From positions 1 to 64,000 of the forward strand of contig CALKXV010000006.1 of NCBI GenBank assembly GCA_938005545.1: DNA of 64,000 nucleotides, given 5' to 3'. Every line of letters starts with the position of its first letter. The stretch's first letter is position 1. The DNA is from an uncultured Paracoccaceae bacterium. Its GTDB lineage: Bacteria > Pseudomonadota > Alphaproteobacteria > Rhodobacterales > Rhodobacteraceae. A model generated the notes under the pieces. The model searched no databases. It was given only the letters and a program-made list of their open reading frames with translations, and was not told the origin of the DNA. The translations under genes were made by a program, and so were the position numbers. Below are positions 1 to 64,000 of the stretch, piece by piece.

Positions 1-131
1 CACAACCAATCCGACACATGCATGCAGTGATGCCATCACGGCATCAAACAGACTGCGGAGAGAAGCGTGACCCGGATGAGCGACAATGACCCAGAAGAAA
101 GAAGGAATACGAGCTTGACCTAAACACCCAA
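1..131. other. left edge, no supported complete gene
   Basis: No complete gene can be supported here. One plus-strand frame is open from the window edge to a TGA at 68-70 and could be the last 22 codons of a gene that begins outside the window, but nothing in it is recognisable. The rest is the 3' flank of the minus-strand permease. Confidence 0.3.
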
Positions 132-1922
132 TTAGAGAAGCGGCCAAACAACCAAAATCGTTGGCATTGCGACGGCGATGACCAATAGCTCTAATGGCAG
201 TCCAATACGCCAGTAATCCCCAAACCGATATCCGCCGGGGCCTAGAATGATCGTGTTATTCTTATGCCCAATCGGCGTCAAAAACGCACAAGAGGCGGCG
301 ACGGCTACCGCCATTAGCCAAGCGTCGGGGTTGGTGCCTGTCGCGGTTGCCATACCCACGGCGATAGGTGCTGCAATCAAAGTCGTTGCGACGTTGTTCA
401 GGAAATCCGACAGGGTCATTGTGACAATGAACAGCACCAGCAATGACACCCAAGCCGGAAAGCCCTCGGTCCAGCCTAAGATGCCGGACGCGATCAACTG
501 CGCACCGCCCACGTTTTCGAATGCCGCTGCCAAGGGGATCAGGCTGGCCAGCAGCACGATCACTTTCCATTCGATGCTGTCATAAACTTCGCGCCCCGAC
601 ACCAGACCAACGGCGATGAACCCGATCACGGCTGCGGCCAAAGACACCGGCAAAGACGTCCAACCCAAAACGGCCACCAGGATCGCGCCAAGGAACAGCA
701 CAATCGACAGGCCCGCCTTTTCGCGTTGCACCACCGCCGTCTCGCGCCCCTCAAGCGGTAAAACACCCAACCACGCGGCCGCAGTTGCATTGCGCTCGGG
801 TGTGCCCAAAAGCAGCAACACGTCGCCCGGTTTGATCGTCAGCAATCGCACCCGATCCCTGAACCGCTTTCCGTTTCGCGAAACTCCCAAAAGCGTCACC
901 GAATGTTTATAGAGCAGTTGCAACCCCCGCGCTGTCCGCCCGTCGATCCGCGCGCCATCGGGCACAATCGCTTCGGTCAGGGTCAAGCCGCCAGCCGTGA
1001 CGCCGCTGGGCTGTTTTTCTGATCCGGCGAATTCCATGTCGTTCTTGCCCATGAAGGCTTCGATCGCCTTGGGTTCGCCTTCGACCACCAGAAAATCGCT
1101 CGCGCGCACCTCTTGGCGGGCCGAGAAACCCGGCAACCGCTTTCCGCGCCGTACAAGGCCAAGGATGTGAACATCATGCTCATCGGCCAAGGGATAGAGT
1201 GCGCTGACCGTCAATTCCTGCTCGGCGGCTTTCTCACCGACGCGAACTTCGGCGACATAGCGGCCCTTTTCAAACTCCGCTTCCTGTTCCAAAGACCCTT
1301 CGCGGGCTGGCAAAAACCGCCAACCGATCAGCGACACGAAGGCGATCCCAGCAATCGCAACGGCCAGACCAACGGGCGCGAAATCGAACATTCCGAAACT
1401 TTCGCCCAAGGCGTCCTGTCGGTATTCGGCGATCACGATATTGGGCGGCGTGCCGATCAAGGTGATCATACCGCCCAGAATGGTTGCAAATGACAAAGGC
1501 ATCAGCGATTGGCTGACGGCGCGTTTGGCCTTGGCTGCGGTTTCTACATCCAGCGGCATCAGCAACGCCAAAGCGGCAACGTTGTTGATGATCGCCGAAA
1601 TGCCAGCGCCGACCACGGCCATGACCGCGATATGCAAAGGCAGGGATCGTTCGGAATCCAAAAGGCGCTCGGCGAGCTTTTCAATCGCGCCCGAGCCAAC
1701 CAACCCTTTCGACACGATCAGAACCAAAGCGATGATGGCGACAGCGGAATGACCAAAGCCCGAGAAAACCTCCGCCTTCGGGACCAAGCCCAAAGCCGCG
1801 GCCAGGATTAAAGCGCCAAAGGCCACCAGATCGTACCGAATACGCCCCCAAACCAAGAGAACGAATAAAACACCGAATATCCCGAAGATCAGGGTTTGGT
1901 CACTGGGCATGGGGTCTCTCAC
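132..1922 (-). CDS. SLC13 (DASS)-family permease with two central RCK_C domains
   Basis: Inner-membrane symporter of the divalent-anion:Na+ family, whose members carry dicarboxylates, sulfate or related anions; the substrate cannot be read from sequence. Hydrophobic helices fill residues 5-210 and 405-596. The two characteristic half-motifs are present, NNVAALALLMP near 112 with TLIGTPPNIVI near 152, and SDFLNNVATTLIAAP near 510. The cytosolic insert at about 220-385 contains two TrkA-C (RCK_C) domains, each with a GDVL-like beta segment, as in the sulfate/SO4-type bacterial members of about 600 residues. The longest frame starts at GTG 1922; an ATG at 1910 is an equally reasonable start. Monocistronic, next to aroQ on the same strand. 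Confidence 0.88.
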   Translation of the reverse strand: MRDPMPSDQTLIFGIFGVLFVLLVWGRIRYDLVAFGALILAAALGLVPKAEVFSGFGHSAVAIIALVLIVSKGLVGSGAIEKLAERLLDSERSLPLHIAVMAVVGAGISAIINNVAALALLMPLDVETAAKAKRAVSQSLMPLSFATILGGMITLIGTPPNIVIAEYRQDALGESFGMFDFAPVGLAVAIAGIAFVSLIGWRFLPAREGSLEQEAEFEKGRYVAEVRVGEKAAEQELTVSALYPLADEHDVHILGLVRRGKRLPGFSARQEVRASDFLVVEGEPKAIEAFMGKNDMEFAGSEKQPSGVTAGGLTLTEAIVPDGARIDGRTARGLQLLYKHSVTLLGVSRNGKRFRDRVRLLTIKPGDVLLLLGTPERNATAAAWLGVLPLEGRETAVVQREKAGLSIVLFLGAILVAVLGWTSLPVSLAAAVIGFIAVGLVSGREVYDSIEWKVIVLLASLIPLAAAFENVGGAQLIASGILGWTEGFPAWVSLLVLFIVTMTLSDFLNNVATTLIAAPIAVGMATATGTNPDAWLMAVAVAASCAFLTPIGHKNNTIILGPGGYRFGDYWRIGLPLELLVIAVAMPTILVVWPLL

Positions 1923-1987
1923 AGCTTTTGAGGAAGGAAGCGATTTTTGGCGATAAATCGCAACGAAAAACGTTCACTTTTCGCTCG

Positions 1988-2428
1988 TTAACCCGTCAGA
2001 AGCGCCCCAATCCGCTGAACTGCAAACCCGTATCCTTGGATACCACAGCCCGCAATCACCGCATCCGCACGACCCGAGACATAGGAATGATGCCGGAACG
2101 CTTCGCGGGCGTGGATGTTTGAAATGTGAACTTCGACGACGGGGCCATCGAAAGTGTTCAACGCATCCAAAATGGCAATCGACGTATGCGAATAGGCACC
2201 TGGGTTAATTACAATGGCGACATTTTCCGTTCTAGCGTCCTGAATCCAATCCACCAACTGGCCTTCGTGGTTGGACTGCTGCATTTCAACACCAAGGTCG
2301 AACGCGCTGGCGGCGTCCGAGCACAGACGTGCGACATCGTTCAACGTTTCAGCCCCGTAAATCTCGGGCTGGCGTTTGCCCAGAAGGTTTAGGTTCGGGC
2401 CATTCAGGATCAGGATCGCATTGCTCAT
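1988..2428 (-). CDS. aroQ: type II 3-dehydroquinate dehydratase
   Basis: Catalyses the third step of the shikimate pathway, dehydration of 3-dehydroquinate to 3-dehydroshikimate, as a cytosolic dodecamer. The 146-residue length is typical. Visible signatures: the N-terminal LNGPNLNLLG (8-17), the lid tyrosine in EIYGAE (about 24), SNHEG (52-56) and NPGAYSHTS (75-83), and the catalytic histidine in VEVHISNIHARE near 101. Starts at ATG 2428. The 65-bp gap to the permease downstream shows no strong terminator. Confidence 0.96.
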   Translation of the reverse strand: MSNAILILNGPNLNLLGKRQPEIYGAETLNDVARLCSDAASAFDLGVEMQQSNHEGQLVDWIQDARTENVAIVINPGAYSHTSIAILDALNTFDGPVVEVHISNIHAREAFRHHSYVSGRADAVIAGCGIQGYGFAVQRIGALLTG

Positions 2429-2493
2429 AACGCCTGACTAGCGCAGCGCATCATGTCTGCACAGGGTTGCGGCAGAAATTCCGCCGCCTTGTG

Positions 2494-2841
2494 TCATTTC
2501 AGCGAAACAGCCAATCGCGCCTTGCCCCAACCATCGGGCAGGGTGCGGGCTTCGATAAAGACTTCGTCGATGCCATCGGGGATGGTCACACCACTTAGGT
2601 TGCGAGTGAAAGGCTGCTCGTTGACGTGCGGATGATACAGCACACGCAACCCCAATTCCGTGCCATCGGACGTGACAACGCGCCAACCGTCGGCGTAATC
2701 ATCCCAGCCCGTGTCTGCGTGCCGCAAAGTCACCGAGAACGACCAATTATTTCCGCTGCCTGAAGCGGTTGCATTTTCAATAACAGCGTCATCGGCAAAA
2801 GCCGGCGCGGCAAGCATAAGAAGTGGTAAAAATCTGATCAT
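2494..2841 (-). CDS. small secreted protein of unknown function
   Basis: A 115-residue protein with a clear Sec signal peptide (MIRFLPLLMLAAPAFA, cleavage before DD at about 16/17). The mature part is about 99 residues and looks like a single beta domain (NNWSFSVTLRHADTGWDDY, then alternating strands). The family is not recognised; similar small periplasmic proteins occur in Rhodobacterales. Starts at ATG 2841. It is divergent from the GH5 gene, with 62 bp between the start codons that hold a 12-bp palindrome. Its 3' end is 66 bp before aroQ, so co-transcription with aroQ is possible. Confidence 0.75.
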   Translation of the reverse strand: MIRFLPLLMLAAPAFADDAVIENATASGSGNNWSFSVTLRHADTGWDDYADGWRVVTSDGTELGLRVLYHPHVNEQPFTRNLSGVTIPDGIDEVFIEARTLPDGWGKARLAVSLK

Positions 2842-2865
2842 GGGGCGTTCCTAGCAAAAATTACC

Positions 2866-2877
2866 TCTGACGTCAGA
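2866..2877. promoter_or_regulatory. 12-bp perfect palindrome between divergent genes
   Basis: TCTGACGTCAGA is a perfect 12-bp palindrome in the 62-bp divergent gap between the small secreted protein and the GH5 gene. It is followed at 2877-2892 by a second inverted repeat, ATCAC-N6-GTGAT. The position suits an operator acting on both promoters. No regulator is encoded nearby, so the binding protein is unknown. Confidence 0.35.
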
Positions 2878-2903
2878 TCACCAGTGTGTGATACCACTAT
2901 TGC

Positions 2904-6424
<3,521 letters not shown>

Positions 6425-6791
6425 CCGAATTGAGCGCTTTCAGCGCACGGATATGTTTGCGCCGCACTCCGTGCGTCGCGGGTGGCCGCGCTTTGCGCGG
6501 CTGGCATAGATCCAAGGTGGTCAAAAAAGGGACGGCGCCGCCACTGGGGTGCTCCGAAAACCTAGTCCCGTTCTCGCGACGGGGTCTTTGCGCAGACGGT
6601 AAAAACTCTTGCCAAACCGCAAGAGCCGGAACGTCTAGTGAAGTGGCCACGTGACGCAATCTGCCTGGAATTTCTTGCCAGCGTCTTATCTCACCGAACG
6701 ATACCTACAGCTTCTTCTGTCCAAAATACTTCGGGGAGGTCTGGAGGGGCAGCGCCCCTCCGGCTAGGCGACGACGTAGTCGGCGCAAATT
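6425..6791. repeat. gene-free stretch with several hairpins, Rhodobacterales-type intergenic repeat
   Basis: 367 bp between gyrB and pnp without a credible gene. It holds three hairpins. One is GCCGCGC-TTT-GCGCGGC at 6485-6501. The second is CTCTTGC-N6-GCAAGAG at 6607-6626, which on the minus strand runs into TTTTT and so looks like a second terminator for pnp transcripts. The third is GGAGGGGC-AGC-GCCCCTCC at 6743-6761, directly after a CCAAAATACTTCGGGGAGGT segment. From memory, that last block resembles a family of short repeats found after many genes in Rhodobacterales genomes. Only one copy occurs in this window. Confidence 0.45.
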
Positions 6792-6821
6792 AAAAACCCC
6801 GGCACAAAGGCCGGGGTTTTT
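6792..6821 (-). terminator. intrinsic terminator of pnp (possibly bidirectional)
   Basis: A perfect inverted repeat, AAAAACCCCGGC-N6-GCCGGGGTTTTT, 20 bp past the pnp stop. The GC stem is followed by a T-run on both strands, so it can end pnp transcription and also stop reads from gyrB. Confidence 0.85.
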
Positions 6822-6841
6822 CAGAACACACGAAAAACGTC

Positions 6842-8980
6842 TTACGCGTCCTCGTCGCTCTTTTCAGGTGCTTCTTCGGCGCCGGTCTCCTGGTTGACCA
6901 TTTTCATGGCCAAGCGAACCTTGCCGCGATCATCAAAGCCCAAAAGCTTTACGAACACTTCCTGACCTTCTTTCAGCACGTCCGAAGGATGGTTCAGACG
7001 GCGGTTCTCGATCTGAGACACATGAACCAGACCATCGCGCTTGCCAAAGAAGTTTACGAAAGCACCGAAGTCGACGATTTTCACAACCTTGCCTTTGTAA
7101 ACCATTCCTTCTTCCGGCTCGGCCACGATCGAGTGGATCATGTCATAGGCTTTCTGAATGGCTTCACCGTTGGGCGAAGCGATCTTGATCACACCGTCGT
7201 CATTGATGTCTACCTTGGCACCCGACACCTCGACGATTTCGCGGATGACTTTGCCACCCGAGCCGATGACTTCACGGATTTTATCCGTTGGAACTGTCAT
7301 CGTTTCGATGCGAGGTGCGTGCACAGAAAACTCGCCCGCACCAGTGATCGCCTTGTTCATCTCGCCCAGAATATGCATCCGGCCGTCTTTGGCTTGCGCC
7401 AAGGCTTTCTCCATAATGTCTGACGTGATGCCTGCGATTTTGATGTCCATCTGCAATGACGTAATACCGTTCTCGGTGCCCGCCACTTTGAAGTCCATAT
7501 CGCCCAAGTGATCTTCGTCGCCCAGAATGTCAGACAAGATCGCGTATTTGCCGTCCTCTTCCAAGATCAGGCCCATGGCAACACCAGCAACCGCCGTCTT
7601 CAGCGGAACACCTGCATCCATCATGGAAAGCGAACCACCACAGACCGAAGCCATCGAAGATGAGCCGTTGGATTCCGTGATCTCAGACACAACCCGAACG
7701 GTGTAAGGGAAGTCTGTTGCCGATGGCAGAACGGCCTGAAGCGCACGCCAAGCCAGTTTGCCGTGACCAATCTCGCGACGGCCCGTGAAACCAAAGCGGC
7801 CCACTTCGCCGACCGAATAGGGCGGGAAGTTATAGTGCAGCAGGAAGTTCGAGCGGAAGTTGCCGTGCAGCGCGTCGATGATCTGTTCATCGTCGCCCGT
7901 GCCAAGCGTGGTCACAACAAGACCTTGTGTCTCACCACGGGTGAACAATGCTGAACCATGGGTCCGTGGCAGGATGCCAGTTTCCGAAACGATCGGGCGG
8001 ATTTGATCCGTTGCACGTCCGTCGATACGGCGGCCATGGGCCACAACATCGCCGCGCAGAACGGATGATTCCAGCTTCTTCAAAGCTGACCCAAGGTTTT
8101 CATCCTCAAGCTGCTCTTCGGTAAGCGCCGCTTTGACTGCATCACGGGCAGCGCCCACAGCAGTGGTGCGTTCCTGCTTGTCGGTGATCGCATAGGCAGA
8201 CCGCATCCCGTCTTCGCCAGCGGCCTTAACGGCTGCATAAAGATCGGCATAATCCGGGGGCTGGAAGTCGAAAGGTTCGTTCGCGGATTCTTCGGCCAAC
8301 GAGATGATCAGATCGATCACAGGCTGGATTTGCTCGTGCGCAAAGTTCACAGCACCCAGCATTTCCGCTTCCGAAAGCTCATAGGCTTCCGATTCAACCA
8401 TCATCACGGCGTCTTTGGTGCCAGCAACAACAAGGTCCAGACGTTGATCCGGGTTGTTGCGCAAGTCCTGCATGTCGTCGCAACTCGGGTTCAAAACGTA
8501 TTCACCATCTTCATAGCCAACACGGGCACCGGCGATTGGACCCATGAAAGGCGCGCCTGAAATGGTCAGCGCAGCCGAGGCCGCGATCATTGCCACGATG
8601 TCAGGATCATTGACAAGATCGTGCGAAAGAACGGTACAGATCACCAGAACTTCGTTTTTGAACCCTGGAACAAACAGCGGGCGCACGGGACGGTCGATCA
8701 GACGCGATGTCAGCGTCTCTTTTTCCGTTGGACGGGCTTCGCGTTTGAAAAAGCCGCCTGGAATCTTGCCGGCGGCATAGTATTTCTCGTTATAGTGCAC
8801 AGTCAGCGGGAAAAAATCCTGACCCGGTTTTTGTGCCTTGGCAAAAGTCACGTTGGCCATAACGGAAGTTTCTCCGTAGGTGGCAATCACCGATCCATCT
8901 GCCTGTCGGGCAACCTTGCCCGTTTCCAGTGTCAGCTCTTCTTCGCCCCACTGGATTGATTTTTTGACTTCTTTGAACAT
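6842..8980 (-). CDS. pnp: polyribonucleotide nucleotidyltransferase (PNPase)
   Basis: 3'-5' phosphorolytic exoribonuclease, trimeric, a core part of the RNA degradosome. 712 residues, the usual length. Order of domains: first RNase PH fold (1-230), alpha-helical linker, second RNase PH fold (about 315-545, containing [11 protein letters not shown]), KH domain with [14 protein letters not shown] (about 565) and S1 domain (about 625-695, [14 protein letters not shown]), then an acidic tail. Starts at ATG 8980. rpsO, which commonly sits just upstream of pnp, is not in the window; the upstream 650 bp are gene-free and end at the integrated element. Confidence 0.98.
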
Positions 8981-9599
8981 TTTTCATCCTAGCTGGAATA
9001 GTGCGGCGCTCCGCCCATCCCTTTCAAATTTGCGGCCCCATTGCCGCCAGCCTTTCTCATCATGTCATGCGCCAAGGCCAAAGCGTCACGTCTCAGATGG
9101 CCGCGCCATACAGGAGTTCCGGAAAAGAGGGAAGGTTTTGTTTCAAAACTGCGAATTTTGCTCGAAGCGATGGTGTCAGGACGGCCAGTTTGAGGCTGAC
9201 GGCAACGACTGCACGACGGCCATAAGTGCCCATAAACCGCATTCCTTAGGATGGTTTAGGCCACCGCCAAAGGAAGAATGGAACGCTAACGCATCCTCAG
9301 CGTGTGACACCTTCGATTGCGCAGTCCATGCGCGGCAATTTGCGAAAATCGTCTCGTCGCAACCGACCAAAATCTCCGCAAGTCTGGCCAAGATCTTTCC
9401 TACATCGGAGCAGACCTAAAAGGGTTGATCAGAATGGCGCTCGCGTCAAATTTGTGCCCATTCTAGTCGTGTAACATATTGTTTTTAAAAGAAATATAGG
9501 AATGCGAATATTCATCGAACCGAGTATAGTGACCGGTCAAAACATGGGTTCCTGCTTCGCACCTGTTTTACCCGTCACTTCCACGGCAAACGCCTTTGC
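8981..9599. other. gene-free host DNA between pnp and attL
   Basis: About 620 bp without a supported gene on either strand. Short frames exist (for example 9176-9391 minus) but none has a recognisable product or a ribosome-binding site. The stretch around 9470-9520 is clearly A+T-rich and would suit promoters for pnp (leftwards) or the original serC unit (rightwards). Before the element inserted, this would have been the divergent intergenic region between pnp and serC. Confidence 0.4.
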
Positions 9600-9602
9600 C
9601 TA

Positions 9603-9631
9603 TTGCTGTTACTCCTCCGAATACGTATGTC
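9603..9631 (+). promoter_or_regulatory. stranded host serC promoter at attL
   Basis: TTGCTG (9603-9608), 17 bp, TATGTC (9626-9631), immediately upstream of the left copy of the 31-bp repeat. The serC-proximal copy at 20461-20489 has the same TTGCTG, the same 17-bp spacing and TATCCG, although the spacer sequences differ at most positions. I read the left copy as the original host serC promoter, now cut off from serC and directed into the 3' end of int. Confidence 0.5.
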
Positions 9632-9662
9632 CGTGAGTGGGACACCCTTCCCCAACGAAGGG
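9632..9662 (+). repeat. attL, left 31-bp direct repeat of the integrated element
   Basis: Starts CGTGAGTGGGACACCC and ends with the CCCTTC-N6-GAAGGG hairpin. It is identical over 31 bp to 20490-20520 and the flanks differ on both sides (9631 C versus 20489 G, 9663 A versus 20521 C). The int stop codon lies 7 bp away, the usual arrangement for a tyrosine-integrase element. Confidence 0.85.
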
Positions 9663-9668
9663 AAGTGC

Positions 9669-10694
9669 TCATACCTGTTTCCCCCTTTGTTTTCCAATAC
9701 TTACGCTTTTATCGTCGGGCGCTTGTGTCACTGGTGTGTCAAAAACTGCGTCTGTGACTGTCGGATCTTCCATTGCATGAGCATAGAATTTCATAACTGT
9801 GCCGACGTCTTTCCAACCACCCCTAACGGCTACTGTTTTTGGGTCGATCCCAGCCTGCAACATCGTCGTCGCGAAACCGTGGCGACAACAGTGAGGTGAC
9901 AGTTTCAAAATACCTGCACGGATAATCACGTTGTTCCAAACTTGGCCAACGCTTTCGCCTGACGCGTAGTTGAATACCTGGTCTTCGGGGTTCCGGTTGG
10001 ATGGAATATTGGCCAGTGCGGCGATAACCGGCGGCGGTAAATGTGCTTCCCGCCTTTCGTCGATCTTGGTCTGATTGATCGTCGCTGTCTTGTTGAACAG
10101 ATCGATGTCACCCCAGACTAAAGAACATGCTTCACCACGCCTTGCGCCGGTCCCGAACATGAATAGTGCCAACGCTGCCAAGTGGCGCAAGCCGTCCTCA
10201 TTGGCCTGATTTGCGAATGCGTTAACCCATTCTCGCGTCGCTGGCGTCTTGGTTTTAGCCGATTCTTTGAACCGCTTCACTTTGAGAGGTGAACACCAGC
10301 CAAGTTCGGCCGCGTAGTTGATAATCGCTTGTGTGGGGACGATGCCTTGACGATTCAGGGTCGCGTTAGACAGCCCCGTGTAGTGTCTCTTCGCCCAAAG
10401 TCGGATTGCTTCGCCCGTAATTTTGGACACCAGGGTGTCCTTCCAATAGTCTTCAATCGGTTCAAGGAAACGGGATTCGCCGCCTGCCCCACGATAGGCG
10501 ATGGCTGCTTGAGAGAACATCAGTGATGCCCCCGGGCCATCGAGATGACTTCGCCACGCTTTGGCTTCGACTTCCGCCGCGACCCTCTGCGCGAGGGTTT
10601 TGTCCTCTGTGCCTGTAGTGCCTCGTAATCTCCGACCGGCGACTGTTCCTTGGTAGTGCCAGATTTTGCCACGGCGTTTGATCTTGAGTGCCAT
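9669..10694 (-). CDS. int: tyrosine-recombinase integrase of the element
   Basis: Site-specific recombinase, 341 residues, expected to integrate and excise the element at the 31-bp att core. The catalytic set is visible: R185 in FGTGARRGE, K210 in NQTKID, H268 and R271 in SPHCCRHGF, W294 in GGW and the nucleophile Y304 in KFYAHA. The N-terminus (KIKRRGKIWHYQGTV) looks like an arm-binding segment and the SAM-like core-binding domain follows at about 60-140. Starts at ATG 10694, 175 bp inside the preceding HTH gene in another frame. Its stop is 7 bp from attL. Confidence 0.95.
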   Translation of the reverse strand: MALKIKRRGKIWHYQGTVAGRRLRGTTGTEDKTLAQRVAAEVEAKAWRSHLDGPGASLMFSQAAIAYRGAGGESRFLEPIEDYWKDTLVSKITGEAIRLWAKRHYTGLSNATLNRQGIVPTQAIINYAAELGWCSPLKVKRFKESAKTKTPATREWVNAFANQANEDGLRHLAALALFMFGTGARRGEACSLVWGDIDLFNKTATINQTKIDERREAHLPPPVIAALANIPSNRNPEDQVFNYASGESVGQVWNNVIIRAGILKLSPHCCRHGFATTMLQAGIDPKTVAVRGGWKDVGTVMKFYAHAMEDPTVTDAVFDTPVTQAPDDKSVSIGKQRGKQV

Positions 10695-10861
10695 TCAATA
10701 GCCTCCATGAACGCTTGGACGTGATGCTTGAACATCACCACTTTAGCACCGATTTTCGAGTAGCAACCGAGCGCCCGAACATCATCACACACGCGCCGCT
10801 CAGAAGCACCGAAGTGTGCAGCCAAGTCTTTCGGTGTGATAAATTCCGGGGTGATTGGCAT
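10520..10861 (-). CDS. AlpA/excisionase-like HTH protein
   Basis: 113 residues. Residues 5-60 (EFITPKDLAAHFGASERR...KVVMFKHHVQAFMEA) have the winged-HTH layout of AlpA/excisionase proteins, which act as recombination directionality factors or activators in prophages and satellites. The tail (about 65-113) is basic and lies entirely in the 175 bp that overlap the start of int in another frame, so it may be little constrained. The start at 10861 touches the stop of the MerR-like gene, suggesting translational coupling in a regulator-HTH-int operon. Confidence 0.72.
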   Translation of the reverse strand: MPITPEFITPKDLAAHFGASERRVCDDVRALGCYSKIGAKVVMFKHHVQAFMEAIEWHSRSNAVAKSGTTKEQSPVGDYEALQAQRTKPSRRGSRRKSKPKRGEVISMARGHH

Positions 10862-11418
10862 TAGCCGTCGCCCTTAATTTCAATAGAGATACCATCGCGG
10901 CCTGGTGCTGCAAGACCATGCAGCATGACCCGCTTGAGGTCTGCGGGCAGGCTTGCCGCCATACGGTCTGCATCGACTATGTGCGCATGAGCGCCTGCGT
11001 CCACAGCGCCCCAAAGCTCTTCTATCGAGTCAGCACTCCGAGTATTCATATACTCGTTTTCATCATGATCGCCGTAGATCCGTGTCGAAACCCAAAACGA
11101 AAAGAACCGTTTTTCAGGTCGATCAGTGTCCACAAAGACGTAGCCGTCGTTTTTCCGTAGCGCGTAAATGACAGGAATGACAGAGATATGCGCCATCCAC
11201 TGGCACACACCAATCATCGGAATCGTTGGTAAAAGCTCGCGGACGATTGCAAGCTGCACAGTCTCAAAAAGAGAGTATTGCCAACGCCGGTTCTGTTGCT
11301 GTTCGCCCATGTTGCCTAGAAGGTCGCGACGCCGCCAGTCGCGCAGCACGTCATTCTTGATACCCGAAAGGTGGCAAGCCATCGACTGGGTTACGTAGTG
11401 CTTGACATAATTGGGCAT
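10861..11418 (-). CDS. MerR-like regulator, candidate master switch of the element
   Basis: 185 residues from ATG 11418. The N-terminus (HLSGIKNDVLRDWRRRDLLGN, then RRWQYSLFETVQLAIVREL) follows the MerR-type pattern of HTH, wing and second helix pair at residues 8-65. The remaining 120 residues have no recognisable domain and could be a sensor or oligomerisation part. A longer frame begins at GTG 11466, but the predicted promoter would start transcription near 11439, so 11418 is preferred. A 14-bp-arm inverted repeat covers the promoter, pointing to autoregulation. It is followed without a gap by the HTH gene and int. Confidence 0.65.
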   Translation of the reverse strand: MPNYVKHYVTQSMACHLSGIKNDVLRDWRRRDLLGNMGEQQQNRRWQYSLFETVQLAIVRELLPTIPMIGVCQWMAHISVIPVIYALRKNDGYVFVDTDRPEKRFFSFWVSTRIYGDHDENEYMNTRSADSIEELWGAVDAGAHAHIVDADRMAASLPADLKRVMLHGLAAPGRDGISIEIKGDG

Positions 11419-11430
11419 TGGCTCGCCTTT

Positions 11431-11468
11431 GTGTGATCCCTCACGCTTATAATTGTGAGAGACCACAC
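11431..11468. promoter_or_regulatory. 14-bp-arm inverted repeat, candidate operator of the element regulator
   Basis: Left arm GTGTGATCCCTCAC (11431-11444) and right arm GTGAGAGACCACAC (11455-11468) are inverted repeats with 12 of 14 positions paired, separated by 10 bp. The repeat spans the -10 box and the spacer of the regulator promoter and the likely transcription start. A related TGTGAGAGA occurs again at 12221-12229. Such a site suits binding by the adjacent MerR-like protein. Confidence 0.65.
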
Positions 11469-11474
11469 AGTCAA
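11446..11474 (-). promoter_or_regulatory. predicted sigma70-type promoter of regulator-HTH-int
   Basis: On the minus strand TTGACT (11474-11469), a 17-bp spacer and TATAAG (11451-11446), each one base off consensus. Transcription would begin near 11439, about 20 nt before ATG 11418. It is the best promoter match seen in the element and is overlapped by the inverted repeat. Confidence 0.65.
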
Positions 11475-11478
11475 CTGC

Positions 11479-11682
11479 CTATTGTTCCAATTCATACGAT
11501 TTCGGAAAATCATACGCATCCAACGCATTGAACAGCGCCTGAGAATCCCGCTCCGCGCCCTCGATTAGCTGAATGCTCAGATCAGAGTCGTAGGTGATCA
11601 GTTCATTCAAGCTGACCAGATAGGCCCTCAGACGCCAGGAAAGCTCCAACATCTCTTTGGGTGTTTTGGCGATTTGGTTCAC
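11479..11682 (-). CDS. small element-encoded protein of unknown function (67 aa)
   Basis: Mostly helical 67-residue protein (MLELSWRLRAYLVSLNEL, then AERDSQALFNALDAYDFP). Starts at GTG 11682 with GGAGG about 8 nt upstream; the GTG overlaps the stop of the 35-codon frame before it (GTGA). Family not recognised. Last gene of a three-gene coupled unit, ending 5 bp before the regulator promoter. Confidence 0.6.
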   Translation of the reverse strand: MNQIAKTPKEMLELSWRLRAYLVSLNELITYDSDLSIQLIEGAERDSQALFNALDAYDFPKSYELEQ

Positions 11683-11786
11683 TTTTCAACCTCCGCTTCT
11701 CTCAAACGCCGCAGAAATTCGTCTTTCTGCGCAGGCGTCAGCTTTCTCAGGACGTCAATTGCGTCGAATACTTCTTGGACGCTCAT
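11679..11786 (-). CDS. 35-residue micro-protein between two coupled genes
   Basis: Reads MSVQEVFDAIDVLRKL, then TPAQKDEFLRRLREAEVEK, an amphipathic helix-turn-helix-like peptide. Its ATG overlaps the TGA of the 121-residue gene (ATGA) and its TGA overlaps the GTG of the next gene (GTGA). Both overlaps and the sensible composition support a real translated frame. Function unknown. Confidence 0.5.
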   Translation of the reverse strand: MSVQEVFDAIDVLRKLTPAQKDEFLRRLREAEVEK

Positions 11787-12148
11787 GACCCAAAATTCCC
11801 GCGTTGCTCTGGCACCACTCCAAGCGCTCGGTACGACATTGCGACCAAAGACGTTTGATGGATGTTCAGATCCATATCGCCGTTGTCGTCGGCAAAGACG
11901 ATTTTAAAGTACAAGTCTTCCATCGTCCTTGGTTCGAAATCCGCCGCTTGGTGTTCCAGTCGCAGCATACTGTCGAACACCGCTTGCTCTAATTTTTCTG
12001 AGCAATCGCCGGGAAGCGCGCTGTATTCGTCTTTGACGGCCTGCCAGCGATGATAGAGTGCCCGAAGCGGGCTTTCAGTTGATGTGGCGGCAGGTGTGGC
12101 TAACATGGGGACAATCGCGGCCCCAAGTATCAGGTCTCGTCTTTTCAT
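11783..12148 (-). CDS. exported protein with Tat-like signal, unknown function
   Basis: 121 residues. The N-terminus MKRRDLILGAAIVPMLATPA has twin arginines followed by a hydrophobic stretch, a Tat-like signal peptide with cleavage near 22. The mature part is mostly helical and acidic (KLEQAVFDSMLRLEHQAADF, DDNGDMDLN). Family not recognised. First gene of a coupled trio with the 35- and 67-residue products. An exported protein in a head-only element is unusual and may serve the host or act at the envelope. Confidence 0.6.
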   Translation of the reverse strand: MKRRDLILGAAIVPMLATPAATSTESPLRALYHRWQAVKDEYSALPGDCSEKLEQAVFDSMLRLEHQAADFEPRTMEDLYFKIVFADDNGDMDLNIHQTSLVAMSYRALGVVPEQRGNFGS

Positions 12149-12532
12149 GGTTTCTTCTCACAGTTTGGCTTGTCATGGCCACGTCAGCAGCGGGCTAACA
12201 CCGGGGCGTTGACAACTTCCTGTGAGAGAAGCCGAACGTATTTACCTAGCGGCTATTGTATTTCGCTCGCGCCCCGGCAAGAATGCCAGACACGATCCGC
12301 CGCCAAGCGGGTTCGCCATTTCGCTGCCATCCGCGCCAACGGATGAAACCTTAGTCGGGTGTTGCAGCTATCACAGTCCGGGTTGTCACGCCCACGGATA
12401 TCCTTCACCAATTCAAAGCACAATGCAATGGGCCTTTGGCCTTGCGTTTTGGGCAACACTGCGAATGTCGGCAACGAGCCTAAAGCGAACGCTGAAACAT
12501 CTACAGCCCAATCGCTAAGGCGGCAAAGAAAA
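12149..12532. other. gene-free stretch inside the element
   Basis: About 380 bp without a supported gene. Frames on both strands (12222-12518 plus, 12253-12558 minus) have no recognisable product. Two inverted CTGTGAGA-type sites lie about 55 bp apart (near 12156 and 12220) and resemble half of the regulator operator. Confidence 0.35.
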
Positions 12533-12554
12533 AGACCGGCACAACAGCCGGTCT
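12533..12554 (-). terminator. intrinsic terminator of the VPLPA-CTERM gene
   Basis: AGACCGGC-N6-GCCGGTCT, and on the minus strand the stem runs into TTTTTCTTT. It lies 26 bp past the stop of the 172-residue gene. Confidence 0.8.
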
Positions 12555-12579
12555 CCAAATGTCATCCAACGGGAAATTG

Positions 12580-13098
12580 TTAGGATTTTTTACGTTTTGA
12601 AACCAAACTAAGACCAAGCGCGCCCAAAAGTAGCAAGCCCGATGCAGGAAGAGGAACTGCGGGTATTGGAGCTTCTCCCGAAAACCCTCCCACGCGCACC
12701 GTGCCATTGCCGGTATTGGTAAATTGAACGCTCGTGATACCTGTGAAACCAGAAACACCTGTCAGGTCGGCAAAGAGGCCGGTGATGCTGCCTTGTGGAT
12801 TTGTATTCACAAAGACACCGCCCAAATCAGAAGTTGCCGTCACTTGAGAGCCTGTGCCCTGCAAGCTGTAGAAGAAGCCGCTCAGATCGAATGCACCGCC
12901 CCCGATCGAAAGTGTCGCAGTCGAATTCGGCCCGGCGTTTGCAAGAAGGATGCACGGCGTGTCAGCAGTGGGACAGTTACCGCTTGTCGTTTGTCCATCA
13001 ATCGAAAAGTCGCCAGACGAAAGAAGTGTCGCAGCAGATGCGCCTAGTGTAGTGGTTCCGAATACGACCACAGCGACCAAAAAACTCTTGAGATTCAT
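12580..13098 (-). CDS. VPLPA-CTERM surface protein, cargo gene of the element
   Basis: 172 residues with an N-terminal signal peptide (about 1-22, cleavage ASA/AT) and a C-terminal sorting signal: VPLPASG (about 149-155), a hydrophobic segment LLLLGALGLSLV and a KRKKS tail. This is the VPLPA-CTERM signal of Rhodobacterales, a variant of PEP-CTERM, which is recognised by an exosortase in the inner membrane. The 125-residue middle is rich in Gly, Thr, Ser and Asn and beta-like, with one Cys pair (about 42 and 49). It has its own promoter and terminator, so it can be expressed independently of the silent phage genes. No exosortase is encoded in the window. The function of the mature domain is unknown. 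Confidence 0.85.
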   Translation of the reverse strand: MNLKSFLVAVVVFGTTTLGASAATLLSSGDFSIDGQTTSGNCPTADTPCILLANAGPNSTATLSIGGGAFDLSGFFYSLQGTGSQVTATSDLGGVFVNTNPQGSITGLFADLTGVSGFTGITSVQFTNTGNGTVRVGGFSGEAPIPAVPLPASGLLLLGALGLSLVSKRKKS

Positions 13099-13130
13099 AG
13101 TAAATTTCCACCCAATTGATACAACTTAAC

Positions 13131-13159
13131 ATCATATTGAAGTTCAGCCACAGAGTTAA
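13131..13159 (-). promoter_or_regulatory. predicted promoter of the VPLPA-CTERM gene
   Basis: On the minus strand TTAACT (13159-13154), 17 bp, TATGAT (13136-13131), in an A+T-rich context with an A/T run just upstream. The -10 box is one base off consensus. It gives a leader of about 26 nt before ATG 13098, which is preceded by GGTGGA. Confidence 0.55.
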
Positions 13160-13306
13160 GAAAAAAAAGATTTGCCGAATCAAATGCTTGAGAAGATTCG
13201 GATATGTCGCGCAGCGTACATTTTGTTTTGAGGCAGCCAGCCGCAGCTTTGTCCTACATGGCTGATCTTCGCTGCAATAACTCATTTTGGAGTGGCTATT
13301 GGGGTT

Positions 13307-13573
13307 TCAGACTATGAATCGGAATGGCAACGCATGTCCTGTGTCTGTCTTCAATTTCGCCACAGCCTTCTCACGGATGACTTCCCGCCCTTCCATGCTG
13401 AGTTGCACGTGGCTTGGTGCATAGATGCGATACTCATGCTCGGGGCATTCCGCCAGCTTAACCTGAAAAATCTTGAAGTGATCGAGGATAACCGTGAATT
13501 GTGCGAGGACAACGTTGCCGTTGATCCTCGTCGTTTTTTGCGGAACGCGAAACTGACGAATGCGAATACGCAT
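13307..13573 (-). CDS. small element protein after the spike gene (88 aa)
   Basis: 88 residues with alternating strands and one C-terminal helix. The spacing of FTVILDHFKIFQVKLAE, RIYAPS and EGREVIREKAVAKL faintly recalls the SpoVG fold, but I would not assign it. The start overlaps the stop of the spike base gene by one base (TGATG), so it is translated with the head genes. It is the last gene of the head operon before the cargo promoter. Confidence 0.55.
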   Translation of the reverse strand: MRIRIRQFRVPQKTTRINGNVVLAQFTVILDHFKIFQVKLAECPEHEYRIYAPSHVQLSMEGREVIREKAVAKLKTDTGHALPFRFIV

Positions 13574-13836
13574 CAGAACACCGCGAGGATGTTCGTGGCC
13601 GTGGTGCCAGTTGCCAGAACCCGTGAAGCGCGTAAGGGAAGCATGATGCCACCCGGAACGCCCACAAACGTGCCCGTGCTTCCGTCTTTCATCTGCACAG
13701 CAACGTCACCGGTCCCTCCGATATAGAGTGCACGAGAAACCTCGGAGAGGTCAGTATTGTCGTCTGGTGTGACGGCAAGAATACCCTCAGCGGGGCTTTC
13801 AAGTGCGGGTCGGATATTCTCAAATTGATCAGCCAT
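13573..13836 (-). CDS. GTA-type head spike base protein
   Basis: 87 residues. The pattern SRALYIGGTGDVAVQMKDG, FVGVPGGIMLPLRASRVLATGTTATN matches the spike base family named after R. capsulatus gene rcc01079, a component of the head spikes of its gene transfer agent that help attach to the cell surface. The gene overlaps portal by 8 bp. A large spike tip protein, as in the GTA, is not seen here. Confidence 0.8.
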   Translation of the reverse strand: MADQFENIRPALESPAEGILAVTPDDNTDLSEVSRALYIGGTGDVAVQMKDGSTGTFVGVPGGIMLPLRASRVLATGTTATNILAVF

Positions 13837-14896
13837 TTTCGGTTCCTTTCAGGTCGATAAAGTTCAATGCAATTTCCGGATCGATTCCCGCCTCTTTCGC
13901 TGCGGCGAGTGTTTGGATGATGCCCATGGCAGCACGCGCCCGCCCGCCTGCATCGAAGGCTTGCAAAGGTCGCATCACGTCCAAGGTGACTGTCGATCCC
14001 AGCTTTTCAGTCGCCTCTTGCGCAATCATTCCGGCTATCGGTTGCAAGCACCACTGAGCGAGATGCCTTTGACATTCACGCACCATCGGTCCGGTCGTTG
14101 AGATGTTGCTTAGGCCGGGTAGGACGCCGTAGACCATTTCAATGGAAGCCTTGGCGGCTGCCAGAGTTTCCTTGGTCATGGCCTTGCTCAGATCAGGTCC
14201 GACATCTGACGGCTTAAGATCGGTTTGTGGCGCCGGGCCACCCGCAGCTGTTACGTTGACCGACTCCCGCACCAGTGTCTTGCCTCGGAACGCCCGAAAC
14301 CCTCGCGCCAGTGCTTCCATGTCCTGTTCAGGCGCTTCAGGAAATGGGATGACAGACGACCCAAGAGGCGCGTTGGCATAGACTTCGGAAAGTGCGCTTT
14401 CAAGGATGTTCAGCAGACCAGCCGTGAGGCGCGCGCGGCGCAAAGGGCTTTGACCAATGAATGGCAGGCCAACATCTGCCCCGATACGGAAGTGCAGAAC
14501 TTCGGCGGCCAAAGCGGTGACAGAGCGCCCACCGGAGGTTTCGTATAGTCCGACCTGATAGGCTTTGGGCTTGGAATTGCGAGTGGTCAAATCCCAATCC
14601 GTACAGGGTAGCAAGCCTTCATCACGGATCAGGAATAAGGCCTCACCGCGAAGTGCAAGGGATCGACCAGCAAGCGCCAAATCGCGTGATGTGATCAGGT
14701 CGGTGCCCTCAACATCGGCAAGGCTCAATCCGCCTTCCCACAGGCTGACACATCCCTGAACTGTGCCGGTCAGTTCTGCAACACCATCTATTCCAGTGAT
14801 GTAGTCAGCTCGCGCCGCCATGATCTGAGACGTGTAGCCCGTACCAGATGACCGGGTTTCGATTTGTTCTTTTCGTTTGAATGGCCACATGCTCAA
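13829..14896 (-). CDS. phage portal protein
   Basis: HK97-type portal (355 residues), which forms the dodecameric DNA gate at one capsid vertex and is the platform for head assembly. Recognised from the layout MWPFKRKEQ at the N-terminus, AELTGTVQGCVSLWEGGLS (40-60), IGQSPLRRARLTAG, and the C-terminal MVYGVLPGL, CLQPIAGMIAQE. It is a little shorter than typical portals (380-420). Starts at 14896 (ATGA overlap with the connector-like gene; a second in-frame ATG follows two codons later). Transcribed after protease and connector, the reverse of the usual portal-protease-capsid order. Confidence 0.88.
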   Translation of the reverse strand: MSMWPFKRKEQIETRSSGTGYTSQIMAARADYITGIDGVAELTGTVQGCVSLWEGGLSLADVEGTDLITSRDLALAGRSLALRGEALFLIRDEGLLPCTDWDLTTRNSKPKAYQVGLYETSGGRSVTALAAEVLHFRIGADVGLPFIGQSPLRRARLTAGLLNILESALSEVYANAPLGSSVIPFPEAPEQDMEALARGFRAFRGKTLVRESVNVTAAGGPAPQTDLKPSDVGPDLSKAMTKETLAAAKASIEMVYGVLPGLSNISTTGPMVRECQRHLAQWCLQPIAGMIAQEATEKLGSTVTLDVMRPLQAFDAGGRARAAMGIIQTLAAAKEAGIDPEIALNFIDLKGTENG

Positions 14897-15450
14897 GCCC
14901 TCCGATATGGGCGCAAGAGATCAGCTGCGCCGGAATGCTGAATGGCGCGCGCTATCCAATTGGGTGCACGCGTCACCGACCATTGCAGATCGGACGTGAT
15001 GGTTTGCGAAATTGAAGATGCGCCGGGTTCATTGAGGCTATCCTTTGCGCCGCTGAGGTATTCAGCCAATCGACGGTAAGCCTCGGGCACAGCCGCCGGC
15101 ACACTACCACCGCCAACTTGTGCCGTGATGCGGAATTGACCGTCGGACGGCAAGCAATAGCCCATTGGCCCCTCGGGGAGCGTGACTGAAACCCACGAAC
15201 CGCTCTCCCATTTTTCAGCGGCAAGTGACACCACGGGCGTCAGAGGTGCAGTCCAATCGTCGTCTTCATGGCCTTCGATTGTCCAAACCACTTCCCGCTC
15301 GGTCCATCGATGCGAAACGTAGGTCTCGATCCGCGACCAAATCATGTTGCTATCCAACGCAGTCGCATTGTCCGACAGCCCGCCAGGAGTGTCAGGAAAT
15401 GCGACTGGCACTGATTCAACCTGCTTCAAGAGATCAATCATGGGCGCCAC
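14893..15450 (-). CDS. putative head-tail connector protein
   Basis: 185 residues. The C-terminal NWIARAIQHSGAADLLRPYR is typical of gp6-like head-completion proteins in rhodobacterial prophages; the rest has alternating strand/helix elements. The assignment comes from this segment and from its place between protease and portal. Start at 15450 or the internal ATG four codons later (MIDLLKQVES). It overlaps protease by 13 bp and portal by 4 bp. Confidence 0.6.
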   Translation of the reverse strand: MAPMIDLLKQVESVPVAFPDTPGGLSDNATALDSNMIWSRIETYVSHRWTEREVVWTIEGHEDDDWTAPLTPVVSLAAEKWESGSWVSVTLPEGPMGYCLPSDGQFRITAQVGGGSVPAAVPEAYRRLAEYLSGAKDSLNEPGASSISQTITSDLQWSVTRAPNWIARAIQHSGAADLLRPYRRA

Positions 15451-16040
15451 CTCGCCATGGCACGTTGCTTTGGAAGGATGACACCGCCCTTGGATCGTTC
15501 CTCGATGGTCGTTTCGTCATAAGCGGGTCGCGTGACGGCACTCAATTCGAATAGAACAGCCGCACGAATGATCCGAATGAGGGCGTTGCCTTCTGTCGGA
15601 TTTTCCTCTTGCGTTTCTTCCGCATCAGACACTGCTTCCGGCGGTGGAATACGAAATCCGGGGGATATTCCGATGATCAAACCTGCCGCAAAACCTGCCA
15701 AGAAGTCCTGAACCCATGATGTTCGTTGGATTTCCTCAGTGAGGATTGCATCGAAAATCAGCGCTTCCGCCGTTTCGGTGAGTGTCAGCGTTCCATTCTT
15801 TCGGCTGGCCAAAGGGTGATCAAAGCTGTGGCCAAGAAGAAAGTGAATTTCGCGGTCTGGATCATCCACAGCGAACGAAAATGCACCTGGCGCAAATTCC
15901 TCTTTCTTTGGGCGGCGTCCATTGCCGCCCGCTGAAAGAACCGCGCGCTTACCATAGGGAAAGCGCCCGCGCAGACGGCGGGTGCCATCACCTTCACGGC
16001 GAAGCTCAAGCCCTTCGAAAATGGCACCCCTATCCATCAC
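15438..16040 (-). CDS. HK97-family prohead protease
   Basis: Serine protease of family U35/S78 that matures the capsid by removing the N-terminal delta domain of the major capsid protein. 200 residues, typical. Seen: GRFPYGKRAVL (25-35), the catalytic-His segment LLGHSFDHPLASRKNGTL (about 68-85), FLAGFAAGLIIGISPGF and the catalytic-Ser segment LFELSAVTRPAYDETTI (about 163-180). Its start overlaps the stop of the capsid gene (ATGA). Confidence 0.93.
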   Translation of the reverse strand: MMDRGAIFEGLELRREGDGTRRLRGRFPYGKRAVLSAGGNGRRPKKEEFAPGAFSFAVDDPDREIHFLLGHSFDHPLASRKNGTLTLTETAEALIFDAILTEEIQRTSWVQDFLAGFAAGLIIGISPGFRIPPPEAVSDAEETQEENPTEGNALIRIIRAAVLFELSAVTRPAYDETTIEERSKGGVILPKQRAMARWRP

Positions 16041-17290
16041 TGAACTCCGGTCAGGATTTCGAGTTGGACGCCGCGTGCCACCGTCACGTCCATAGTGACC
16101 AGCGCAGTCAGTCGCAGTTGCCCGGATTTTGCGTCGGAATATGGATCACGGATAAGATCGACCGCACCCCACATGCCGCAGAAAACCGGTGCCACCCCGT
16201 TTGTATTCGTAGTCAGCAATGCGTTGGACGCGGCGGGGTCACCGGACGGCGCTGCGATCCCGTTGGTGGTCAGTTGAACGTTGCCGATTTTGGCAACCAA
16301 ACGATCCCATTCTGAAATGGACGTACCAGAGATAAGCGCGTCGTCCATCTCATCATAGATTTCCGGCCGGAGAAGCAAATTGACCGCGCCAGGGCCACTT
16401 GCCGCGTTGGCTGTCATGAAACGTACAGCGGCCTTTCGGAACATTGCATAATCGGCAGCTGCGTCGATTGCAGTTTCAGTGATGCCATATGTCGCCGCGC
16501 CGGGAAAAATACCAAGAGGTTCACCGCCCGAGCCACTGCCAAGAAAGATTGCCCGATCCGATTCCTGTTGAATTGCCGCGCTCATGTCGCGTCGAACCGA
16601 TTGTTCCAACCCTTGGCCTGCCTGCTTTAGCGCCTTGCGGGTGATCTTCATTTGGACGCCCAAAGTGTGATCCGGGGTCATCGGCCGATCAATGGTCGTG
16701 TAAGCTTGTGGTCCAGGCACATCCGACGTTTCCGTTGCCGCCCAACCTGGCTGTGCTCCGCCGGTTGCAACGGGGTATTCGATCTCACCGACACCGACAT
16801 TGATCATCCGACACCCCATTTGGGTTGCGCTGGAATTGGCAAAGAGACGTTCGATTGTTGGCATTGTTCGGATTGGGTCAGGAACACCACCCGCAAGCGT
16901 TTCTCCGGCCCGCGTTTCCAGTGCCTCAAGGGGAACCGGGATGCCTTGGAAACCGCCCTGACTGCGGAGTTCTTCGACCATTTCAGCGGTGGCGCCTTCG
17001 AGCTTACGACCTTCATCAATGGCAAGGGCTGCCTGTCGCACCTCGAACTTATTTGCCATCTCGGCCCATTCTTTTTCAGAACGGGTCTCAAGCTCCTCAC
17101 CAGCCTCGCGGCGTTCGTCATCTTCGGCAACAAGTGCTGCGCGGTATTGAGTTTCCTTTGTCCGGTACTCGGTATCCAACTCAGTCATCTTTCGGGTTTC
17201 ATCCTCGGATGGCTTCTCGATGTTCGCCAGTTCGGCAAGCGACTGCCGGATTTCAGACCGGCGCAGTTCGAGTTTCTTAGATGTCAGCAT
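16037..17290 (-). CDS. HK97-fold major capsid protein
   Basis: 417 residues. Residues 1-105 are strongly charged and predicted coiled coil (RRSEIRQSLAELANIEK, then ERREAGEELETRSEKEWAEM), as in the scaffolding delta domain cut off by the protease. The HK97 fold begins near 125 (TMPTIERLFANSSATQMG), with the E-loop and P-domain helices (QSVRRDMSAAIQQESDRAIF) and the C-terminal VTMDVTVARGVQLEILTG. Starts at ATG 17290 overlapping HNH. It precedes protease, whereas the usual phage order is protease then capsid. Confidence 0.95.
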   Translation of the reverse strand: MLTSKKLELRRSEIRQSLAELANIEKPSEDETRKMTELDTEYRTKETQYRAALVAEDDERREAGEELETRSEKEWAEMANKFEVRQAALAIDEGRKLEGATAEMVEELRSQGGFQGIPVPLEALETRAGETLAGGVPDPIRTMPTIERLFANSSATQMGCRMINVGVGEIEYPVATGGAQPGWAATETSDVPGPQAYTTIDRPMTPDHTLGVQMKITRKALKQAGQGLEQSVRRDMSAAIQQESDRAIFLGSGSGGEPLGIFPGAATYGITETAIDAAADYAMFRKAAVRFMTANAASGPGAVNLLLRPEIYDEMDDALISGTSISEWDRLVAKIGNVQLTTNGIAAPSGDPAASNALLTTNTNGVAPVFCGMWGAVDLIRDPYSDAKSGQLRLTALVTMDVTVARGVQLEILTGVQ

Positions 17291-17603
17291 TTGGTTGTCC
17301 TTTCATGCTCGACAGGAGGTTGCGCCATTCCTGGCGTTTGGGCGGAAGCGGCTTGTGGCCTATTTCCAGCCGGGTCTTTCTCGCGTGGCATCGCCCGCAA
17401 AGAATCTGCAAATTTGATAAAACGTAGGAGAGGTCGGGTCGGTCACGGACAGGCAGAACGTGGTCACATTCCAAGCGCCGACGTTCACCGCATTGAACAC
17501 AAGCCCAATTGTCGCGATCGAGCGCTTGCATGCGCAGAGATTTCCAGCGCGGGCCTCGGGTAACTTTGGCTGAATGGCGCTTGTAATCTTTCCTCAACCC
17601 CAT
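17277..17603 (-). CDS. HNH endonuclease of the packaging module
   Basis: 108 residues from ATG 17603, overlapping the terminase stop by 10 bp. The zinc-dependent HNH motif is complete: C35-x2-C38, D47-H48 in LECDHVL, N64 in SNLQ, C69-x2-C72 and H73 in CGRCH. In HK97-like phages and satellites an HNH protein next to the terminase stimulates cos cleavage during packaging. This supports cos-type packaging for the element. Confidence 0.9.
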   Translation of the reverse strand: MGLRKDYKRHSAKVTRGPRWKSLRMQALDRDNWACVQCGERRRLECDHVLPVRDRPDLSYVLSNLQILCGRCHARKTRLEIGHKPLPPKRQEWRNLLSSMKGQPNADI

Positions 17604-19111
17604 GCGATCCGCCCTCCCTTGTGGGCGGGTCTGCCCATGATCCGGGCACCTTCGGCGACTGCCAGAACAGCGGCACATGCGGCATCGATACGACCCATTG
17701 AGCGGCCTTTGACGATCTTGGAATTGCCCGCCGGATCGATGAACACGGCCGCTTCACCGATGGCGTGTCGCAACAAGAGACTTTCGGAAACGCTTACCTT
17801 CCCGTCGAAAATGGACCGCCGGAAACGTTCCACGTCTTCAGACCCATCCTTGAAGCCCATGCCGCGCCAAATCACAGGGGAACGGTTGCCGATTTCTGTG
17901 AGCGCATCTCCGATTTCGGATTGTTTGAACCTATCCGCGACGATAGCCGCGATATGCTCGCCTTCCACATGACCCAGAACCCGGCGTAGCCATTGGGCCA
18001 AAGGAACGGTTTTCTGCCCCATCAACGCCAGTTCTTTGCGCTTGTGCATTTGGCTGTAGAGGTCACCAACAGCATCGGATTGCCCACGTGCTTCCAAATT
18101 CGGAACCGTGCCGAAAGCACCCCATGTCTCAAGGCGGCCGGTCTCGGGCCAGAGATAGGCGGCGGCACTCATTGACGCAGATTGACCTTGGTCCAACCCG
18201 ATCACGACTTGCCCCTGACGAGGTGGAAGGTCGTCGGTTTCGCATTGCAGCCATTCGTTCAGGTCGAGCAGTGCGTCCCGATTGTCTTCAGCAACACGTT
18301 CATTCCGAGACAAAAGGCGGAAGCGAGACAGTGCAGATCCACCTCGCGCCAAGGCCAATGCAGCATCTTCCTTGAGCCGCGTCATGGTGGGACCAATCCC
18401 ATGTTTGGAACCCGGATTTGCGATCAGCAAACTTTCGGGATCGTCCACCGGCAGGTTGGGTGTGGGACGGTGTTCCTGCCGGTAGACCCCTGGTGCGTCC
18501 CAATCCAACCACATGCTGAAAGGGTGCATGTCGTTCGGAGCTGAGGTGCTTATGATCAGCGCTTTGCCATCTCGCTTAGAAAGGCCTGTAAGCAGTGCCG
18601 CTTCAAGTTCGTCGCCCGCCGCGAGGGGCCAATGGCCGCGCTCATCAAGAACCGCCAATGTGGGCGATGAACCAAGTGCCGACTTTCCGTCCGCCGAGAT
18701 GGCCTTGAGGATGTGCGAGCCATTGTGATCGTCATATTGGATTTCAAACCGGGGTTGGCGGCGGACGGTGATCCGTTCTTGCACGTCCTCCGGCAATGTC
18801 TGGATAAAGCTGGCGGTGTAGTTCCAAGCAATTTTCGCCTGATCCTGCGTTCTCGCAGCGATGATAATTTCCCGCTCAGCCGCGTCAGACCATGCGCCCA
18901 GTAATTCACCGGCGCAGAGCATCGCAGAGATCGCCGACTTGCCGTTGCCGCGCCCCACACTCAGAACACCGACGTTGATCCCGTCAGCAAATGCGCCATC
19001 TATGAACCGGTTCTGGTACGGGGCCAGCTTGATCTGACGACCCGTCAACCGCCCAGTTGGCACCGATAGGGTTTTGCAGAAGCGTTTTACCAGCGTGGAA
19101 GTCTTAGCCAT
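17594..19111 (-). CDS. terminase large subunit
   Basis: ATP-driven DNA packaging motor and nuclease, 505 residues from ATG 19111. The N-terminal ATPase shows Walker A (SVGRGNGKSA, 51-60) and Walker B (LAVLDE, 152-157), then coupling motif ISTSAPND (about 178). The C-terminal RNase-H-like nuclease has VIGLDQGQS, the middle acidic AAIVADRF and a final MGRIDAACA. The frame is open upstream to 19162, but MAKTSTLVKRF is the likelier start. No small terminase gene is recognisable next to it. Confidence 0.93.
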   Translation of the reverse strand: MAKTSTLVKRFCKTLSVPTGRLTGRQIKLAPYQNRFIDGAFADGINVGVLSVGRGNGKSAISAMLCAGELLGAWSDAAEREIIIAARTQDQAKIAWNYTASFIQTLPEDVQERITVRRQPRFEIQYDDHNGSHILKAISADGKSALGSSPTLAVLDERGHWPLAAGDELEAALLTGLSKRDGKALIISTSAPNDMHPFSMWLDWDAPGVYRQEHRPTPNLPVDDPESLLIANPGSKHGIGPTMTRLKEDAALALARGGSALSRFRLLSRNERVAEDNRDALLDLNEWLQCETDDLPPRQGQVVIGLDQGQSASMSAAAYLWPETGRLETWGAFGTVPNLEARGQSDAVGDLYSQMHKRKELALMGQKTVPLAQWLRRVLGHVEGEHIAAIVADRFKQSEIGDALTEIGNRSPVIWRGMGFKDGSEDVERFRRSIFDGKVSVSESLLLRHAIGEAAVFIDPAGNSKIVKGRSMGRIDAACAAVLAVAEGARIMGRPAHKGGRIAWG

Positions 19112-19192
19112 TGGCCAGCCCTTCCGTGTGTGTAGCAAAAGAGGCCCGCCCCGCGTGCCCACCCCCTCCCAGAACGCCGGGCATTGGGACCA

Positions 19193-19564
19193 TCATTGCG
19201 CCAAATCCCGAACAGCCTGGGCAACAATCGCGTCCCACTGCGTCACAGCACCATGCACAAAGAAATGTGCGCGTCGGTCACCACTGCCGAACTCAACCAC
19301 CACAGCATGATCAGCGGTCCAGCCTATCGTAACCTCATCGCCAGCCTTGGCCTGCTGTGCGGCTGCCTGGTATCCTTCAAGTCCCTGACCGACCAACGTG
19401 CCGTTGATCCAAATCTGGATTGAATCCTTGAGTTCACCTGTGACTTCAGGAGCGCGGTCTTGGGCGATGCGTGCCAGAGTGGCCGTGGCATTGCTCACCA
19501 CCTCATCAGCGTTACGCAATGCCTTCTGGGACCACAGTTCGACAGTCTTCGCAAAGTCACCCAT
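19193..19564 (-). CDS. HK97 gp10-like head-tail adaptor
   Basis: 123 residues. The pattern NATATLARIAQDRAPEVTGELKDS ... VTIGWTADHAVVVEFGSGDRRAHFFVHGA is that of HK97 gp10/Gifsy-type head-completion proteins. It comes first in the head operon, 81 bp before terminase, whereas in phages it normally follows the capsid gene. Its presence means that the element provides the interface on which a tail would dock. Confidence 0.82.
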   Translation of the reverse strand: MGDFAKTVELWSQKALRNADEVVSNATATLARIAQDRAPEVTGELKDSIQIWINGTLVGQGLEGYQAAAQQAKAGDEVTIGWTADHAVVVEFGSGDRRAHFFVHGAVTQWDAIVAQAVRDLAQ

Positions 19565-19928
19565 CGTTATTTGTCCTTCTCAATCTCTCTTACGTTTCAC
19601 TTCTCAACCCCATTGCTGGATGGTGAGGGTCTGAGCGAAGGGCATAGGACGACTAACCCCAGCGTGTGCCGGAGTTAGTCCCTACACCCTCGCGATCTTG
19701 CTGGCCGGAGCCGGGCCGTCGCTTTGGGCCTAACTGGTCGTGCGTTCCCGCCAGTCAGTCGGTTGCTACTTGCGACACCTGAGACGCTGTGCCGTGGATC
19801 GGGCTTCAACCTTTCGGACTGCCCTTTGCCTTTGATCCAACCCCGTGGTAGGCATTACGTGTCAGACGCCACCGTCATGCCCCGCCAAAGAGCTACCGTC
19901 CGCCTGACACGGCCCCGCTTCGGCGGGG
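19565..19928. other. structured gene-free stretch upstream of the head operon
   Basis: 364 bp with no supported protein but several inverted repeats. At 19625-19691 a nested stem can form: GAGGGT/ACCCTC outside, TAGG/CCTA, then GACTAAC (19651-19657) with GTTAGTC (19674-19680) and two further short pairs around a GTGT loop. GTGTCAG (19859-19865) pairs with CTGACAC (19904-19910), and GCCCCGC-TTCG-GCGGGGC lies at 19912-19929. It could be a non-coding RNA, a long leader of the head operon, or a packaging (cos/pac) site, since such sites usually lie just before the terminase genes. A 29-codon frame (19852-19763 minus) exists but is weak. Confidence 0.45.
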
Positions 19929-20135
19929 CTAATATTCTTCAAGAACCTCCAATTCAGTTTCGTTGAGAGATTCCGAGACCAATCGGTTCATGATCGCGGT
20001 CTGCTTTTGCGACGGTTTCCATGACTTGCGCTTGGCCTGCTTGAGTATCGATTGCGCAAAGTTCGCCTCCCATTCGTCATGGGAGTTTGAAGAGATGCGC
20101 ATGTGATGCAGGAGGACGTCCAGAGGTCGGTTCAT
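19929..20135 (-). CDS. small element protein of unknown function (68 aa)
   Basis: 68 residues from ATG 20135, preceded by a strong GGAGG at good spacing. Basic and helical (HDEWEANFAQSILKQAKRKS, then QTAIMNRLVSESLNETELEV). Family not recognised. The start overlaps the stop of the 57-residue gene (ATGA). The longer frame to 20264 is not needed. A perfect tetraloop hairpin follows the stop. Confidence 0.6.
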   Translation of the reverse strand: MNRPLDVLLHHMRISSNSHDEWEANFAQSILKQAKRKSWKPSQKQTAIMNRLVSESLNETELEVLEEY

Positions 20136-20305
20136 GACGGACCCTCCACGTAGTTTATAACGCTTTGGTATTCGTCGTCTGTGAGGGCCAAAAGGGCGGA
20201 CGTGGCTAGAAACTTGCGCTGACCTGGTTGCAGGCGGGCATTCAGGACCGCCACCAACTGCCACATCGAAACACGGTCAAGACTGGTCAACGTAAAGCCG
20301 ACCAT
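20132..20305 (-). CDS. small element protein of unknown function (57 aa)
   Basis: First gene at the attR end. 57 residues from ATG 20305 (TSLDRVSMWQLVAVLNARL, then FLATSALLALTDDEYQSVI), helical. The open frame extends to 20503, but that part runs into the att repeat and the serC promoter, so the inner ATG is preferred. Coupled by ATGA to the next gene. Family not recognised. Confidence 0.5.
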   Translation of the reverse strand: MVGFTLTSLDRVSMWQLVAVLNARLQPGQRKFLATSALLALTDDEYQSVINYVEGPS

Positions 20306-20460
20306 GCGGCTGACGCGTTTTAGGTCCGGGTGAACGAGGCGAGAGAAACCATGAACAATGCGCGAACCGCTTGTGTCAGATTTGTGCCAATCCGATGGGC
20401 GCGTTCCTGCATCGTTCTGCACAGCGTTGCAGGAACCTGCACCGTGAGACCTTTTGTCTA

Positions 20461-20489
20461 TTGCTGTTTTTTCTGGGTTTGAGTATCCG
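20461..20489 (+). promoter_or_regulatory. serC promoter supplied by the element
   Basis: TTGCTG (20461-20466), 17 bp, TATCCG (20484-20489), ending directly at the 31-bp repeat. Box positions and the preceding CTATTGCTGTT are the same as at attL (9600-9631), while only about 8 of the 21 intervening bases agree. The transcript would begin within the first bases of the serC leader. Because this side of the repeat belongs to the element, the element appears to bring a substitute promoter for the gene it splits. Confidence 0.55.
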
Positions 20490-20520
20490 CGTGAGTGGGA
20501 CACCCTTCCCCAACGAAGGG
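20490..20520 (+). repeat. attR, right 31-bp direct repeat of the integrated element
   Basis: Identical to 9632-9662 over 31 bp. It forms the first half of the serC leader RNA and contains its CCCTTC-N6-GAAGGG hairpin. Tyrosine integrases often use short inverted repeats or hairpins of structured RNA genes as core sites; a leader RNA is an uncommon choice. Confidence 0.85.
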
Positions 20521-20545
20521 CGCATATCTGTGAGGATATTCAGAA
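20490..20545 (+). ncRNA. serC-type leader RNA
   Basis: A 56-nt leader directly before serC with two hairpins: CCCTTC-N6-GAAGGG (20503-20520) and ATATC-TGTGAG-GATAT (20524-20539). The second buries AGGA, the ribosome-binding site of serC, in its loop and stem. Position and architecture fit the serC motif, a candidate cis-regulatory RNA known upstream of serC in Alphaproteobacteria, and the exact identity needs a covariance-model test. The first hairpin lies entirely within the att core, so integration leaves the RNA intact. Confidence 0.7.
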
Positions 20546-21700
20546 ATGGATATAGAACAACCGGCGACGCGGCCGGGTAACCCGCGTTTTTCGTCTGGCC
20601 CCTGTGCCAAACATCCTTCATTTTCGCTGGAAAGTCTTAACAACGCCGCACTTGGGCGTTCGCACCGGGCTGCCATCGGAAAATCCAAGCTGAAAGACGC
20701 GATTGAGCGGACCAAAGAAATCCTGGGCGTGCCTGAGGATTATCTGGTTGGTATCGTTCCGGCGTCGGACACTGGCGCTGTTGAGATGGCGATGTGGAAC
20801 CTTCTGGGCGAGCGGCCTGTCGAAATGGTGGCTTGGGAAAGTTTTGGTGCGGGTTGGGTGACGGATGTCGTCAAGCAGTTGAAACTGGACGCGAAAGTGA
20901 CCACCGCTGATTATGGCGAGATTGTTGATTTGGCCGCCATTGATTGGAATGCGGATGTTGTTTTCACTTGGAATGGAACGACGTCGGGTGTTCGTGTGCC
21001 TGCGTCTTTTGACATTCCGAGCGACCGCCTGGGTTTGACGATATGCGATGCAACGTCTGCGGCATTTGCACAGGATTTGCCGTGGGATCGGTTGGATGTG
21101 ACCACCTTCAGCTGGCAGAAAGTGTTGGGTGGCGAGGCCGCACATGGGATGATTATTTTGTCGCCGCGGGCGGTGGAACGGCTTGAAACCTATACACCTT
21201 CCTGGCCATTGCCGAAGATTTTCCGGCTGACCAAGGGCGGTAAGTTGATTGCGGGCATTTTTGAGGGTGCAACGATCAACACGCCGTCGATGCTGGCGGT
21301 TGAGGATTACCTGCAAGCCCTGGATTGGGCTGTGAGTGTTGATGGGCTTAAGGGTTTGATTTCGCGTGCGGATTCAAATGCCAAAGTGCTTCATGATTTT
21401 TGCGAGACGCGCGACTGGATTGCGAATTTGGCGGTTGATCCTGAGACGTGGTCGAACACTAGCGTCTGTCTGAAGTTTACGGATGCGCGGATTGTTGATG
21501 GCGCTGCTTTCGCGAAAGCAGTGGCTAAGCGCTTGGAATCGCAGAATGTTGCCTATGACATTGGGGCTTACCGCGATGCGCCTGCAGGTCTGCGGATCTG
21601 GTGTGGTGGCACGGTTGAGACGGCTGATCTTGAGGCGTTGACGCCTTGGCTTGATTGGGCCTTTCAGACCGAAATCGCGGCGCTTCAAGCAACCGAATAA
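20546..21700 (+). CDS. serC: phosphoserine aminotransferase
   Basis: PLP enzyme converting 3-phosphohydroxypyruvate and glutamate to phosphoserine; also used in pyridoxal phosphate synthesis. 384 residues, the class found in Alphaproteobacteria and archaea-like lineages. The PLP lysine is K192 in [15 protein letters not shown], and D168 in TICDATSAA contacts the cofactor; SSGPCAKHP at 16-24 is the substrate loop. Starts at ATG 20546 behind the leader hairpin. serA follows after 79 bp, an apparent serC-serA operon whose promoter now lies in a mobile element. Confidence 0.97.
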
Positions 21701-21725
21701 CCCTATATGTGGCACGTCTGTATCG

Positions 21726-21757
21726 CGTCGGTATGACGTCGGTATTACGTCGGTGCC
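21726..21757 (+). repeat. three tandem 11-bp repeats in the serC-serA gap
   Basis: CGTCGGTATGA, CGTCGGTATTA and CGTCGGTG... follow each other at 21726, 21737 and 21748, a period of 11 bp and so about one helical turn. They fill the middle of the 79-bp gap before serA. They may bind a regulator, or be a recent slippage product. Confidence 0.6.
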
Positions 21758-21779
21758 CCCGAACGATGGATTAACGAAA

Positions 21780-23381
21780 ATGACACAGAAACCCAAAGTG
21801 CTGGTCAGCGACAAGCTGTCTGAAACCGCGGTACAGATTTTCCGCGATCGCGGCATTGATGTGGATTTTGAACCCGGATTGGGCAAGGACAAGGATCGCC
21901 TTTTGGAGGTGATCGGAAACTATGATGGGCTGGCGATCCGGTCGGCCACGAAGGTGACCGAGAAGATTTTGGAAGCCGCGCCAAATCTGAAAGTGATTGG
22001 TCGCGCCGGGATCGGTACGGACAATATCGACAAAGCGGCTGCGTCGAAACACGGTGTGATCGTGATGAACACGCCCTTTGGCAATATGATCACAACGGCG
22101 GAACATGCGATTGCGATGATGTTTGCGGTTGCGCGTCAAATCCCGGAGGCGAGTGCCTCGACCCATGAAGGGAAATGGGAAAAGTCGAAGTTTATGGGGA
22201 CCGAGCTGACCAACAAGACCCTGGGTGTGATTGGGATCGGTAATATTGGCGGTATCGTTGCCAATCGGGCATTGGGTTTGCAGATGAAGGTTGTGGCCTT
22301 TGATCCGACATTGAGCGACGAAAAGATTTCCGAAAAAGGGGCCGAGAAGGTTGAGTTGGATGAATTGCTGGCGCGGGCCGATTTCATCACGCTGCACACG
22401 CCGCTGTTGGACGGCACCCGGAACATTCTGAGCCGCGAGAATCTTGCCAAAACCAAGAAAGGTGTGCGGATTATCAACTGTGCACGGGGTGGTCTGGTCG
22501 ATGAGGAAGCTTTGGCCGAGTTGTTGAAGTCGGGGCACGTGGCAGGTGCGGCGTTTGATGTATTCGCTCAGGAACCGGCAAATGAGAACCCGTTGTTCAA
22601 CTTGCCGAATGTGGTTGTGACGCCGCATCTGGGTGCTGCGACGACGGAAGCGCAGGAAAACGTGGCATTGCAGGTTGCCGAGCAGATGTCGGATTACTTG
22701 ATGACGGGTGCTGTGACCAATGCGCTGAACATGCCATCTGTGACGGCGGAAGAGGCCAAGGTGATGGGGCCTTGGGTGAAACTGGCCGGGCATCTTGGCA
22801 GTTTTGTTGGCCAACTGACCGATGAACCGATTTGCGCGATCAACATTCTGTACAACGGTGAAGTGGCCGAAATGAACACCGCCGCGTTGAATGCCTCGGC
22901 TGTGGCAGGGATCATGAAGGCGACGAACCCGGATGTGAATATGGTGAGCGCGCCGGTTCTGGCCAAAGATCGGGGTGTCGAAATCTCGACCACGACGCAG
23001 GAAAAATCGGGGGCGTTTGATGCCTATATCAAGCTGACGGTTGTGACTGGCGAGCGGGAGCGTTCGATTGCGGGCACGGTGTTTAGTGATGGCAAGCCGC
23101 GGTTCATTCAGATCAAGGGGATCAACATTGATGCCGAGATCGGAGAGCATATGGTTTATACCACGAACGAGGATGTTCCCGGAATCATTGGTACTTTGGG
23201 TAACACGATGGGATCGAACGGTGTGAATATCGCGAACTTTACCCTTGGTCGGAACGAAAAGAACGGCGATGCGATTGCGCTTTTGTATGTGGACGAACCG
23301 GTCGAAAATTCTGTCATAGAGGCGTTACAATCGACCGGCATGTTCGATCAGGTGCGACCAATGACGTTCGACGTGGCTTAA
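21780..23381 (+). CDS. serA: D-3-phosphoglycerate dehydrogenase
   Basis: First enzyme of serine synthesis, NAD-dependent oxidation of 3-phosphoglycerate. 533 residues from ATG 21780, the long form with an extra allosteric-substrate-binding domain before the C-terminal ACT domain. Seen: GRAGIGTDNID (about 76), the Rossmann motif GIGNIGGIVANRA (about 150), the arginine in NCARGGLVDEEAL, the catalytic His in VTPHLGAATTEAQ, and an ACT domain with NEDVPGIIGTLGN. The frame is open to 21651, which would overlap serC; ATG 21780 gives the standard N-terminus (KVLVSDKLSE). Confidence 0.97.
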   Translation: MTQKPKVLVSDKLSETAVQIFRDRGIDVDFEPGLGKDKDRLLEVIGNYDGLAIRSATKVTEKILEAAPNLKVIGRAGIGTDNIDKAAASKHGVIVMNTPFGNMITTAEHAIAMMFAVARQIPEASASTHEGKWEKSKFMGTELTNKTLGVIGIGNIGGIVANRALGLQMKVVAFDPTLSDEKISEKGAEKVELDELLARADFITLHTPLLDGTRNILSRENLAKTKKGVRIINCARGGLVDEEALAELLKSGHVAGAAFDVFAQEPANENPLFNLPNVVVTPHLGAATTEAQENVALQVAEQMSDYLMTGAVTNALNMPSVTAEEAKVMGPWVKLAGHLGSFVGQLTDEPICAINILYNGEVAEMNTAALNASAVAGIMKATNPDVNMVSAPVLAKDRGVEISTTTQEKSGAFDAYIKLTVVTGERERSIAGTVFSDGKPRFIQIKGINIDAEIGEHMVYTTNEDVPGIIGTLGNTMGSNGVNIANFTLGRNEKNGDAIALLYVDEPVENSVIEALQSTGMFDQVRPMTFDVA

Positions 23382-23415
23382 TCGGGGCTTAAGCGAACAT
23401 TACTCCGAGGGCAGG

Positions 23416-24096
23416 ATGGCTTACGATTTGACAAGGCGGCTGGTGGCCGAGGCTTTGGGAACAGGGCTTTTGGTGGCGACTGTTGTCGGTTCGGGCATTA
23501 TGGCCGAGCGTTTGTCGGATGATGTGGCCATTCAGCTTTTGGGCAATACGCTTCCCACGGGTGCCATATTGGTCGTGTTGATCATGACATTTGGCCCCGT
23601 TTCAGGCGCGCATTTCAATCCGGCTGTCACCCTGGCCTTTCGGATCAGGGGTGACATCGCGGGTGCTGCGGCTTTGGCCTATGTGGTGGCGCAGATTTGC
23701 GGCGGGATATTGGGCACATGGGCCGCACATGGGATGTTTGAGGAGAGCATTTTCCAGTTCAGCCAAAAGGTTCGAACCGGTGGCTCGCAGTGGTTTGCAG
23801 AAATCATCGCAACCTTTGGTTTGGTTCTGATCATCTTTGCCGGTGTAAAACAACGCGCAGACGCGGTGCCGGTATTGGTCGGGCTTTATATTACGGCGGC
23901 GTATTGGTTCACGGCGTCCACATCTTTTGCCAACCCGGCTGTTGCGATTTCGCGAGGCCTAACGGATACGTTTTCAGGCATTCGCCCATTGGATGTACCG
24001 GGTTTCATTGTGGCACAGGTTGTCGGAGCGGTTTTGGCGGTGCTTTTGTTTGCTTGGCTTTATCGTGAGACCGACGACGGAGCGGCGAAAGGTTAA
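23416..24096 (+). CDS. aquaporin/MIP-family channel
   Basis: Inner-membrane channel of the major intrinsic protein family, 226 residues, six transmembrane helices. The two half-helix motifs are SGAHFNPAVT (about 61-70) and SFANPAVAISRGLTD (about 175-189). The arginine of the selectivity filter is present in the second. Related rhodobacterial proteins pass water, glycerol or arsenite; selectivity is not clear from sequence. It starts 35 bp after serA with GAGGGC before ATG, so it may be read with the serine operon. No arsenic genes are adjacent. Confidence 0.9.
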   Translation: MAYDLTRRLVAEALGTGLLVATVVGSGIMAERLSDDVAIQLLGNTLPTGAILVVLIMTFGPVSGAHFNPAVTLAFRIRGDIAGAAALAYVVAQICGGILGTWAAHGMFEESIFQFSQKVRTGGSQWFAEIIATFGLVLIIFAGVKQRADAVPVLVGLYITAAYWFTASTSFANPAVAISRGLTDTFSGIRPLDVPGFIVAQVVGAVLAVLLFAWLYRETDDGAAKG

Positions 24097-24175
24097 CGAG
24101 GCCGCGACGATATGTGCTTCCAACTTCGGCGAGTTCTCACACGTCTAAGGCTAGTCGCGCATTGAATTTCTGACT

Positions 24176-24928
24176 ATGACCCGTGGAATGATTTATGCTG
24201 TCGGCGACATTCACGGGTATCTGGACCAGCTTCATGCGGCGCATGCGCGGATCGCTGAAGATCGCGCGCGTACTGGCATTCACGAAGGTCCCATTATGCA
24301 TGTGGGTGATCTGGTTGATCGTGGCCCGGACGTTAAGGGCGTCATTCAGTACTTGATCGATGGGATTGAAGCGGGTGAAGATTGGCTTGTTCTGTGCGGC
24401 AATCACGACCGTTTGTTCAGTGATTTCCTGCAAGGGGGCAACGGGACCCATGCGCGGCTGCGCAAAGGTCTGACGTGGCACCATCACCGCATGGGGGGCA
24501 GACAGACGCTGGAATCCTATGGGGTAAAGCGCAAGTTGCTGGAACGTGACGCGAGTTTTCGGGCCCGCGCCCGCGCCAAGGTGCCCGAGGCTCACCAGAA
24601 ATTTCTGAACGAATTACCGCTTTGGCACCGCGAAGACGATTTGATTTTTGTTCATGCCGGAATTCGCCCCGGATTTCCGATGGATGCACAGGACGAGGAC
24701 GATCTGATGTGGATCAGGGACGAATTCCTTTGGCACGTCAACGACCACGAAGCGCTGATTGTTCATGGTCACACGCCTGTCGACGAGCCCACGCATTACG
24801 GCAACCGGGTGAATATCGACACCGGTGCCGGTTGGGGCAACGATCTGATTCCCGTGGTTTATGATGGTGATGATTGGTTTGCCCTGACAGACAGTGGGCG
24901 CGAAAAGTTGAAAGTGCCGCGTCGCTAA
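24176..24928 (+). CDS. metallophosphoesterase (PPP-type serine/threonine phosphatase family)
   Basis: 250 residues. The PPP signature is complete: GDIHG (10-14), GDLVDRG (about 41-47), GNHDRL (about 74-79), and later histidines in VHAGIRPG (about 160) and VHGHTPV (about 198). These bind a di-metal centre. Bacterial relatives include PrpA-type protein phosphatases and Ap4A hydrolase-like enzymes; the substrate cannot be fixed. Monocistronic, 110 bp before the DUF4170 gene. Confidence 0.88.
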   Translation: MTRGMIYAVGDIHGYLDQLHAAHARIAEDRARTGIHEGPIMHVGDLVDRGPDVKGVIQYLIDGIEAGEDWLVLCGNHDRLFSDFLQGGNGTHARLRKGLTWHHHRMGGRQTLESYGVKRKLLERDASFRARARAKVPEAHQKFLNELPLWHREDDLIFVHAGIRPGFPMDAQDEDDLMWIRDEFLWHVNDHEALIVHGHTPVDEPTHYGNRVNIDTGAGWGNDLIPVVYDGDDWFALTDSGREKLKVPRR

Positions 24929-25039
24929 CGCATAGGAAATCGAAAGACGTCAGTTGTAGCTAAAATGCGCAATCGGTTCCGTGCTTGACGACAGGCGCGG
25001 TGCGGGTAGCTTCGCGCTTAACCCAATGGGAGGTATACG

Positions 25040-25285
25040 ATGCCCCAACGACTTCATCTTGTATTCGGCGGCGAGCTTGTCGATCCGTCTGAAAACGTGT
25101 TCCGCAATGTCGACGATATCCATGTTGTTGGCATGTTCCCGGATTATGAGAGCGCCTATAACGCCTGGAAAGGCGAAGCGCAGCGGACGGTTGATAATGC
25201 CCATATGCGGTATTTTATCGCGCACATTCACCGTCTTCGTGACGAAGCGGCTGAGGCGTCTTCGACCGAGGAGCTGGGCAGCTGA
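25040..25285 (+). CDS. DUF4170 protein
   Basis: 81 residues, a family restricted mainly to Alphaproteobacteria and usually found just before waaA and lpxK, as here. Contains VFGGELVDPSENVFRNVDD and HVVGMFPDYESAYNAWKGEAQ. A GGAGG lies before ATG 25040. No biochemical role is known to me; the constant context suggests a link to lipid A/Kdo metabolism or its regulation. Confidence 0.85.
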   Translation: MPQRLHLVFGGELVDPSENVFRNVDDIHVVGMFPDYESAYNAWKGEAQRTVDNAHMRYFIAHIHRLRDEAAEASSTEELGS

Positions 25286-25365
25286 CAGACCGCCCGCGCC
25301 TTGTTTCACGCATCACGGCGACCGCGAGACGGATCAAGGACCTGTCGTTTCTAAAGCCTGCGGTT

Positions 25366-26529
25366 GTGGATGCGCCACAAAGCTCGGAACGGTTGGGCAA
25401 ACCAACGGTGGAGCGACCGGACGGCTGTATTTTATGGCTGGCCACAAAGAAAGGATCAGACGCTGGCGGCGTTTTGTCGCTTGCCAAAGAGTTGTCTTTT
25501 TTGCGCGAAACGCCGGTTCATTGTTTGGTGACCACTGGAACAGATGCGCCCTTGGTGCCTTTGGTGTCAAAAAGCACCATCCATCAGTTGACGCCCATTG
25601 AAACCCAAGGATCGATTGAACGGTTTCTGGATCACTGGCGCCCGGATGTGGGTGTCTTTTTGGGGGATGTCGACGCGCCCAGATTGGTGAATGCCGCATC
25701 CGCGCGGGATGTGCCGTTGTTTTTAACAGCGATCGAACGGGGCACCGTACGCAAGTTTCCGAGCTACCTCGACAAGTTTCAGACCTGTCTTGCTGGGTCT
25801 GCCGCCGAAGCGAACGTTCTGCGCGAACATCTGAAAGACAGCGACACGAATGTCGAAATCACCGGGCCGTTTACAGATACTGTTCATGCACCCACCTGTA
25901 ACGAAGCCGAATGCGATACCTTGGGCAAACTTTTGGGCGGGCGACCCGTTTGGCTTGCGGCGGGTGTGCGACCCGAAGAAGTGGAAATGATCGAAGTCGC
26001 CAATCGCCGTGCGTTTCGGGCGGCCCATCGCATGCTATTGATACTTGTGCCCACGGATCTGGATGCGGTGGCCGAGATGCGCGATGCGCTGGATGCCAAC
26101 GGATGGCGGACGTCGCTTCGGTCCGAAGGTGGTGAGCCGGACCCGGATATTCAGATCTACATCGCCGACACTGAAGATGAATTGGGACTTTGGTACAGAC
26201 TGGCGCCCACCAGCTTTATGGGGGGCAGTTTTACGCCGGGCTCTGAGGTGATCGACCCTTATGAACCGGCGGCATTGGGGTCAGCGGTATTGCACGGGGC
26301 CCATCTTGGTGATGCGGCGCCAAGGTTCAAACGGTTGGCTGCGGCCGGAGCCTGTATGGCCGTGAACGACGGTGAAACTTTGGGCGAAGCGGTGCAAACC
26401 CTTCTGGCACCGGACCGAGCGGCATCCTTGGCGCAAGCGGGTTGGTCGGTGACAACCGAAAGCGCGGGCGTGGTCGAACGATTGGCAGAATTGATTGATC
26501 TTGCCCTGGAGCAGGCGGGTAAGGCGTGA
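25366..26529 (+). CDS. waaA: 3-deoxy-D-manno-octulosonate (Kdo) transferase
   Basis: Adds Kdo from CMP-Kdo to the lipid A precursor at the inner membrane. 387 residues from GTG 25366, with a GT-B-type layout: [17 protein letters not shown] (N-terminal domain), [14 protein letters not shown], and the C-terminal [23 protein letters not shown] with its characteristic D-E-LG-LY/W-A segment. It is shorter and more divergent than enterobacterial WaaA. The frame is open upstream, and a CTG at 25282 overlapping the DUF4170 stop (CTGA) would add 28 residues including a basic amphipathic stretch (RLVSRITATARRIKDL). Overlaps lpxK. Confidence 0.82.
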
Positions 26530-27509
26530 TGCGTCCACCGGGATTTTGGCACAATGCGCCAGAACAACCGGGTTGGCAGGCACGTGTATTGCAGCCTTTG
26601 GGATGGGTCTATGGTGCGGCGACAGCGCGCCGGGTGGCCCGCACGGGATACCAAGCCGGATGCCCGGTGATTTGTGTTGGTAACCTGAACGCGGGCGGGA
26701 CTGGCAAAACGCCGGTTGTCATATCTCTGATTGCACGCCTTGGCGAGGGTGTGCATGTGGTGTCGCGCGGTTATGGGGGGCGCGAATTGGGCCCTTTGCA
26801 GGTTGACGAACGACGCCATAGTGCGGCGGATGTGGGCGACGAACCGTTGCTGTTGTCAGCTTTCGCACCGACTTGGGTGGCGCGTGATCGTGCCGCAGGA
26901 GTTAAGGCCGCCGAAGCCGCTGGCGCGCGGGTTATCGTTTTGGATGACGGGCATCAGAACCCATCGGTCGAAAAGATATTAAGTCTGGTGATTGTCGACG
27001 CCGACATTGGGTTCGGAAACGGGCGTGTCATTCCGGCGGGGCCATTGCGCGAAACGGTTGAGGCTGGCTTGGCGCGCGCGGATGTTCTTTTGTCGATTGG
27101 TTCACACGAGGCGCAGGCGCAGTTTCATGAGGTTTGGGGCAGCCAGATAAACATTCCACAAGCAACGGCGCATCTTGAAGTTTTGGAAACCGGTATGGAT
27201 TGGAACGGCTTGCGGGTTCTGGCGTTTGCCGGGATCGGGCGGCCTGAGAAGTTTTTTGCGACATTGCGAGGGCTGGGTGCCGAAGTCGCGCGGGTTCAGG
27301 CCCTGGACGACCATCAGGCGTTGTCAGACACGTTGTTGAAACGGCTGGAGGGCGAAGCCGCGGAGCTTTCGGCGCAACTTGTGACGACCGAGAAAGACGC
27401 CGTGCGCTTACCTTTGGCGTTCAGGTCCAAGGTTCTGACATTGCCGGTGCGTTTGCAGATGGATGACGACGCCGCATTGTCGGCAGCTTTAGCGGGCATG
27501 GCCCCTTAG
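26529..27509 (+). CDS. lpxK: tetraacyldisaccharide 4'-kinase
   Basis: Phosphorylates the 4' position of the lipid A disaccharide, an essential Raetz-pathway step. 326 residues from ATG 26529, which overlaps the waaA stop (TGATG). Walker A is [11 protein letters not shown] (about 52-62), followed by the family segments [16 protein letters not shown] and [15 protein letters not shown], where D and H of the DDGHQ box are catalytic. It is a typical waaA-lpxK pair. Confidence 0.95.
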
Positions 27510-28627
27510 CGCGATTTGGTTTGATTGGCACCAAGGGGCGGGGCTGCGCGCATTGAGGCGAGGTCCGCGTCGGAAAAGTGGAAGGGCGACCGGACAAGGG
27601 GGATGCCGGATGCGTCGGCTTGCAGGCCGCGATGTTTCACCTGCGGATCGTTGAAGACATCTTCCATGTCGTTGATGGGGCCCGCCGGAACACCTGCGGC
27701 ATCGCAGGCTTGCAGCAGATCGGCGCGGGTGCGTTTTTGCGTTTCGGAATTGATTTTGGCCGCCAGAGTTTCGCGATTGGTGATGCGCTGGGCGTTGGTG
27801 GCGTGGTTTGGATCGGTACCCAGATCTGATCGGTTCAGAAGGGTGCAGAGTTTCTGGAACTGGCTGTCATTGCCAGTTGCAATAATCACGAAGCCATCCG
27901 AGCAATCGAAAACCTGGTAAGGCACAAGGTTCGGGTGGGCGTTGCCAATGCGTTTGGGCGCAGTGCCCGAGATCAGGAAATTCATCGCCTGGTTCGCCAT
28001 GATCGCAACGCCGCAATCCAGAAGCGCCATGTCGATATGTTGGCCGCGACCGGTGGTTTGGCGTTGGATCAGCGCGGCTTGAATGGCCACGACTGAGTAC
28101 AACCCTGTGAAAATGTCGGTTACCGCGACGCCGGTTTTTTGCGGTTGATCCGTTGGATCGCCCGTCACCGACATCAGACCGCACATGCCTTGGATCACAT
28201 AATCATAGCCGGCTCGGTCTGCGTAGGGGCCGGTTTGGCCAAAACCGGTGATGGAACAATAGATCAGGGCAGGGTTGATTTTGGCGAGACTTTCGTAATC
28301 AAGGCCGTACTTTTTCAGCCCGCCGACTTTGAAGTTTTCAATCAGCACATCGGCGTCGCGGATCAGGTTTTCGACGAATGCGCGGCCTTCGGGGGTTCGG
28401 AAATCTGCGGTAACCGATGTCTTGCCGCGATTGGTGGAATGAAAGTAAGCGGCTGATGTGTCGCCGTCGTTTTCCACGAAAGGGGGGCCCCATTGGCGGG
28501 TATCGTCACCCGAGGGTGCTTCGACTTTTGTTACTGTCGCGCCAAGATCGGCCAGGGTTTGGCCCGCCCAGGGGCCAGCAAGGATGCGGGCGAGTTCAAC
28601 GACTTTCAAGCCTTGGAGCGGTGTCAT
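27506..28627 (-). CDS. CaiB/BaiF-type (family III) CoA-transferase
   Basis: Transfers CoA between carboxylic acids through an enzyme-bound aspartyl-CoA. 373 residues; the nucleophile is D171 in [13 protein letters not shown]. Other marks: [49 protein letters not shown]. The substrate cannot be predicted, since no acyl-CoA partner gene is adjacent. It converges on lpxK with a 4-bp overlap of stops. Confidence 0.9.
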
Positions 28628-28655
28628 GGCGGGCTTTCTTATGGTGCGAATTGAA

Positions 28656-28682
28656 AACGGCGGGCCAATGTGACCCGCCGTT
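28656..28682 (-). terminator. intrinsic terminator of the dsbA-like gene
   Basis: AACGGCGGG (28656-28664) and CCCGCCGTT (28674-28682) form a 9-bp stem; on the minus strand it runs into TTTTCAATT. It lies 22 bp past the stop at 28705. Confidence 0.8.
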
Positions 28683-28704
28683 GGTTGTGGTAAAGAGGCG
28701 AACC

Positions 28705-29370
28705 CTAGAGCATGGATTCGATCAGTTCTTTCAGTTCATCATAGGGCATATTGCTGTGCATTTTGCCATTGATGACGAAGGAAGGTGTCGCGCGCACGCC
28801 GTCTGCCTCTGAATTTTTGAGGTAGGTCGCATAGAGCGCCTGAGCGCGGTCACCGTCTTGGAAGCAGGCGTCAAGATCGGAATCGGTCAGGCCAGCCGTT
28901 TTGCCGATGGTCCGTAGTTTTTCGACGATCACTTCGGGGGCATTGCTGGAATCGGCCCAGTCGCGTTGTTGTTCATAAATTACGTCGATGATGCCAAAGT
29001 AGCGGTTTTCAGCGTTTTCGCCGCACCGTGCGGTGATGCCCGCCCAAAGGCCGTAGCGGTCAAAGTAGATTTCGCGATTGATGAAGTGAATTTTGCCTGT
29101 GTCGATGAAATCGGCTTTCAGCTTTTTGAAGCTATCAGCATGGAAGGCCGCACAATGCGGGCAGGTGAAGGAAGCGTATTCGATGATGGTGACTTTGGCA
29201 TCGGGGTTGCCGATGCTCATGTCTTTGATGCCGGATGTGTCGATATCGTCAGCATCTTGGGCAAAGGCTGCGCCGAAAGGATCGCTTTGGTCTTGGGTTT
29301 GGCCTATCAAAAAGACGCCAAAAAGGGCCACAAAGGCCAGGGCGCCAAGGGCCGTCAGTTTACGGGTCAT
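28705..29370 (-). CDS. DsbA-family thiol:disulfide oxidoreductase
   Basis: Periplasmic thioredoxin-fold protein that handles disulfides in exported proteins. 221 residues from ATG 29370 with an N-terminal signal or anchor (ALGALAFVALFGVFLIG). Active site C70-P-H-C73 in ASFTCPHCAAFH; the helical insert covers about 110-165; the cis-proline is in VRATPSFVING near 190. A 27-kDa form reading further upstream to 29604 would overlap dciA and is rejected. dciA lies 16 bp upstream. Confidence 0.92.
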   Translation of the reverse strand: MTRKLTALGALAFVALFGVFLIGQTQDQSDPFGAAFAQDADDIDTSGIKDMSIGNPDAKVTIIEYASFTCPHCAAFHADSFKKLKADFIDTGKIHFINREIYFDRYGLWAGITARCGENAENRYFGIIDVIYEQQRDWADSSNAPEVIVEKLRTIGKTAGLTDSDLDACFQDGDRAQALYATYLKNSEADGVRATPSFVINGKMHSNMPYDELKELIESML

Positions 29371-29386
29371 GTGTCTTATACCTTTG

Positions 29387-29902
29387 CTATCGGTTTGATT
29401 TCGAAATGACATTTGTGCCAAGACGCGCCAGCGCCTCGCGGAGTTCGTTGTTGCCGACGCCCGTTGTTGCGTCCACCGCTTTTTGAGTGATGGGTTGAGG
29501 CGCAGCTTTGTTTTTTGGAGCCGGGTCAAAAACGGCGCGGCCATCGGAAAATCCGGTTGCTGCGGTCTGCGTGATGCGGACCTTGCGGATCGCGGCATAG
29601 CCATAGCAGGCGTTGACCCGTTTGATGATCGTGTCTTTTTGCATATCCAGCATTGGGGCTTCGGCGCCAGTGGTCAGCAGTGTGAGTGTGGCTCCGAAGC
29701 TGCGACCGTATGTGATGTCGACGGGGCGGCAGACGGTGGCGATGTCGGGGCCTGCGACTTCGCTCCAGTGTGTCAATAAGCGTGACACTGCAAAGCCCCG
29801 GGCTTCGCCCGCATTCGAGACACGATCAGACACGAGCTTGGACGCCCGTTCAAACCCGCGTTTTCGGCGGTTCGATTTTGTTGATCTGGCAGATGGTGCC
29901 AA
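29387..29902 (-). CDS. dciA: DciA-like (DUF721) protein
   Basis: 171 residues. The N-terminal KH-like DUF721 domain reads FAVSRLLTHWSEVAGPDIAT then LTLLTTGAEAPMLDMQKDTIIKRVNACYGY. DciA proteins interact with the replicative helicase DnaB in bacteria lacking DnaC. The C-terminal part (about 115-171) is low complexity apart from a short helix. Start is TTG 29902, with no in-frame ATG before a stop upstream. Divergent from mutY, 84 bp apart; probably co-transcribed with the dsbA-like gene. Confidence 0.82.
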   Translation of the reverse strand: MAPSARSTKSNRRKRGFERASKLVSDRVSNAGEARGFAVSRLLTHWSEVAGPDIATVCRPVDITYGRSFGATLTLLTTGAEAPMLDMQKDTIIKRVNACYGYAAIRKVRITQTAATGFSDGRAVFDPAPKNKAAPQPITQKAVDATTGVGNNELREALARLGTNVISKSNR

Positions 29903-29986
29903 GGGGTTTGCTTTCCTGTAGATGCTCTAAATACTAAGTCACAGGGGCATACTAGCCAGCCTTGAAGATAGTTTGGAGCATAAAGT

Positions 29987-31045
29987 TTGCGTGAGCTGCG
30001 TCCAAATGACCTGTTGGAGTGGTACGACGCCCACGCGCGGGTTTTGCCATGGCGGATATCCCCCGGCGACCGGAAGGCGGGGGTACGTCCAGACCCGTAC
30101 CGGGTATGGCTAAGCGAGATTATGTTACAACAGACGACTGTGGCGGCTGTTCAGGCGTATTTTCTAAAATTTACAAAGCTTTGGCCGCGTATTGAGGATT
30201 TGGCGGCGGCCGAAGATGCGGCCGTTATGGCCGAATGGGCCGGGCTTGGATATTATGCGCGCGCGCGGAACCTGCTGAAATGTGCGCGGGTCGTTGCCGA
30301 TGACTATGGCGGTGTATTTCCCAAGGATCGCGAGGCTTTGTTGGCTCTGCCGGGGATTGGGCCCTATACGGCGGCGGCGCTTGCATCCATTGCTTTTGAT
30401 CAGCCTGAAACCGTTCTGGACGGAAACGTTGAGCGCGTGATGTCGCGGCTATTTCTGGTTGAAACGCCGCTTCCGAAAGCGAAACCCGAGTTGATGGAAC
30501 TGGCGGCTGGTTTGACGCCTGACCTGCGTGCAGGCGATTATGCGCAGGCCGTTATGGATTTGGGGGCGACGATTTGTACGCCAAAATCGCCGGCATGTGG
30601 CATTTGCCCCTGGCGAGAGCCTTGCCGGGCGCGGGCTGAGGGGTGTCAGGCGGAATTGCCGAAGAAGGCGCGTAAGAAGCCCAAACCCGTGCGGTCGGGG
30701 ATTGCCTATCTGGGTCGTCGCGCGGATGGGGCTTGGCTGGTGGAAACCCGGCCCGAGCGTGGATTGCTGGGTGGCATGTTGGGTTGGCCAGGAAGCGAGT
30801 GGAGCGAGGATGCGCCGGTTGAATCCCCGCCTGTTGATGCAGCATGGCGCGATGTGGGCGGCGAGGTGCGTCACACATTTACGCATTTTCATTTGCGTCT
30901 TAGTTTGCGGGTGGCTGAACTTGGTTCGGATGTTGCGCCGTTGCGTGGGCATTTTGATATCGCGTTTGATCCAAATGCGTTACCCACCGTCATGCGCAAG
31001 GCTTATGATCTGGCCATTGACCAGATGGCCATGCGCGCTGGATAA
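29987..31045 (+). CDS. mutY: A/G-specific adenine DNA glycosylase
   Basis: Removes adenine paired with 8-oxoguanine. 352 residues from TTG 29987. The HhH-GPD core shows E44 in SEIMLQQT, the HhH LPGIGPYTAAALA (121-133) and D145 in VLDGNVERV. The [4Fe-4S] cluster ligands are C197, C204, C207 and C213 (C-x6-C-x2-C-x5-C). The C-terminal NUDIX-like domain, about 235-345, recognises 8-oxoG (VETRPERGLLGGMLGWPG, FTHFHLRL). The next gene begins within 6 bp. Confidence 0.96.
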   Translation: MRELRPNDLLEWYDAHARVLPWRISPGDRKAGVRPDPYRVWLSEIMLQQTTVAAVQAYFLKFTKLWPRIEDLAAAEDAAVMAEWAGLGYYARARNLLKCARVVADDYGGVFPKDREALLALPGIGPYTAAALASIAFDQPETVLDGNVERVMSRLFLVETPLPKAKPELMELAAGLTPDLRAGDYAQAVMDLGATICTPKSPACGICPWREPCRARAEGCQAELPKKARKKPKPVRSGIAYLGRRADGAWLVETRPERGLLGGMLGWPGSEWSEDAPVESPPVDAAWRDVGGEVRHTFTHFHLRLSLRVAELGSDVAPLRGHFDIAFDPNALPTVMRKAYDLAIDQMAMRAG

Positions 31046-31051
31046 TTGAGC

Positions 31052-32176
31052 ATGATTGCCGGACCACATCAGTTTCTGCGGGCATTGCCCTTTGGCTTGC
31101 CACTGACCCTGATCCCGTTGATGTGGGTAAGCGGTATGGTCGGCGGTTGGACCGTTTTGTTGGTGCCTTTGGCGACCTGGGCGCTATATCCGATGCTGGA
31201 TGCGGCCTTTGGGCTGAATGCTGCGAATGCTGACCCTGAGACGCCGGACGGTGAACTTTTATGGCACCGGGTGATCACTTGGATTTGGGGACCTTTGCAG
31301 ATCGTGACCGTCTTTGGCGTGATTGCGATGTTGGTCCGGTCAGATTTCGCCTTGTGGGAAATGCTGGCGGTGACGTTTGGCTTGGGCATTGTGGCCGGTG
31401 CAGTTGGGATCGTTTATGCCCATGAGTTGATGCATCAGGGCCCCACTTTTGAGCGGCGCTTGGGCGATTTGCTGATGACCTCGGTTCTTTACGGGCATTT
31501 CCGATCCGAACATTTGTTGGTGCATCATCGATACGTGTGCACGCCGCGTGATCCGGTGACGGCGCGGTATAACGAAGGGTTCTATCGGTTCTTTGCGCGA
31601 GTTCTGGGGCAGTGTTTCGTGTCGGCCTGGAAAGCTGAGGCGGGTAAATTGGCGAAAGCCGGGCTTCCGTTTTGGGTTCGGGCGAACCCGTTTTGGCGCT
31701 ATGCAGTTTTGCAGGGGTTGTTCATCGCGTTTGCCGGATTGATTGGCGGCTGGTTGGGTGTGGTTTTGTTTCTGTTGCACGCCTTTGTGGCGATCTGGCA
31801 GTTGGAGTTGGTGAATTACATCGAGCACTATGGGCTTGCGCGACGGCATTTGGGCGACGGGAAATACGAACATGTTCAGCCCCGCCACAGTTGGAACGCG
31901 TCGCACCGGGTGTCGAACTGGTTTTTGATCAATCTACAGCGGCATTCGGATCATCACTATAAGCCTGACCGGCGGTATCCGTTGTTACAGAACTATGCGG
32001 CGGATGAAGCACCGCAGCTGCCGTTTGGGTACGCGGTGATGGGCACGTTGGCGATGATCCCGCCGTTGTGGCGCAGGCGCATGAACCCAAGGGTGCGGGC
32101 ATGGCGTTCGCAGTTCTATCCGGATATCGAGGATTGGACGCCATATAAGACAGGCGCGTTGCCATTACCGCGATGA
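31052..32176 (+). CDS. alkB: AlkB-type alkane 1-monooxygenase
   Basis: Integral-membrane non-haem di-iron hydroxylase that oxidises the terminal carbon of n-alkanes. 374 residues from ATG 31052 (a TTG lies two codons earlier). All histidine boxes are present: HELMHQ (124-129), HFRSEHLLVHH (149-159) and LQRHSDHH (about 293-300), plus the AlkB signature NYIEHYGLAR (about 255). Six hydrophobic helices precede and separate the boxes. No rubredoxin or rubredoxin reductase gene is near, so electrons must come from elsewhere; the role could be in alkane or fatty-chain oxidation. Confidence 0.93.
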   Translation: MIAGPHQFLRALPFGLPLTLIPLMWVSGMVGGWTVLLVPLATWALYPMLDAAFGLNAANADPETPDGELLWHRVITWIWGPLQIVTVFGVIAMLVRSDFALWEMLAVTFGLGIVAGAVGIVYAHELMHQGPTFERRLGDLLMTSVLYGHFRSEHLLVHHRYVCTPRDPVTARYNEGFYRFFARVLGQCFVSAWKAEAGKLAKAGLPFWVRANPFWRYAVLQGLFIAFAGLIGGWLGVVLFLLHAFVAIWQLELVNYIEHYGLARRHLGDGKYEHVQPRHSWNASHRVSNWFLINLQRHSDHHYKPDRRYPLLQNYAADEAPQLPFGYAVMGTLAMIPPLWRRRMNPRVRAWRSQFYPDIEDWTPYKTGALPLPR

Positions 32177-32192
32177 AAAAAGGGACGAAGCT

Positions 32193-32279
32193 TTGGGTGA
32201 TCTGATTTTCTGGATTGTTGTTCTGGTTGTGCTGTTCGTCGGCTTTCGCTGGCTACAAAAGCGCAAAAAGGATGACTAG
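32193..32279 (+). CDS. 28-residue putative membrane micro-protein
   Basis: Starts at TTG 32193 behind AGGGACGAAG and reads GDLIFWIVVLVVLFVGFRW then LQKRKKDD: a single transmembrane helix and a basic tail. Too short for standard gene callers. It follows alkB by 16 bp and overlaps the 3' end of the CysQ-like gene on the other strand by 4 bp. The good ribosome-binding site and clean helix-plus-basic-tail design support it; function unknown. Confidence 0.45.
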   Translation: MGDLIFWIVVLVVLFVGFRWLQKRKKDD

Positions 32280-33049
32280 CGCTTTAACCGTGCTTGCAAG
32301 GCTTCCGCCAAAATAGGTGTGGCCGTCAACACGCCTGCGGTTTGGCGGGCCGGGCTGTTGAAGGTTAGCGGTGCGCCGTGGCGATCCATCACCCGTGCGC
32401 CTGCTTCTTCGGCGATCAGGGCACCGGCGGCGATGTCCCATTCCCAAGCCGGGTGAAATGTCATCATGGCATCAAAACGCCCTTCGGCGACCAAAGCCAG
32501 ACGATAGGCAAGCGACGGGCGGAAATGACGTTCGAGCGCGGGCGGTTCGCCTTGCCAGAATTCCGGCTTGAAATTGACCTTGGGGCTGAGAACCGTGGCC
32601 CCATCAAGCGTGTCGTTCTGGCTGACGGTGATTGCTTCGCCGTTCAGGGTGGCGCCGTTTCCGGCACGCGACAGGTACATTTTATCGCGCAACGGCAAGA
32701 AGACGCAGGCGGCGACGATCCGGCCTTCTTCGGCAATCGCCAATGAATGGGCCCATGTTTTGTCGCCTGCGACGAAAGACCGTGTGCCATCAATGGGATC
32801 AACGATGAATACGCGGGAGGCACTTAGACGGGCCGGGTCATCTTCGGTTTCTTCCGACACCCAGCCATGGTCCGGTCGTGCTTCGAGCAAGCGGCGTTTC
32901 AGGTGTTTGTCGACAGCAAAGTCGGCTTCGCTGACCGGATCATCGCCGCCCTTGTCCCAGACACGCGGGTCTTCGCGCCAAAAGCTGCGGGCAATGTCGC
33001 CTGCTTCGCGTGCAGTTTCTTCTAGAAGGGCGAGGTCACTCGCCGGCAA
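32276..33049 (-). CDS. inositol-monophosphatase-family phosphatase (CysQ-like)
   Basis: Mg2+-dependent, Li+-sensitive phosphatase family acting on 3'-phosphoadenosine 5'-phosphate or inositol phosphates. 257 residues. Motifs: DPVSEADFAVDKHL (about 37-50), SEET (65-68), the metal site IVDPIDGTRSF (82-92) and WEWDIAAGALI (about 206). The starting TTG at 33049 lies inside the end of pmbA (14-bp overlap), so the two are coupled. PAP recycling would fit the presence of a sulfotransferase in the window, but that is only suggestive. Confidence 0.85.
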   Translation of the reverse strand: MPASDLALLEETAREAGDIARSFWREDPRVWDKGGDDPVSEADFAVDKHLKRRLLEARPDHGWVSEETEDDPARLSASRVFIVDPIDGTRSFVAGDKTWAHSLAIAEEGRIVAACVFLPLRDKMYLSRAGNGATLNGEAITVSQNDTLDGATVLSPKVNFKPEFWQGEPPALERHFRPSLAYRLALVAEGRFDAMMTFHPAWEWDIAAGALIAEEAGARVMDRHGAPLTFNSPARQTAGVLTATPILAEALQARLKR

Positions 33050-34379
33050 GGGTCATCCCTTCGACGAGCAGGGATGGCACAACGCGACTAAGGTGCGTTC
33101 GTGCGTCGTTGGCGGGCACAATCTGGCGTAGCATATCGTGTAGGTTGCCTGCGATCGTGCATTCGTTGACGGGATAGGTAACCTCGCCGTTTTCGATCCA
33201 AAAACCGCTGGCCCCACGGGAATAATCCCCGGTTGTTGCGCTGATGGTCGAGCCGATCATCGAGGTGACCAACAAGCCGGTGCCCATGTCGCGGATCAGA
33301 TCGTCGCGCGTTTGCGTTCCTTGGGTCAGGGCCACGTTGGTCATCGTTGGGGTCGGTGGTGACGAGGTGCCGCGCGAAGCACTTCCGGTGCTTTCCATGC
33401 CCAATTGGCGGGCGGTTGCCAGATCCAGTGTCCAACCCTGCAAGACGCCGTCTTTGACGATGTGGCGGGGTTTCGTTGGCAGGCCTTCAGCGTCAAAGGG
33501 TTTTGAGCCGGACACACGCGCACGGTGCGGGTCTTCGGTGATCGAAAGTGTGGCGGGCAAAACCAGTTCGCCAAGACGGTCGCGCAACCAAGAACTGCCC
33601 CGTGCGACGGCGGCACCGTTCGCTGCCTGAAGCAAATGCCCGATCAGGCTGGTCGCGACCCGTTCGTCATAAAGGACGGGATAAGCGCCGGTTTTCGGTT
33701 TTCGCGCGCCTGCGCGTTCGACGGCGCGTCGGGCGGATTCGGCTCCGACAAACTGGGGTGTGGGCAGTTCGCCCTGATAAATGCGGGCTTCGCCGTAGTG
33801 GTCGCGTTCCATTTCGGAGCCTTCGCCCGAGATCGCAACGCAGTACAGGCTGTGGGATGATCGTTCGTAGCCACCGGAAAAGCCGTTGGTGGCTGCAAGG
33901 TGGATTGCGTTGCGGCTATAGCTGGTGGCGGCGCTTTGCACTTGGGCGACACCGGGATTGTCGAGCGCGGCAGCCTCGGCTTCGACGGCGGCGGCTTGCA
34001 GGGCTGCGGGGTTTGGTTCTGGCGCGTCTTCGATCAGGTCGAGCGCGGCCAAATCCCAGTTTTGGGCCAGTTGATCCGGGTCGGCGAGACCAATGTGCGG
34101 GTCTTCCGGGGCAATCTGGGCCATGGCCACGGCGCGTTCCGCCATTTCGGCAATTGTGGCGTCGCTTGCGTCAGATGCGGAAACGCTGGCTTGGCGTTTG
34201 CCGATCATAACGCGCAGGCCGATGTCGACCCCTTCCGCGCGTTCGGCGTGTTCGAGAGCGGCTTCGCGCACTTCGATCGAGACCGAGCGGCCTTCGGTGG
34301 CGATTGCATCTGCGCTGTCAGCACCGGCTTTGGTGGCGGCGGACAAAAGCGCGTCGGTTAATTTGGAAAGTGATGTCAT
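33036..34379 (-). CDS. pmbA: PmbA/TldD-family metallopeptidase component
   Basis: 447 residues. PmbA (TldE) works with TldD as a heterodimeric zinc protease in cleaving unfolded peptides, in microcin maturation and in CcdA turnover. PmbA itself lacks the zinc HExxxH found in TldD, and none is seen here. Family marks: VEVREAALEHAERAEGVDIG near the N-terminus, GGYERSSHSLYCVA, GLPTKPRHIVKDGVLQGWTL and the C-terminal DYSRGASGFWIENGEVTYPV. Starts at ATG 34379. Confidence 0.93.
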   Translation of the reverse strand: MTSLSKLTDALLSAATKAGADSADAIATEGRSVSIEVREAALEHAERAEGVDIGLRVMIGKRQASVSASDASDATIAEMAERAVAMAQIAPEDPHIGLADPDQLAQNWDLAALDLIEDAPEPNPAALQAAAVEAEAAALDNPGVAQVQSAATSYSRNAIHLAATNGFSGGYERSSHSLYCVAISGEGSEMERDHYGEARIYQGELPTPQFVGAESARRAVERAGARKPKTGAYPVLYDERVATSLIGHLLQAANGAAVARGSSWLRDRLGELVLPATLSITEDPHRARVSGSKPFDAEGLPTKPRHIVKDGVLQGWTLDLATARQLGMESTGSASRGTSSPPTPTMTNVALTQGTQTRDDLIRDMGTGLLVTSMIGSTISATTGDYSRGASGFWIENGEVTYPVNECTIAGNLHDMLRQIVPANDARTHLSRVVPSLLVEGMTLAGE

Positions 34380-34420
34380 GGGCCGGACCTAGTGCCCATT
34401 GGCCCGATCTTCAAGGAAAA

Positions 34421-34445
34421 GGGGCCACACCAATGGCGCGGCCCC
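34421..34445 (-). terminator. intrinsic terminator of the DUF2125 gene
   Basis: GGGGCC (34421-34426) and GGCCCC (34440-34445) form the stem; on the minus strand it is followed by TTTTCCTT. It lies between the DUF2125 stop and the pmbA start and separates the two units. Confidence 0.7.
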
Positions 34446-34457
34446 AATTTGTTTTGA

Positions 34458-35963
34458 TCACTTGATACGTTGGCCATTGGCCAGGATCGAGCCGTCTTCC
34501 TTCATTTCGATGGTCGAGACCAATGTATCAGGCCCTGTACCGGGGCGTGCGAAAAGCCCGCTCATCATGCGTGCGCCCATGGCTTGTTCTTCGGGCAAAA
34601 GGCCCATGCTAACCAATGTGTCCAACAGGGTATTGCCGCCGGAAAGTGCGAGGTTCACGATACCCGCGGGCACGGGCAAAGCGCCTTCGTTGTTGAATGT
34701 CAGCGCGCCGTCACCGGTTAGTTCGGCCCCGGCAAGCGAGACTTTGATCTCGTTCAGATCAAACGCGTTGATTTGGCCCGGAGGCCCGTTCTGGCCCATT
34801 GTTTCGGCGAAGGCGGGATCGAAGACGTCCTGGAGCATGACCACTTCGCCTGACGCATCAATGATGACAGTGGCTGGATCACGTGGCAGTTGTTCGCCGG
34901 GATCGATCATCGACCAAAGGAAGGGATCGACGACGATGTCGATCAACGACAAGACAATCGCGAAGTCCTGTGGGTCTTCGCCCGGAACCACCGGCATTTT
35001 TACGCGCCCGCCGTATTCGGCCATTTCGAACGTCATCGGTGGGAAAGGAATGGCAGAGCCACTGACGGTGATCGTCGTGTCATTTGTGACGCCGCCGTAT
35101 TCGATGCCGTTTTCGTTCATGGCGAAATCGAAGGTTCCAGAACCCATGGTGGCGTTGCCTGTCACGCCGCCATCGGGGGTTTCGACGTCAAAATCGTAAG
35201 ATGCTGTGCCGTGGTTGAAATTGCCAAGGACGGTGTTGCCGTTTGCGATTGTTGTCGCGAAGCTGTCCATCAAGTTTTGTTGGGCAAGTGTGCCTGCATA
35301 TTTCGCAACTACGTCAGAGACGTTAAAGCTCATGCTAAAGGCTTCGTCGCCTTCCAAACCGCTTGCATCAAGCAACATCTCGATCGCACCCAGCGTCATA
35401 TCCAGATCGTAAGGTCGCACATCGCCACCTGCGATGTTCATCACGCCCAGAAAACCGCCCATGTCGACGACGATATCCATTTCGACATCGTCGACGTCTT
35501 CGGGGCCTTCGATGGTAAAGTCGGCGACCGAAGCTGAATCGCCGGAAAATTCATAGCGGAATTGTTCTGGTGATCCTGTGACCAGCGATTGCATGCCGGA
35601 CTGGCGGATCGTCATTTCGACTTTTACATCGTCTTCGTCGGGGAGGGACACCTGAACGACCAGAGGAATTTCGTCTGGGTAGGTGACCAGAACCGAACCG
35701 TCGCCCTGTTCGGTGTATGTTGCGCCACCCATAGCAAAGACGATGCTAACGTCTTCGCCGGGAATTGTGGTGGCTGCGGTCAGCCCTTCCACAGTGAGTA
35801 CATTGCCTGAACGACTTTCGCCTTGTGTTTGGACGCTTAAGCCATACATCGACATTTGGGAAAGTTGATCGGCAAGTACGTCATCGGCAGTGAGGTCGGC
35901 CAAAGCGGGCCCTGCGAAAATCGCAAGGACAGACGAGGTGGTGAGGGCTCGAGTGAGTGTCAT
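34458..35963 (-). CDS. DUF2125 protein, exported, acidic
   Basis: 501 residues with a signal peptide (about 1-22, GPALA/DL). The mature part is strongly acidic and built of repeated beta segments (DVEMDIVVDMGGFLGV, DFDVETPDGGVTGNATMG), consistent with the DUF2125 family, which in Rhodobacterales is a periplasmic or outer-membrane-associated protein of unknown role related in shape to AsmA-like lipid-binding proteins. Monocistronic with its own terminator; 150 bp separate it from a divergent SDR gene. Confidence 0.82.
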   Translation of the reverse strand: MTLTRALTTSSVLAIFAGPALADLTADDVLADQLSQMSMYGLSVQTQGESRSGNVLTVEGLTAATTIPGEDVSIVFAMGGATYTEQGDGSVLVTYPDEIPLVVQVSLPDEDDVKVEMTIRQSGMQSLVTGSPEQFRYEFSGDSASVADFTIEGPEDVDDVEMDIVVDMGGFLGVMNIAGGDVRPYDLDMTLGAIEMLLDASGLEGDEAFSMSFNVSDVVAKYAGTLAQQNLMDSFATTIANGNTVLGNFNHGTASYDFDVETPDGGVTGNATMGSGTFDFAMNENGIEYGGVTNDTTITVSGSAIPFPPMTFEMAEYGGRVKMPVVPGEDPQDFAIVLSLIDIVVDPFLWSMIDPGEQLPRDPATVIIDASGEVVMLQDVFDPAFAETMGQNGPPGQINAFDLNEIKVSLAGAELTGDGALTFNNEGALPVPAGIVNLALSGGNTLLDTLVSMGLLPEEQAMGARMMSGLFARPGTGPDTLVSTIEMKEDGSILANGQRIK

Positions 35964-36045
35964 AATAATTGGGTCCAGTTACCATTGGTGGAATTGCTTA
36001 AGGCGAACATCAAGGGGTGCCTCATTCAGGTCAAGCAGTGGGTGT

Positions 36046-36058
36046 TGTCTGGCAGACA
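36046..36058. promoter_or_regulatory. inverted repeat between the divergent DUF2125 and SDR genes
   Basis: TGTCT-GGC-AGACA, with an overlapping alternative TTGTCT-N7-AGACAA (36045-36063), in the 150-bp divergent gap. It lies about 55 bp before the SDR start and may be an operator. Nothing in the neighbourhood identifies a regulator. Confidence 0.3.
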
Positions 36059-36113
36059 GACAAGGTAAGCGTGACTGTGATAGCACGCCAAGTGGCAAAT
36101 TGGAGGCGGAAAA

Positions 36114-36863
36114 ATGTCGCTAGAAGGGAAGACCGTTGTCATTACGGGGGCAAGCCGGGGAATTGGCGAAGCAGCCGCAGAAGAATTTGCAAAGGCGGGC
36201 GCGAATGTTGCGCTTTTGGCGCGCGGGCAAGGTGCGATTGATGCGATTGCCGCGAGGATCGGGGATGGTGCTTTGGCGATCCCATGCGATGTCGGAAGTT
36301 ATGACGATGTTGCGCATGCTATACAGACTGCCGAAGACGCCTTTGGCCCGGTCGAGGTTTTAATCAACAATGCAGGTTTGATCGAACCGGTATCGCATTT
36401 GGCAACGTCAGATCCAGCTGCCTGGAGCACGGTGATCGATGTTAATTTGAAAGGCGTTTACTACGGGATGCGCGCGGTTCTGCCGGGTATGATTGAACGC
36501 GGGTCTGGTTCGATTTTGACGATTTCGTCAGGTGCTGCTCATGGCCCGGTCGAAGCCTGGTCGCATTACTGTTCGTCAAAGGCGGGTGTCGCGATGCTGA
36601 CGCGCATGGTCGACAAGGAAAACGCGAGCGATGGTATTCGCGCGATTGGATTGTCGCCGGGCACAGTGGCGACGCAGATGCAAAAGGAAATCAAGGAAAG
36701 CGGTATCAACCCTGTCAGCCAGTTGGATTGGTCGGATCACATCCCGGCCGATTGGGTCGCCAAGACGTTGCTATGGATGTGCGGTTCGGACGCTGACGAA
36801 TTCGTGGGCAGCGAGATTTCGTTGCGGGAAGATGCCGTTCGTAAACGTGTTGGTTTGATCTGA
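36114..36863 (+). CDS. short-chain dehydrogenase/reductase
   Basis: 249 residues, classical SDR. Cofactor motif TGASRGIG (11-18), NNAG (about 85-88), catalytic Ser in LTISSGA and Tyr/Lys in SHYCSSKAG (YxxxK). Asp or Arg choices after the second strand do not settle NAD versus NADP. Overlaps the crotonase-like gene by one base (TGATG), so they probably act on the same CoA- or alcohol-type substrate. ATG 36114 is preceded by GGAGG. Confidence 0.88.
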   Translation: MSLEGKTVVITGASRGIGEAAAEEFAKAGANVALLARGQGAIDAIAARIGDGALAIPCDVGSYDDVAHAIQTAEDAFGPVEVLINNAGLIEPVSHLATSDPAAWSTVIDVNLKGVYYGMRAVLPGMIERGSGSILTISSGAAHGPVEAWSHYCSSKAGVAMLTRMVDKENASDGIRAIGLSPGTVATQMQKEIKESGINPVSQLDWSDHIPADWVAKTLLWMCGSDADEFVGSEISLREDAVRKRVGLI

Positions 36864-37471
36864 TGATTGACGTTGCAACTGATGGCAGCTTGCGGGTTCT
36901 AACAATAAATCGCCCGGAAAAAGCGAACTCGCTGACCCGCGAAATGCTGGTTGCTTTGGGTGATGCTGTGGTTGCGGCGAACACAGACGACAGTGTTCGG
37001 GCTTTGGTTCTGACGGGTGCAGGGAAAGTGTTTTCTGCCGGTGCCGATCTTGAAGCAGCCAGGGCGGGTTTGGCCGTCGATACGATTTGGGAACGTTTGT
37101 CGGGTGCGATTGCTTCCAGCCCGCTTCTGACGATTGCCGCGTTGAACGGAACTGCGGCGGGTGGTGCGTTGGGCATGGTTTTGGCCTGTGATCTGCGTAT
37201 CGCGGAGCCAAGTGCCAAGGTGTTCTATCCGGTGATGAAGTTGGGATTTCTGCCGCAACCTTCTGATCCGGCGCGTTTGACGGCTTTGGTTGGCCCCGCG
37301 CGGGCCAAGTTAATCCTGATGGGTGGCCAGAAGATCGAAGCGCCCGAGGCATTGGCCATGGGCTTGGTGGACCGGTTAAGCGATGATCCGGTCGCCGAAG
37401 CCCGCAAGATCGCGGCGGATGCAGTGGGCGCGGACCGGGAACATGTTAGTGTGATCAAGGCGATGCTGTAA
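36863..37471 (+). CDS. crotonase-fold protein lacking both catalytic glutamates
   Basis: 202 residues, shorter than usual enoyl-CoA hydratases (about 258) because the C-terminal trimerisation helices are reduced. The fold is clear: TINRPEKANSLTREML, KVFSAGADLEAA (first oxyanion-hole segment) and NGTAAGGALGMVLACDLRIA. Aligned by eye with rat crotonase, E144 becomes Gly (AGGALGMVLACD) and E164 becomes Val (FYPVMKLGF). It therefore should not hydrate enoyl-CoA by the standard mechanism and may be an isomerase, a hydrolase or non-catalytic. Coupled to the SDR. Confidence 0.85.
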   Translation: MIDVATDGSLRVLTINRPEKANSLTREMLVALGDAVVAANTDDSVRALVLTGAGKVFSAGADLEAARAGLAVDTIWERLSGAIASSPLLTIAALNGTAAGGALGMVLACDLRIAEPSAKVFYPVMKLGFLPQPSDPARLTALVGPARAKLILMGGQKIEAPEALAMGLVDRLSDDPVAEARKIAADAVGADREHVSVIKAML

Positions 37472-37505
37472 AATTCAACGACCCAGCCCAACCAGCTCTT
37501 CTGAG

Positions 37506-38210
37506 TTATCTACTTTGTAGCTCGGCCAGAACGGATTGGAATTCTTCACCAGCTTCAGCACGTGAGATCAATTCCAGCAATCCGGAGCGTCCGATGTCGG
37601 CTTCGATTTTGGCCACTTGCAGGGATGCCGCACGGTACGTGCGTCCAACACCAAGCTCGCGGAAAGCGTCATCTAATTGCCAAACGCGCTGGACTTTGAG
37701 GATGCGGTCGCTGTGCGTGTCTGTGATCGGTCCGCGCCAATTGGGATGCGACGCCACATGGGTTGCAAGCCCTTCGTCGAACCATGTCGGATAAGGTTGT
37801 TGCACGATGTTTCGCAGGCCCATGCTTCGGTGCAGGCGCGCATGGGTGAATTCGTGGGTCAAGGTTCCAAGAGTGAGACCGCCGGGGCTGACCATGACGG
37901 CGACATTTGCCATCGACAGTCCGTTGCCGCTGATCCCGAAGGCTTTTGCACAGGCGTTGCTGGCGCAAAGAATAAGCGTCGGGTCGGCAGGGGCATCGCC
38001 AAAGAAACTGCGGACTTGGGATTTGGCCGAAGAGATCAGGTTTAGAAATTCTGCGCTGCGCGTTGGGTCATCTGTCCAGACCCGAGGGGCAATTTCGGTC
38101 ATCCCATAGCTTTCGGGCGCAATGACACGGTGCGTTCCGGGAACGGCTGCTCCGAACAGCATGGCGGTAAAAAAACCGTTGAAGATCAGAGCACAGAGAT
38201 TTCCAAGCAC
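37506..38210 (-). CDS. putative gluzincin-type zinc metallopeptidase
   Basis: 234 residues with an N-terminal hydrophobic segment (about 5-24), probably exported or anchored. H119-E120-x2-H123 in LTHEFTHARLH, followed by WFDEGLATHV with E146, is the HExxH...E arrangement of gluzincins (peptidase MA-like). No family name is assigned. It lies 25 bp before the GST gene in the minus-strand series leuS-lptE-holA-GST and may be its last gene. Confidence 0.65.
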   Translation of the reverse strand: MLGNLCALIFNGFFTAMLFGAAVPGTHRVIAPESYGMTEIAPRVWTDDPTRSAEFLNLISSAKSQVRSFFGDAPADPTLILCASNACAKAFGISGNGLSMANVAVMVSPGGLTLGTLTHEFTHARLHRSMGLRNIVQQPYPTWFDEGLATHVASHPNWRGPITDTHSDRILKVQRVWQLDDAFRELGVGRTYRAASLQVAKIEADIGRSGLLELISRAEAGEEFQSVLAELQSR

Positions 38211-38234
38211 GTCAAAGAGCCTTTCGGCGGAGGC

Positions 38235-38831
38235 CTAATTGCCTTCGGCGCGGGCCCAAGCGGGGCGGGCGCGCATTCTGGCAAGATAGGAATTGGTGAC
38301 GTCAGACTGAAGCGTGATCCGAGCGCATTCCGCCCAGTGCAAACAATGGGCGGCGATGATGTCAGCGATGGTGAAGCTTTCGCCGCCAAAGAAATTGCCG
38401 TCGCCCAGAAGTTTTGCGAACCGCTTTTCTGCGTGGGCCACATCTGTTTCAGCGATCGCGGGAACACCGGGTGTGCGGGCCTCTTTTGGGCGCAGGATCA
38501 CGTGACGGACCAGCAACCAAATGGGGGCTTCGAGTTCGGTGATGATGAAATTGATCCGGGCGTCCATCAGAGCACGTTCAGGCGTGCCGGAGGCATGTGT
38601 CAGCGTGCCGGTCTTGCTGCTTAGATAGTGCAGGATCGCAAGTGAATCGGTTAAGGTAAGATCGCCGAATTGCACTGTCGGCGCTTGGCCAAGTGGATTG
38701 ATGGCGAACATTTCGTCGGAACGGGGCAGGGTTTCGATTACCTCGTAATCCAGCCCCATTTCTTCGAGGCCCCAATTCACACGAAAACTGCGATTGCCGC
38801 GATTGTTGCGGCTGCCCAAAACTTTATACAT
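38235..38831 (-). CDS. glutathione S-transferase family protein
   Basis: 198 residues from ATG 38831. N-terminal thioredoxin-like domain: MYKVLGSRNNRGNRSFRVNW, with NPLGQAPTVQFGDLTLTDS carrying the cis-Pro and the glutathione-binding T/S-D/E-S pair. C-terminal helical domain with FTIADIIAAHCLHW. Substrate unknown. The ATG overlaps the holA stop by one base; the longer frame adding MDGTTL is not needed. Confidence 0.88.
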   Translation of the reverse strand: MYKVLGSRNNRGNRSFRVNWGLEEMGLDYEVIETLPRSDEMFAINPLGQAPTVQFGDLTLTDSLAILHYLSSKTGTLTHASGTPERALMDARINFIITELEAPIWLLVRHVILRPKEARTPGVPAIAETDVAHAEKRFAKLLGDGNFFGGESFTIADIIAAHCLHWAECARITLQSDVTNSYLARMRARPAWARAEGN

Positions 38832-39853
38832 CAGCGTCGTCCCATCCATGCGAGGCGCAACAGTGCACGTTCCATCACCGCCATATGTGGCACTTGAGCG
38901 GGCGAACGCAGTGTCAGATCGGTGTTCAAAAGAAGCGAGAGCGCGCGTTCCAGTTTATGCATCCCCCAGTTCGAAGCCTGGCGTTGGATGCGGTCGCGGC
39001 GTGGGCCAAAGACGGGAGGGCGGAGCTTTCCGATGCCTGCGCCCGCACCTCCGGGGTCGGAGGCGACCATGTGGAGCGTGCGGAAATGGCGCGTTGCCCC
39101 GATGCAAAGTCCGACGGGGTTTACGCCCTGGGCTTCAAGGCGGCGCAGGACGGGTCCGATTTCATGAGCCTTCCCTTCGGCTGCGATGTTCAACACGTCA
39201 TCCATGCCTGCTTCGACTGAGCTTGGCGCAGATAAGGCGACGTCTTCGGGGGAAAGGGGTGTGTCATCGCTCAGCTTGTATAGCGCGATCTTTTCCAGGG
39301 TTTGACGGAAATCGCCCGGATCAATGGCGCGCGATAATTCAGTCAGGGCTGACATGGCATCGGTCGAAATGTTGGTCAGGCCTGCGGTTTTTAGAGCGGC
39401 TTCGATTTCTGCGCGGGATGGCGGATCGTCGTAAATACCTGTTGCATAGGCGGTTTTGTGGGTTTCAAAGGCTTTTCGCAGTTTGGATTTCGCCGTCAGG
39501 CTGCCTGCGGTCACGATGATCTGTGCATCGCCATCGGCCCAATTGGCGAGGGCGGCAGCGATTGTGTCTGCCAGCCCGTCGCCAGCGTCTTCCACAAAAG
39601 CCACGCGGGGGCCGGGGAAGAACCCTTGGGCTTTCACGGCGTCCAGCAACAAGGCTTTATCTTTTCGCAGATCGGCGGCAGGTATTCGGGTGAGCCGCAT
39701 TTCTTCTTCGCCGCCTGGACCAATCAGGGCTTTGATCACTTCCTGGCGGCGTAAGGCGACGCGCATGCCGTCTTGGCCAAAGATCAACAGGCCGGTTGCG
39801 GATGTGTCGGGCTTGGCGAAATAGCCCGGAGCGTCTCGGGGCGAGAGTTTCAT
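38831..39853 (-). CDS. holA: DNA polymerase III subunit delta
   Basis: Clamp-loader subunit that opens the beta clamp. 340 residues from ATG 39853. The divergent AAA+ fold lacks a functional P-loop, as usual; recognised from GLLIFGQDGMRVALRRQEVI, the central SRAIDPGDFRQTLEKIALYK and the collar domain ATRHFRTLHMVAS ... LERALSLLLNTDLTLRS. The long in-frame extension to 40030 overlaps lptE and is rejected. Start overlaps the lptE stop (ATGA). Confidence 0.93.
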   Translation of the reverse strand: MKLSPRDAPGYFAKPDTSATGLLIFGQDGMRVALRRQEVIKALIGPGGEEEMRLTRIPAADLRKDKALLLDAVKAQGFFPGPRVAFVEDAGDGLADTIAAALANWADGDAQIIVTAGSLTAKSKLRKAFETHKTAYATGIYDDPPSRAEIEAALKTAGLTNISTDAMSALTELSRAIDPGDFRQTLEKIALYKLSDDTPLSPEDVALSAPSSVEAGMDDVLNIAAEGKAHEIGPVLRRLEAQGVNPVGLCIGATRHFRTLHMVASDPGGAGAGIGKLRPPVFGPRRDRIQRQASNWGMHKLERALSLLLNTDLTLRSPAQVPHMAVMERALLRLAWMGRR

Positions 39854-40338
39854 AAGGACCGCGTTTGCAGATCGGCGGTGATGCGGTCCGCAAGGATCAC
39901 CATCAGGCGTCGGCGTGCATCGCGTTGTGCAAACGTCGTGGCAACCGTGGTCGATGTGGCCGAGTAGCTTGTGAAACTTTGCTCGCGCCCGGTTGCGATT
40001 TCGGTTCCGGTCACGTCGACGATGGCCCAATTCACACGGCCTTCAACCGTAAAACGGCTGAGTTCGCCGTCGGGAAGGAAACCAAGAGATTCCTCGTTGA
40101 TGCGGATGTCGGCGGTTAGGGTCAGATCAGAGGTTTCTGGCGCGCCCAAACGATCTTCCAAGCGCCGGACCAGCGCAAAGCCCTCTTCGTCGGCAGGGGC
40201 TGCGATCGCGATGCGTCCGCGCAATCCACGTGCAGTGCCGCCGGGACCGTGGACCGGTCTGAAGCCACAGCCAGCCAAAGCGAGGCTACCGAGCAAGACT
40301 GCTCGGCGCGCGACAAAGGGGGTATTAGATGACGACAT
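39850..40338 (-). CDS. lptE: LPS assembly lipoprotein LptE
   Basis: Outer-membrane lipoprotein that plugs the LptD barrel and helps insert LPS. 162 residues; signal peptide with lipobox LALAGC (cysteine about 24) followed by GFRPVHG, the usual start of alphaproteobacterial LptE. C-terminal [19 protein letters not shown] is the conserved final helix. Between leuS (14-bp overlap) and holA (4-bp overlap), the common leuS-lptE-holA order. Confidence 0.93.
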
Positions 40339-42871
40339 TGACGATACGGCCCGGAACGACGATCAGCTTCTTGGGCTGACCACCGGCCAGCGCCTTGACC
40401 ACAGCATCGTTGGCAAGGGCCAGCTTTTCAACCTCTGCCTTATCCATTTCGGCAGGCACGGTGATCTCGGCGCGGCGTTTGCCATTGATCTGGATTGGCA
40501 TCGTGACGCTGTCTTCGACGAGAAGGTTTTCGTCGGCAACCGGCCACGGAGCATCTGTGATCAGCCCGGTTTCACCCTGCATGGCCCAGATTTCTTCGGC
40601 CAGATGCGGTGTCATGGGCGACATCAGTTTGGCGAGCGTCAAGACGGCTTCGCGGCGTACAGCATGTGAAGCCTTTGATTTCGCTAGTACATTTGTGAAA
40701 CCGTAGAGTTTTGCAATCGACGCATTAAAGCCAAAACTTTCGACGCCAAGGGTGACATCCTGGATGGCTTTGTGCATGGCTTTCAGCAGGGTTTCGTCGT
40801 CGTTTCCGGTATCGGTCCCTGCCGCAATGTCGGTTGCCAAGCGATGGACACGCGACAGATGTTTGAACGCAGCTTCGGCTCCGCTGGCCGTCCATTCCAC
40901 GTCGCGTTCGGGCGGAGAATCGCTCAGAACAAACCAACGCGCGGTGTCTGCACCGTATTGGTCGATGATCGCAACGGGATCGACCACGTTGTTCTTGGAT
41001 TTCGACATTTTAGCCGAAGGGATGATCTGAACTTCGGTTCCGTCTTTCAGGAAGCCTTTGCCGTCACGCAGTTCCACGTCTTCAGGATAGTGGTATTCGG
41101 GCCGTCCGTCTTGGATTCGTGTCGTTTTATAGATCGCGTGCGTCACCATGCCTTGTGTAAAAAGCGCGTCGAAGGGCTCAATCGCGCTTTCGGGCAGGTG
41201 GCCGCAGGCGTGCATCGCACGGGCGAAGAAGCGGGAATACAGCAAGTGCAGGATCGCGTGTTCGATGCCGCCGATGTATTGATCGACGTTCATCCAATAA
41301 GCGGCGTCGTCAATATCGGTTGGGGTGTCGGCGCGGGGTGCGGTGAACCGCGCGAAGTACCACGACGAATCCACGAAGGTGTCCATCGTGTCGGTTTCGC
41401 GTTTCGCTGGCTTGCCACAGGTCGGGCAAGGCGTGTCGCGCCATGTGGGGTGGCGATCCAGCGGGTTGCCGGGGATGTCGAAGGTGACATCGTCGGGCAG
41501 TTTGACGGGCAGGTTTTCTTTCTTTTCAGGCACCACGCCGCAATCGTCGCAATGGACGACAGGGATCGGGCACCCCCAATACCGTTGGCGCGACAGGCCC
41601 CAATCGCGCAGGCGGTATTTGGTTTGACCTTTGCCCAGCCCATTGGCTTCGAAATAGTCGATGGTTTTGTCGATGCCATCCTGGCTGGTGGTTTCGCCAA
41701 GGCCCGCGAAATGGTCAATATAGACAATTTTTTCGCTTTTTGCGGGCACCAAAGCTTTGCCTTCGATCGGGCTATCATCGCCCGGCATATGGAAGGCGCT
41801 TTGGACTAACAAATTGTATTTGCGTGCAAAATCCAAATCGCGTTGATCGTGCGCGGGGCAACCGAAAACAGCGCCAGTGCCGTAGTCCATCAGAACGAAA
41901 TTACCGACCCAGACGGGCATTTCGACATCTGGGAAGATTGGATGACGCACAGTGATGCCAGTATCGATGCCCTTCTTCTCGGCCTTTTCCATGGCCGCTT
42001 CGGTGGTGTCCATTTTTCGGGTTTCGGCGATGAAATCGGCCAGTTCGGCGTTGTCTTTTGCCATGGCACGAGACATGGGATGTTCGGGCGAAATTGCGAT
42101 GAACGTTGCGCCGCGCATTGTGTCGGGGCGCGTGGAGTAACACAGGATCGGCTCGCCGCCGTCGGTTCTTTGGAATGGAATTTCGATGCCGCGCGATTTG
42201 CCGATCCAGTTTTCCTGCATCAATTTCACTTTGGCAGGCCAATTGTCCAAGCCGTCAATCGCGTCCAGCAATTCTTCGGAATAGTCGCTGATCTTGAAGA
42301 ACCACTGCACCAGCTCGCGGCGTTCCACTTCCGCGCCAGACCGCCAGCCTTTACCATCAATGACCTGTTCGTTGGCCAAGACAGTCATGTCGACGGGATC
42401 CCAGTTTACAACAGCGTTTTTGCGATAAACGAGGCCCTTTTCCATGAAATCGATGAACATGGACTGTTGCTGGCCATAGTATTCAGGATCGCAGGTGGCG
42501 ACTTCACGGGTCCAGTCGATGGATAGCCCCAAGGGTTTCAGCTGTTCGCGCATGTCCTTGATGTTGGAGTAAGTCCAGTCTTTCGGATGACCCCCGATAG
42601 CCATAGCGGCGTTTTCGGCGGGCATCCCGAAGGCGTCCCAACCCATGGGATGCAACACGTTATGACCTGTGGCGCGCATAAACCGGGCCACAACGTCACC
42701 CATCGTGTAATTGCGCACATGTCCGATGTGGATTCGCCCCGATGGATAGGGGAACATTTCAAGTACATAGTATTTTGGCCGGGATTCGTCGCGTGTCGCG
42801 GTGAATGTTTCGGCTTCATCCCAGCGAGATTGCCACTTGGGTTCGATTGATTTGGTGTCGTAATCGGACAT
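40325..42871 (-). CDS. leuS: leucyl-tRNA synthetase
   Basis: Class I synthetase charging tRNA-Leu, 848 residues from ATG 42871. HIGH-type motif in [16 protein letters not shown] (about 43-58), the CP1 editing domain with TTRPDT-like [13 protein letters not shown] (about 245), a zinc-ribbon region with CDDCGVV and [18 protein letters not shown], and KMSKS in [11 protein letters not shown] (about 628). The frame is open to 42937 but [14 protein letters not shown] is the standard N-terminus. Upstream is a DUF3576 lipoprotein gene. Confidence 0.98.
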
Positions 42872-42981
42872 ACGCGATCCTTGAGGCAACGTGCCGTGCG
42901 TTATTGATCCGGTCTGAGTAATCGCGCCGCGCCGCAAGGTCTAGGGCGCATTCCCGCCAATGCGAATACGGAGGCTTCGAA

Positions 42982-43440
42982 TTAAAGCTGGCCGTCGCGA
43001 ATTCTGAGCTGCCTTGCGCGGGTCAGAATGGCATCTTCGACGGCGCGAACAGTCTCGGTTGAGGCGGGCCCGGCGCGGGTGGCAAGAGCGATGTTGAGGG
43101 ACCGGGCTTCTAGGGCAGGGTCTTGAACGAAGATGGTCGCACGGTAAGCACGGCCACCGCCCGGAGGTGTTCCAAATCCGGTCACGATAACACCGGAAAA
43201 CGGGTCAGCCGATTGAATTGGAAGGAAATTCAGGATGTCGAGCGAAGCATTCCAGAGGTATTTATTCACCTCGATGGTGGTGTTTGGATCGTCTTGATTG
43301 AGGAACAAATCTTGAATTCGACTGCCGCGTTGCTGGCTTTCTGTTTCAGGATCATTTCGGCTAAAGGCATCGCCAAGGCGACCGCATCCCGAAAGAGCGA
43401 GGGCGATTGCTGTAACTGTCATCCATTGACCGACACCCAT
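42982..43440 (-). CDS. DUF3576 lipoprotein
   Basis: 152 residues from ATG 43440 with a lipoprotein signal, LALSGC at about 17-22. The DUF3576 core (VNKYLWNASLDILNFLPIQS ... GVIVTGFGTPPGGGRAYRATIFVQDPALEARSLNI) is common in Alphaproteobacteria, usually next to leuS as here. Role unknown; the context with LptE hints at outer-membrane maintenance. A second ATG six codons in would still keep the lipobox. Confidence 0.85.
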   Translation of the reverse strand: MGVGQWMTVTAIALALSGCGRLGDAFSRNDPETESQQRGSRIQDLFLNQDDPNTTIEVNKYLWNASLDILNFLPIQSADPFSGVIVTGFGTPPGGGRAYRATIFVQDPALEARSLNIALATRAGPASTETVRAVEDAILTRARQLRIRDGQL

Positions 43441-43711
43441 AACCAATCCCCCACAGAAATGTCTTTGTTCACGTGTTTTGCCATAAGTATCCGAGGGTTT
43501 GGATCGCCTCAAGGCCTTTCAGCGGCACACTTGTTTACCGTGAGCATAATTGGGGCCAAATTTACTGTGGCAAAGCTGCACCATCGGAATTGAGTCTGTT
43601 GGGGAGGCACCCAGTCGGCTTGCAATCCGAAGGCCGTAGAGAGAAACACAATGCAATCAGTTCGGTGCGACCGGATTGAGACGCACCTTTTACACACGAG
43701 GGAAAAATACG

Positions 43712-44665
43712 ATGAAAAAGGTTCTTCTTGCAACGACCGCGCTGACATTCAGCGCCGGGTTTGCAGCAGCAGACGGCCACACCGGAGTAACAATTTCTGG
43801 TTCGGCTGAAATGGGTATCGCAGATCGCGACATTGACGGACGTAGTGTTGAATTCATTCAAGACATCGACGTTACGTTCTCGTTCGTTGGCGAAACTGAC
43901 AACGGACTGAGCTTTGGTGCCGCTATCGACATCGACGAAGTTCAAGGTCTAGAGACGGATCCTGACGGCGACGCTGTAGACGCTGCTACCAATAACGACT
44001 TCGACGACGGTGGTATCTCGGTCTTTATCTCGGGCGACTTCGGCACACTGACACTTGGTGACACCGACGGCGCATTCGACTTTGCTATTGCTGAAGCCAT
44101 TGGCGGTGGTTCGCTTCAGGCTGACCACGAGCACGAAGGCTACAACGGCAACAGCGGCCTAGACGGTGCGAGCGATGGTCAAATCCTTCGTTGGAACCGC
44201 AACTTCGGCGATTTCGCAGTTGCTTTGTCTTACGAGCAAGACGCCACAGCTAACGGCGCTGAAGGCGATACCGCCGCAGGCGAAACAATCGGTGTTGGTG
44301 TTCGTGGTACGTTCGGTGACTTCATCGTTGGTGTTGGTTACCAGGACAACGATATCGACGATATCTACGGTATCAGTGTTTCCTATGCATTTGGCGACTT
44401 TAACTTTATCGCCAACTATTCCGACCGTGACACAACTGGTAACAGCTATGGTCTGTCTGCAACCTATGGTTCGGGCCCGCTGACGCTTTCTGTGAACTAT
44501 GGTGAAATCGATCAGGATCAGAATGCTGCCGTCGACGACCTCAGCGGCTTTGGTCTTGCTGCCAACTATGATCTGGGTGGCGGTGCTGAAGTTCAGTTCG
44601 GCTACGGTGACAATGACGAAGCAGACACAAGCACATGGTCGCTTGGTGTTTCGATGTCCTTCTAA
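43712..44665 (+). CDS. outer-membrane porin
   Basis: General diffusion porin of the Rhodobacter type, 317 residues. Signal peptide 1-21 (MKKVLLATTALTFSAGFAAA), then a glycine- and aspartate-rich 16-strand-type barrel with GTLTLGDTDGAFD as the constriction-loop lead-in, and a C-terminal phenylalanine (SLGVSMSF) as required for BAM insertion. Its codon choice looks adapted for high expression. Monocistronic: ATG 43712 preceded by GAGGGA, a 270-bp upstream gap and a strong terminator behind. Confidence 0.92.
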   Translation: MKKVLLATTALTFSAGFAAADGHTGVTISGSAEMGIADRDIDGRSVEFIQDIDVTFSFVGETDNGLSFGAAIDIDEVQGLETDPDGDAVDAATNNDFDDGGISVFISGDFGTLTLGDTDGAFDFAIAEAIGGGSLQADHEHEGYNGNSGLDGASDGQILRWNRNFGDFAVALSYEQDATANGAEGDTAAGETIGVGVRGTFGDFIVGVGYQDNDIDDIYGISVSYAFGDFNFIANYSDRDTTGNSYGLSATYGSGPLTLSVNYGEIDQDQNAAVDDLSGFGLAANYDLGGGAEVQFGYGDNDEADTSTWSLGVSMSF

Positions 44666-44691
44666 TCTAACGATTAGAGCGATTTAGAATT

Positions 44692-44720
44692 GGGCGGGTC
44701 TTCGGACCCGCCCTTTTCTT
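44692..44720 (+). terminator. intrinsic terminator of the porin gene
   Basis: GGGCGGGTC (44692-44700), a TTCG tetraloop and GACCCGCCC (44705-44713), followed by TTTTCTTTT. A textbook 9-bp stem 27 bp past the stop. Confidence 0.95.
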
Positions 44721-44784
44721 TTGCTTTGGCTCGACATTGTGTGGCCCTGAACATAGATTTCCGCTGATTGTTGAAAGAGACGGT

Positions 44785-46959
44785 ATGCAAGCAGCATCTA
44801 CAAAGACAGCAGCGCCTCAATCGCCACGATATGACGCTGGTCTTAAGTACTTTTCCGAACGAAAATTCCGTCAGGCGACCGCTGAGTTCAAGGCTGTGAT
44901 TGCTGAAGACCCGGCAAATGCCAAAGCGCATTTTCATATTGGGCGTGTGCTGCTGGAAACCTATTGGGCAGAGGATGCCATTCAATGGTTTAAACACGCC
45001 GTCGCGCTTGAACCGGGTTTTGTGCAAGCATGGCTTGGCTGGGCCGAGGCGATTGCGCTTGGGGGCGATACAACAAGTCGAAATGCGTTCCTTGCAGAGC
45101 TGAAAACAGCGCCGATTGCATCGCAGCACGTCGTTCAACTGCAGGATCGGTTTGGGGCGCTTCGCGCGGGATCACGCCCCAAAACGGGTGGGGTTTCGGG
45201 TAAAGACATTGCCCGATTGGTTGCACAGTTGAACAAGATTGCACCTGCGTTGGTCGAAGTTGAAGCCACCAAGCTTTTGAAACGTGCGCCAAAAAGCGCG
45301 GCCGTCGCCAATATTCTGGCCGAAGCCCAAGCACGTCAGGGAAAGACGGCTGCGGCGTTCGCAAGCCTTAAAATGGCGATCAAACTCGATGCCCGCTATG
45401 CCGAAGCCTATCTTGGCCTCGGCCAATTGTTGTATCAGCAAAACAGGCCTTTGGATGCGGCCAATGCCCTGCGCCCTGCTGTCATTCTTGCGCCCGATAT
45501 GGTGCCAGCGTTGGCTGGTCTGGGCGTCGTTCTGACCCGGCTAGGGCATTTCAATGCCGGGTTGCAATTGCTGGAAAGGGCTGCGGGCCTTGATCCGAAA
45601 AATCCGGTTGTTTTAGAGGAATATGGCGACGTTCTTCTTAGAAGGGGCGAAGCTGCCGCAGCGATTAAGGCATATACGACGGCACTTGCCATTTATGGGG
45701 ATGAGACACCCAATCACGTCCGGGTTGTTTTGGCAGATGCTTATAGCCAATTGGGTCAAGATGACACCGCGCTGGATGAACTTGATCGGGTTCTGGAAAA
45801 CGACCCTGACAACACGCGTGCGCTGACCGCCAAGGCATCGATCTTGCAGGCGCAGGGCGATTTCCCCTTGGCCGAGGCACAATTTCGCAAAGCTGTTGAA
45901 GCGCACCCAACAAATGGCGACGCGTATCGACGTATGATGCTTAGCCATAAGGCGACCAAGGACGATCCAATCATTCAGGAAATGATCGACGTATTTGAAC
46001 GTGATGATCTTTCTGATAACGAACGTATGAACCTTGGTTTCGGGCTTTCCAAAGCACTAGAAGATGCGCGCGAAGACGATCGTGTTTTCAAGTATCTGAA
46101 CGCTGCAAACCGTATTAGCGCGCAGCTTGCGCATGCCTCAAAAGTGGGGCGGTTCGCGGATATACGCGATTGCCGTGAGAGTTACAGCGCGTTTGATTTT
46201 GAAACGATGCCCGAAGCGCCAAAAGGAGCTGTTGCGCCCATCTTTGTGACGGGAATGCCGCGGTCCGGTACGACTTTGGTCGAGCAAATTATTGCGGCGC
46301 ATTCGGACGTCGAAAGTGGCGGCGAGCTTGGCTATGCCTCGGCTTTCGTCAGGCCGCTGCTGGCCCTAACGCCGGGTGGGGCGGTGAACGAGCAAGATCC
46401 CGAGATGATCGCCAATGTGGGGCGAAACTATGTGGACGCGATGGAAAAGAAGTTTCCGGGCGTCACCAAAATAACCGACAAATCTATCTATACGTTTCAG
46501 CATATCGGGCCCCTGATGCGTGCGCTGCCCAATGCAAAGTTCATTGTCGTGCGCCGTGACCCTCGCGACAATTTGCTGTCGATGTACAAGAACAAATTTA
46601 ATGAAGGCGTGCACGGTTATGCCAATGAAATGGAAGCTTTGGCCGAATTTTATGACGAGTTTGATAAGACCATCGCCTTTTGGCGCGAACGCGTGCCGGA
46701 CTGGTTTTATGAGGTTTCATATGATGCGCTGGTCAATGACCCAGAGGTCGAGGCGCGCAAGTTGATTGATGCCGCCGGATTGGACTGGGAAGACAATTGC
46801 CTGAACTTTCACAAAAAGCGCGGCAATGTTAAAACGCTCAGCGTTTATCAGGTGCGCCAGCCGATCAACAAAGGGTCTGTCAACGGCTGGAAGCGCTTTG
46901 AAGCTGACTTGGAACCGATGCTGGCCCGATTGAGGAGTGACGGTCATATCACTGACTGA
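44785..46959 (+). CDS. TPR-repeat protein with C-terminal sulfotransferase domain
   Basis: 724 residues from ATG 44785. Residues 15-440 are tandem tetratricopeptide repeats (for example AKAHFHIGRVLLETYWAEDA, AEAYLGLGQLLYQQNRPLDA, VPALAGLGVVLTRLGHFNAG). The sulfotransferase domain begins near 485: the PAPS 5'-phosphosulfate loop is VTGMPRSGTTLVEQI (488-502) and the 3'-phosphate site FIVVRRDPRDNLLSMYKNK. Such TPR-sulfotransferases are frequent in marine Rhodobacterales; the acceptor is unknown. It ends inside yggS (23-bp overlap). Confidence 0.9.
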   Translation: MQAASTKTAAPQSPRYDAGLKYFSERKFRQATAEFKAVIAEDPANAKAHFHIGRVLLETYWAEDAIQWFKHAVALEPGFVQAWLGWAEAIALGGDTTSRNAFLAELKTAPIASQHVVQLQDRFGALRAGSRPKTGGVSGKDIARLVAQLNKIAPALVEVEATKLLKRAPKSAAVANILAEAQARQGKTAAAFASLKMAIKLDARYAEAYLGLGQLLYQQNRPLDAANALRPAVILAPDMVPALAGLGVVLTRLGHFNAGLQLLERAAGLDPKNPVVLEEYGDVLLRRGEAAAAIKAYTTALAIYGDETPNHVRVVLADAYSQLGQDDTALDELDRVLENDPDNTRALTAKASILQAQGDFPLAEAQFRKAVEAHPTNGDAYRRMMLSHKATKDDPIIQEMIDVFERDDLSDNERMNLGFGLSKALEDAREDDRVFKYLNAANRISAQLAHASKVGRFADIRDCRESYSAFDFETMPEAPKGAVAPIFVTGMPRSGTTLVEQIIAAHSDVESGGELGYASAFVRPLLALTPGGAVNEQDPEMIANVGRNYVDAMEKKFPGVTKITDKSIYTFQHIGPLMRALPNAKFIVVRRDPRDNLLSMYKNKFNEGVHGYANEMEALAEFYDEFDKTIAFWRERVPDWFYEVSYDALVNDPEVEARKLIDAAGLDWEDNCLNFHKKRGNVKTLSVYQVRQPINKGSVNGWKRFEADLEPMLARLRSDGHITD

Positions 46960-47599
46960 AATACGCTCCCGCATTCAGGACGCTGCGCAGAGATCTGGCC
47001 GGGCGGTGGATGACATATCACTGATTGCCGTGTCCAAGGTTCAGCCGAACGAAAGGGTGGCGGCTGTTCTTGAAGAGGGCCATCGCGTTTTTGGTGAGAA
47101 CCGTGTGCAGGAAGCGGAAGGTAAATGGCCCGGCTTTCGCGAAACATACTCTGACGTGGAACTGCACCTAATTGGTGCGCTACAAACCAACAAAGTGCGC
47201 GCGGCTATGGATTTGTTTGATGTGATTCATGTCGTGGATCGGTTGAAATTGGCGCGTGCGATTGCACGAATTGCGGATGAAACTGGCAAGTGCCCAGATC
47301 TGTTCGTTCAGGTGAACACTGGCGACGAAGCGCAAAAGGCAGGGGTTCCTGTGGGTGAGGTCGATGCCTTGGTGGCCGAATGCAGATCGCTTGGTCTTCC
47401 GCTTTTGGGATTGATGTGTTTGCCGCCGATTGGTGAGACTGCGAGCCTGCACTTTGCGCTTTTGAAAAAGATTGCCGACCGGAACGGGTTGAAGGGTCTG
47501 TCCATGGGAATGAGTGGTGATTTCGAAGAGGCCATCGCCCAAGGCGCCACGCACGTCAGGGTTGGTTCGGCAATCTTCGGCGCCCGAGATTACGGTTAA
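46937..47599 (+). CDS. YggS/PLPBP-family pyridoxal phosphate homeostasis protein
   Basis: 220 residues; PLP-binding protein of the alanine-racemase N-terminal fold that buffers PLP and amino-acid pools and has no known reaction. The PLP lysine is in SLIAVSKVQPNE (about 34); the phosphate site is near the C-terminus in GMSGDFEEAIAQGATHVRVGSAIFG. Starts at GTG 46937, inside the end of the sulfotransferase gene. Confidence 0.93.
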   Translation: MTVISLTEIRSRIQDAAQRSGRAVDDISLIAVSKVQPNERVAAVLEEGHRVFGENRVQEAEGKWPGFRETYSDVELHLIGALQTNKVRAAMDLFDVIHVVDRLKLARAIARIADETGKCPDLFVQVNTGDEAQKAGVPVGEVDALVAECRSLGLPLLGLMCLPPIGETASLHFALLKKIADRNGLKGLSMGMSGDFEEAIAQGATHVRVGSAIFGARDYG

Positions 47600-48135
47600 G
47601 CGGGCACGATCAGTCTGGCACCGGGTACAATAGTGCGGGCGATGGAATGCAAATGATCGGGCCGCAGCGCGATGCAACCTTCCGTCGGTGTTCCAGGGCG
47701 TCGCCATCTGTGCATGAAGATGGCGGACCCCAATCCGGGAACGGCTTTGGGCCAATTCCAATCGGTCACCAAAACCAAGTCGTAAAGCGGATCGGCGCGG
47801 TGCAATCGTTCATGCGAGGCGGCGAAGGGCGATTTGACCAGATGGTTATAGTCGTGGTGCTTGGGCGCATCGCACCATAGGTCACGCGGGCCAATGGGCT
47901 CAGCCCAACCTGTTGGTGCTTTCATACGGTCTGGCCGGTACATCATTCCAACGATCCGGTGGATGCCAATGGGAGTTGCGCCATCCCCTTCGCGTTTTTC
48001 ACGGGTTCGACCGCCCCGGCCAATCGAGCAGGGAAACACTTGTCCCATAAACCGCAGACCCATCGGCCCAAGAACCATGTCGCCGTTTCTTGGTATAATT
48101 GTAGTGGTGAGATCCGAATGGGCAGAAAGCTTCAA
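47596..48135 (-). CDS. L,D-transpeptidase family (YkuD-type) protein
   Basis: 179 residues. YkuD domain with the catalytic box [16 protein letters not shown], where H143-like and C about 155 are the reactive residues, and the preceding [11 protein letters not shown] strand. No signal peptide is evident from TTG 48135, as in other short rhodobacterial YkuD proteins (ErfK-type, CIGRGG lead). Acts on peptidoglycan cross-links or lipoprotein tethering. It overlaps the ribA stop and converges on yggS with 4-bp overlap. Confidence 0.83.
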
Positions 48136-49205
48136 AGGATGTGTCCTGACTTCTTGGCTTTCACATTCAGGTAATCGGTGTTTTCGGGTGTTCGGCCAAC
48201 TTTCAAGGGCACGCGTTCAACGACTTCAATCCCTTGCGCTTCCATCATGGCCACCTTGGCGGGGTTGTTTGTTAGCAATCGCACTTTGGTAAATCCAAGC
48301 CGTTTCAGAATATCGGCACCGGTGCGGAAATCACGTTCGTCATCTTCAAAACCCAGGCGATGATTGGCTTCAACCGTGTCGAACCCTTGATCCTGAAGAC
48401 TATAGGCCCGCATCTTGTTTGCCAGCCCGATGCCGCGCCCTTCTTGGTTCAGATATAAAAGGACGCCAGAACCTTCGTGCCCCATCTGCGCCAAGGCCGA
48501 ATGCAACTGAGCACCGCAATCGCATTTCAATGAACCCAGCACGTCGCCCGTGAAACAGGCCGAATGAAGCCGCACCAGAACAGCGTCTTGCCGCGGGGGC
48601 TTTCCGATTTCTGTTACAACATGATCTTCACCGCCATCGTCGGGGCGAAAGACATGCAATGTACCATCTGCCGCCAATGCCATCGGCACCCGGCCTGTCA
48701 CCTTTGAGCTGTGCGATACCGGTGCGGCGAGGGCTTCGGCCAATCCGTCGAATTCCAAGGATGTCAAACCTTCAATCGGTTCGTCAATTTCAACGACAAG
48801 TGCTGCGGGAAGAAGCCGCGCGGATTTCGTCAGCAGCAAAGCCGCATGGTGCAAGTCCGCCACGCCGTCGCGCGCGGATTGAAAAGGGCCCTTCATGGGA
48901 TGCGTCAGGTCATCTTTCGGATCGGCCACAGCGGCGACCCATCCGGCGTCTGCGTCTTTTGGCAAGATCAGACGCGCCAATTCGCCGTCATATGCCCGCG
49001 CTTTCAACGTCTCGGCACGCCTTTTGGTGATCACCAGGACCCCGGAACCGTGTTCAAGGAGCGCGGCCATACGTTCGGGAACAATGCCGTCCGCTGCCAA
49101 AATCGCGACAGTTTGATCATCTCTGGTCAGCAAAACGGGCAAGCCAAGACGCAGATCCGTGCGGGCCCGAGCGATCCATTCCAGAAGATTTGGTTTCAAT
49201 ACCAT
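48132..49205 (-). CDS. ribA: GTP cyclohydrolase II with N-terminal extra domain
   Basis: First step of riboflavin synthesis, opening the imidazole ring of GTP. 357 residues: the C-terminal GCHII domain (about 160-357) shows the zinc cysteines in [37 protein letters not shown] and DERDF...LLTNNPAKV. The N-terminal 155 residues, a RibB-like relic ([15 protein letters not shown]), do not contain the standard DHBP synthase active site, so this half is probably inactive. Starts at ATG 49205. Coupled downstream to the L,D-transpeptidase gene. Confidence 0.92.
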
Positions 49206-49362
49206 GAAGATTGTTTCGTCCTTCCCGCCCTAATGGCCCCATTTTCCGCGATTTTCTGAAACAATTCCACTGCACCTGACACGTCCCTGTGAGGGAATGC
49301 AGGATTTCTTGCATGTCTGCCACTGCTAACGCATTTCTGATGAAGATGATGTGGAGAACACA

Positions 49363-50052
49363 ATGGCGCAGAACCTGAAGAAAATTTTATTGGTCGATGA
49401 TGATGACGACTTGCGCGAAGCGCTTGGCGAGCAATTGATCATTACGGAGGACTTTGATGTATTCGAAGCCGGGAACGGCGCTGAAGCCATGGAAAAAGCC
49501 AAACAGGGCATCTATGATTTGGTGATCCTTGATGTTGGTCTGCCCGATACTGATGGTCGCGAACTGTGCCGCATGTTGCGCAAACACGGCGTGAAATGCC
49601 CGGTTTTGATGCTGACAGGCCACGATACAGACGCTGACACGATTTTGGGCCTTGATGCGGGCGCAAATGATTATGTCACCAAGCCATTCAAATTTCCTGT
49701 CCTTTTGGCCCGTATCCGCGCCCAATTGCGACAGCATGAACAGTCGGAAGATGCGGTTTTCCAACTTGGGCCATACACCTTCCAACCTGCACAGAAGATG
49801 TTGATTACAGAGGAAGAAAAGAAGATTCGTTTGACTGAAAAAGAGACGAATATCCTGAAATTCCTGTATCGCGCATCCGAAGGTGTGGTCGCACGTGATG
49901 TGCTGTTGCACGAAGTGTGGGGCTATAACGCGGGTGTCACAACGCACACACTTGAAACACATATTTACCGGTTACGTCAAAAAATTGAGCCAGAGCCGTC
50001 AAATGCGCGTTTATTAGTTACTGAGTCGGGCGGGTATCGTCTGATTGCGTGA
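49363..50052 (+). CDS. OmpR/PhoB-family response regulator (CenR-like)
   Basis: 229 residues from ATG 49363 (GGAG 6 nt upstream; GTG 49351 is in frame but less well placed). Receiver domain with acidic VDDDDD (11-16), phosphoacceptor D57 in VILDVGLPD and K near 107 in YVTKPFK. The C-terminal winged helix has RLTEKETNILKFLYRA and WGYNAGVTTHTLETHIYRLR. That sequence strongly recalls CenR, the essential cell-envelope regulator of Caulobacter and Rhodobacter. No histidine kinase is adjacent. Monocistronic. Confidence 0.85.
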   Translation: MAQNLKKILLVDDDDDLREALGEQLIITEDFDVFEAGNGAEAMEKAKQGIYDLVILDVGLPDTDGRELCRMLRKHGVKCPVLMLTGHDTDADTILGLDAGANDYVTKPFKFPVLLARIRAQLRQHEQSEDAVFQLGPYTFQPAQKMLITEEEKKIRLTEKETNILKFLYRASEGVVARDVLLHEVWGYNAGVTTHTLETHIYRLRQKIEPEPSNARLLVTESGGYRLIA

Positions 50053-50114
50053 CGAAAGATTTTGAGACCCCGTTTTCATGTCCGGGTAATGGCATGATAC
50101 CTCCCTGTTGGACT

Positions 50115-50142
50115 GGCCGGGCCTTGCGCCCGGCCTTTTTTT
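50115..50142 (+). terminator. intrinsic terminator of the response-regulator gene
   Basis: GGCCGGGC (50115-50122), loop CTTGC, GCCCGGCC (50128-50135) and seven T residues. 62 bp past the stop. Confidence 0.95.
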
Positions 50143-50267
50143 ATTCCGGCGGGTATTTGAATGAGGCAGATAATCTGCCACCAGTTGCGCGCTTTCGAAG
50201 GATTAGAGTATAGCGTTGTGCGTCTTGCAGCCTTTGCGGATATGGGGTGGACGTTTGGAAGTGATCA

Positions 50268-51263
50268 ATGACAGCTGAAACCGGTCGGAAAATGTCAGAT
50301 CTGCCAAGTGGCGATCCAGCTCTTTTGAACCGGATTTCCTGGGCGCGGCGATGGAATGACCGTCAGTCCAGCATGGAATATGCTTTGGCTGCGCGCCGAA
50401 AAGCTTTGGATGGCAAGGGGCGCCGAAGTAGAGCCGAGCAAGGGTTTTCGTTGAGAACAATGGGATGGCACGCGTTTTGGCGTGGGGATCTGAAGTTGGC
50501 GATGGACTACTGCTTGCGCGCCGAGACTTATTTGCCTGAGACCGAATTTGCGTTTGCGCGAGCGGGAATTTATTCTCTGATCGCCAAAATCCATTACAAT
50601 CGTAACCGCTTTGATTTGGCCATTTGTTCGATCGAACGCGGCCAATGGCTGGTTCAGGATATCAAAGATGACCCGGCCACGATTGCTGATCTGATGCTGA
50701 CCCAAGCGGCCATCCAACGCCAATCGGGTGAACGTGCGCGGGCCGGGATAACACTTGGCCGTGCCCGCGCACAATCGACCGAAGAAAATGCCGCCCTGGT
50801 GGATGTTTGTACGGCCAATCTGCTTTTGGATGATGGGGATGCCGTTCTGGCGCGCGAGCATGCTGAAACCGCGTTACGTTATTGCGAAGACGCGGGATGC
50901 ACTGTGATTTTGCCATTTGCCCGTTCAATTTTGGCGGGTTGTTATTTGGCCCGTGACAAGCATTTGGATGCTTATGAACAGATTTCGACAGGTTTGCGCG
51001 AATTGAACGACGACGACTATTTGGCGCGTTGCAGTTTGTTGCGCCGCCGCGCGGCCCATTATCTGTGCAAAAGTGAGTTTGAGGAAGCACTTGGGGTGTT
51101 GACCGAAGCGGTTCGTATCGCCGAGCAGCAAACCTATGCGCTTTCGCAAAAGCAGATTGCCCTGTCGATTGCGTCTGTCTTGGAAGAGATAGGCGATTTT
51201 CGCGGTGCCTTGGCGCAGCACAAGATCGCTTGGCGGCTGCAAAATGAAACCCGTATACGCTAG
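50268..51263 (+). CDS. TPR-like helical repeat protein of unknown function
   Basis: 331 residues, almost entirely helical, with repeats of TPR size (for example SLRTMGWHAFWRGDLKLAMD, SLIAKIHYNRNRFDLAICSI, RSILAGCYLARDKHLDAYEQ, KQIALSIASVLEEIGDFRGAL). No signal peptide, so cytosolic. It resembles the TPR part of regulatory proteins but lacks an output domain. It follows the CenR-like regulator after a terminator. Start at ATG 50268; a second ATG lies nine codons in. Confidence 0.6.
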   Translation: MTAETGRKMSDLPSGDPALLNRISWARRWNDRQSSMEYALAARRKALDGKGRRSRAEQGFSLRTMGWHAFWRGDLKLAMDYCLRAETYLPETEFAFARAGIYSLIAKIHYNRNRFDLAICSIERGQWLVQDIKDDPATIADLMLTQAAIQRQSGERARAGITLGRARAQSTEENAALVDVCTANLLLDDGDAVLAREHAETALRYCEDAGCTVILPFARSILAGCYLARDKHLDAYEQISTGLRELNDDDYLARCSLLRRRAAHYLCKSEFEEALGVLTEAVRIAEQQTYALSQKQIALSIASVLEEIGDFRGALAQHKIAWRLQNETRIR

Positions 51264-51274
51264 GGTCGGCTGAC

Positions 51275-51454
51275 ATGATTGAATACCTGGGGCTTTGGGT
51301 GCTCATAGCATTGGCAGTCAACATGTGGGCGCTGATTTCCGTGGTCGGTTCCAATGCGCCTTTGTGGCGACGTGGCATCTGGGTGGCATTGCTGTTGGTG
51401 CCTGTGTTCGGCTTTATCCTTTGGTATCTTTTCGGCCACAGGCGCGCGGCCTGA
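51275..51454 (+). CDS. PLDc_N-type small membrane protein (59 aa)
   Basis: A 59-residue protein with two hydrophobic helices, MIEYLGLWVLIALAVNMWAL and RRGIWVALLLVPVFGFILWY, then LFGHRRAA. This is the layout of the phospholipase-D N-terminal (PLDc_N) domain that also occurs as a free-standing small protein. ATG 51275 is 11 bp after the TPR gene. Role unknown. Confidence 0.72.
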   Translation: MIEYLGLWVLIALAVNMWALISVVGSNAPLWRRGIWVALLLVPVFGFILWYLFGHRRAA

Positions 51455-51514
51455 GCCCTTGTGGCGTCGAAGTGGGCCGTTTAGTGTCCGCAGGACTAAA
51501 TTTTCAGGTGTTTC

Positions 51515-52198
51515 ATGCAGATCGGCATTCTACAATGCGGCCACTTCCCGACCGCAGAAGGCTATCCAGACCAGACCTATTCCAAGCTTTACGCGTCGCT
51601 GTTGGCGGGCCGCGGTTTGACTTTTCAGACCTATAGCGTGGTCGATATGGAGTTTCCGGCAAGCCCTGATGAGGCCGATGGCTGGTTGATTTCGGGTTCG
51701 AAGCATGGGGCTTATGAAGATTTGCCGTTCATACCGGTTTTGGAAGATTTCATTCGGAAGGTTCACGATAATAAAGTGCCCTTGGTCGGGGTTTGTTTTG
51801 GCCATCAGGTTACGGCGCAAGCTTTAGGCGGCCGGGTCGAAAAGTATGCGGGCGGTTGGTCGGTTGGTCGTGTGGAATATCAGATTGACGGCGCCCCCGT
51901 GCCTTTGGTGGCGTGGCATCAAGATCAGGTTGTTTCGAAACCCGACGCTGCGCGTGTTGTGGCCCACACGGATTTTTGCGAATTCGCGGCCCTTGCTTAC
52001 GGCGACAACATTCTGACGATGCAGGCGCATCCCGAGTTCGATGACGAAGCCTTGCGTCTGTTGTTGGATGTCCGTGCGCCCGGTGTTGTGCCCGATGACA
52101 TCATCGAAAATGCACGCGCGAATATGGGAAAAGACCTGAGACAGGAATGGGTCGCGGAGCGTATTGAAGCGCTTTTCAAAGGTGACACCCATGGCTGA
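51515..52198 (+). CDS. class I glutamine amidotransferase-like protein
   Basis: 227 residues of the GuaA-like GATase1 fold. Nucleophile C94 in GVCFGHQ and the His/Glu pair in TMQAHPEFDD (about 173/175) are intact, so it can hydrolyse glutamine or a gamma-glutamyl amide. The next genes encode a glutamine-synthetase-like ligase and an FAD oxidoreductase, which suggests a gamma-glutamylated amine pathway in which it removes the glutamyl group. Overlaps the ligase gene by 8 bp. Confidence 0.87.
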   Translation: MQIGILQCGHFPTAEGYPDQTYSKLYASLLAGRGLTFQTYSVVDMEFPASPDEADGWLISGSKHGAYEDLPFIPVLEDFIRKVHDNKVPLVGVCFGHQVTAQALGGRVEKYAGGWSVGRVEYQIDGAPVPLVAWHQDQVVSKPDAARVVAHTDFCEFAALAYGDNILTMQAHPEFDDEALRLLLDVRAPGVVPDDIIENARANMGKDLRQEWVAERIEALFKGDTHG

Positions 52199-53549
52199 TT
52201 GGCTAACTGAGGCCCCGGATAGCGCGCGCGCTTATCTGGACGGAAAACGCTTGGACGAAGTCGAGTGCTTGATCGCCGATTTGTCCGGCATTGCACGCGG
52301 CAAGGCGATGCCTGCGAGCAAATTTGCACGTCAGGCACAATTCTATTTGCCGAACTCGATCTTCTATCAGACCATCACGGGCGGTTGGGCTGAAGACGCC
52401 AGTGTCGTGGGATATACAGAACCCGACATGGTGCTTATACCCGATTTCGCAACGGCCAGCGCCGCGCCCTGGACAGGCGATTGGACGCTTCAGGTGATCC
52501 ATGACGCGTACAACCAAGATGGAACGCCAGTGCCTTTCGCGCCGCGCAACGTCTTGAAACGGGTGCTTGCGCTTTACGAGGCGAAGGGTTGGACGCCGGT
52601 TGTAGCACCCGAGATGGAATTCTATCTGACGGCCCGCAACATTGATCCGGCACATGAAATAAAAGCGATGACCGGGCGTTCCGGGCGGCCAGCGGCCGCG
52701 CGGCAGGCCTATTCGATTTCAGCGGTTGATGAGTTTGGCCCGGTTATCGACGACATTTACGATTTTGCCGAAGCCCAAGGCTTTGAGATTGACGGCATCA
52801 CGCAGGAAGGCGGCGCAGGTCAGTTGGAAATCAACCTCCGCCACGGGGACGCTGTGCGGTTGGCCGATGAGGTTTTCTATTTCAAACGTCTGATCCGCGA
52901 GGCCGCCTTGCGCCACGATTGTTTTGCAACGTTTATGGCCAAGCCGATCGAAAGCGAACCGGGTTCGGCCATGCATATCCACCATTCGATTATCTCGTCC
53001 GAAACGGGGAAGAACATCTTTGTGGATGACACAGGCACAGAAACGGCTGAATTTGCGCATTTCATTGGCGGGCTACAAAAGTATCTGCCGTCGGCCACCA
53101 TTTTGTTTGCGCCTTACGTGAACTCGTTCCGCCGTTATGTGAAAGATCACGCCGCGCCGATCAATCTGGAATGGAGCCGTGACAATCGCACCACTGCTAT
53201 CCGTGTGCCGGTGTCTGATCCGCAAGCGCGCCGGGTCGAAAACCGCGTCGCAGGCATGGACTGCAACCCCTACCTTGGGATCGCAACGTCGCTGGCTTGC
53301 GGGTATCTTGGCATGGTCGAAGGCATAACGCCCAAATCCGAATTCAAGGGCGACGCTTACGACTCGGAAGCTGAATTGCCCCAAGGTGTATATGCAGCAC
53401 TTGATCTTTTGGCAGGCGCGGCCCCGTTGCGGAACACCGTAGGGGAGGGATTTGTCGAGGTCTACGAAACCGTCAAACGCGCGGAATACGAAGAGTTTCT
53501 TCAAGTCATTTCGCCATGGGAACGCGAGCATCTGCTTTTGAACGTTTGA
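52191..53549 (+). CDS. glutamine-synthetase-family ligase (gamma-glutamylpolyamine synthetase-like)
   Basis: ATP-dependent ligase joining glutamate to an amine. 452 residues from ATG 52191. GS features: N-terminal beta-grasp (VECLIADLSGIARGKAMP), PEMEFYL, GAGQLEINLRHGDA, the ATP site GSAMHIHHSI, NLEWSRDNRTTAIRVP and the RVENRVAGMDCNPYL segment. The closest functional group by length and neighbours is PuuA-type gamma-glutamylputrescine synthetase rather than nitrogen-assimilating GlnA. Middle gene of a three-gene catabolic set. Confidence 0.87.
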   Translation: MADWLTEAPDSARAYLDGKRLDEVECLIADLSGIARGKAMPASKFARQAQFYLPNSIFYQTITGGWAEDASVVGYTEPDMVLIPDFATASAAPWTGDWTLQVIHDAYNQDGTPVPFAPRNVLKRVLALYEAKGWTPVVAPEMEFYLTARNIDPAHEIKAMTGRSGRPAAARQAYSISAVDEFGPVIDDIYDFAEAQGFEIDGITQEGGAGQLEINLRHGDAVRLADEVFYFKRLIREAALRHDCFATFMAKPIESEPGSAMHIHHSIISSETGKNIFVDDTGTETAEFAHFIGGLQKYLPSATILFAPYVNSFRRYVKDHAAPINLEWSRDNRTTAIRVPVSDPQARRVENRVAGMDCNPYLGIATSLACGYLGMVEGITPKSEFKGDAYDSEAELPQGVYAALDLLAGAAPLRNTVGEGFVEVYETVKRAEYEEFLQVISPWEREHLLLNV

Positions 53550-53610
53550 TCATGCGTTGGATTTGGCACGCCACGACGATCATATCCACGTGCAGTTATG
53601 GAGGGCCCGG

Positions 53611-54903
53611 ATGAACCCGTTATACCGAAATGATGCGCCCGGAGTTTTGCCGGCCAGTTACTATGCTGCAAGCGCTGAACTGCCCGCTTTGCGGTCTGCT
53701 TTGGTCGGTGATGTGCGGGCGGATTTGGCTGTGGTGGGCGCCGGGTATACTGGGCTTTCGACTGCGCTTCATGCGGCGAAGTTGGGGCTTAGCGTTGTGG
53801 TGGTTGAGGCGCACCGTGTGGGATTTGGAGCTTCGGGGCGCAATGGTGGACAAGTTGGGTCCGGTTGGAACAAGGATCAGCATTGGTTGGAAGCGTGTTT
53901 TGGAGCGGCTGATGCGCGGCGGCTTTGGGATCTGACGGTTGAGGCCAAGGCCCTGACCCGCGACTTGGTTGCTGAACATGCCCCCGAGGCTGGGTACAAG
54001 CCCGGTGTGTTACACGGGGAATGGACGGCGTCGGGCGCGCGCGAGGCCGAAGCATATGGCGCTTGGCTGGCTGAACATTATGGATATGAGACTGAGTTTT
54101 TGGACCGCGACGCGTTTCAAGCGGTGTGCAAGTCTAAAGTTTATGCCGGTGGGTTAATGGACCGTGACGCAGGCCATTTGCATCCTTTGCGCTATGTGCT
54201 TGGCTTGGCGCGTGGGGCCGAGGCTGCCGGTGCGCAGATTTTCGAAATGAGCGAAGCGGTGAGCGTAGAGGACGGTTTGGTGCGGTGTGTCGCGGGGTCG
54301 GTCACGGCCGATCACGTTGTGATCGCGGGCAACGGGTATCTTCCGGATTTGAACAGGCAGGTGTCGTCACACGTGATGCCGATCAATTCATTTATCGCAG
54401 CGACCGAACCATTGGGCGCGCGTGTCGCCGAGGTTTTGACGGAAGACGTTGCCGTGGCGGATGACAAGTTCGTCGTGAACTATTTTCGTCTAAGCGAGGA
54501 TGGGCGCCTGTTGTTCGGAGGGCGTGAGAATTACGGGATCGGCTTTCCGAGCGATATTCTGGGTGCTTTGAGAAGACGCATGGAGCGGTTGTTTCCGCAA
54601 TTGGCGGGTGTCGGAATTGAACACCATTGGGGCGGCACATTGGGGATCACAATGACCCGGTTACCGATGCTGCGCCGTCTGTCGCCAAAGGTGTTCGCTG
54701 CGGGCGGCTTTTCAGGGCACGGCGTTGCTTTGACCGGCCTGGCCGGCAAAGTTATGGCCGAAGCTGTGGCAGGGCAGGCTGGGCGGTTTGACGTGATGTC
54801 GACACTGCCGGTGCATGCGTTTCCCGGTGGAAAACATGCGCGCGCACCTTTGCTGACGCTTGCGATGACGTGGTATTCATTGCGCGACCGGTTGGGGATC
54901 TAG
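53611..54903 (+). CDS. FAD-dependent amine oxidoreductase (PuuB-like)
   Basis: 430 residues from ATG 53611 (GGAGGG upstream; the frame is open to 53557). DAO-family fold with the dinucleotide motif VVGAGYTGLSTALHAAK (42-58) and GFGASGRNGGQVGSGWN, and the C-terminal GGFSGHGVALTGLAGKVMAE. In the Puu pathway PuuB oxidises gamma-glutamylputrescine to an aldehyde. An aldehyde dehydrogenase (PuuC) and a transporter are not in this cluster, so substrate assignment remains tentative. Confidence 0.87.
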   Translation: MNPLYRNDAPGVLPASYYAASAELPALRSALVGDVRADLAVVGAGYTGLSTALHAAKLGLSVVVVEAHRVGFGASGRNGGQVGSGWNKDQHWLEACFGAADARRLWDLTVEAKALTRDLVAEHAPEAGYKPGVLHGEWTASGAREAEAYGAWLAEHYGYETEFLDRDAFQAVCKSKVYAGGLMDRDAGHLHPLRYVLGLARGAEAAGAQIFEMSEAVSVEDGLVRCVAGSVTADHVVIAGNGYLPDLNRQVSSHVMPINSFIAATEPLGARVAEVLTEDVAVADDKFVVNYFRLSEDGRLLFGGRENYGIGFPSDILGALRRRMERLFPQLAGVGIEHHWGGTLGITMTRLPMLRRLSPKVFAAGGFSGHGVALTGLAGKVMAEAVAGQAGRFDVMSTLPVHAFPGGKHARAPLLTLAMTWYSLRDRLGI

Positions 54904-54934
54904 TCGTGATGGGCCTGAGTTTGCCAGTCTTGGT

Positions 54935-55666
54935 CTAGCGAAACAGGCGGTAGTACACCCAATTGGGCAGGAATTGGCTGAGCCGGAAAAGGGCTGCGAA
55001 AGATCGCGGAAAGTTTCGCGCGAAGTCACGGCCCTGCATATGATCAACGAAAAGCCGGGCGGCTTCGTCTGCCTCCATTATCATCGGCATTGCGAAGTCG
55101 TTCTTCTCGGTCAGGCGGGATTTGACGAAGCCGGGATTGACCAATTGGACGTCAACGCCGGTGTTGCGCAGATCGGCATAAAGTGTTTCGGCCATGGACA
55201 TCATCCCGGCCTTTGATGCGCCATAACCGGAAGCGCGTGGAAGGCCCCGGAAACCAGAGAGCGAACCGGTGAATACGATATGGCCATTGTCGCGCGCGAT
55301 CATTTGCGGAAGCACGTGGCCCAGAACGCGGGCGGCACCTGTGAGGTTGATGTCGAGCATAGCGGCGGCTTTGCTGCCATCGAATTCACTGGCGGGCATC
55401 GGCCAATAGACACCGGCGAGGTACACCAGGCCATCAGGGCTGTCGGCACGTATTGCGGCCTTGGCAACACTTTCGGGATCGGACACGTCCATAGGGATCA
55501 CGATCGAAGGGCCCGGCAGCGTGGTGGCCAGATCATGCAGAGCGGCTTCGTCGCGAGCACTTAGAATGACGGTCGCACCGGTTTTTGAGATCTCGGTGGC
55601 GACGGCTTTGCCCAAGCCCGCTGATGCTCCGACGATCCAGTAGCGTTTGTTTCGCCAAATTCTCAC
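54935..55666 (-). CDS. short-chain dehydrogenase/reductase, last gene of RpoE-type operon
   Basis: 243 residues from GTG 55666, overlapping the DUF3833 stop (GTGA). Cofactor motif GASAGLGKAV (13-22), catalytic FTGSLSGFRG and YxxxK in SGYGASKAG; C-terminal RSFAALFRLSQFLPNWVYYR is a membrane-seeking helix. In R. sphaeroides an SDR gene lies in the same order with DUF3833 and MFS genes in the singlet-oxygen regulon. Confidence 0.87.
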   Translation of the reverse strand: MRIWRNKRYWIVGASAGLGKAVATEISKTGATVILSARDEAALHDLATTLPGPSIVIPMDVSDPESVAKAAIRADSPDGLVYLAGVYWPMPASEFDGSKAAAMLDINLTGAARVLGHVLPQMIARDNGHIVFTGSLSGFRGLPRASGYGASKAGMMSMAETLYADLRNTGVDVQLVNPGFVKSRLTEKNDFAMPMIMEADEAARLFVDHMQGRDFARNFPRSFAALFRLSQFLPNWVYYRLFR

Positions 55667-56247
55667 GCGGCTTCCCGTTTGGCGGTGGTGCGTTCGACCG
55701 GCCGCATTGTGGCGACCAATTCACCAACCTGAATGCCGAATTTGCGGAACTGGCTGCGGTTCACGATTGTGCCGTTGTCGAGCAAATACATCCAGTCGGT
55801 GACGTCCAGCACATGGCTGCCCGCGCTTTCGGGCAGCTTGATGCGGTAAGACAGCTTGACGCCCGATCCCGCCTGAACGCCCGTGCCGTCGCCGACAAGA
55901 TCGTCTGCCTTGGCGGTGATCTGGCCATTGTCATCAACGCTTAGACGCCATTCGCGATCCTGAACCGTGCCGCTGTCATATCGGAAGTGTTCGGCCATGC
56001 GGCCTGTGTTGCCAGTCCAAGTCGCGTCAAATTCTGCGGTAAAGCGCGACGTTACGCGCCCGGTTGGCCCATAGATGACGCCGTCGCAGAGCATGGCGCC
56101 GTTAAGGTGGGTGCGGATATCGAATACCGGGCCGCGGTGCGAGTAGTCTTCGGACATTTGGGCGGAAAACCCAATGCGGCGTTTAACCAACCAGATCATG
56201 GCGGCCATGGCCAGAACGCCAAGAATAAAGGCCAAGAGCGAAGTCAT
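55663..56247 (-). CDS. DUF3833 membrane-anchored protein
   Basis: 194 residues with one N-terminal transmembrane helix (SLLAFILGVLAMAAMIWLV) and a periplasmic lipocalin-like beta domain (HLNGAMLCDGVIYGPTGRV, WTGNTGRMAEHF, LSYRIKLPES). DUF3833 proteins accompany DUF1365 and FAD-oxidoreductase genes in many Proteobacteria, probably in lipid modification. Both gene borders are 4-bp start/stop overlaps. Confidence 0.85.
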   Translation of the reverse strand: MTSLLAFILGVLAMAAMIWLVKRRIGFSAQMSEDYSHRGPVFDIRTHLNGAMLCDGVIYGPTGRVTSRFTAEFDATWTGNTGRMAEHFRYDSGTVQDREWRLSVDDNGQITAKADDLVGDGTGVQAGSGVKLSYRIKLPESAGSHVLDVTDWMYLLDNGTIVNRSQFRKFGIQVGELVATMRPVERTTAKREAA

Positions 56248-57500
56248 GGATGGGCTCCTTTTAAGTGTGCAGGTTTTGCCATTTTCGCCAGTGGTGTGAG
56301 CGCCAGTAAAACCAATGCGACTAGTTTCAGACCAAGCGGGATGATGGCGTAAAAGTATGTGAGTGCTGACAGTGCAGACGGTGTTACGTTTCCGGTGCCG
56401 GGATTGAAGCCCGAGCGTTCAAGCAGCGGCAAAAATACGATTGCGGCAAATGCCAGCGAGAATTTAGAGGCAAACGACCAAAGTCCAAAACCTTCGGCGG
56501 CTTCTGATGCGATGCTGGCGCTGGCTTCGGCGAACAAGGCAGGCAACAGCGTCATGTCGGCGCCAAGGGCTATGCCAGAGGCAAGGCAGATCAGAGCGAA
56601 TGGAACAAGGTCGCCCGCTTCAAGGAAAACGGCACCTGTGAAGGCGATGATGGCAAGGATCATGCCCGAAAGAAGGGTGGACTTTGCGCCGAATGCTAAG
56701 GCAGCGCGCGTCCAGACCGGGGCGGACAAGGCGGCGGCTATGAAGAACAGGAGCAAAAGCGGGCCCTCCCATCCGGGGGCAGCGAGGCGGTGTTCAACGA
56801 AGAACAGGAAGAGTGTTGATGTCACAGCGACCGGCATGGCGTTCAAAAGCGCTATAATGAGCAGCCGACGGGTCAGCGGGTTTTCCAGATAGGGTTTGAT
56901 CCCGGTGTTCTGATCCGGTGACGGGGCCTGCCACTCGGTGCGCATGGCGAACACGGCTGCAAGAGTTGCGACCGCGAACACAGCGGCGAAGAGGGCAAAG
57001 GGTGCCGTGGTAAGTGTGGTCAGAACGACAGGCGCAATGGATGCGATACATATGCCGACCAATGCGCCCGTCTCGCGCCAACCGGCTAGCCGGACATGCC
57101 CGTTTTCCCCCAAGGTCCGCGCTTTGGCGACGCCTTGAGCGTAAAAGCAGATGGTCAGGAAGCTGAACGCCGAAAACAGCAGGGTCAGTGTTAAGGCGAA
57201 CCACGCTAGTGGTGCCATTGGCGGTGTGACGGCAAATAAGCCAATCATTGCGATGGCCATAAGAGCGGCGGCGATGGCAACGGCTGTGGCGCGGTAAGAA
57301 CCAAGGCGGCGCGACAGCCAACCAAGGGCCGGGTCTTGTACAACGTCCAACAGCCGCAACCCGAACAGAACGGCTCCAAGCCCCGCCAATCCAACGCCAT
57401 AGCTGTCGACGAAGAACTTTGGTGCGTGAATGTAGATCGGTAATCCCGCCGCGGCCAAAACCGCAGCAAAGATCGCAAATGGGGCAAGAGATGCCTTCAT
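56244..57500 (-). CDS. MFS transporter (GPH/melibiose-like type)
   Basis: 418 residues from ATG 57500, about 12 transmembrane helices. The loop 2-3 region (LRLLDVVQDPALGWLSRRLG) is the D-x3-DP signature of the glycoside-pentoside-hexuronide group. Substrate unknown; the conserved context with DUF1365 and an FAD oxidoreductase suggests a lipid or lipid precursor. The frame is open upstream to 57716, but the ATGA overlap with DUF1365 fixes the start. Confidence 0.88.
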   Translation of the reverse strand: MKASLAPFAIFAAVLAAAGLPIYIHAPKFFVDSYGVGLAGLGAVLFGLRLLDVVQDPALGWLSRRLGSYRATAVAIAAALMAIAMIGLFAVTPPMAPLAWFALTLTLLFSAFSFLTICFYAQGVAKARTLGENGHVRLAGWRETGALVGICIASIAPVVLTTLTTAPFALFAAVFAVATLAAVFAMRTEWQAPSPDQNTGIKPYLENPLTRRLLIIALLNAMPVAVTSTLFLFFVEHRLAAPGWEGPLLLLFFIAAALSAPVWTRAALAFGAKSTLLSGMILAIIAFTGAVFLEAGDLVPFALICLASGIALGADMTLLPALFAEASASIASEAAEGFGLWSFASKFSLAFAAIVFLPLLERSGFNPGTGNVTPSALSALTYFYAIIPLGLKLVALVLLALTPLAKMAKPAHLKGAHP

Positions 57501-58255
57501 CGCGACACCTCTTCGACTGGTGGTTTTGGGCGGCTGCGAAAGGCCGCGCCTTTCCACCAAAGCTTGAAGGCTTGCCAATGGATTAAACCCAGTACCCGTC
57601 GTGAGCCGAAAGGACGACGCACCAACGTTGCCAAGATTGCGCGATTTGTGAGTGGGTGGCGCGGGCCAGTGAGCGTGGCCAGAAGCCCCCCGTTTCCGGC
57701 GGTGAAGTCGATCCAAATGCCGATGCGTTCGGCGTTGATGTCAAACCGGAAGGTGTAGCCGCCTTCGATGGGTTGGAATGGGGATACGTGGAAAATCTTT
57801 TGCGACGTCAAGCTGTCTTGTGGGGTGATCGGGGCGAAGTCGGGATTGTTGCAAAGATAGGAATGGCGGTCGCCATAGGTGTTGGTGACCTCGGCTATGA
57901 CTGCGCACAATGCGTCGCCGGCGTCATAAACCAGCCAGAAGGACACCGGGTTAAACACATGGCCCATGACGCGGGGTTGGGCGAGGATTTCGATCCGGGT
58001 TGCCCCATGAAATCCGGCGTGTTCCAGCACATCGCGGACCCATTGCGCGCCTTTGCCTTTGCCGGGGATGCCGCCGTGGTCTTTATCCCAAAGCGTGAAT
58101 GCACCGCGCCCATTCTTCCGAAACAGTTTTGGTGAGGTCGACGGAGTTTCAGCGTCAAGCAACACATAGTCCACCGAATAGCGAAAGGCATTTTCGATCT
58201 CGCCTTTGCGGCCATGGAAAGTCTGGCCCGGAACATATTCGACGTAAGGTGTCAT
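57497..58255 (-). CDS. DUF1365 protein
   Basis: 252 residues. DUF1365 signature: RYSVDYVLLD near the N-terminus, TRIEILAQPRVMGHVFNPVS, the invariant NTYGDRHSYL and a central KIFHVSPFQPIEGGYTFRF. The family is encoded next to an FAD-dependent amine-oxidase-like protein and often a cyclopropane-fatty-acid synthase; no synthase is present here. Role in fatty-acid modification is inferred. ATGA overlap at both ends. Confidence 0.88.
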   Translation of the reverse strand: MTPYVEYVPGQTFHGRKGEIENAFRYSVDYVLLDAETPSTSPKLFRKNGRGAFTLWDKDHGGIPGKGKGAQWVRDVLEHAGFHGATRIEILAQPRVMGHVFNPVSFWLVYDAGDALCAVIAEVTNTYGDRHSYLCNNPDFAPITPQDSLTSQKIFHVSPFQPIEGGYTFRFDINAERIGIWIDFTAGNGGLLATLTGPRHPLTNRAILATLVRRPFGSRRVLGLIHWQAFKLWWKGAAFRSRPKPPVEEVSR

Positions 58256-59547
58256 TCAGCGGCAAAGCCCAAAGCCGGTTCGCTTTCGATCCGACGCGCG
58301 ACTTCGTATGCACTGGCCAAGCCATCTTCGTGAAACCCGTTGCGCATCCAGGCCCCGCAGAACCATGTGCGGTTCTGGCCGTTGATTGCCCGTACAGTGT
58401 CTTGGGCGGCCATGGCGTGGCGATCAAAAACCGGGTGCCGGAATGTGGTTTCGTCGTGGATCAACTCGTCGCGAATGATGCCGGTGTCGTTCAGTGTAAC
58501 GAACAAAGGATCGTCGTGGGGGATCGGCTGGAGTGAGTTCATCCAATAGGTCAAGGCAATGGGCGTATCGTCGCCCGAACCGTTTTCAACATGGCTCCAG
58601 GATGACCAGACCTTGCGGCGCTTTGGCATCGCTGCGGGATCGGCGTGAAGGATCGCCCGGTTTGGCTGGTATTGAATCGCGCCTAGGGCCGTGCGTTCGA
58701 CACCCGTGGCGTCGGACAAAATTGATAGCGTGTCGTCGGAATGTGTCGCAAAAACCAGTTCGTCGAAGTCTTCCCAATCGCCACCCTCGCATCGCACTTG
58801 CACGCCAAAGTTGGTTCGTCGCACGGAGCGTGTTTTGGCGCCTAACCGGACGTCGACACCACGGTTTTCAAGCGATTGCTTCAGCCGATTGACGTATTCG
58901 ATTGAGCCGCCATCAACGGTGTACCATTGGTGGTTTTCGCTCCAGTCCAGAATGCCGTGGTTGCGGAAAAATCGGATCATTGCGGGGGCCGGGAAGTTCA
59001 GGATGCCCAGTTTTGGAGTTGACCAGATCGCGCCCGAGAAAGGGGCTAGGTAGTACCTTGTGAACCAATCGCTAAGTCCGAGTTTGGCGATCAGATCGCC
59101 GATTGTCATGTTCGAGGTCATTGCGCCTTCGGCTTCTTTGTTGAACCGAACGATGTCGCGGACCATCCGCAAGAACGCCGGGCGTGCCAGATTTCGCCGC
59201 TGAGCGAACAGAGCGTCCACACCGGAAAGCCCGTATTCCATGCGACCTTCGTTGGCCGAAACGCCAAAGGTCATCGAACTTTCCGTGGTCGGAACGCCAA
59301 GTTCGTCGAACAATTTCACCAAGTGCGGATAATTTGGTTTGTTGAAGACGATGAAGCCGGTGTCGACGGGTTGATCCTTGTTTTTACCCGCGATGACAGT
59401 TCGCGCGTGGCCACCTAGACGATTTTCTGCTTCAATTAGAACGACTTGATGGGATTTTGACAGATAGTGCGCCGCGCCCATGCCGGAAATGCCACCACCG
59501 ATGACCGCAATTTTCTTTGCGGTCGTCCCGCGGTTTTCAAATGGCAT
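58252..59547 (-). CDS. NAD(P)/FAD-dependent oxidoreductase (amine-oxidase fold), first gene of operon
   Basis: 431 residues. FAD-binding motif AVIGGGISGMGAAHYLSK (15-32), the following EAENRLGGHARTV, and the C-terminal WFCGAWMRNGFHEDGLASA. Similar proteins head the DUF1365 cluster and are thought to act on lipids. First gene of a five-gene operon joined by ATGA/GTGA overlaps (FAD protein, DUF1365, MFS, DUF3833, SDR), behind a TGATCC-N18-TAACA promoter. AAGGAG lies before ATG 59547. Confidence 0.9.
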   Translation of the reverse strand: MPFENRGTTAKKIAVIGGGISGMGAAHYLSKSHQVVLIEAENRLGGHARTVIAGKNKDQPVDTGFIVFNKPNYPHLVKLFDELGVPTTESSMTFGVSANEGRMEYGLSGVDALFAQRRNLARPAFLRMVRDIVRFNKEAEGAMTSNMTIGDLIAKLGLSDWFTRYYLAPFSGAIWSTPKLGILNFPAPAMIRFFRNHGILDWSENHQWYTVDGGSIEYVNRLKQSLENRGVDVRLGAKTRSVRRTNFGVQVRCEGGDWEDFDELVFATHSDDTLSILSDATGVERTALGAIQYQPNRAILHADPAAMPKRRKVWSSWSHVENGSGDDTPIALTYWMNSLQPIPHDDPLFVTLNDTGIIRDELIHDETTFRHPVFDRHAMAAQDTVRAINGQNRTWFCGAWMRNGFHEDGLASAYEVARRIESEPALGFAAE

Positions 59548-59575
59548 CTGTTTCTCCTTGGTCGTGATCTTCTTT

Positions 59576-59604
59576 TGTTACGCCTTTCGAGGCGCTTTGG
59601 ATCA
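59576..59604 (-). promoter_or_regulatory. predicted RpoE (ECF11-type) promoter of the FAD/DUF1365 operon
   Basis: On the minus strand TGATCC (59604-59599), exactly 18 bp, then TAACA (59580-59576). The same -35 and spacing precede rpoE. TGATC is the -35 consensus of the R. sphaeroides RpoE-ChrR system. The start would be near 59569, about 22 nt before the first gene. Confidence 0.72.
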
Positions 59605-59618
59605 CTAACTATAGGGGT

Positions 59619-60590
59619 TTAATGCGCTTTTCTTGCACGTCTGGGTTTGGTTCGGTCAAGTTCGGCATCCACTGGAATAAATTCGGAATCGTCGCCGGGT
59701 GGCAACCGGAAAGGGCCACTTTCCCAGTCAGCAGTTTTCCAGGCTTCTTTCGCCTCTTCTATGCGATCTTTAGATGAGGATACAAAGTTCCACCAGATAT
59801 AGCGGTTTTCGTTCATTGTCGCGCCGCCAAGTGCCAGCAAACGCGCGCCCATCGGCCCTGCTTTTGCGGATATGTGATCGCCGGGCCGGAAGATCATCAT
59901 GCGACCGGCTTCATAAGTGACACCGGCCACTTCGATGCCGCCCTCGGTGATGTAAAGCCCGCGATCTTCGTGGTTGTCGGGCAGGGGGAAGGCGGTGCCG
60001 GGTTTCAATGTGACATCCACATAAAAGGTTTCCGACTGCATCTTTACCGGACTGATTTCGCCGTATGCATTCCCAAGGATCAAGCGGGCCTTTACGCCCG
60101 TATCCTGAATGACCGGCAAGGCGCCTTGCTTGTGGTGTTCGAACTCGGGGGCCATTTCTTCACGATCTTCGGGCAGGGCGATCCATGTTTGAACACCAAA
60201 CAACGAATGGCGCGTCGCCCGTGTTTCAGCGCTGGTGCGTTCGGAATGCGTGACACCGCGCCCGGCGACCATCCAGTTCACCTCACCGGGATAGATCATT
60301 TGGTGGGTTCCAAGGCTATCGCGGTGCTCGAATTCGCCTTGATACAGATAGGTGACCGTCCCGAGGCCGATGTGGGGGTGTGGGCGGACGTCGATCCCAC
60401 CATCCGTTATGAACTCGGCGGGGCCCATTTGATCGAAAAAGATGAAAGGTCCAACCATTTGCCGTTGAGGCGCAGGAAGCGCGCGGCGCACTTCGAAGCC
60501 ACCCAAATCACGGGCGCGAGGTACGATCAGTGTTTCAATCGGATCACTTGCACCTGGGTTTTCGAGACTTTGGGTTGGATTCCAACTCAT
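59619..60590 (-). CDS. pirin family protein
   Basis: 323 residues from ATG 60590. Bicupin with the pirin N-terminal domain: DQMGP, then the metal ligands in RPHPHIGLGTVTYLYQGEFEHRDS (H-x-H ... E-H type), and MVAGRGVTHSE. C-terminal pirin domain from about 185. Bacterial pirins are quercetinase-like dioxygenases or redox regulators; a specific role is not evident. Divergent from rpoE, 120 bp upstream. Confidence 0.92.
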   Translation of the reverse strand: MSWNPTQSLENPGASDPIETLIVPRARDLGGFEVRRALPAPQRQMVGPFIFFDQMGPAEFITDGGIDVRPHPHIGLGTVTYLYQGEFEHRDSLGTHQMIYPGEVNWMVAGRGVTHSERTSAETRATRHSLFGVQTWIALPEDREEMAPEFEHHKQGALPVIQDTGVKARLILGNAYGEISPVKMQSETFYVDVTLKPGTAFPLPDNHEDRGLYITEGGIEVAGVTYEAGRMMIFRPGDHISAKAGPMGARLLALGGATMNENRYIWWNFVSSSKDRIEEAKEAWKTADWESGPFRLPPGDDSEFIPVDAELDRTKPRRARKAH

Positions 60591-60712
60591 GTGACGGTTC
60601 CTTCTGTGTTCTAGCAACCATAATTCTGAAATAAATGCACATAAATGCGAATTATTGAACGCTTTATGCTAATTTTTGCACATCAGTAATTTCGGGACCG
60701 AGAATTCTTTTT

Positions 60713-60741
60713 TGATCCAAGCGTCAGATGCGCTCGTAGAA
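60713..60741 (+). promoter_or_regulatory. predicted autoregulated RpoE promoter of rpoE-chrR
   Basis: TGATCC (60713-60718), 18 bp, TAGAA (60737-60741). The transcript would begin around 60748, after the ATG at 60747 and about 100 nt before the ATG at 60846. This is the reason for choosing the shorter RpoE. Confidence 0.72.
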
Positions 60742-60794
60742 GACACATGTTGACGGCAATTGCGAACACAGAACAAGTCGATCAGGCTGGTGCC

Positions 60795-60814
60795 ATACGG
60801 CGGCTCCGCCGTAT
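60795..60814 (+). other. perfect hairpin in the rpoE 5' leader
   Basis: ATACGGCG-GCTC-CGCCGTAT, an 8-bp perfect stem with a 4-nt loop, in the middle of the roughly 100-nt leader, 31 nt before ATG 60846. No T-run follows, so it is not a terminator. It could influence mRNA stability or translation. Confidence 0.5.
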
Positions 60815-60845
60815 AAGGTCTTCAAAGAACGAGACCAGGGTGGAT

Positions 60846-61394
60846 ATGAAGGAAAAAGCTGCGGCCAACGACAATTGGATCGCGCTCATTGAAAAGGTGC
60901 GAGACGCGAAAGATCGTGCGGCTTTTGCGGCGCTGTTTCAGCATTTTGCACCACGGGTGAAGGCCTTTTTGATGAAGTCCGGTGCAGTGGAAAGCCTGGC
61001 CGAAGAATGTACGCAAGACGTCATGGCGACCCTTTGGACGAAAGCGCATCTGTTTGACCCTTCGCGGGCAAGCGCGTCGACCTGGGTTTTTACGATTGCG
61101 CGGAATAAGAAGATCGACGCCTTGCGCAAGATGCGGCGTCCTGAACCCGAGGATCTGACTTGGGGCCCGACGGACGAGCCGGATGCGGCAGATGTCATGT
61201 CGCTGCGTCAGGAAAGCGCAAAGCTGTCGGCGGCGATTGCAAAATTGCCTGAGAAACAACGCGAACTCATCGAACGCGCGTACTTTGGCGATCTAAGTCA
61301 CAGCGAAATTGCAGAGGTCACGGGACTTCCGCTTGGAACGATTAAATCAAGGATTAGGTTGGCGCTTGAACGACTGCGCCACGCTATGGGGTAA
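60846..61394 (+). CDS. rpoE: ECF sigma factor RpoE (ChrR-controlled)
   Basis: 182 residues from ATG 60846. Region 2 (FAALFQHFAPRVKAFLMKSG, then AEECTQDVMATLWTKAHLFD and ASASTWVFTIARNKKIDALR) and region 4 (LPEKQRELIERAYFGDLSHS, LPLGTIKSRIRLALERLR) are complete. Paired with a ChrR anti-sigma gene 4 bp downstream, this is the ECF11 system that in R. sphaeroides responds to singlet oxygen. A longer frame from ATG 60747 would begin before the predicted transcription start. Confidence 0.94.
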   Translation: MKEKAAANDNWIALIEKVRDAKDRAAFAALFQHFAPRVKAFLMKSGAVESLAEECTQDVMATLWTKAHLFDPSRASASTWVFTIARNKKIDALRKMRRPEPEDLTWGPTDEPDAADVMSLRQESAKLSAAIAKLPEKQRELIERAYFGDLSHSEIAEVTGLPLGTIKSRIRLALERLRHAMG

Positions 61395-61398
61395 TGAT

Positions 61399-62043
61399 AT
61401 GAGTGACGTTAAACATCATCTGACCGATGCTCTGTTGATGAGTTATGGTGCCGGGACCTTGCGGGAGGGATACGGCCTTGTCGTTGCGACCCATGTGTCG
61501 CTTTGCGATGATTGTCGCGCGCGTCTTGAAAGCTTTGAAGCCATTGGTGGATCGTTGATGGATGACGTAAATTCGATCGAGTTGTCGGAAGATGCTTTGG
61601 ATGCCACGATGGCTCTGATCGATGCAGCTCCCGCCTTTCAGACGCGAAAGATCGAAGCAGATCGTGTTCTGCCGGGGCCTGTTCAGGATTATGTCGGCGG
61701 CGATCTTAAGGATGTGCGTTGGCGTGCCGTTGGTGGTGGCGTGCGCCAAGCGGTGCTGAAGACCAAGGATGAAACCAAAGTGCGGCTTTTTTCCATTCCG
61801 GGTGGGACTGCCATGCCTAACCACGGTCATCGTGGGTTGGAGCTGACATTGGTTTTGCAGGGCGCTTTTCGAGATGAGGAAGATCGATTTGGTCTTGGGG
61901 ATGTTGAGGTTGCCACCGAACACACCCATCACACGCCGGTTGCTGAAGAAGGCGAGGATTGCATTTGCCTTGCCGTTACGGATGCGCCGCTTCGGTTCAA
62001 AGGTCTCATTCCGCGCATAGCGCAGCCATTCTTGGGAATCTAA
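61399..62043 (+). CDS. chrR: ChrR-family anti-sigma factor
   Basis: 214 residues. The N-terminal zinc anti-sigma domain has H6 (with H7), H32, C36 and C39 in THVSLCDDC, the ligand set of R. sphaeroides ChrR. The C-terminal cupin (about 125-200) shows MPNHGHRGLELTLVLQG and THHTPV. Zinc-bound ChrR holds RpoE inactive until singlet oxygen or similar stress. Starts at ATG 61399, just after the rpoE stop (TAATGATATG). Confidence 0.95.
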   Translation: MSDVKHHLTDALLMSYGAGTLREGYGLVVATHVSLCDDCRARLESFEAIGGSLMDDVNSIELSEDALDATMALIDAAPAFQTRKIEADRVLPGPVQDYVGGDLKDVRWRAVGGGVRQAVLKTKDETKVRLFSIPGGTAMPNHGHRGLELTLVLQGAFRDEEDRFGLGDVEVATEHTHHTPVAEEGEDCICLAVTDAPLRFKGLIPRIAQPFLGI

Positions 62044-62140
62044 GGTCGCTTAGAGCATCGACGGAATTCGGAGCGCTGTTCAATAATTACTAACGTCTAG
62101 GGGATAGAGCCGAAGTGTCGTGAACCTCGGAGAACCTTTG

Positions 62141-64000
62141 ATGATGGCGTGGAATGATTTAAAGCTAGGAAAAAAGCTGCCTCTGGTAATGACGTGCTTA
62201 ATGACGTTGGCCATTGGAATTATGGCTTTGGTTAGTATGAGTGCGACCAAGTCGCTTATCCGCGATGGTGCGATTGAGAAACTTCAAAGTGTTTCTCAAC
62301 TTCAATCTTTCCGTGTGCGTGAGTTGCTGGAAACCGTTGAACGCGATCTTATTTTGCAAGCAAAATCAAAGACGACCGTAGCCGCATTGGCCGATTTTTC
62401 CATTGCATATGCCGCGATGAAGAACGCAAGCGATGATCTGCGCCGCGTATTTATTACCGAAAACGAACATCCGCTCGGACAAAAAGATTTGCTGGTCAAG
62501 GCAAATACCGGGTCAAGTTATGGTTTTCGCCATACTGAATTCCATCCTCATTTTGATGCTTTGCAGAATGACATGGACTATTATGACGTCTTCTTGTTCG
62601 ATACGTCTGGCAATCTTGTTTACAGCGTCTTCAAGGAAGAAGACTTTGCAACCAATATGCTGACCGGCCCATGGAAAGACACCGGCCTCGCCGAATCGTT
62701 CCGACAAGCGATAGAGTTGGGCCCGAACGACCCGCCCGTGTTTCTTGATTTTGCACCCTATGCACCCAGCGCCGGCGCGCCCGCGTCATTTGCAGCAAAA
62801 CCGGTGTTTGACACTGAAAATGGCAAACTTCTTGGCGTCATGGCTTATCAGATGCCAATTGATCAGATGAACAGAGTGATTTCAGACCTTGCTGGATTGG
62901 GTGAATCAGCGAACGGATTCATCGTCGGCGAAGACCGTCTGATGCGGACGGATTCAATCATGACGGAGACCAACGATATTTTGACTGTGACTGTTGATAC
63001 ATTGGCGGTTACCGAAGGGTTGAAAGGTGAAAGCGGATTCCACCGCGAAATTGGCCCTTTGGGCGTTCCTGTTTATGCAGCTTATGTGCCGTTGGTATTT
63101 AGGGGCTTGAATTGGGTCATTTTTGTTGAGCAGGACGAGGCAGTTATTTTTTCAGGTCTATCCAAGGCCTTGTTCTCTAACCTCTGGTCGGGTCTTCTGG
63201 TTCTTGCTGGTGCAATAGTTATTTCCATTTTCTTCTCACGGGGAATTTCGCAGCCATTTCAACGTCTGACCGCCGCTGTGAATAAAGTGGCTAACGGTGA
63301 ATTGAATACAGAGATTACCGAAGTAAACCGAAATGACGAAGTAGGCGAGCTGGCACGCGCTACTGAAATATTTCGCCAGAATTCAATTGAGATGGTAAAT
63401 CTGAACAAAGAACAGACGGCCGCAAATGAGCAAATGACGAAGCTTACAGCCGAGCGCGAAGAAGCCGCAGAGCGTGAGCGAACAACGGCCATGGAAAAAG
63501 AAAAAGCAGACCGTTTGGCTGTGAAAGAACGCGAGCAGATGATGACAAATTTGGGCGCGTCAATCGGCGACGTTGTCAGGTCAGCGCTCGATGGCGATTT
63601 TTCACCGCGCGTTAACGCTGATTTTGATGATCAGGTTCTGACTGATCTTGCGAATGATTTGAACCTGCTTATGGGTGCAGTGGATCATGGGCTTACCCAG
63701 ACAAGCACGACACTAGAACGCGTGGCGGGTGGCGACCTTACAGAACCCATGGTTGGCGAATTCCGGGGGGCATTCGGGGAATTACAGGGCAATACGAACC
63801 ATATGATCGAATCATTGGTCGAATTGATCGGTGGAATTTCGGAAAGTGGATCGACTTTGACTGGGTCTTCCGGCGAGTTGCGACAGACAGCAAATGCGCT
63901 TGCATCTCAAGCCGAGCAGAACGCAGCCTCTGTTGAAGAAACCTCTGCCGCGCTCGTCCAACTCTCTGCAAGCGTGAAACAAGTTAGTGAAAACGTAAAA
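62141..64000 (+). CDS. methyl-accepting chemotaxis protein, 3' end outside window
   Basis: 620 codons in the window, uninterrupted to the edge. N-terminal transmembrane helix (about 14-36), a periplasmic sensor of about 300 residues with a double-Cache/PAS-like pattern (SYGFRHTEFHPHFDALQNDM, YYDVFLFDTSGNLVYSVF, PVFDTENGKLLGVMAYQMP), second transmembrane helix near 346-365 and a HAMP domain (GISQPFQRLTAAVNKVANGE). A second HAMP-like segment at about 500-545 leads into the signalling domain, which begins NALASQAEQNAASVEETSAAL. Start at ATG 62141 with CGGAGA upstream (a second ATG follows at once). Confidence 0.9.
   Translation, partial: MMAWNDLKLGKKLPLVMTCLMTLAIGIMALVSMSATKSLIRDGAIEKLQSVSQLQSFRVRELLETVERDLILQAKSKTTVAALADFSIAYAAMKNASDDLRRVFITENEHPLGQKDLLVKANTGSSYGFRHTEFHPHFDALQNDMDYYDVFLFDTSGNLVYSVFKEEDFATNMLTGPWKDTGLAESFRQAIELGPNDPPVFLDFAPYAPSAGAPASFAAKPVFDTENGKLLGVMAYQMPIDQMNRVISDLAGLGESANGFIVGEDRLMRTDSIMTETNDILTVTVDTLAVTEGLKGESGFHREIGPLGVPVYAAYVPLVFRGLNWVIFVEQDEAVIFSGLSKALFSNLWSGLLVLAGAIVISIFFSRGISQPFQRLTAAVNKVANGELNTEITEVNRNDEVGELARATEIFRQNSIEMVNLNKEQTAANEQMTKLTAEREEAAERERTTAMEKEKADRLAVKEREQMMTNLGASIGDVVRSALDGDFSPRVNADFDDQVLTDLANDLNLLMGAVDHGLTQTSTTLERVAGGDLTEPMVGEFRGAFGELQGNTNHMIESLVELIGGISESGSTLTGSSGELRQTANALASQAEQNAASVEETSAALVQLSASVKQVSENVK

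Follow-up and report, generated by a model that had tools for sequence, protein, structure and literature searches.

The window, by which we mean the whole 64,000-nucleotide stretch that was analysed, contains a resident integrative element of about 10.9 kb immediately upstream of serC (Table 1). A tyrosine integrase gene lies beside one att end, direct repeats are present at both ends, and empty sites exist in relatives. In the comparison loci, the reading frames that follow the leader are 71–90% identical to serC at the amino-acid level. Every element gene that has a family match lies on the minus strand and points away from serC, so read-through into serC is unlikely.

Table 1. Features of the resident element, its ends and the adjoining serC gene
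Feature	Coordinates	Strand	Evidence
Putative decayed serC-side arm and promoter of older element A (scar)	9438–9631	+	Arm identity; log-odds +41.1, element versus host
Putative promoter of element A	−35 TTGCTG 9603–9608; −10 TATGTC 9626–9631	+	Arm comparison
att core, integrase-side copy (serC leader start, hairpin 1)	9632–9662	+	Repeat; RF00517, 35.5 bits
Tyrosine integrase	9669–10694	−	PF00589, 3.3e-24; phrog_1
Putative excisionase	10520–10861	−	phrog_1840, 5e-4 (weak); homologue adjoins integrase in 8 other elements
Portal protein	13829–14896	−	PF04860, 2.5e-10
Prohead protease S78	15438–16040	−	PF04586, 9.4e-16
HK97-type major capsid protein	16037–17290	−	PF05065, 2.7e-16; TIGR01554
HNH endonuclease	17277–17678	−	PF01844, 6.1e-9
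Terminase large subunit	17594–19162	−	PF03354, PF20441; phrog_9
HK97 gp10-like head completion or neck protein	19193–19564	−	PF04883; phrog_169
serC-side arm of resident element B: arm repeats and putative substitute promoter	20370–20489	+	12-element arm alignment; 28-element comparison
Putative promoter of element B	−35 TTGCTG 20461–20466; 17-bp spacer; −10 TATCCG 20484–20489	+	28-element comparison
att core, serC-side copy	20490–20520	+	Direct repeat
Intact serC leader RNA, RF00517	20493–20544	+	65 bits
serC (phosphoserine aminotransferase)	20546–21700	+	ORF; named from the earlier note and the leader family

The element carries an HK97-type capsid and packaging cassette. Within its small size it has its own genes for capsid, protease, portal and terminase, as expected of a capsid-forming PICI (cfPICI), and the same holds for L069, a 10-kb IMG/VR contig that spans a relative completely, from one core to the other, and for the element of G309 (L066). 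A cfPICI would be expected to lack tail and lysis modules and to be induced and packaged with the tails of a helper phage. No Pfam tail family was found in the element apart from the gp10-like neck protein, and several of its ORFs have no assignment; the one small tail-like match, at 13573–13836 to phrog_12296 'tail fiber protein' (1.4e-28), is one reason that we do not file the element as a cfPICI. Cassettes differ among elements: they are HK97-type in the window and in L069, G309 has a lambda-type terminase and portal, and the five ORFs scanned, of 17 in the element of G171, included no capsid gene.

The att core, CGTGAGTGGGACACCCTTCCCCAACGAAGGG, is present as identical 31-bp copies at either end of the element. 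On the serC side the core lies within the leader RNA directly upstream of serC, which scores well above the 35-bit cut-off used for the Rfam model RF00517. The far-side match (9635–9674) is a truncated leader copy whose score is barely above that cut-off. RF00517 found no leaders in the genome other than these two, and ARAGORN found no tRNA in the window. The element flanked by this repeat thus bears integrase and capsid genes, and the repeat itself is located within the serC leader RNA. The original prediction had assigned the core to the serC leader, including its first hairpin, and had held that the leader is preserved on the serC side; both points were borne out when the covariance model that it proposed was run on that end. 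The arrangement that it described at the ends also proved correct, and the coordinates agree: CTATTGCTGTT, then 21 nt, then the core is common to both, with TTGCTG-17-TATNNN at equal distance from the core (TTGCTG-17-TATGTC at 9603–9631 on the integrase side, TTGCTG-17-TATCCG at 20461–20489 on the serC side). Compared with each other, the two ends are only 0.63 identical over 60 bp, and each is nearest to another element type.

To describe the promoter in the absence of an element, we used 88 single-leader loci, comprising 60 fetched regions, 27 leader-list loci (three of 30 were left out as possible element carriers) and L003. This host set consists mostly of best-scoring leaders and is not a random sample. 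TTG was found 34 bases before GTGGGAC (T in 87/88, T in 86/88 and G in 86/88), and TA was found at −11/−10 at all 88 sites; these five positions carry the most information. TTG-17-TA therefore appears to be the conserved host promoter, and transcription would be expected to start at the first core bases. The gene serB, identified from its sequence, is the divergent neighbour of serC in one Litoreibacter genome and in a genome of the same genus as the window (G001, 62% complete), where a host-type promoter adjoins serB.

The serC-side ends of elements were compared in a set of 28 distinct ends from Rhodobacterales and Hyphomicrobiales, the window included. A 29th candidate, L067, from the two-leader genome G244, was removed before counting, as the second leader copy lies at the start of a contig and the first has a host-type promoter. 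TTG was present at −34 in 28/28 ends, the same register as in the single-leader sites, and TA at −11 in 26, lying one base later in the other two. TTG is invariant in the elements and TA is among the nine most informative positions, with T-tract and G positions between them; element and host sequences are on average just 0.36 identical. With each one left out in turn, all 28 element ends scored as element-type; 85 of the 88 hosts scored negative, and the same model gave 63–74 for the serC-side ends of G124, G271, G370 and G057. The 28 arms fall into eight clusters at 65% identity, one of which has 21 members, and so do not amount to 28 independent cases.

TTG-N20-TA occurred 27 times in 4,872 scanned positions (200-bp arms of the 28 elements), about five being expected at an estimated 1/1024, and it was located exactly at −34/−11 before the core in 26 of the 28 arms. 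This comparative register makes a chance match of CTATTGCTGTT unlikely. A strict scan for E. coli-type sigma-70 promoters, with the E. coli consensus, called none in 20100–20600, and the −10 hexamers are poor matches to the E. coli type; the promoter call thus rests on comparison rather than on a consensus match. The elements' serC-side leaders scored 65–75 bits with RF00517, overlapping the scores of empty sites. In these loci the host promoter is parted from its gene and a promoter-like sequence stands in the element end. The claim of the original prediction that a substitute serC promoter lies next to the attP core is therefore well supported by comparison of sequences, and we infer that this promoter is active and that transcription starts as at host sites.

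Empty sites, which the original prediction had proposed to align, indicate which side belongs to the element. In Litoreibacter, the genus of G171, the integrase-side 400 bp of the G171 locus were homologous to 18 of 19 congeners, whereas the serC-side 400 bp were homologous to none of those 18. Empty sites resembling the serC-side flank, the pattern that would have counted against the original prediction, were not seen among those 18. The nineteenth congener, G403, shared with the serC side no more than its final 44 bp, that is, the promoter alone, and is best read as a scar. The genus of G349 provided one congener, which matched the integrase side only.

Differences between paired ends were used to locate the point of strand exchange. 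Such differences occur at position 2 of GTGGGAC in G286 and at position 12 in L177. The C run in the hairpin loop has four residues in 88/88 hosts and in 28/28 serC-side copies; among 56 integrase-side copies it has three in 7, four in 41 and five in 1, the pattern being unread in 7. The paired-end differences and the three-C integrase-side copies indicate that strand exchange most likely occurs in the 5′ strand or the loop of hairpin 1, in which case serC would keep its own leader except for about 15 nt.

Two leaders were found in 15 of 394 family genomes, and 12 of these 15 had an integrase match (one a fragment). The other three are G124 and G271, with an element-type serC-side promoter and no close integrase, and G244, which has a contig break and no element. 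At a threshold of E 1e-40, integrase relatives were present in 18/394 family genomes; 15 of them (window genome included; two fragments) were at least 50% identical, and the remaining three only 35–37%. Two-leader genomes and the integrase clade of the window therefore coincide. A scan of named genomes found 75 loci, of which 72 (L158–L229) were looked at. At 59 of the 72, the 200 bp that follow the integrase match on its outer side contained a core-like sequence, compared with 1 of 109 control pieces taken from the same loci 3 and 5 kb away; the 13 loci without the pattern include L171 and L197, which show core variants there. An integrase tree was built from 59 loci and the window (n=60), leaving out 13 of the 72 loci (L168, L203, L211, L213, L218, L220, L222–L224 and L226–L229). 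By core pattern, 50 of the 60 integrases were labelled as serC-leader, and these were spread across Rhodobacterales and Hyphomicrobiales. The tree requires at least four changes of this label on well-supported branches, so that use of the serC leader is clustered and does not define one clade.

Among the 88 single-leader sites, three also have element-type promoters, namely G332 (+28), G288 (+29) and G027 (+19), and the G403 promoter scored +42. No homologues of ten element proteins of the window were detected in 16–18 kb of G332, G288 and G027 or in 2.9 kb of G403, and whole-genome searches at E 1e-10 found no integrase relative in G403, G332 or G288. In G403 the 44 bp immediately preceding the core are identical to those of the G171 element, and the arm upstream is degraded; a decayed arm is still present upstream in G288 as well, and none was seen in G332. 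The T-tract signature of the spacer persists in three of the scars. We did not take G027 as a firm scar: it is the weakest of the four, with a score of +19 to +22, no arm left and an integrase relative of 31% identity on another contig. These sites fit retention of the promoter for serC after decay of the element, and we infer selection for continued serC expression. G124 and G271, with two leaders, look like intermediates.

The conserved serC-side sequence might be nothing but the arm of attP that integrase and excisionase use, and resemble a promoter only incidentally. Arm-site-like repeat blocks (GTTCCTGCA, GTTCTGCA and AACCTGCA) do lie just upstream, and the spacer contains a T-tract and GG in 23/28 elements compared with 4/88 hosts. 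It is likely that the arm is an integrase-binding region too, and the T-tract, the GG and the ACCTGCA repeats may serve recombination. As a full account this is nevertheless very unlikely, since TTG (in every end) and TA stand in the host register, since serC would otherwise have no evident promoter, the recognised element genes pointing away from it, and since it is this part that is best kept in scars without a close integrase.

The left end of the element departs from the original prediction, which had taken the far-side promoter to be the host's own. Positions 9577–9662, core included, are 84–86% identical over 77–86 bp to the arms on the serC side of the elements in G349 and G240, shorter and weak arm blocks extend upstream of 9577 back to 9438, and the end scores +41 as element-type against host. 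The neighbour of the serC locus here is pnp, identified from its sequence, in place of serB, which is on another contig (C29). A host promoter resembling the element's by chance would have TTG-17-TA rightly placed, as is found, yet it is very unlikely: 85/88 hosts score negative, the best arm identity over the last 60 bp is 0.78 against 0.65 for the best host (itself a scar candidate), there are the further arm blocks upstream, and serB no longer adjoins, whereas in G001 the promoter beside serB is host-type. Because the left end is element-type, the two CTATTGCTGTT copies would be element promoters of different age and not a host promoter and its copy. It therefore appears that the far-side promoter is the arm of an older element and that the locus records serial replacement. 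The older element probably differed from the resident one, given the low identity of the two ends and their proximity to different element types.

Of the left ends, 56 were scored, and G095 and G309 were read separately from that set. Element-type left ends were also found in L158 (+33.1) and G095 (+33.3); that of G309 scored −19.6. The positive 'left' score of L182 belongs to a right end cut by the end of the contig, and L215 (+1.8) was ambiguous and not counted. Positions 9288–9446 were rejected as a piece of the older element, having a single homologue in inverted orientation.

That serC is instead driven by another element promoter or by read-through, the arm promoter being dispensable, is most improbable, as the family-matched element genes are on the minus strand and the arm promoter stays while the cassettes vary.

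We consider it about 85% probable that a family of small elements enters hairpin 1 of the serC leader and supplies a substitute promoter, and that this has happened at least twice at the locus studied here. The tyrosine integrase would recombine in hairpin 1, just downstream of the expected serC start, and the former promoter would be left with half a leader on the far side. The serC-side arm would end in a substitute promoter at the host distance, so that serC would acquire a new promoter and keep its leader except for roughly the first 15 nt. The window locus would have undergone at least two rounds, its far-side promoter coming from the earlier element. The target, the arm, its register, the congeneric empty sites and the serial and scar cases can all be read in the DNA itself. 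Relatives appear to do likewise in many alphaproteobacteria, sometimes leaving the borrowed promoter behind.

SerC has two roles, in serine and in PLP supply. If each entry swaps the serC promoter and leaves domesticated element promoters behind, core promoters could in this way be rewritten by mobile elements. Restoration of an entered tRNA gene is classic; for promoter restoration we found few documented cases. In the serC family the states before, after, repeated and abandoned can be followed across dozens of elements. This makes testable the idea of a parasite that keeps an important host gene running, and a possible change in serine and PLP supply. More tentatively, an element lineage may have specialised on the start of the serC leader, with part of the alphaproteobacterial serC promoters being element-derived and perhaps answering non-host signals.

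In tRNA-gene integration, the integrase uses a hairpin of the RNA gene and the element restores that gene; the serC elements would restore a promoter and an mRNA leader. Promoter replacement as such is already known, having been demonstrated for HK022 at torS and proposed for dusA. When phage HK022 integrates at torS/torT in E. coli, the gene loses its own promoters and expression passes to one located in the prophage end (Carey et al. 2019, PMC6814406). In both systems a host gene is cut from its promoter and a promoter, putative in the serC elements, lies in the element end. The HK022 replacement was established by experiment, whereas that proposed for the serC elements is read from sequence; regulation of a sensor gene is altered in HK022 and its int end faces torS, whereas the serC elements target the leader hairpin of a biosynthetic gene and have the promoter opposite the int end. 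The serC elements are also small carriers, several with capsid genes, and occur in two bacterial orders.

Islands and prophages at dusA integrate at its 5′ end, with putative −10/−35 sequences before and after, and expression is thought to survive (Farrugia et al. 2015, PMC4482086). There the coding 5′ end is replaced; in serC only the promoter and the first leader nucleotides are. SXT/R391 elements give prfC a new promoter and N-terminus. Like the serC elements they target a 5′ end, that of prfC, and form tandem arrays at one site, but they are conjugative and their target is protein-coding (PMC4489591). The capsid genes resemble those of the cfPICI satellites, which make their own capsid (PMC11389934); the window element resembles them in this, and its relative G171 had no capsid among the five scanned proteins. 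In the titles and abstract openings listed by searches of the open literature, we found neither serC as an integration site nor mention of a leader-hairpin target or of serial or scar states. What is new compared with these systems is the use of a leader hairpin as target, how widely the family occurs, and the examples of serial replacement and of scars.

A T-tract together with GG within the spacer between the putative -35 and -10 elements was found in the serC-side arms of 23 of the 28 elements compared, but at only 4 of 88 host sites with a single serC leader. A T-tract can also be seen at three of the scars (G403, G288 and G332), element-type promoters without a close integrase relative.

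In the source genome, serB, the usual divergent neighbour of serC, is located apart from it (G000 contig C29:33800-34654, locus L250), and no att core was recognised when it was looked for upstream of serB. The 159 bp at window positions 9288-9446, which are single copy in this genome, have 73% identity in inverted orientation to a contig end near the integrase in genome G057.

The phage-like element of the window includes a protein with a VPLPA-CTERM sorting domain (12580-13098, minus strand; TIGR03370, barely above the cut-off). Among the genes of the Litoreibacter element is one for an Mrr-type restriction endonuclease (PF04471; L060:7499-8503, plus strand), which possibly serves in defence.

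SorX sRNA (RF02784) was detected at 50069-50141 of the window (plus strand, 77.5 bits). Three Bradyrhizobium relatives of the integrase have ends adjoining a perfect hairpin of another RNA, and the integrase group therefore seems to favour RNA-gene hairpins.

Positions of the spacer signature and of hairpins at element ends
Feature	Position	Identity
T-tract + GG, example in serC-side arm	window 20467-20480	
Hairpin at end	L216:11022-11124	Rhizobiales-2 sRNA (RF01723)
Hairpin at end	L221:11061-11162	Rhizobiales-2 sRNA (RF01723)
Hairpin at end	L222, about 1530-1570	Perfect hairpin of other RNA
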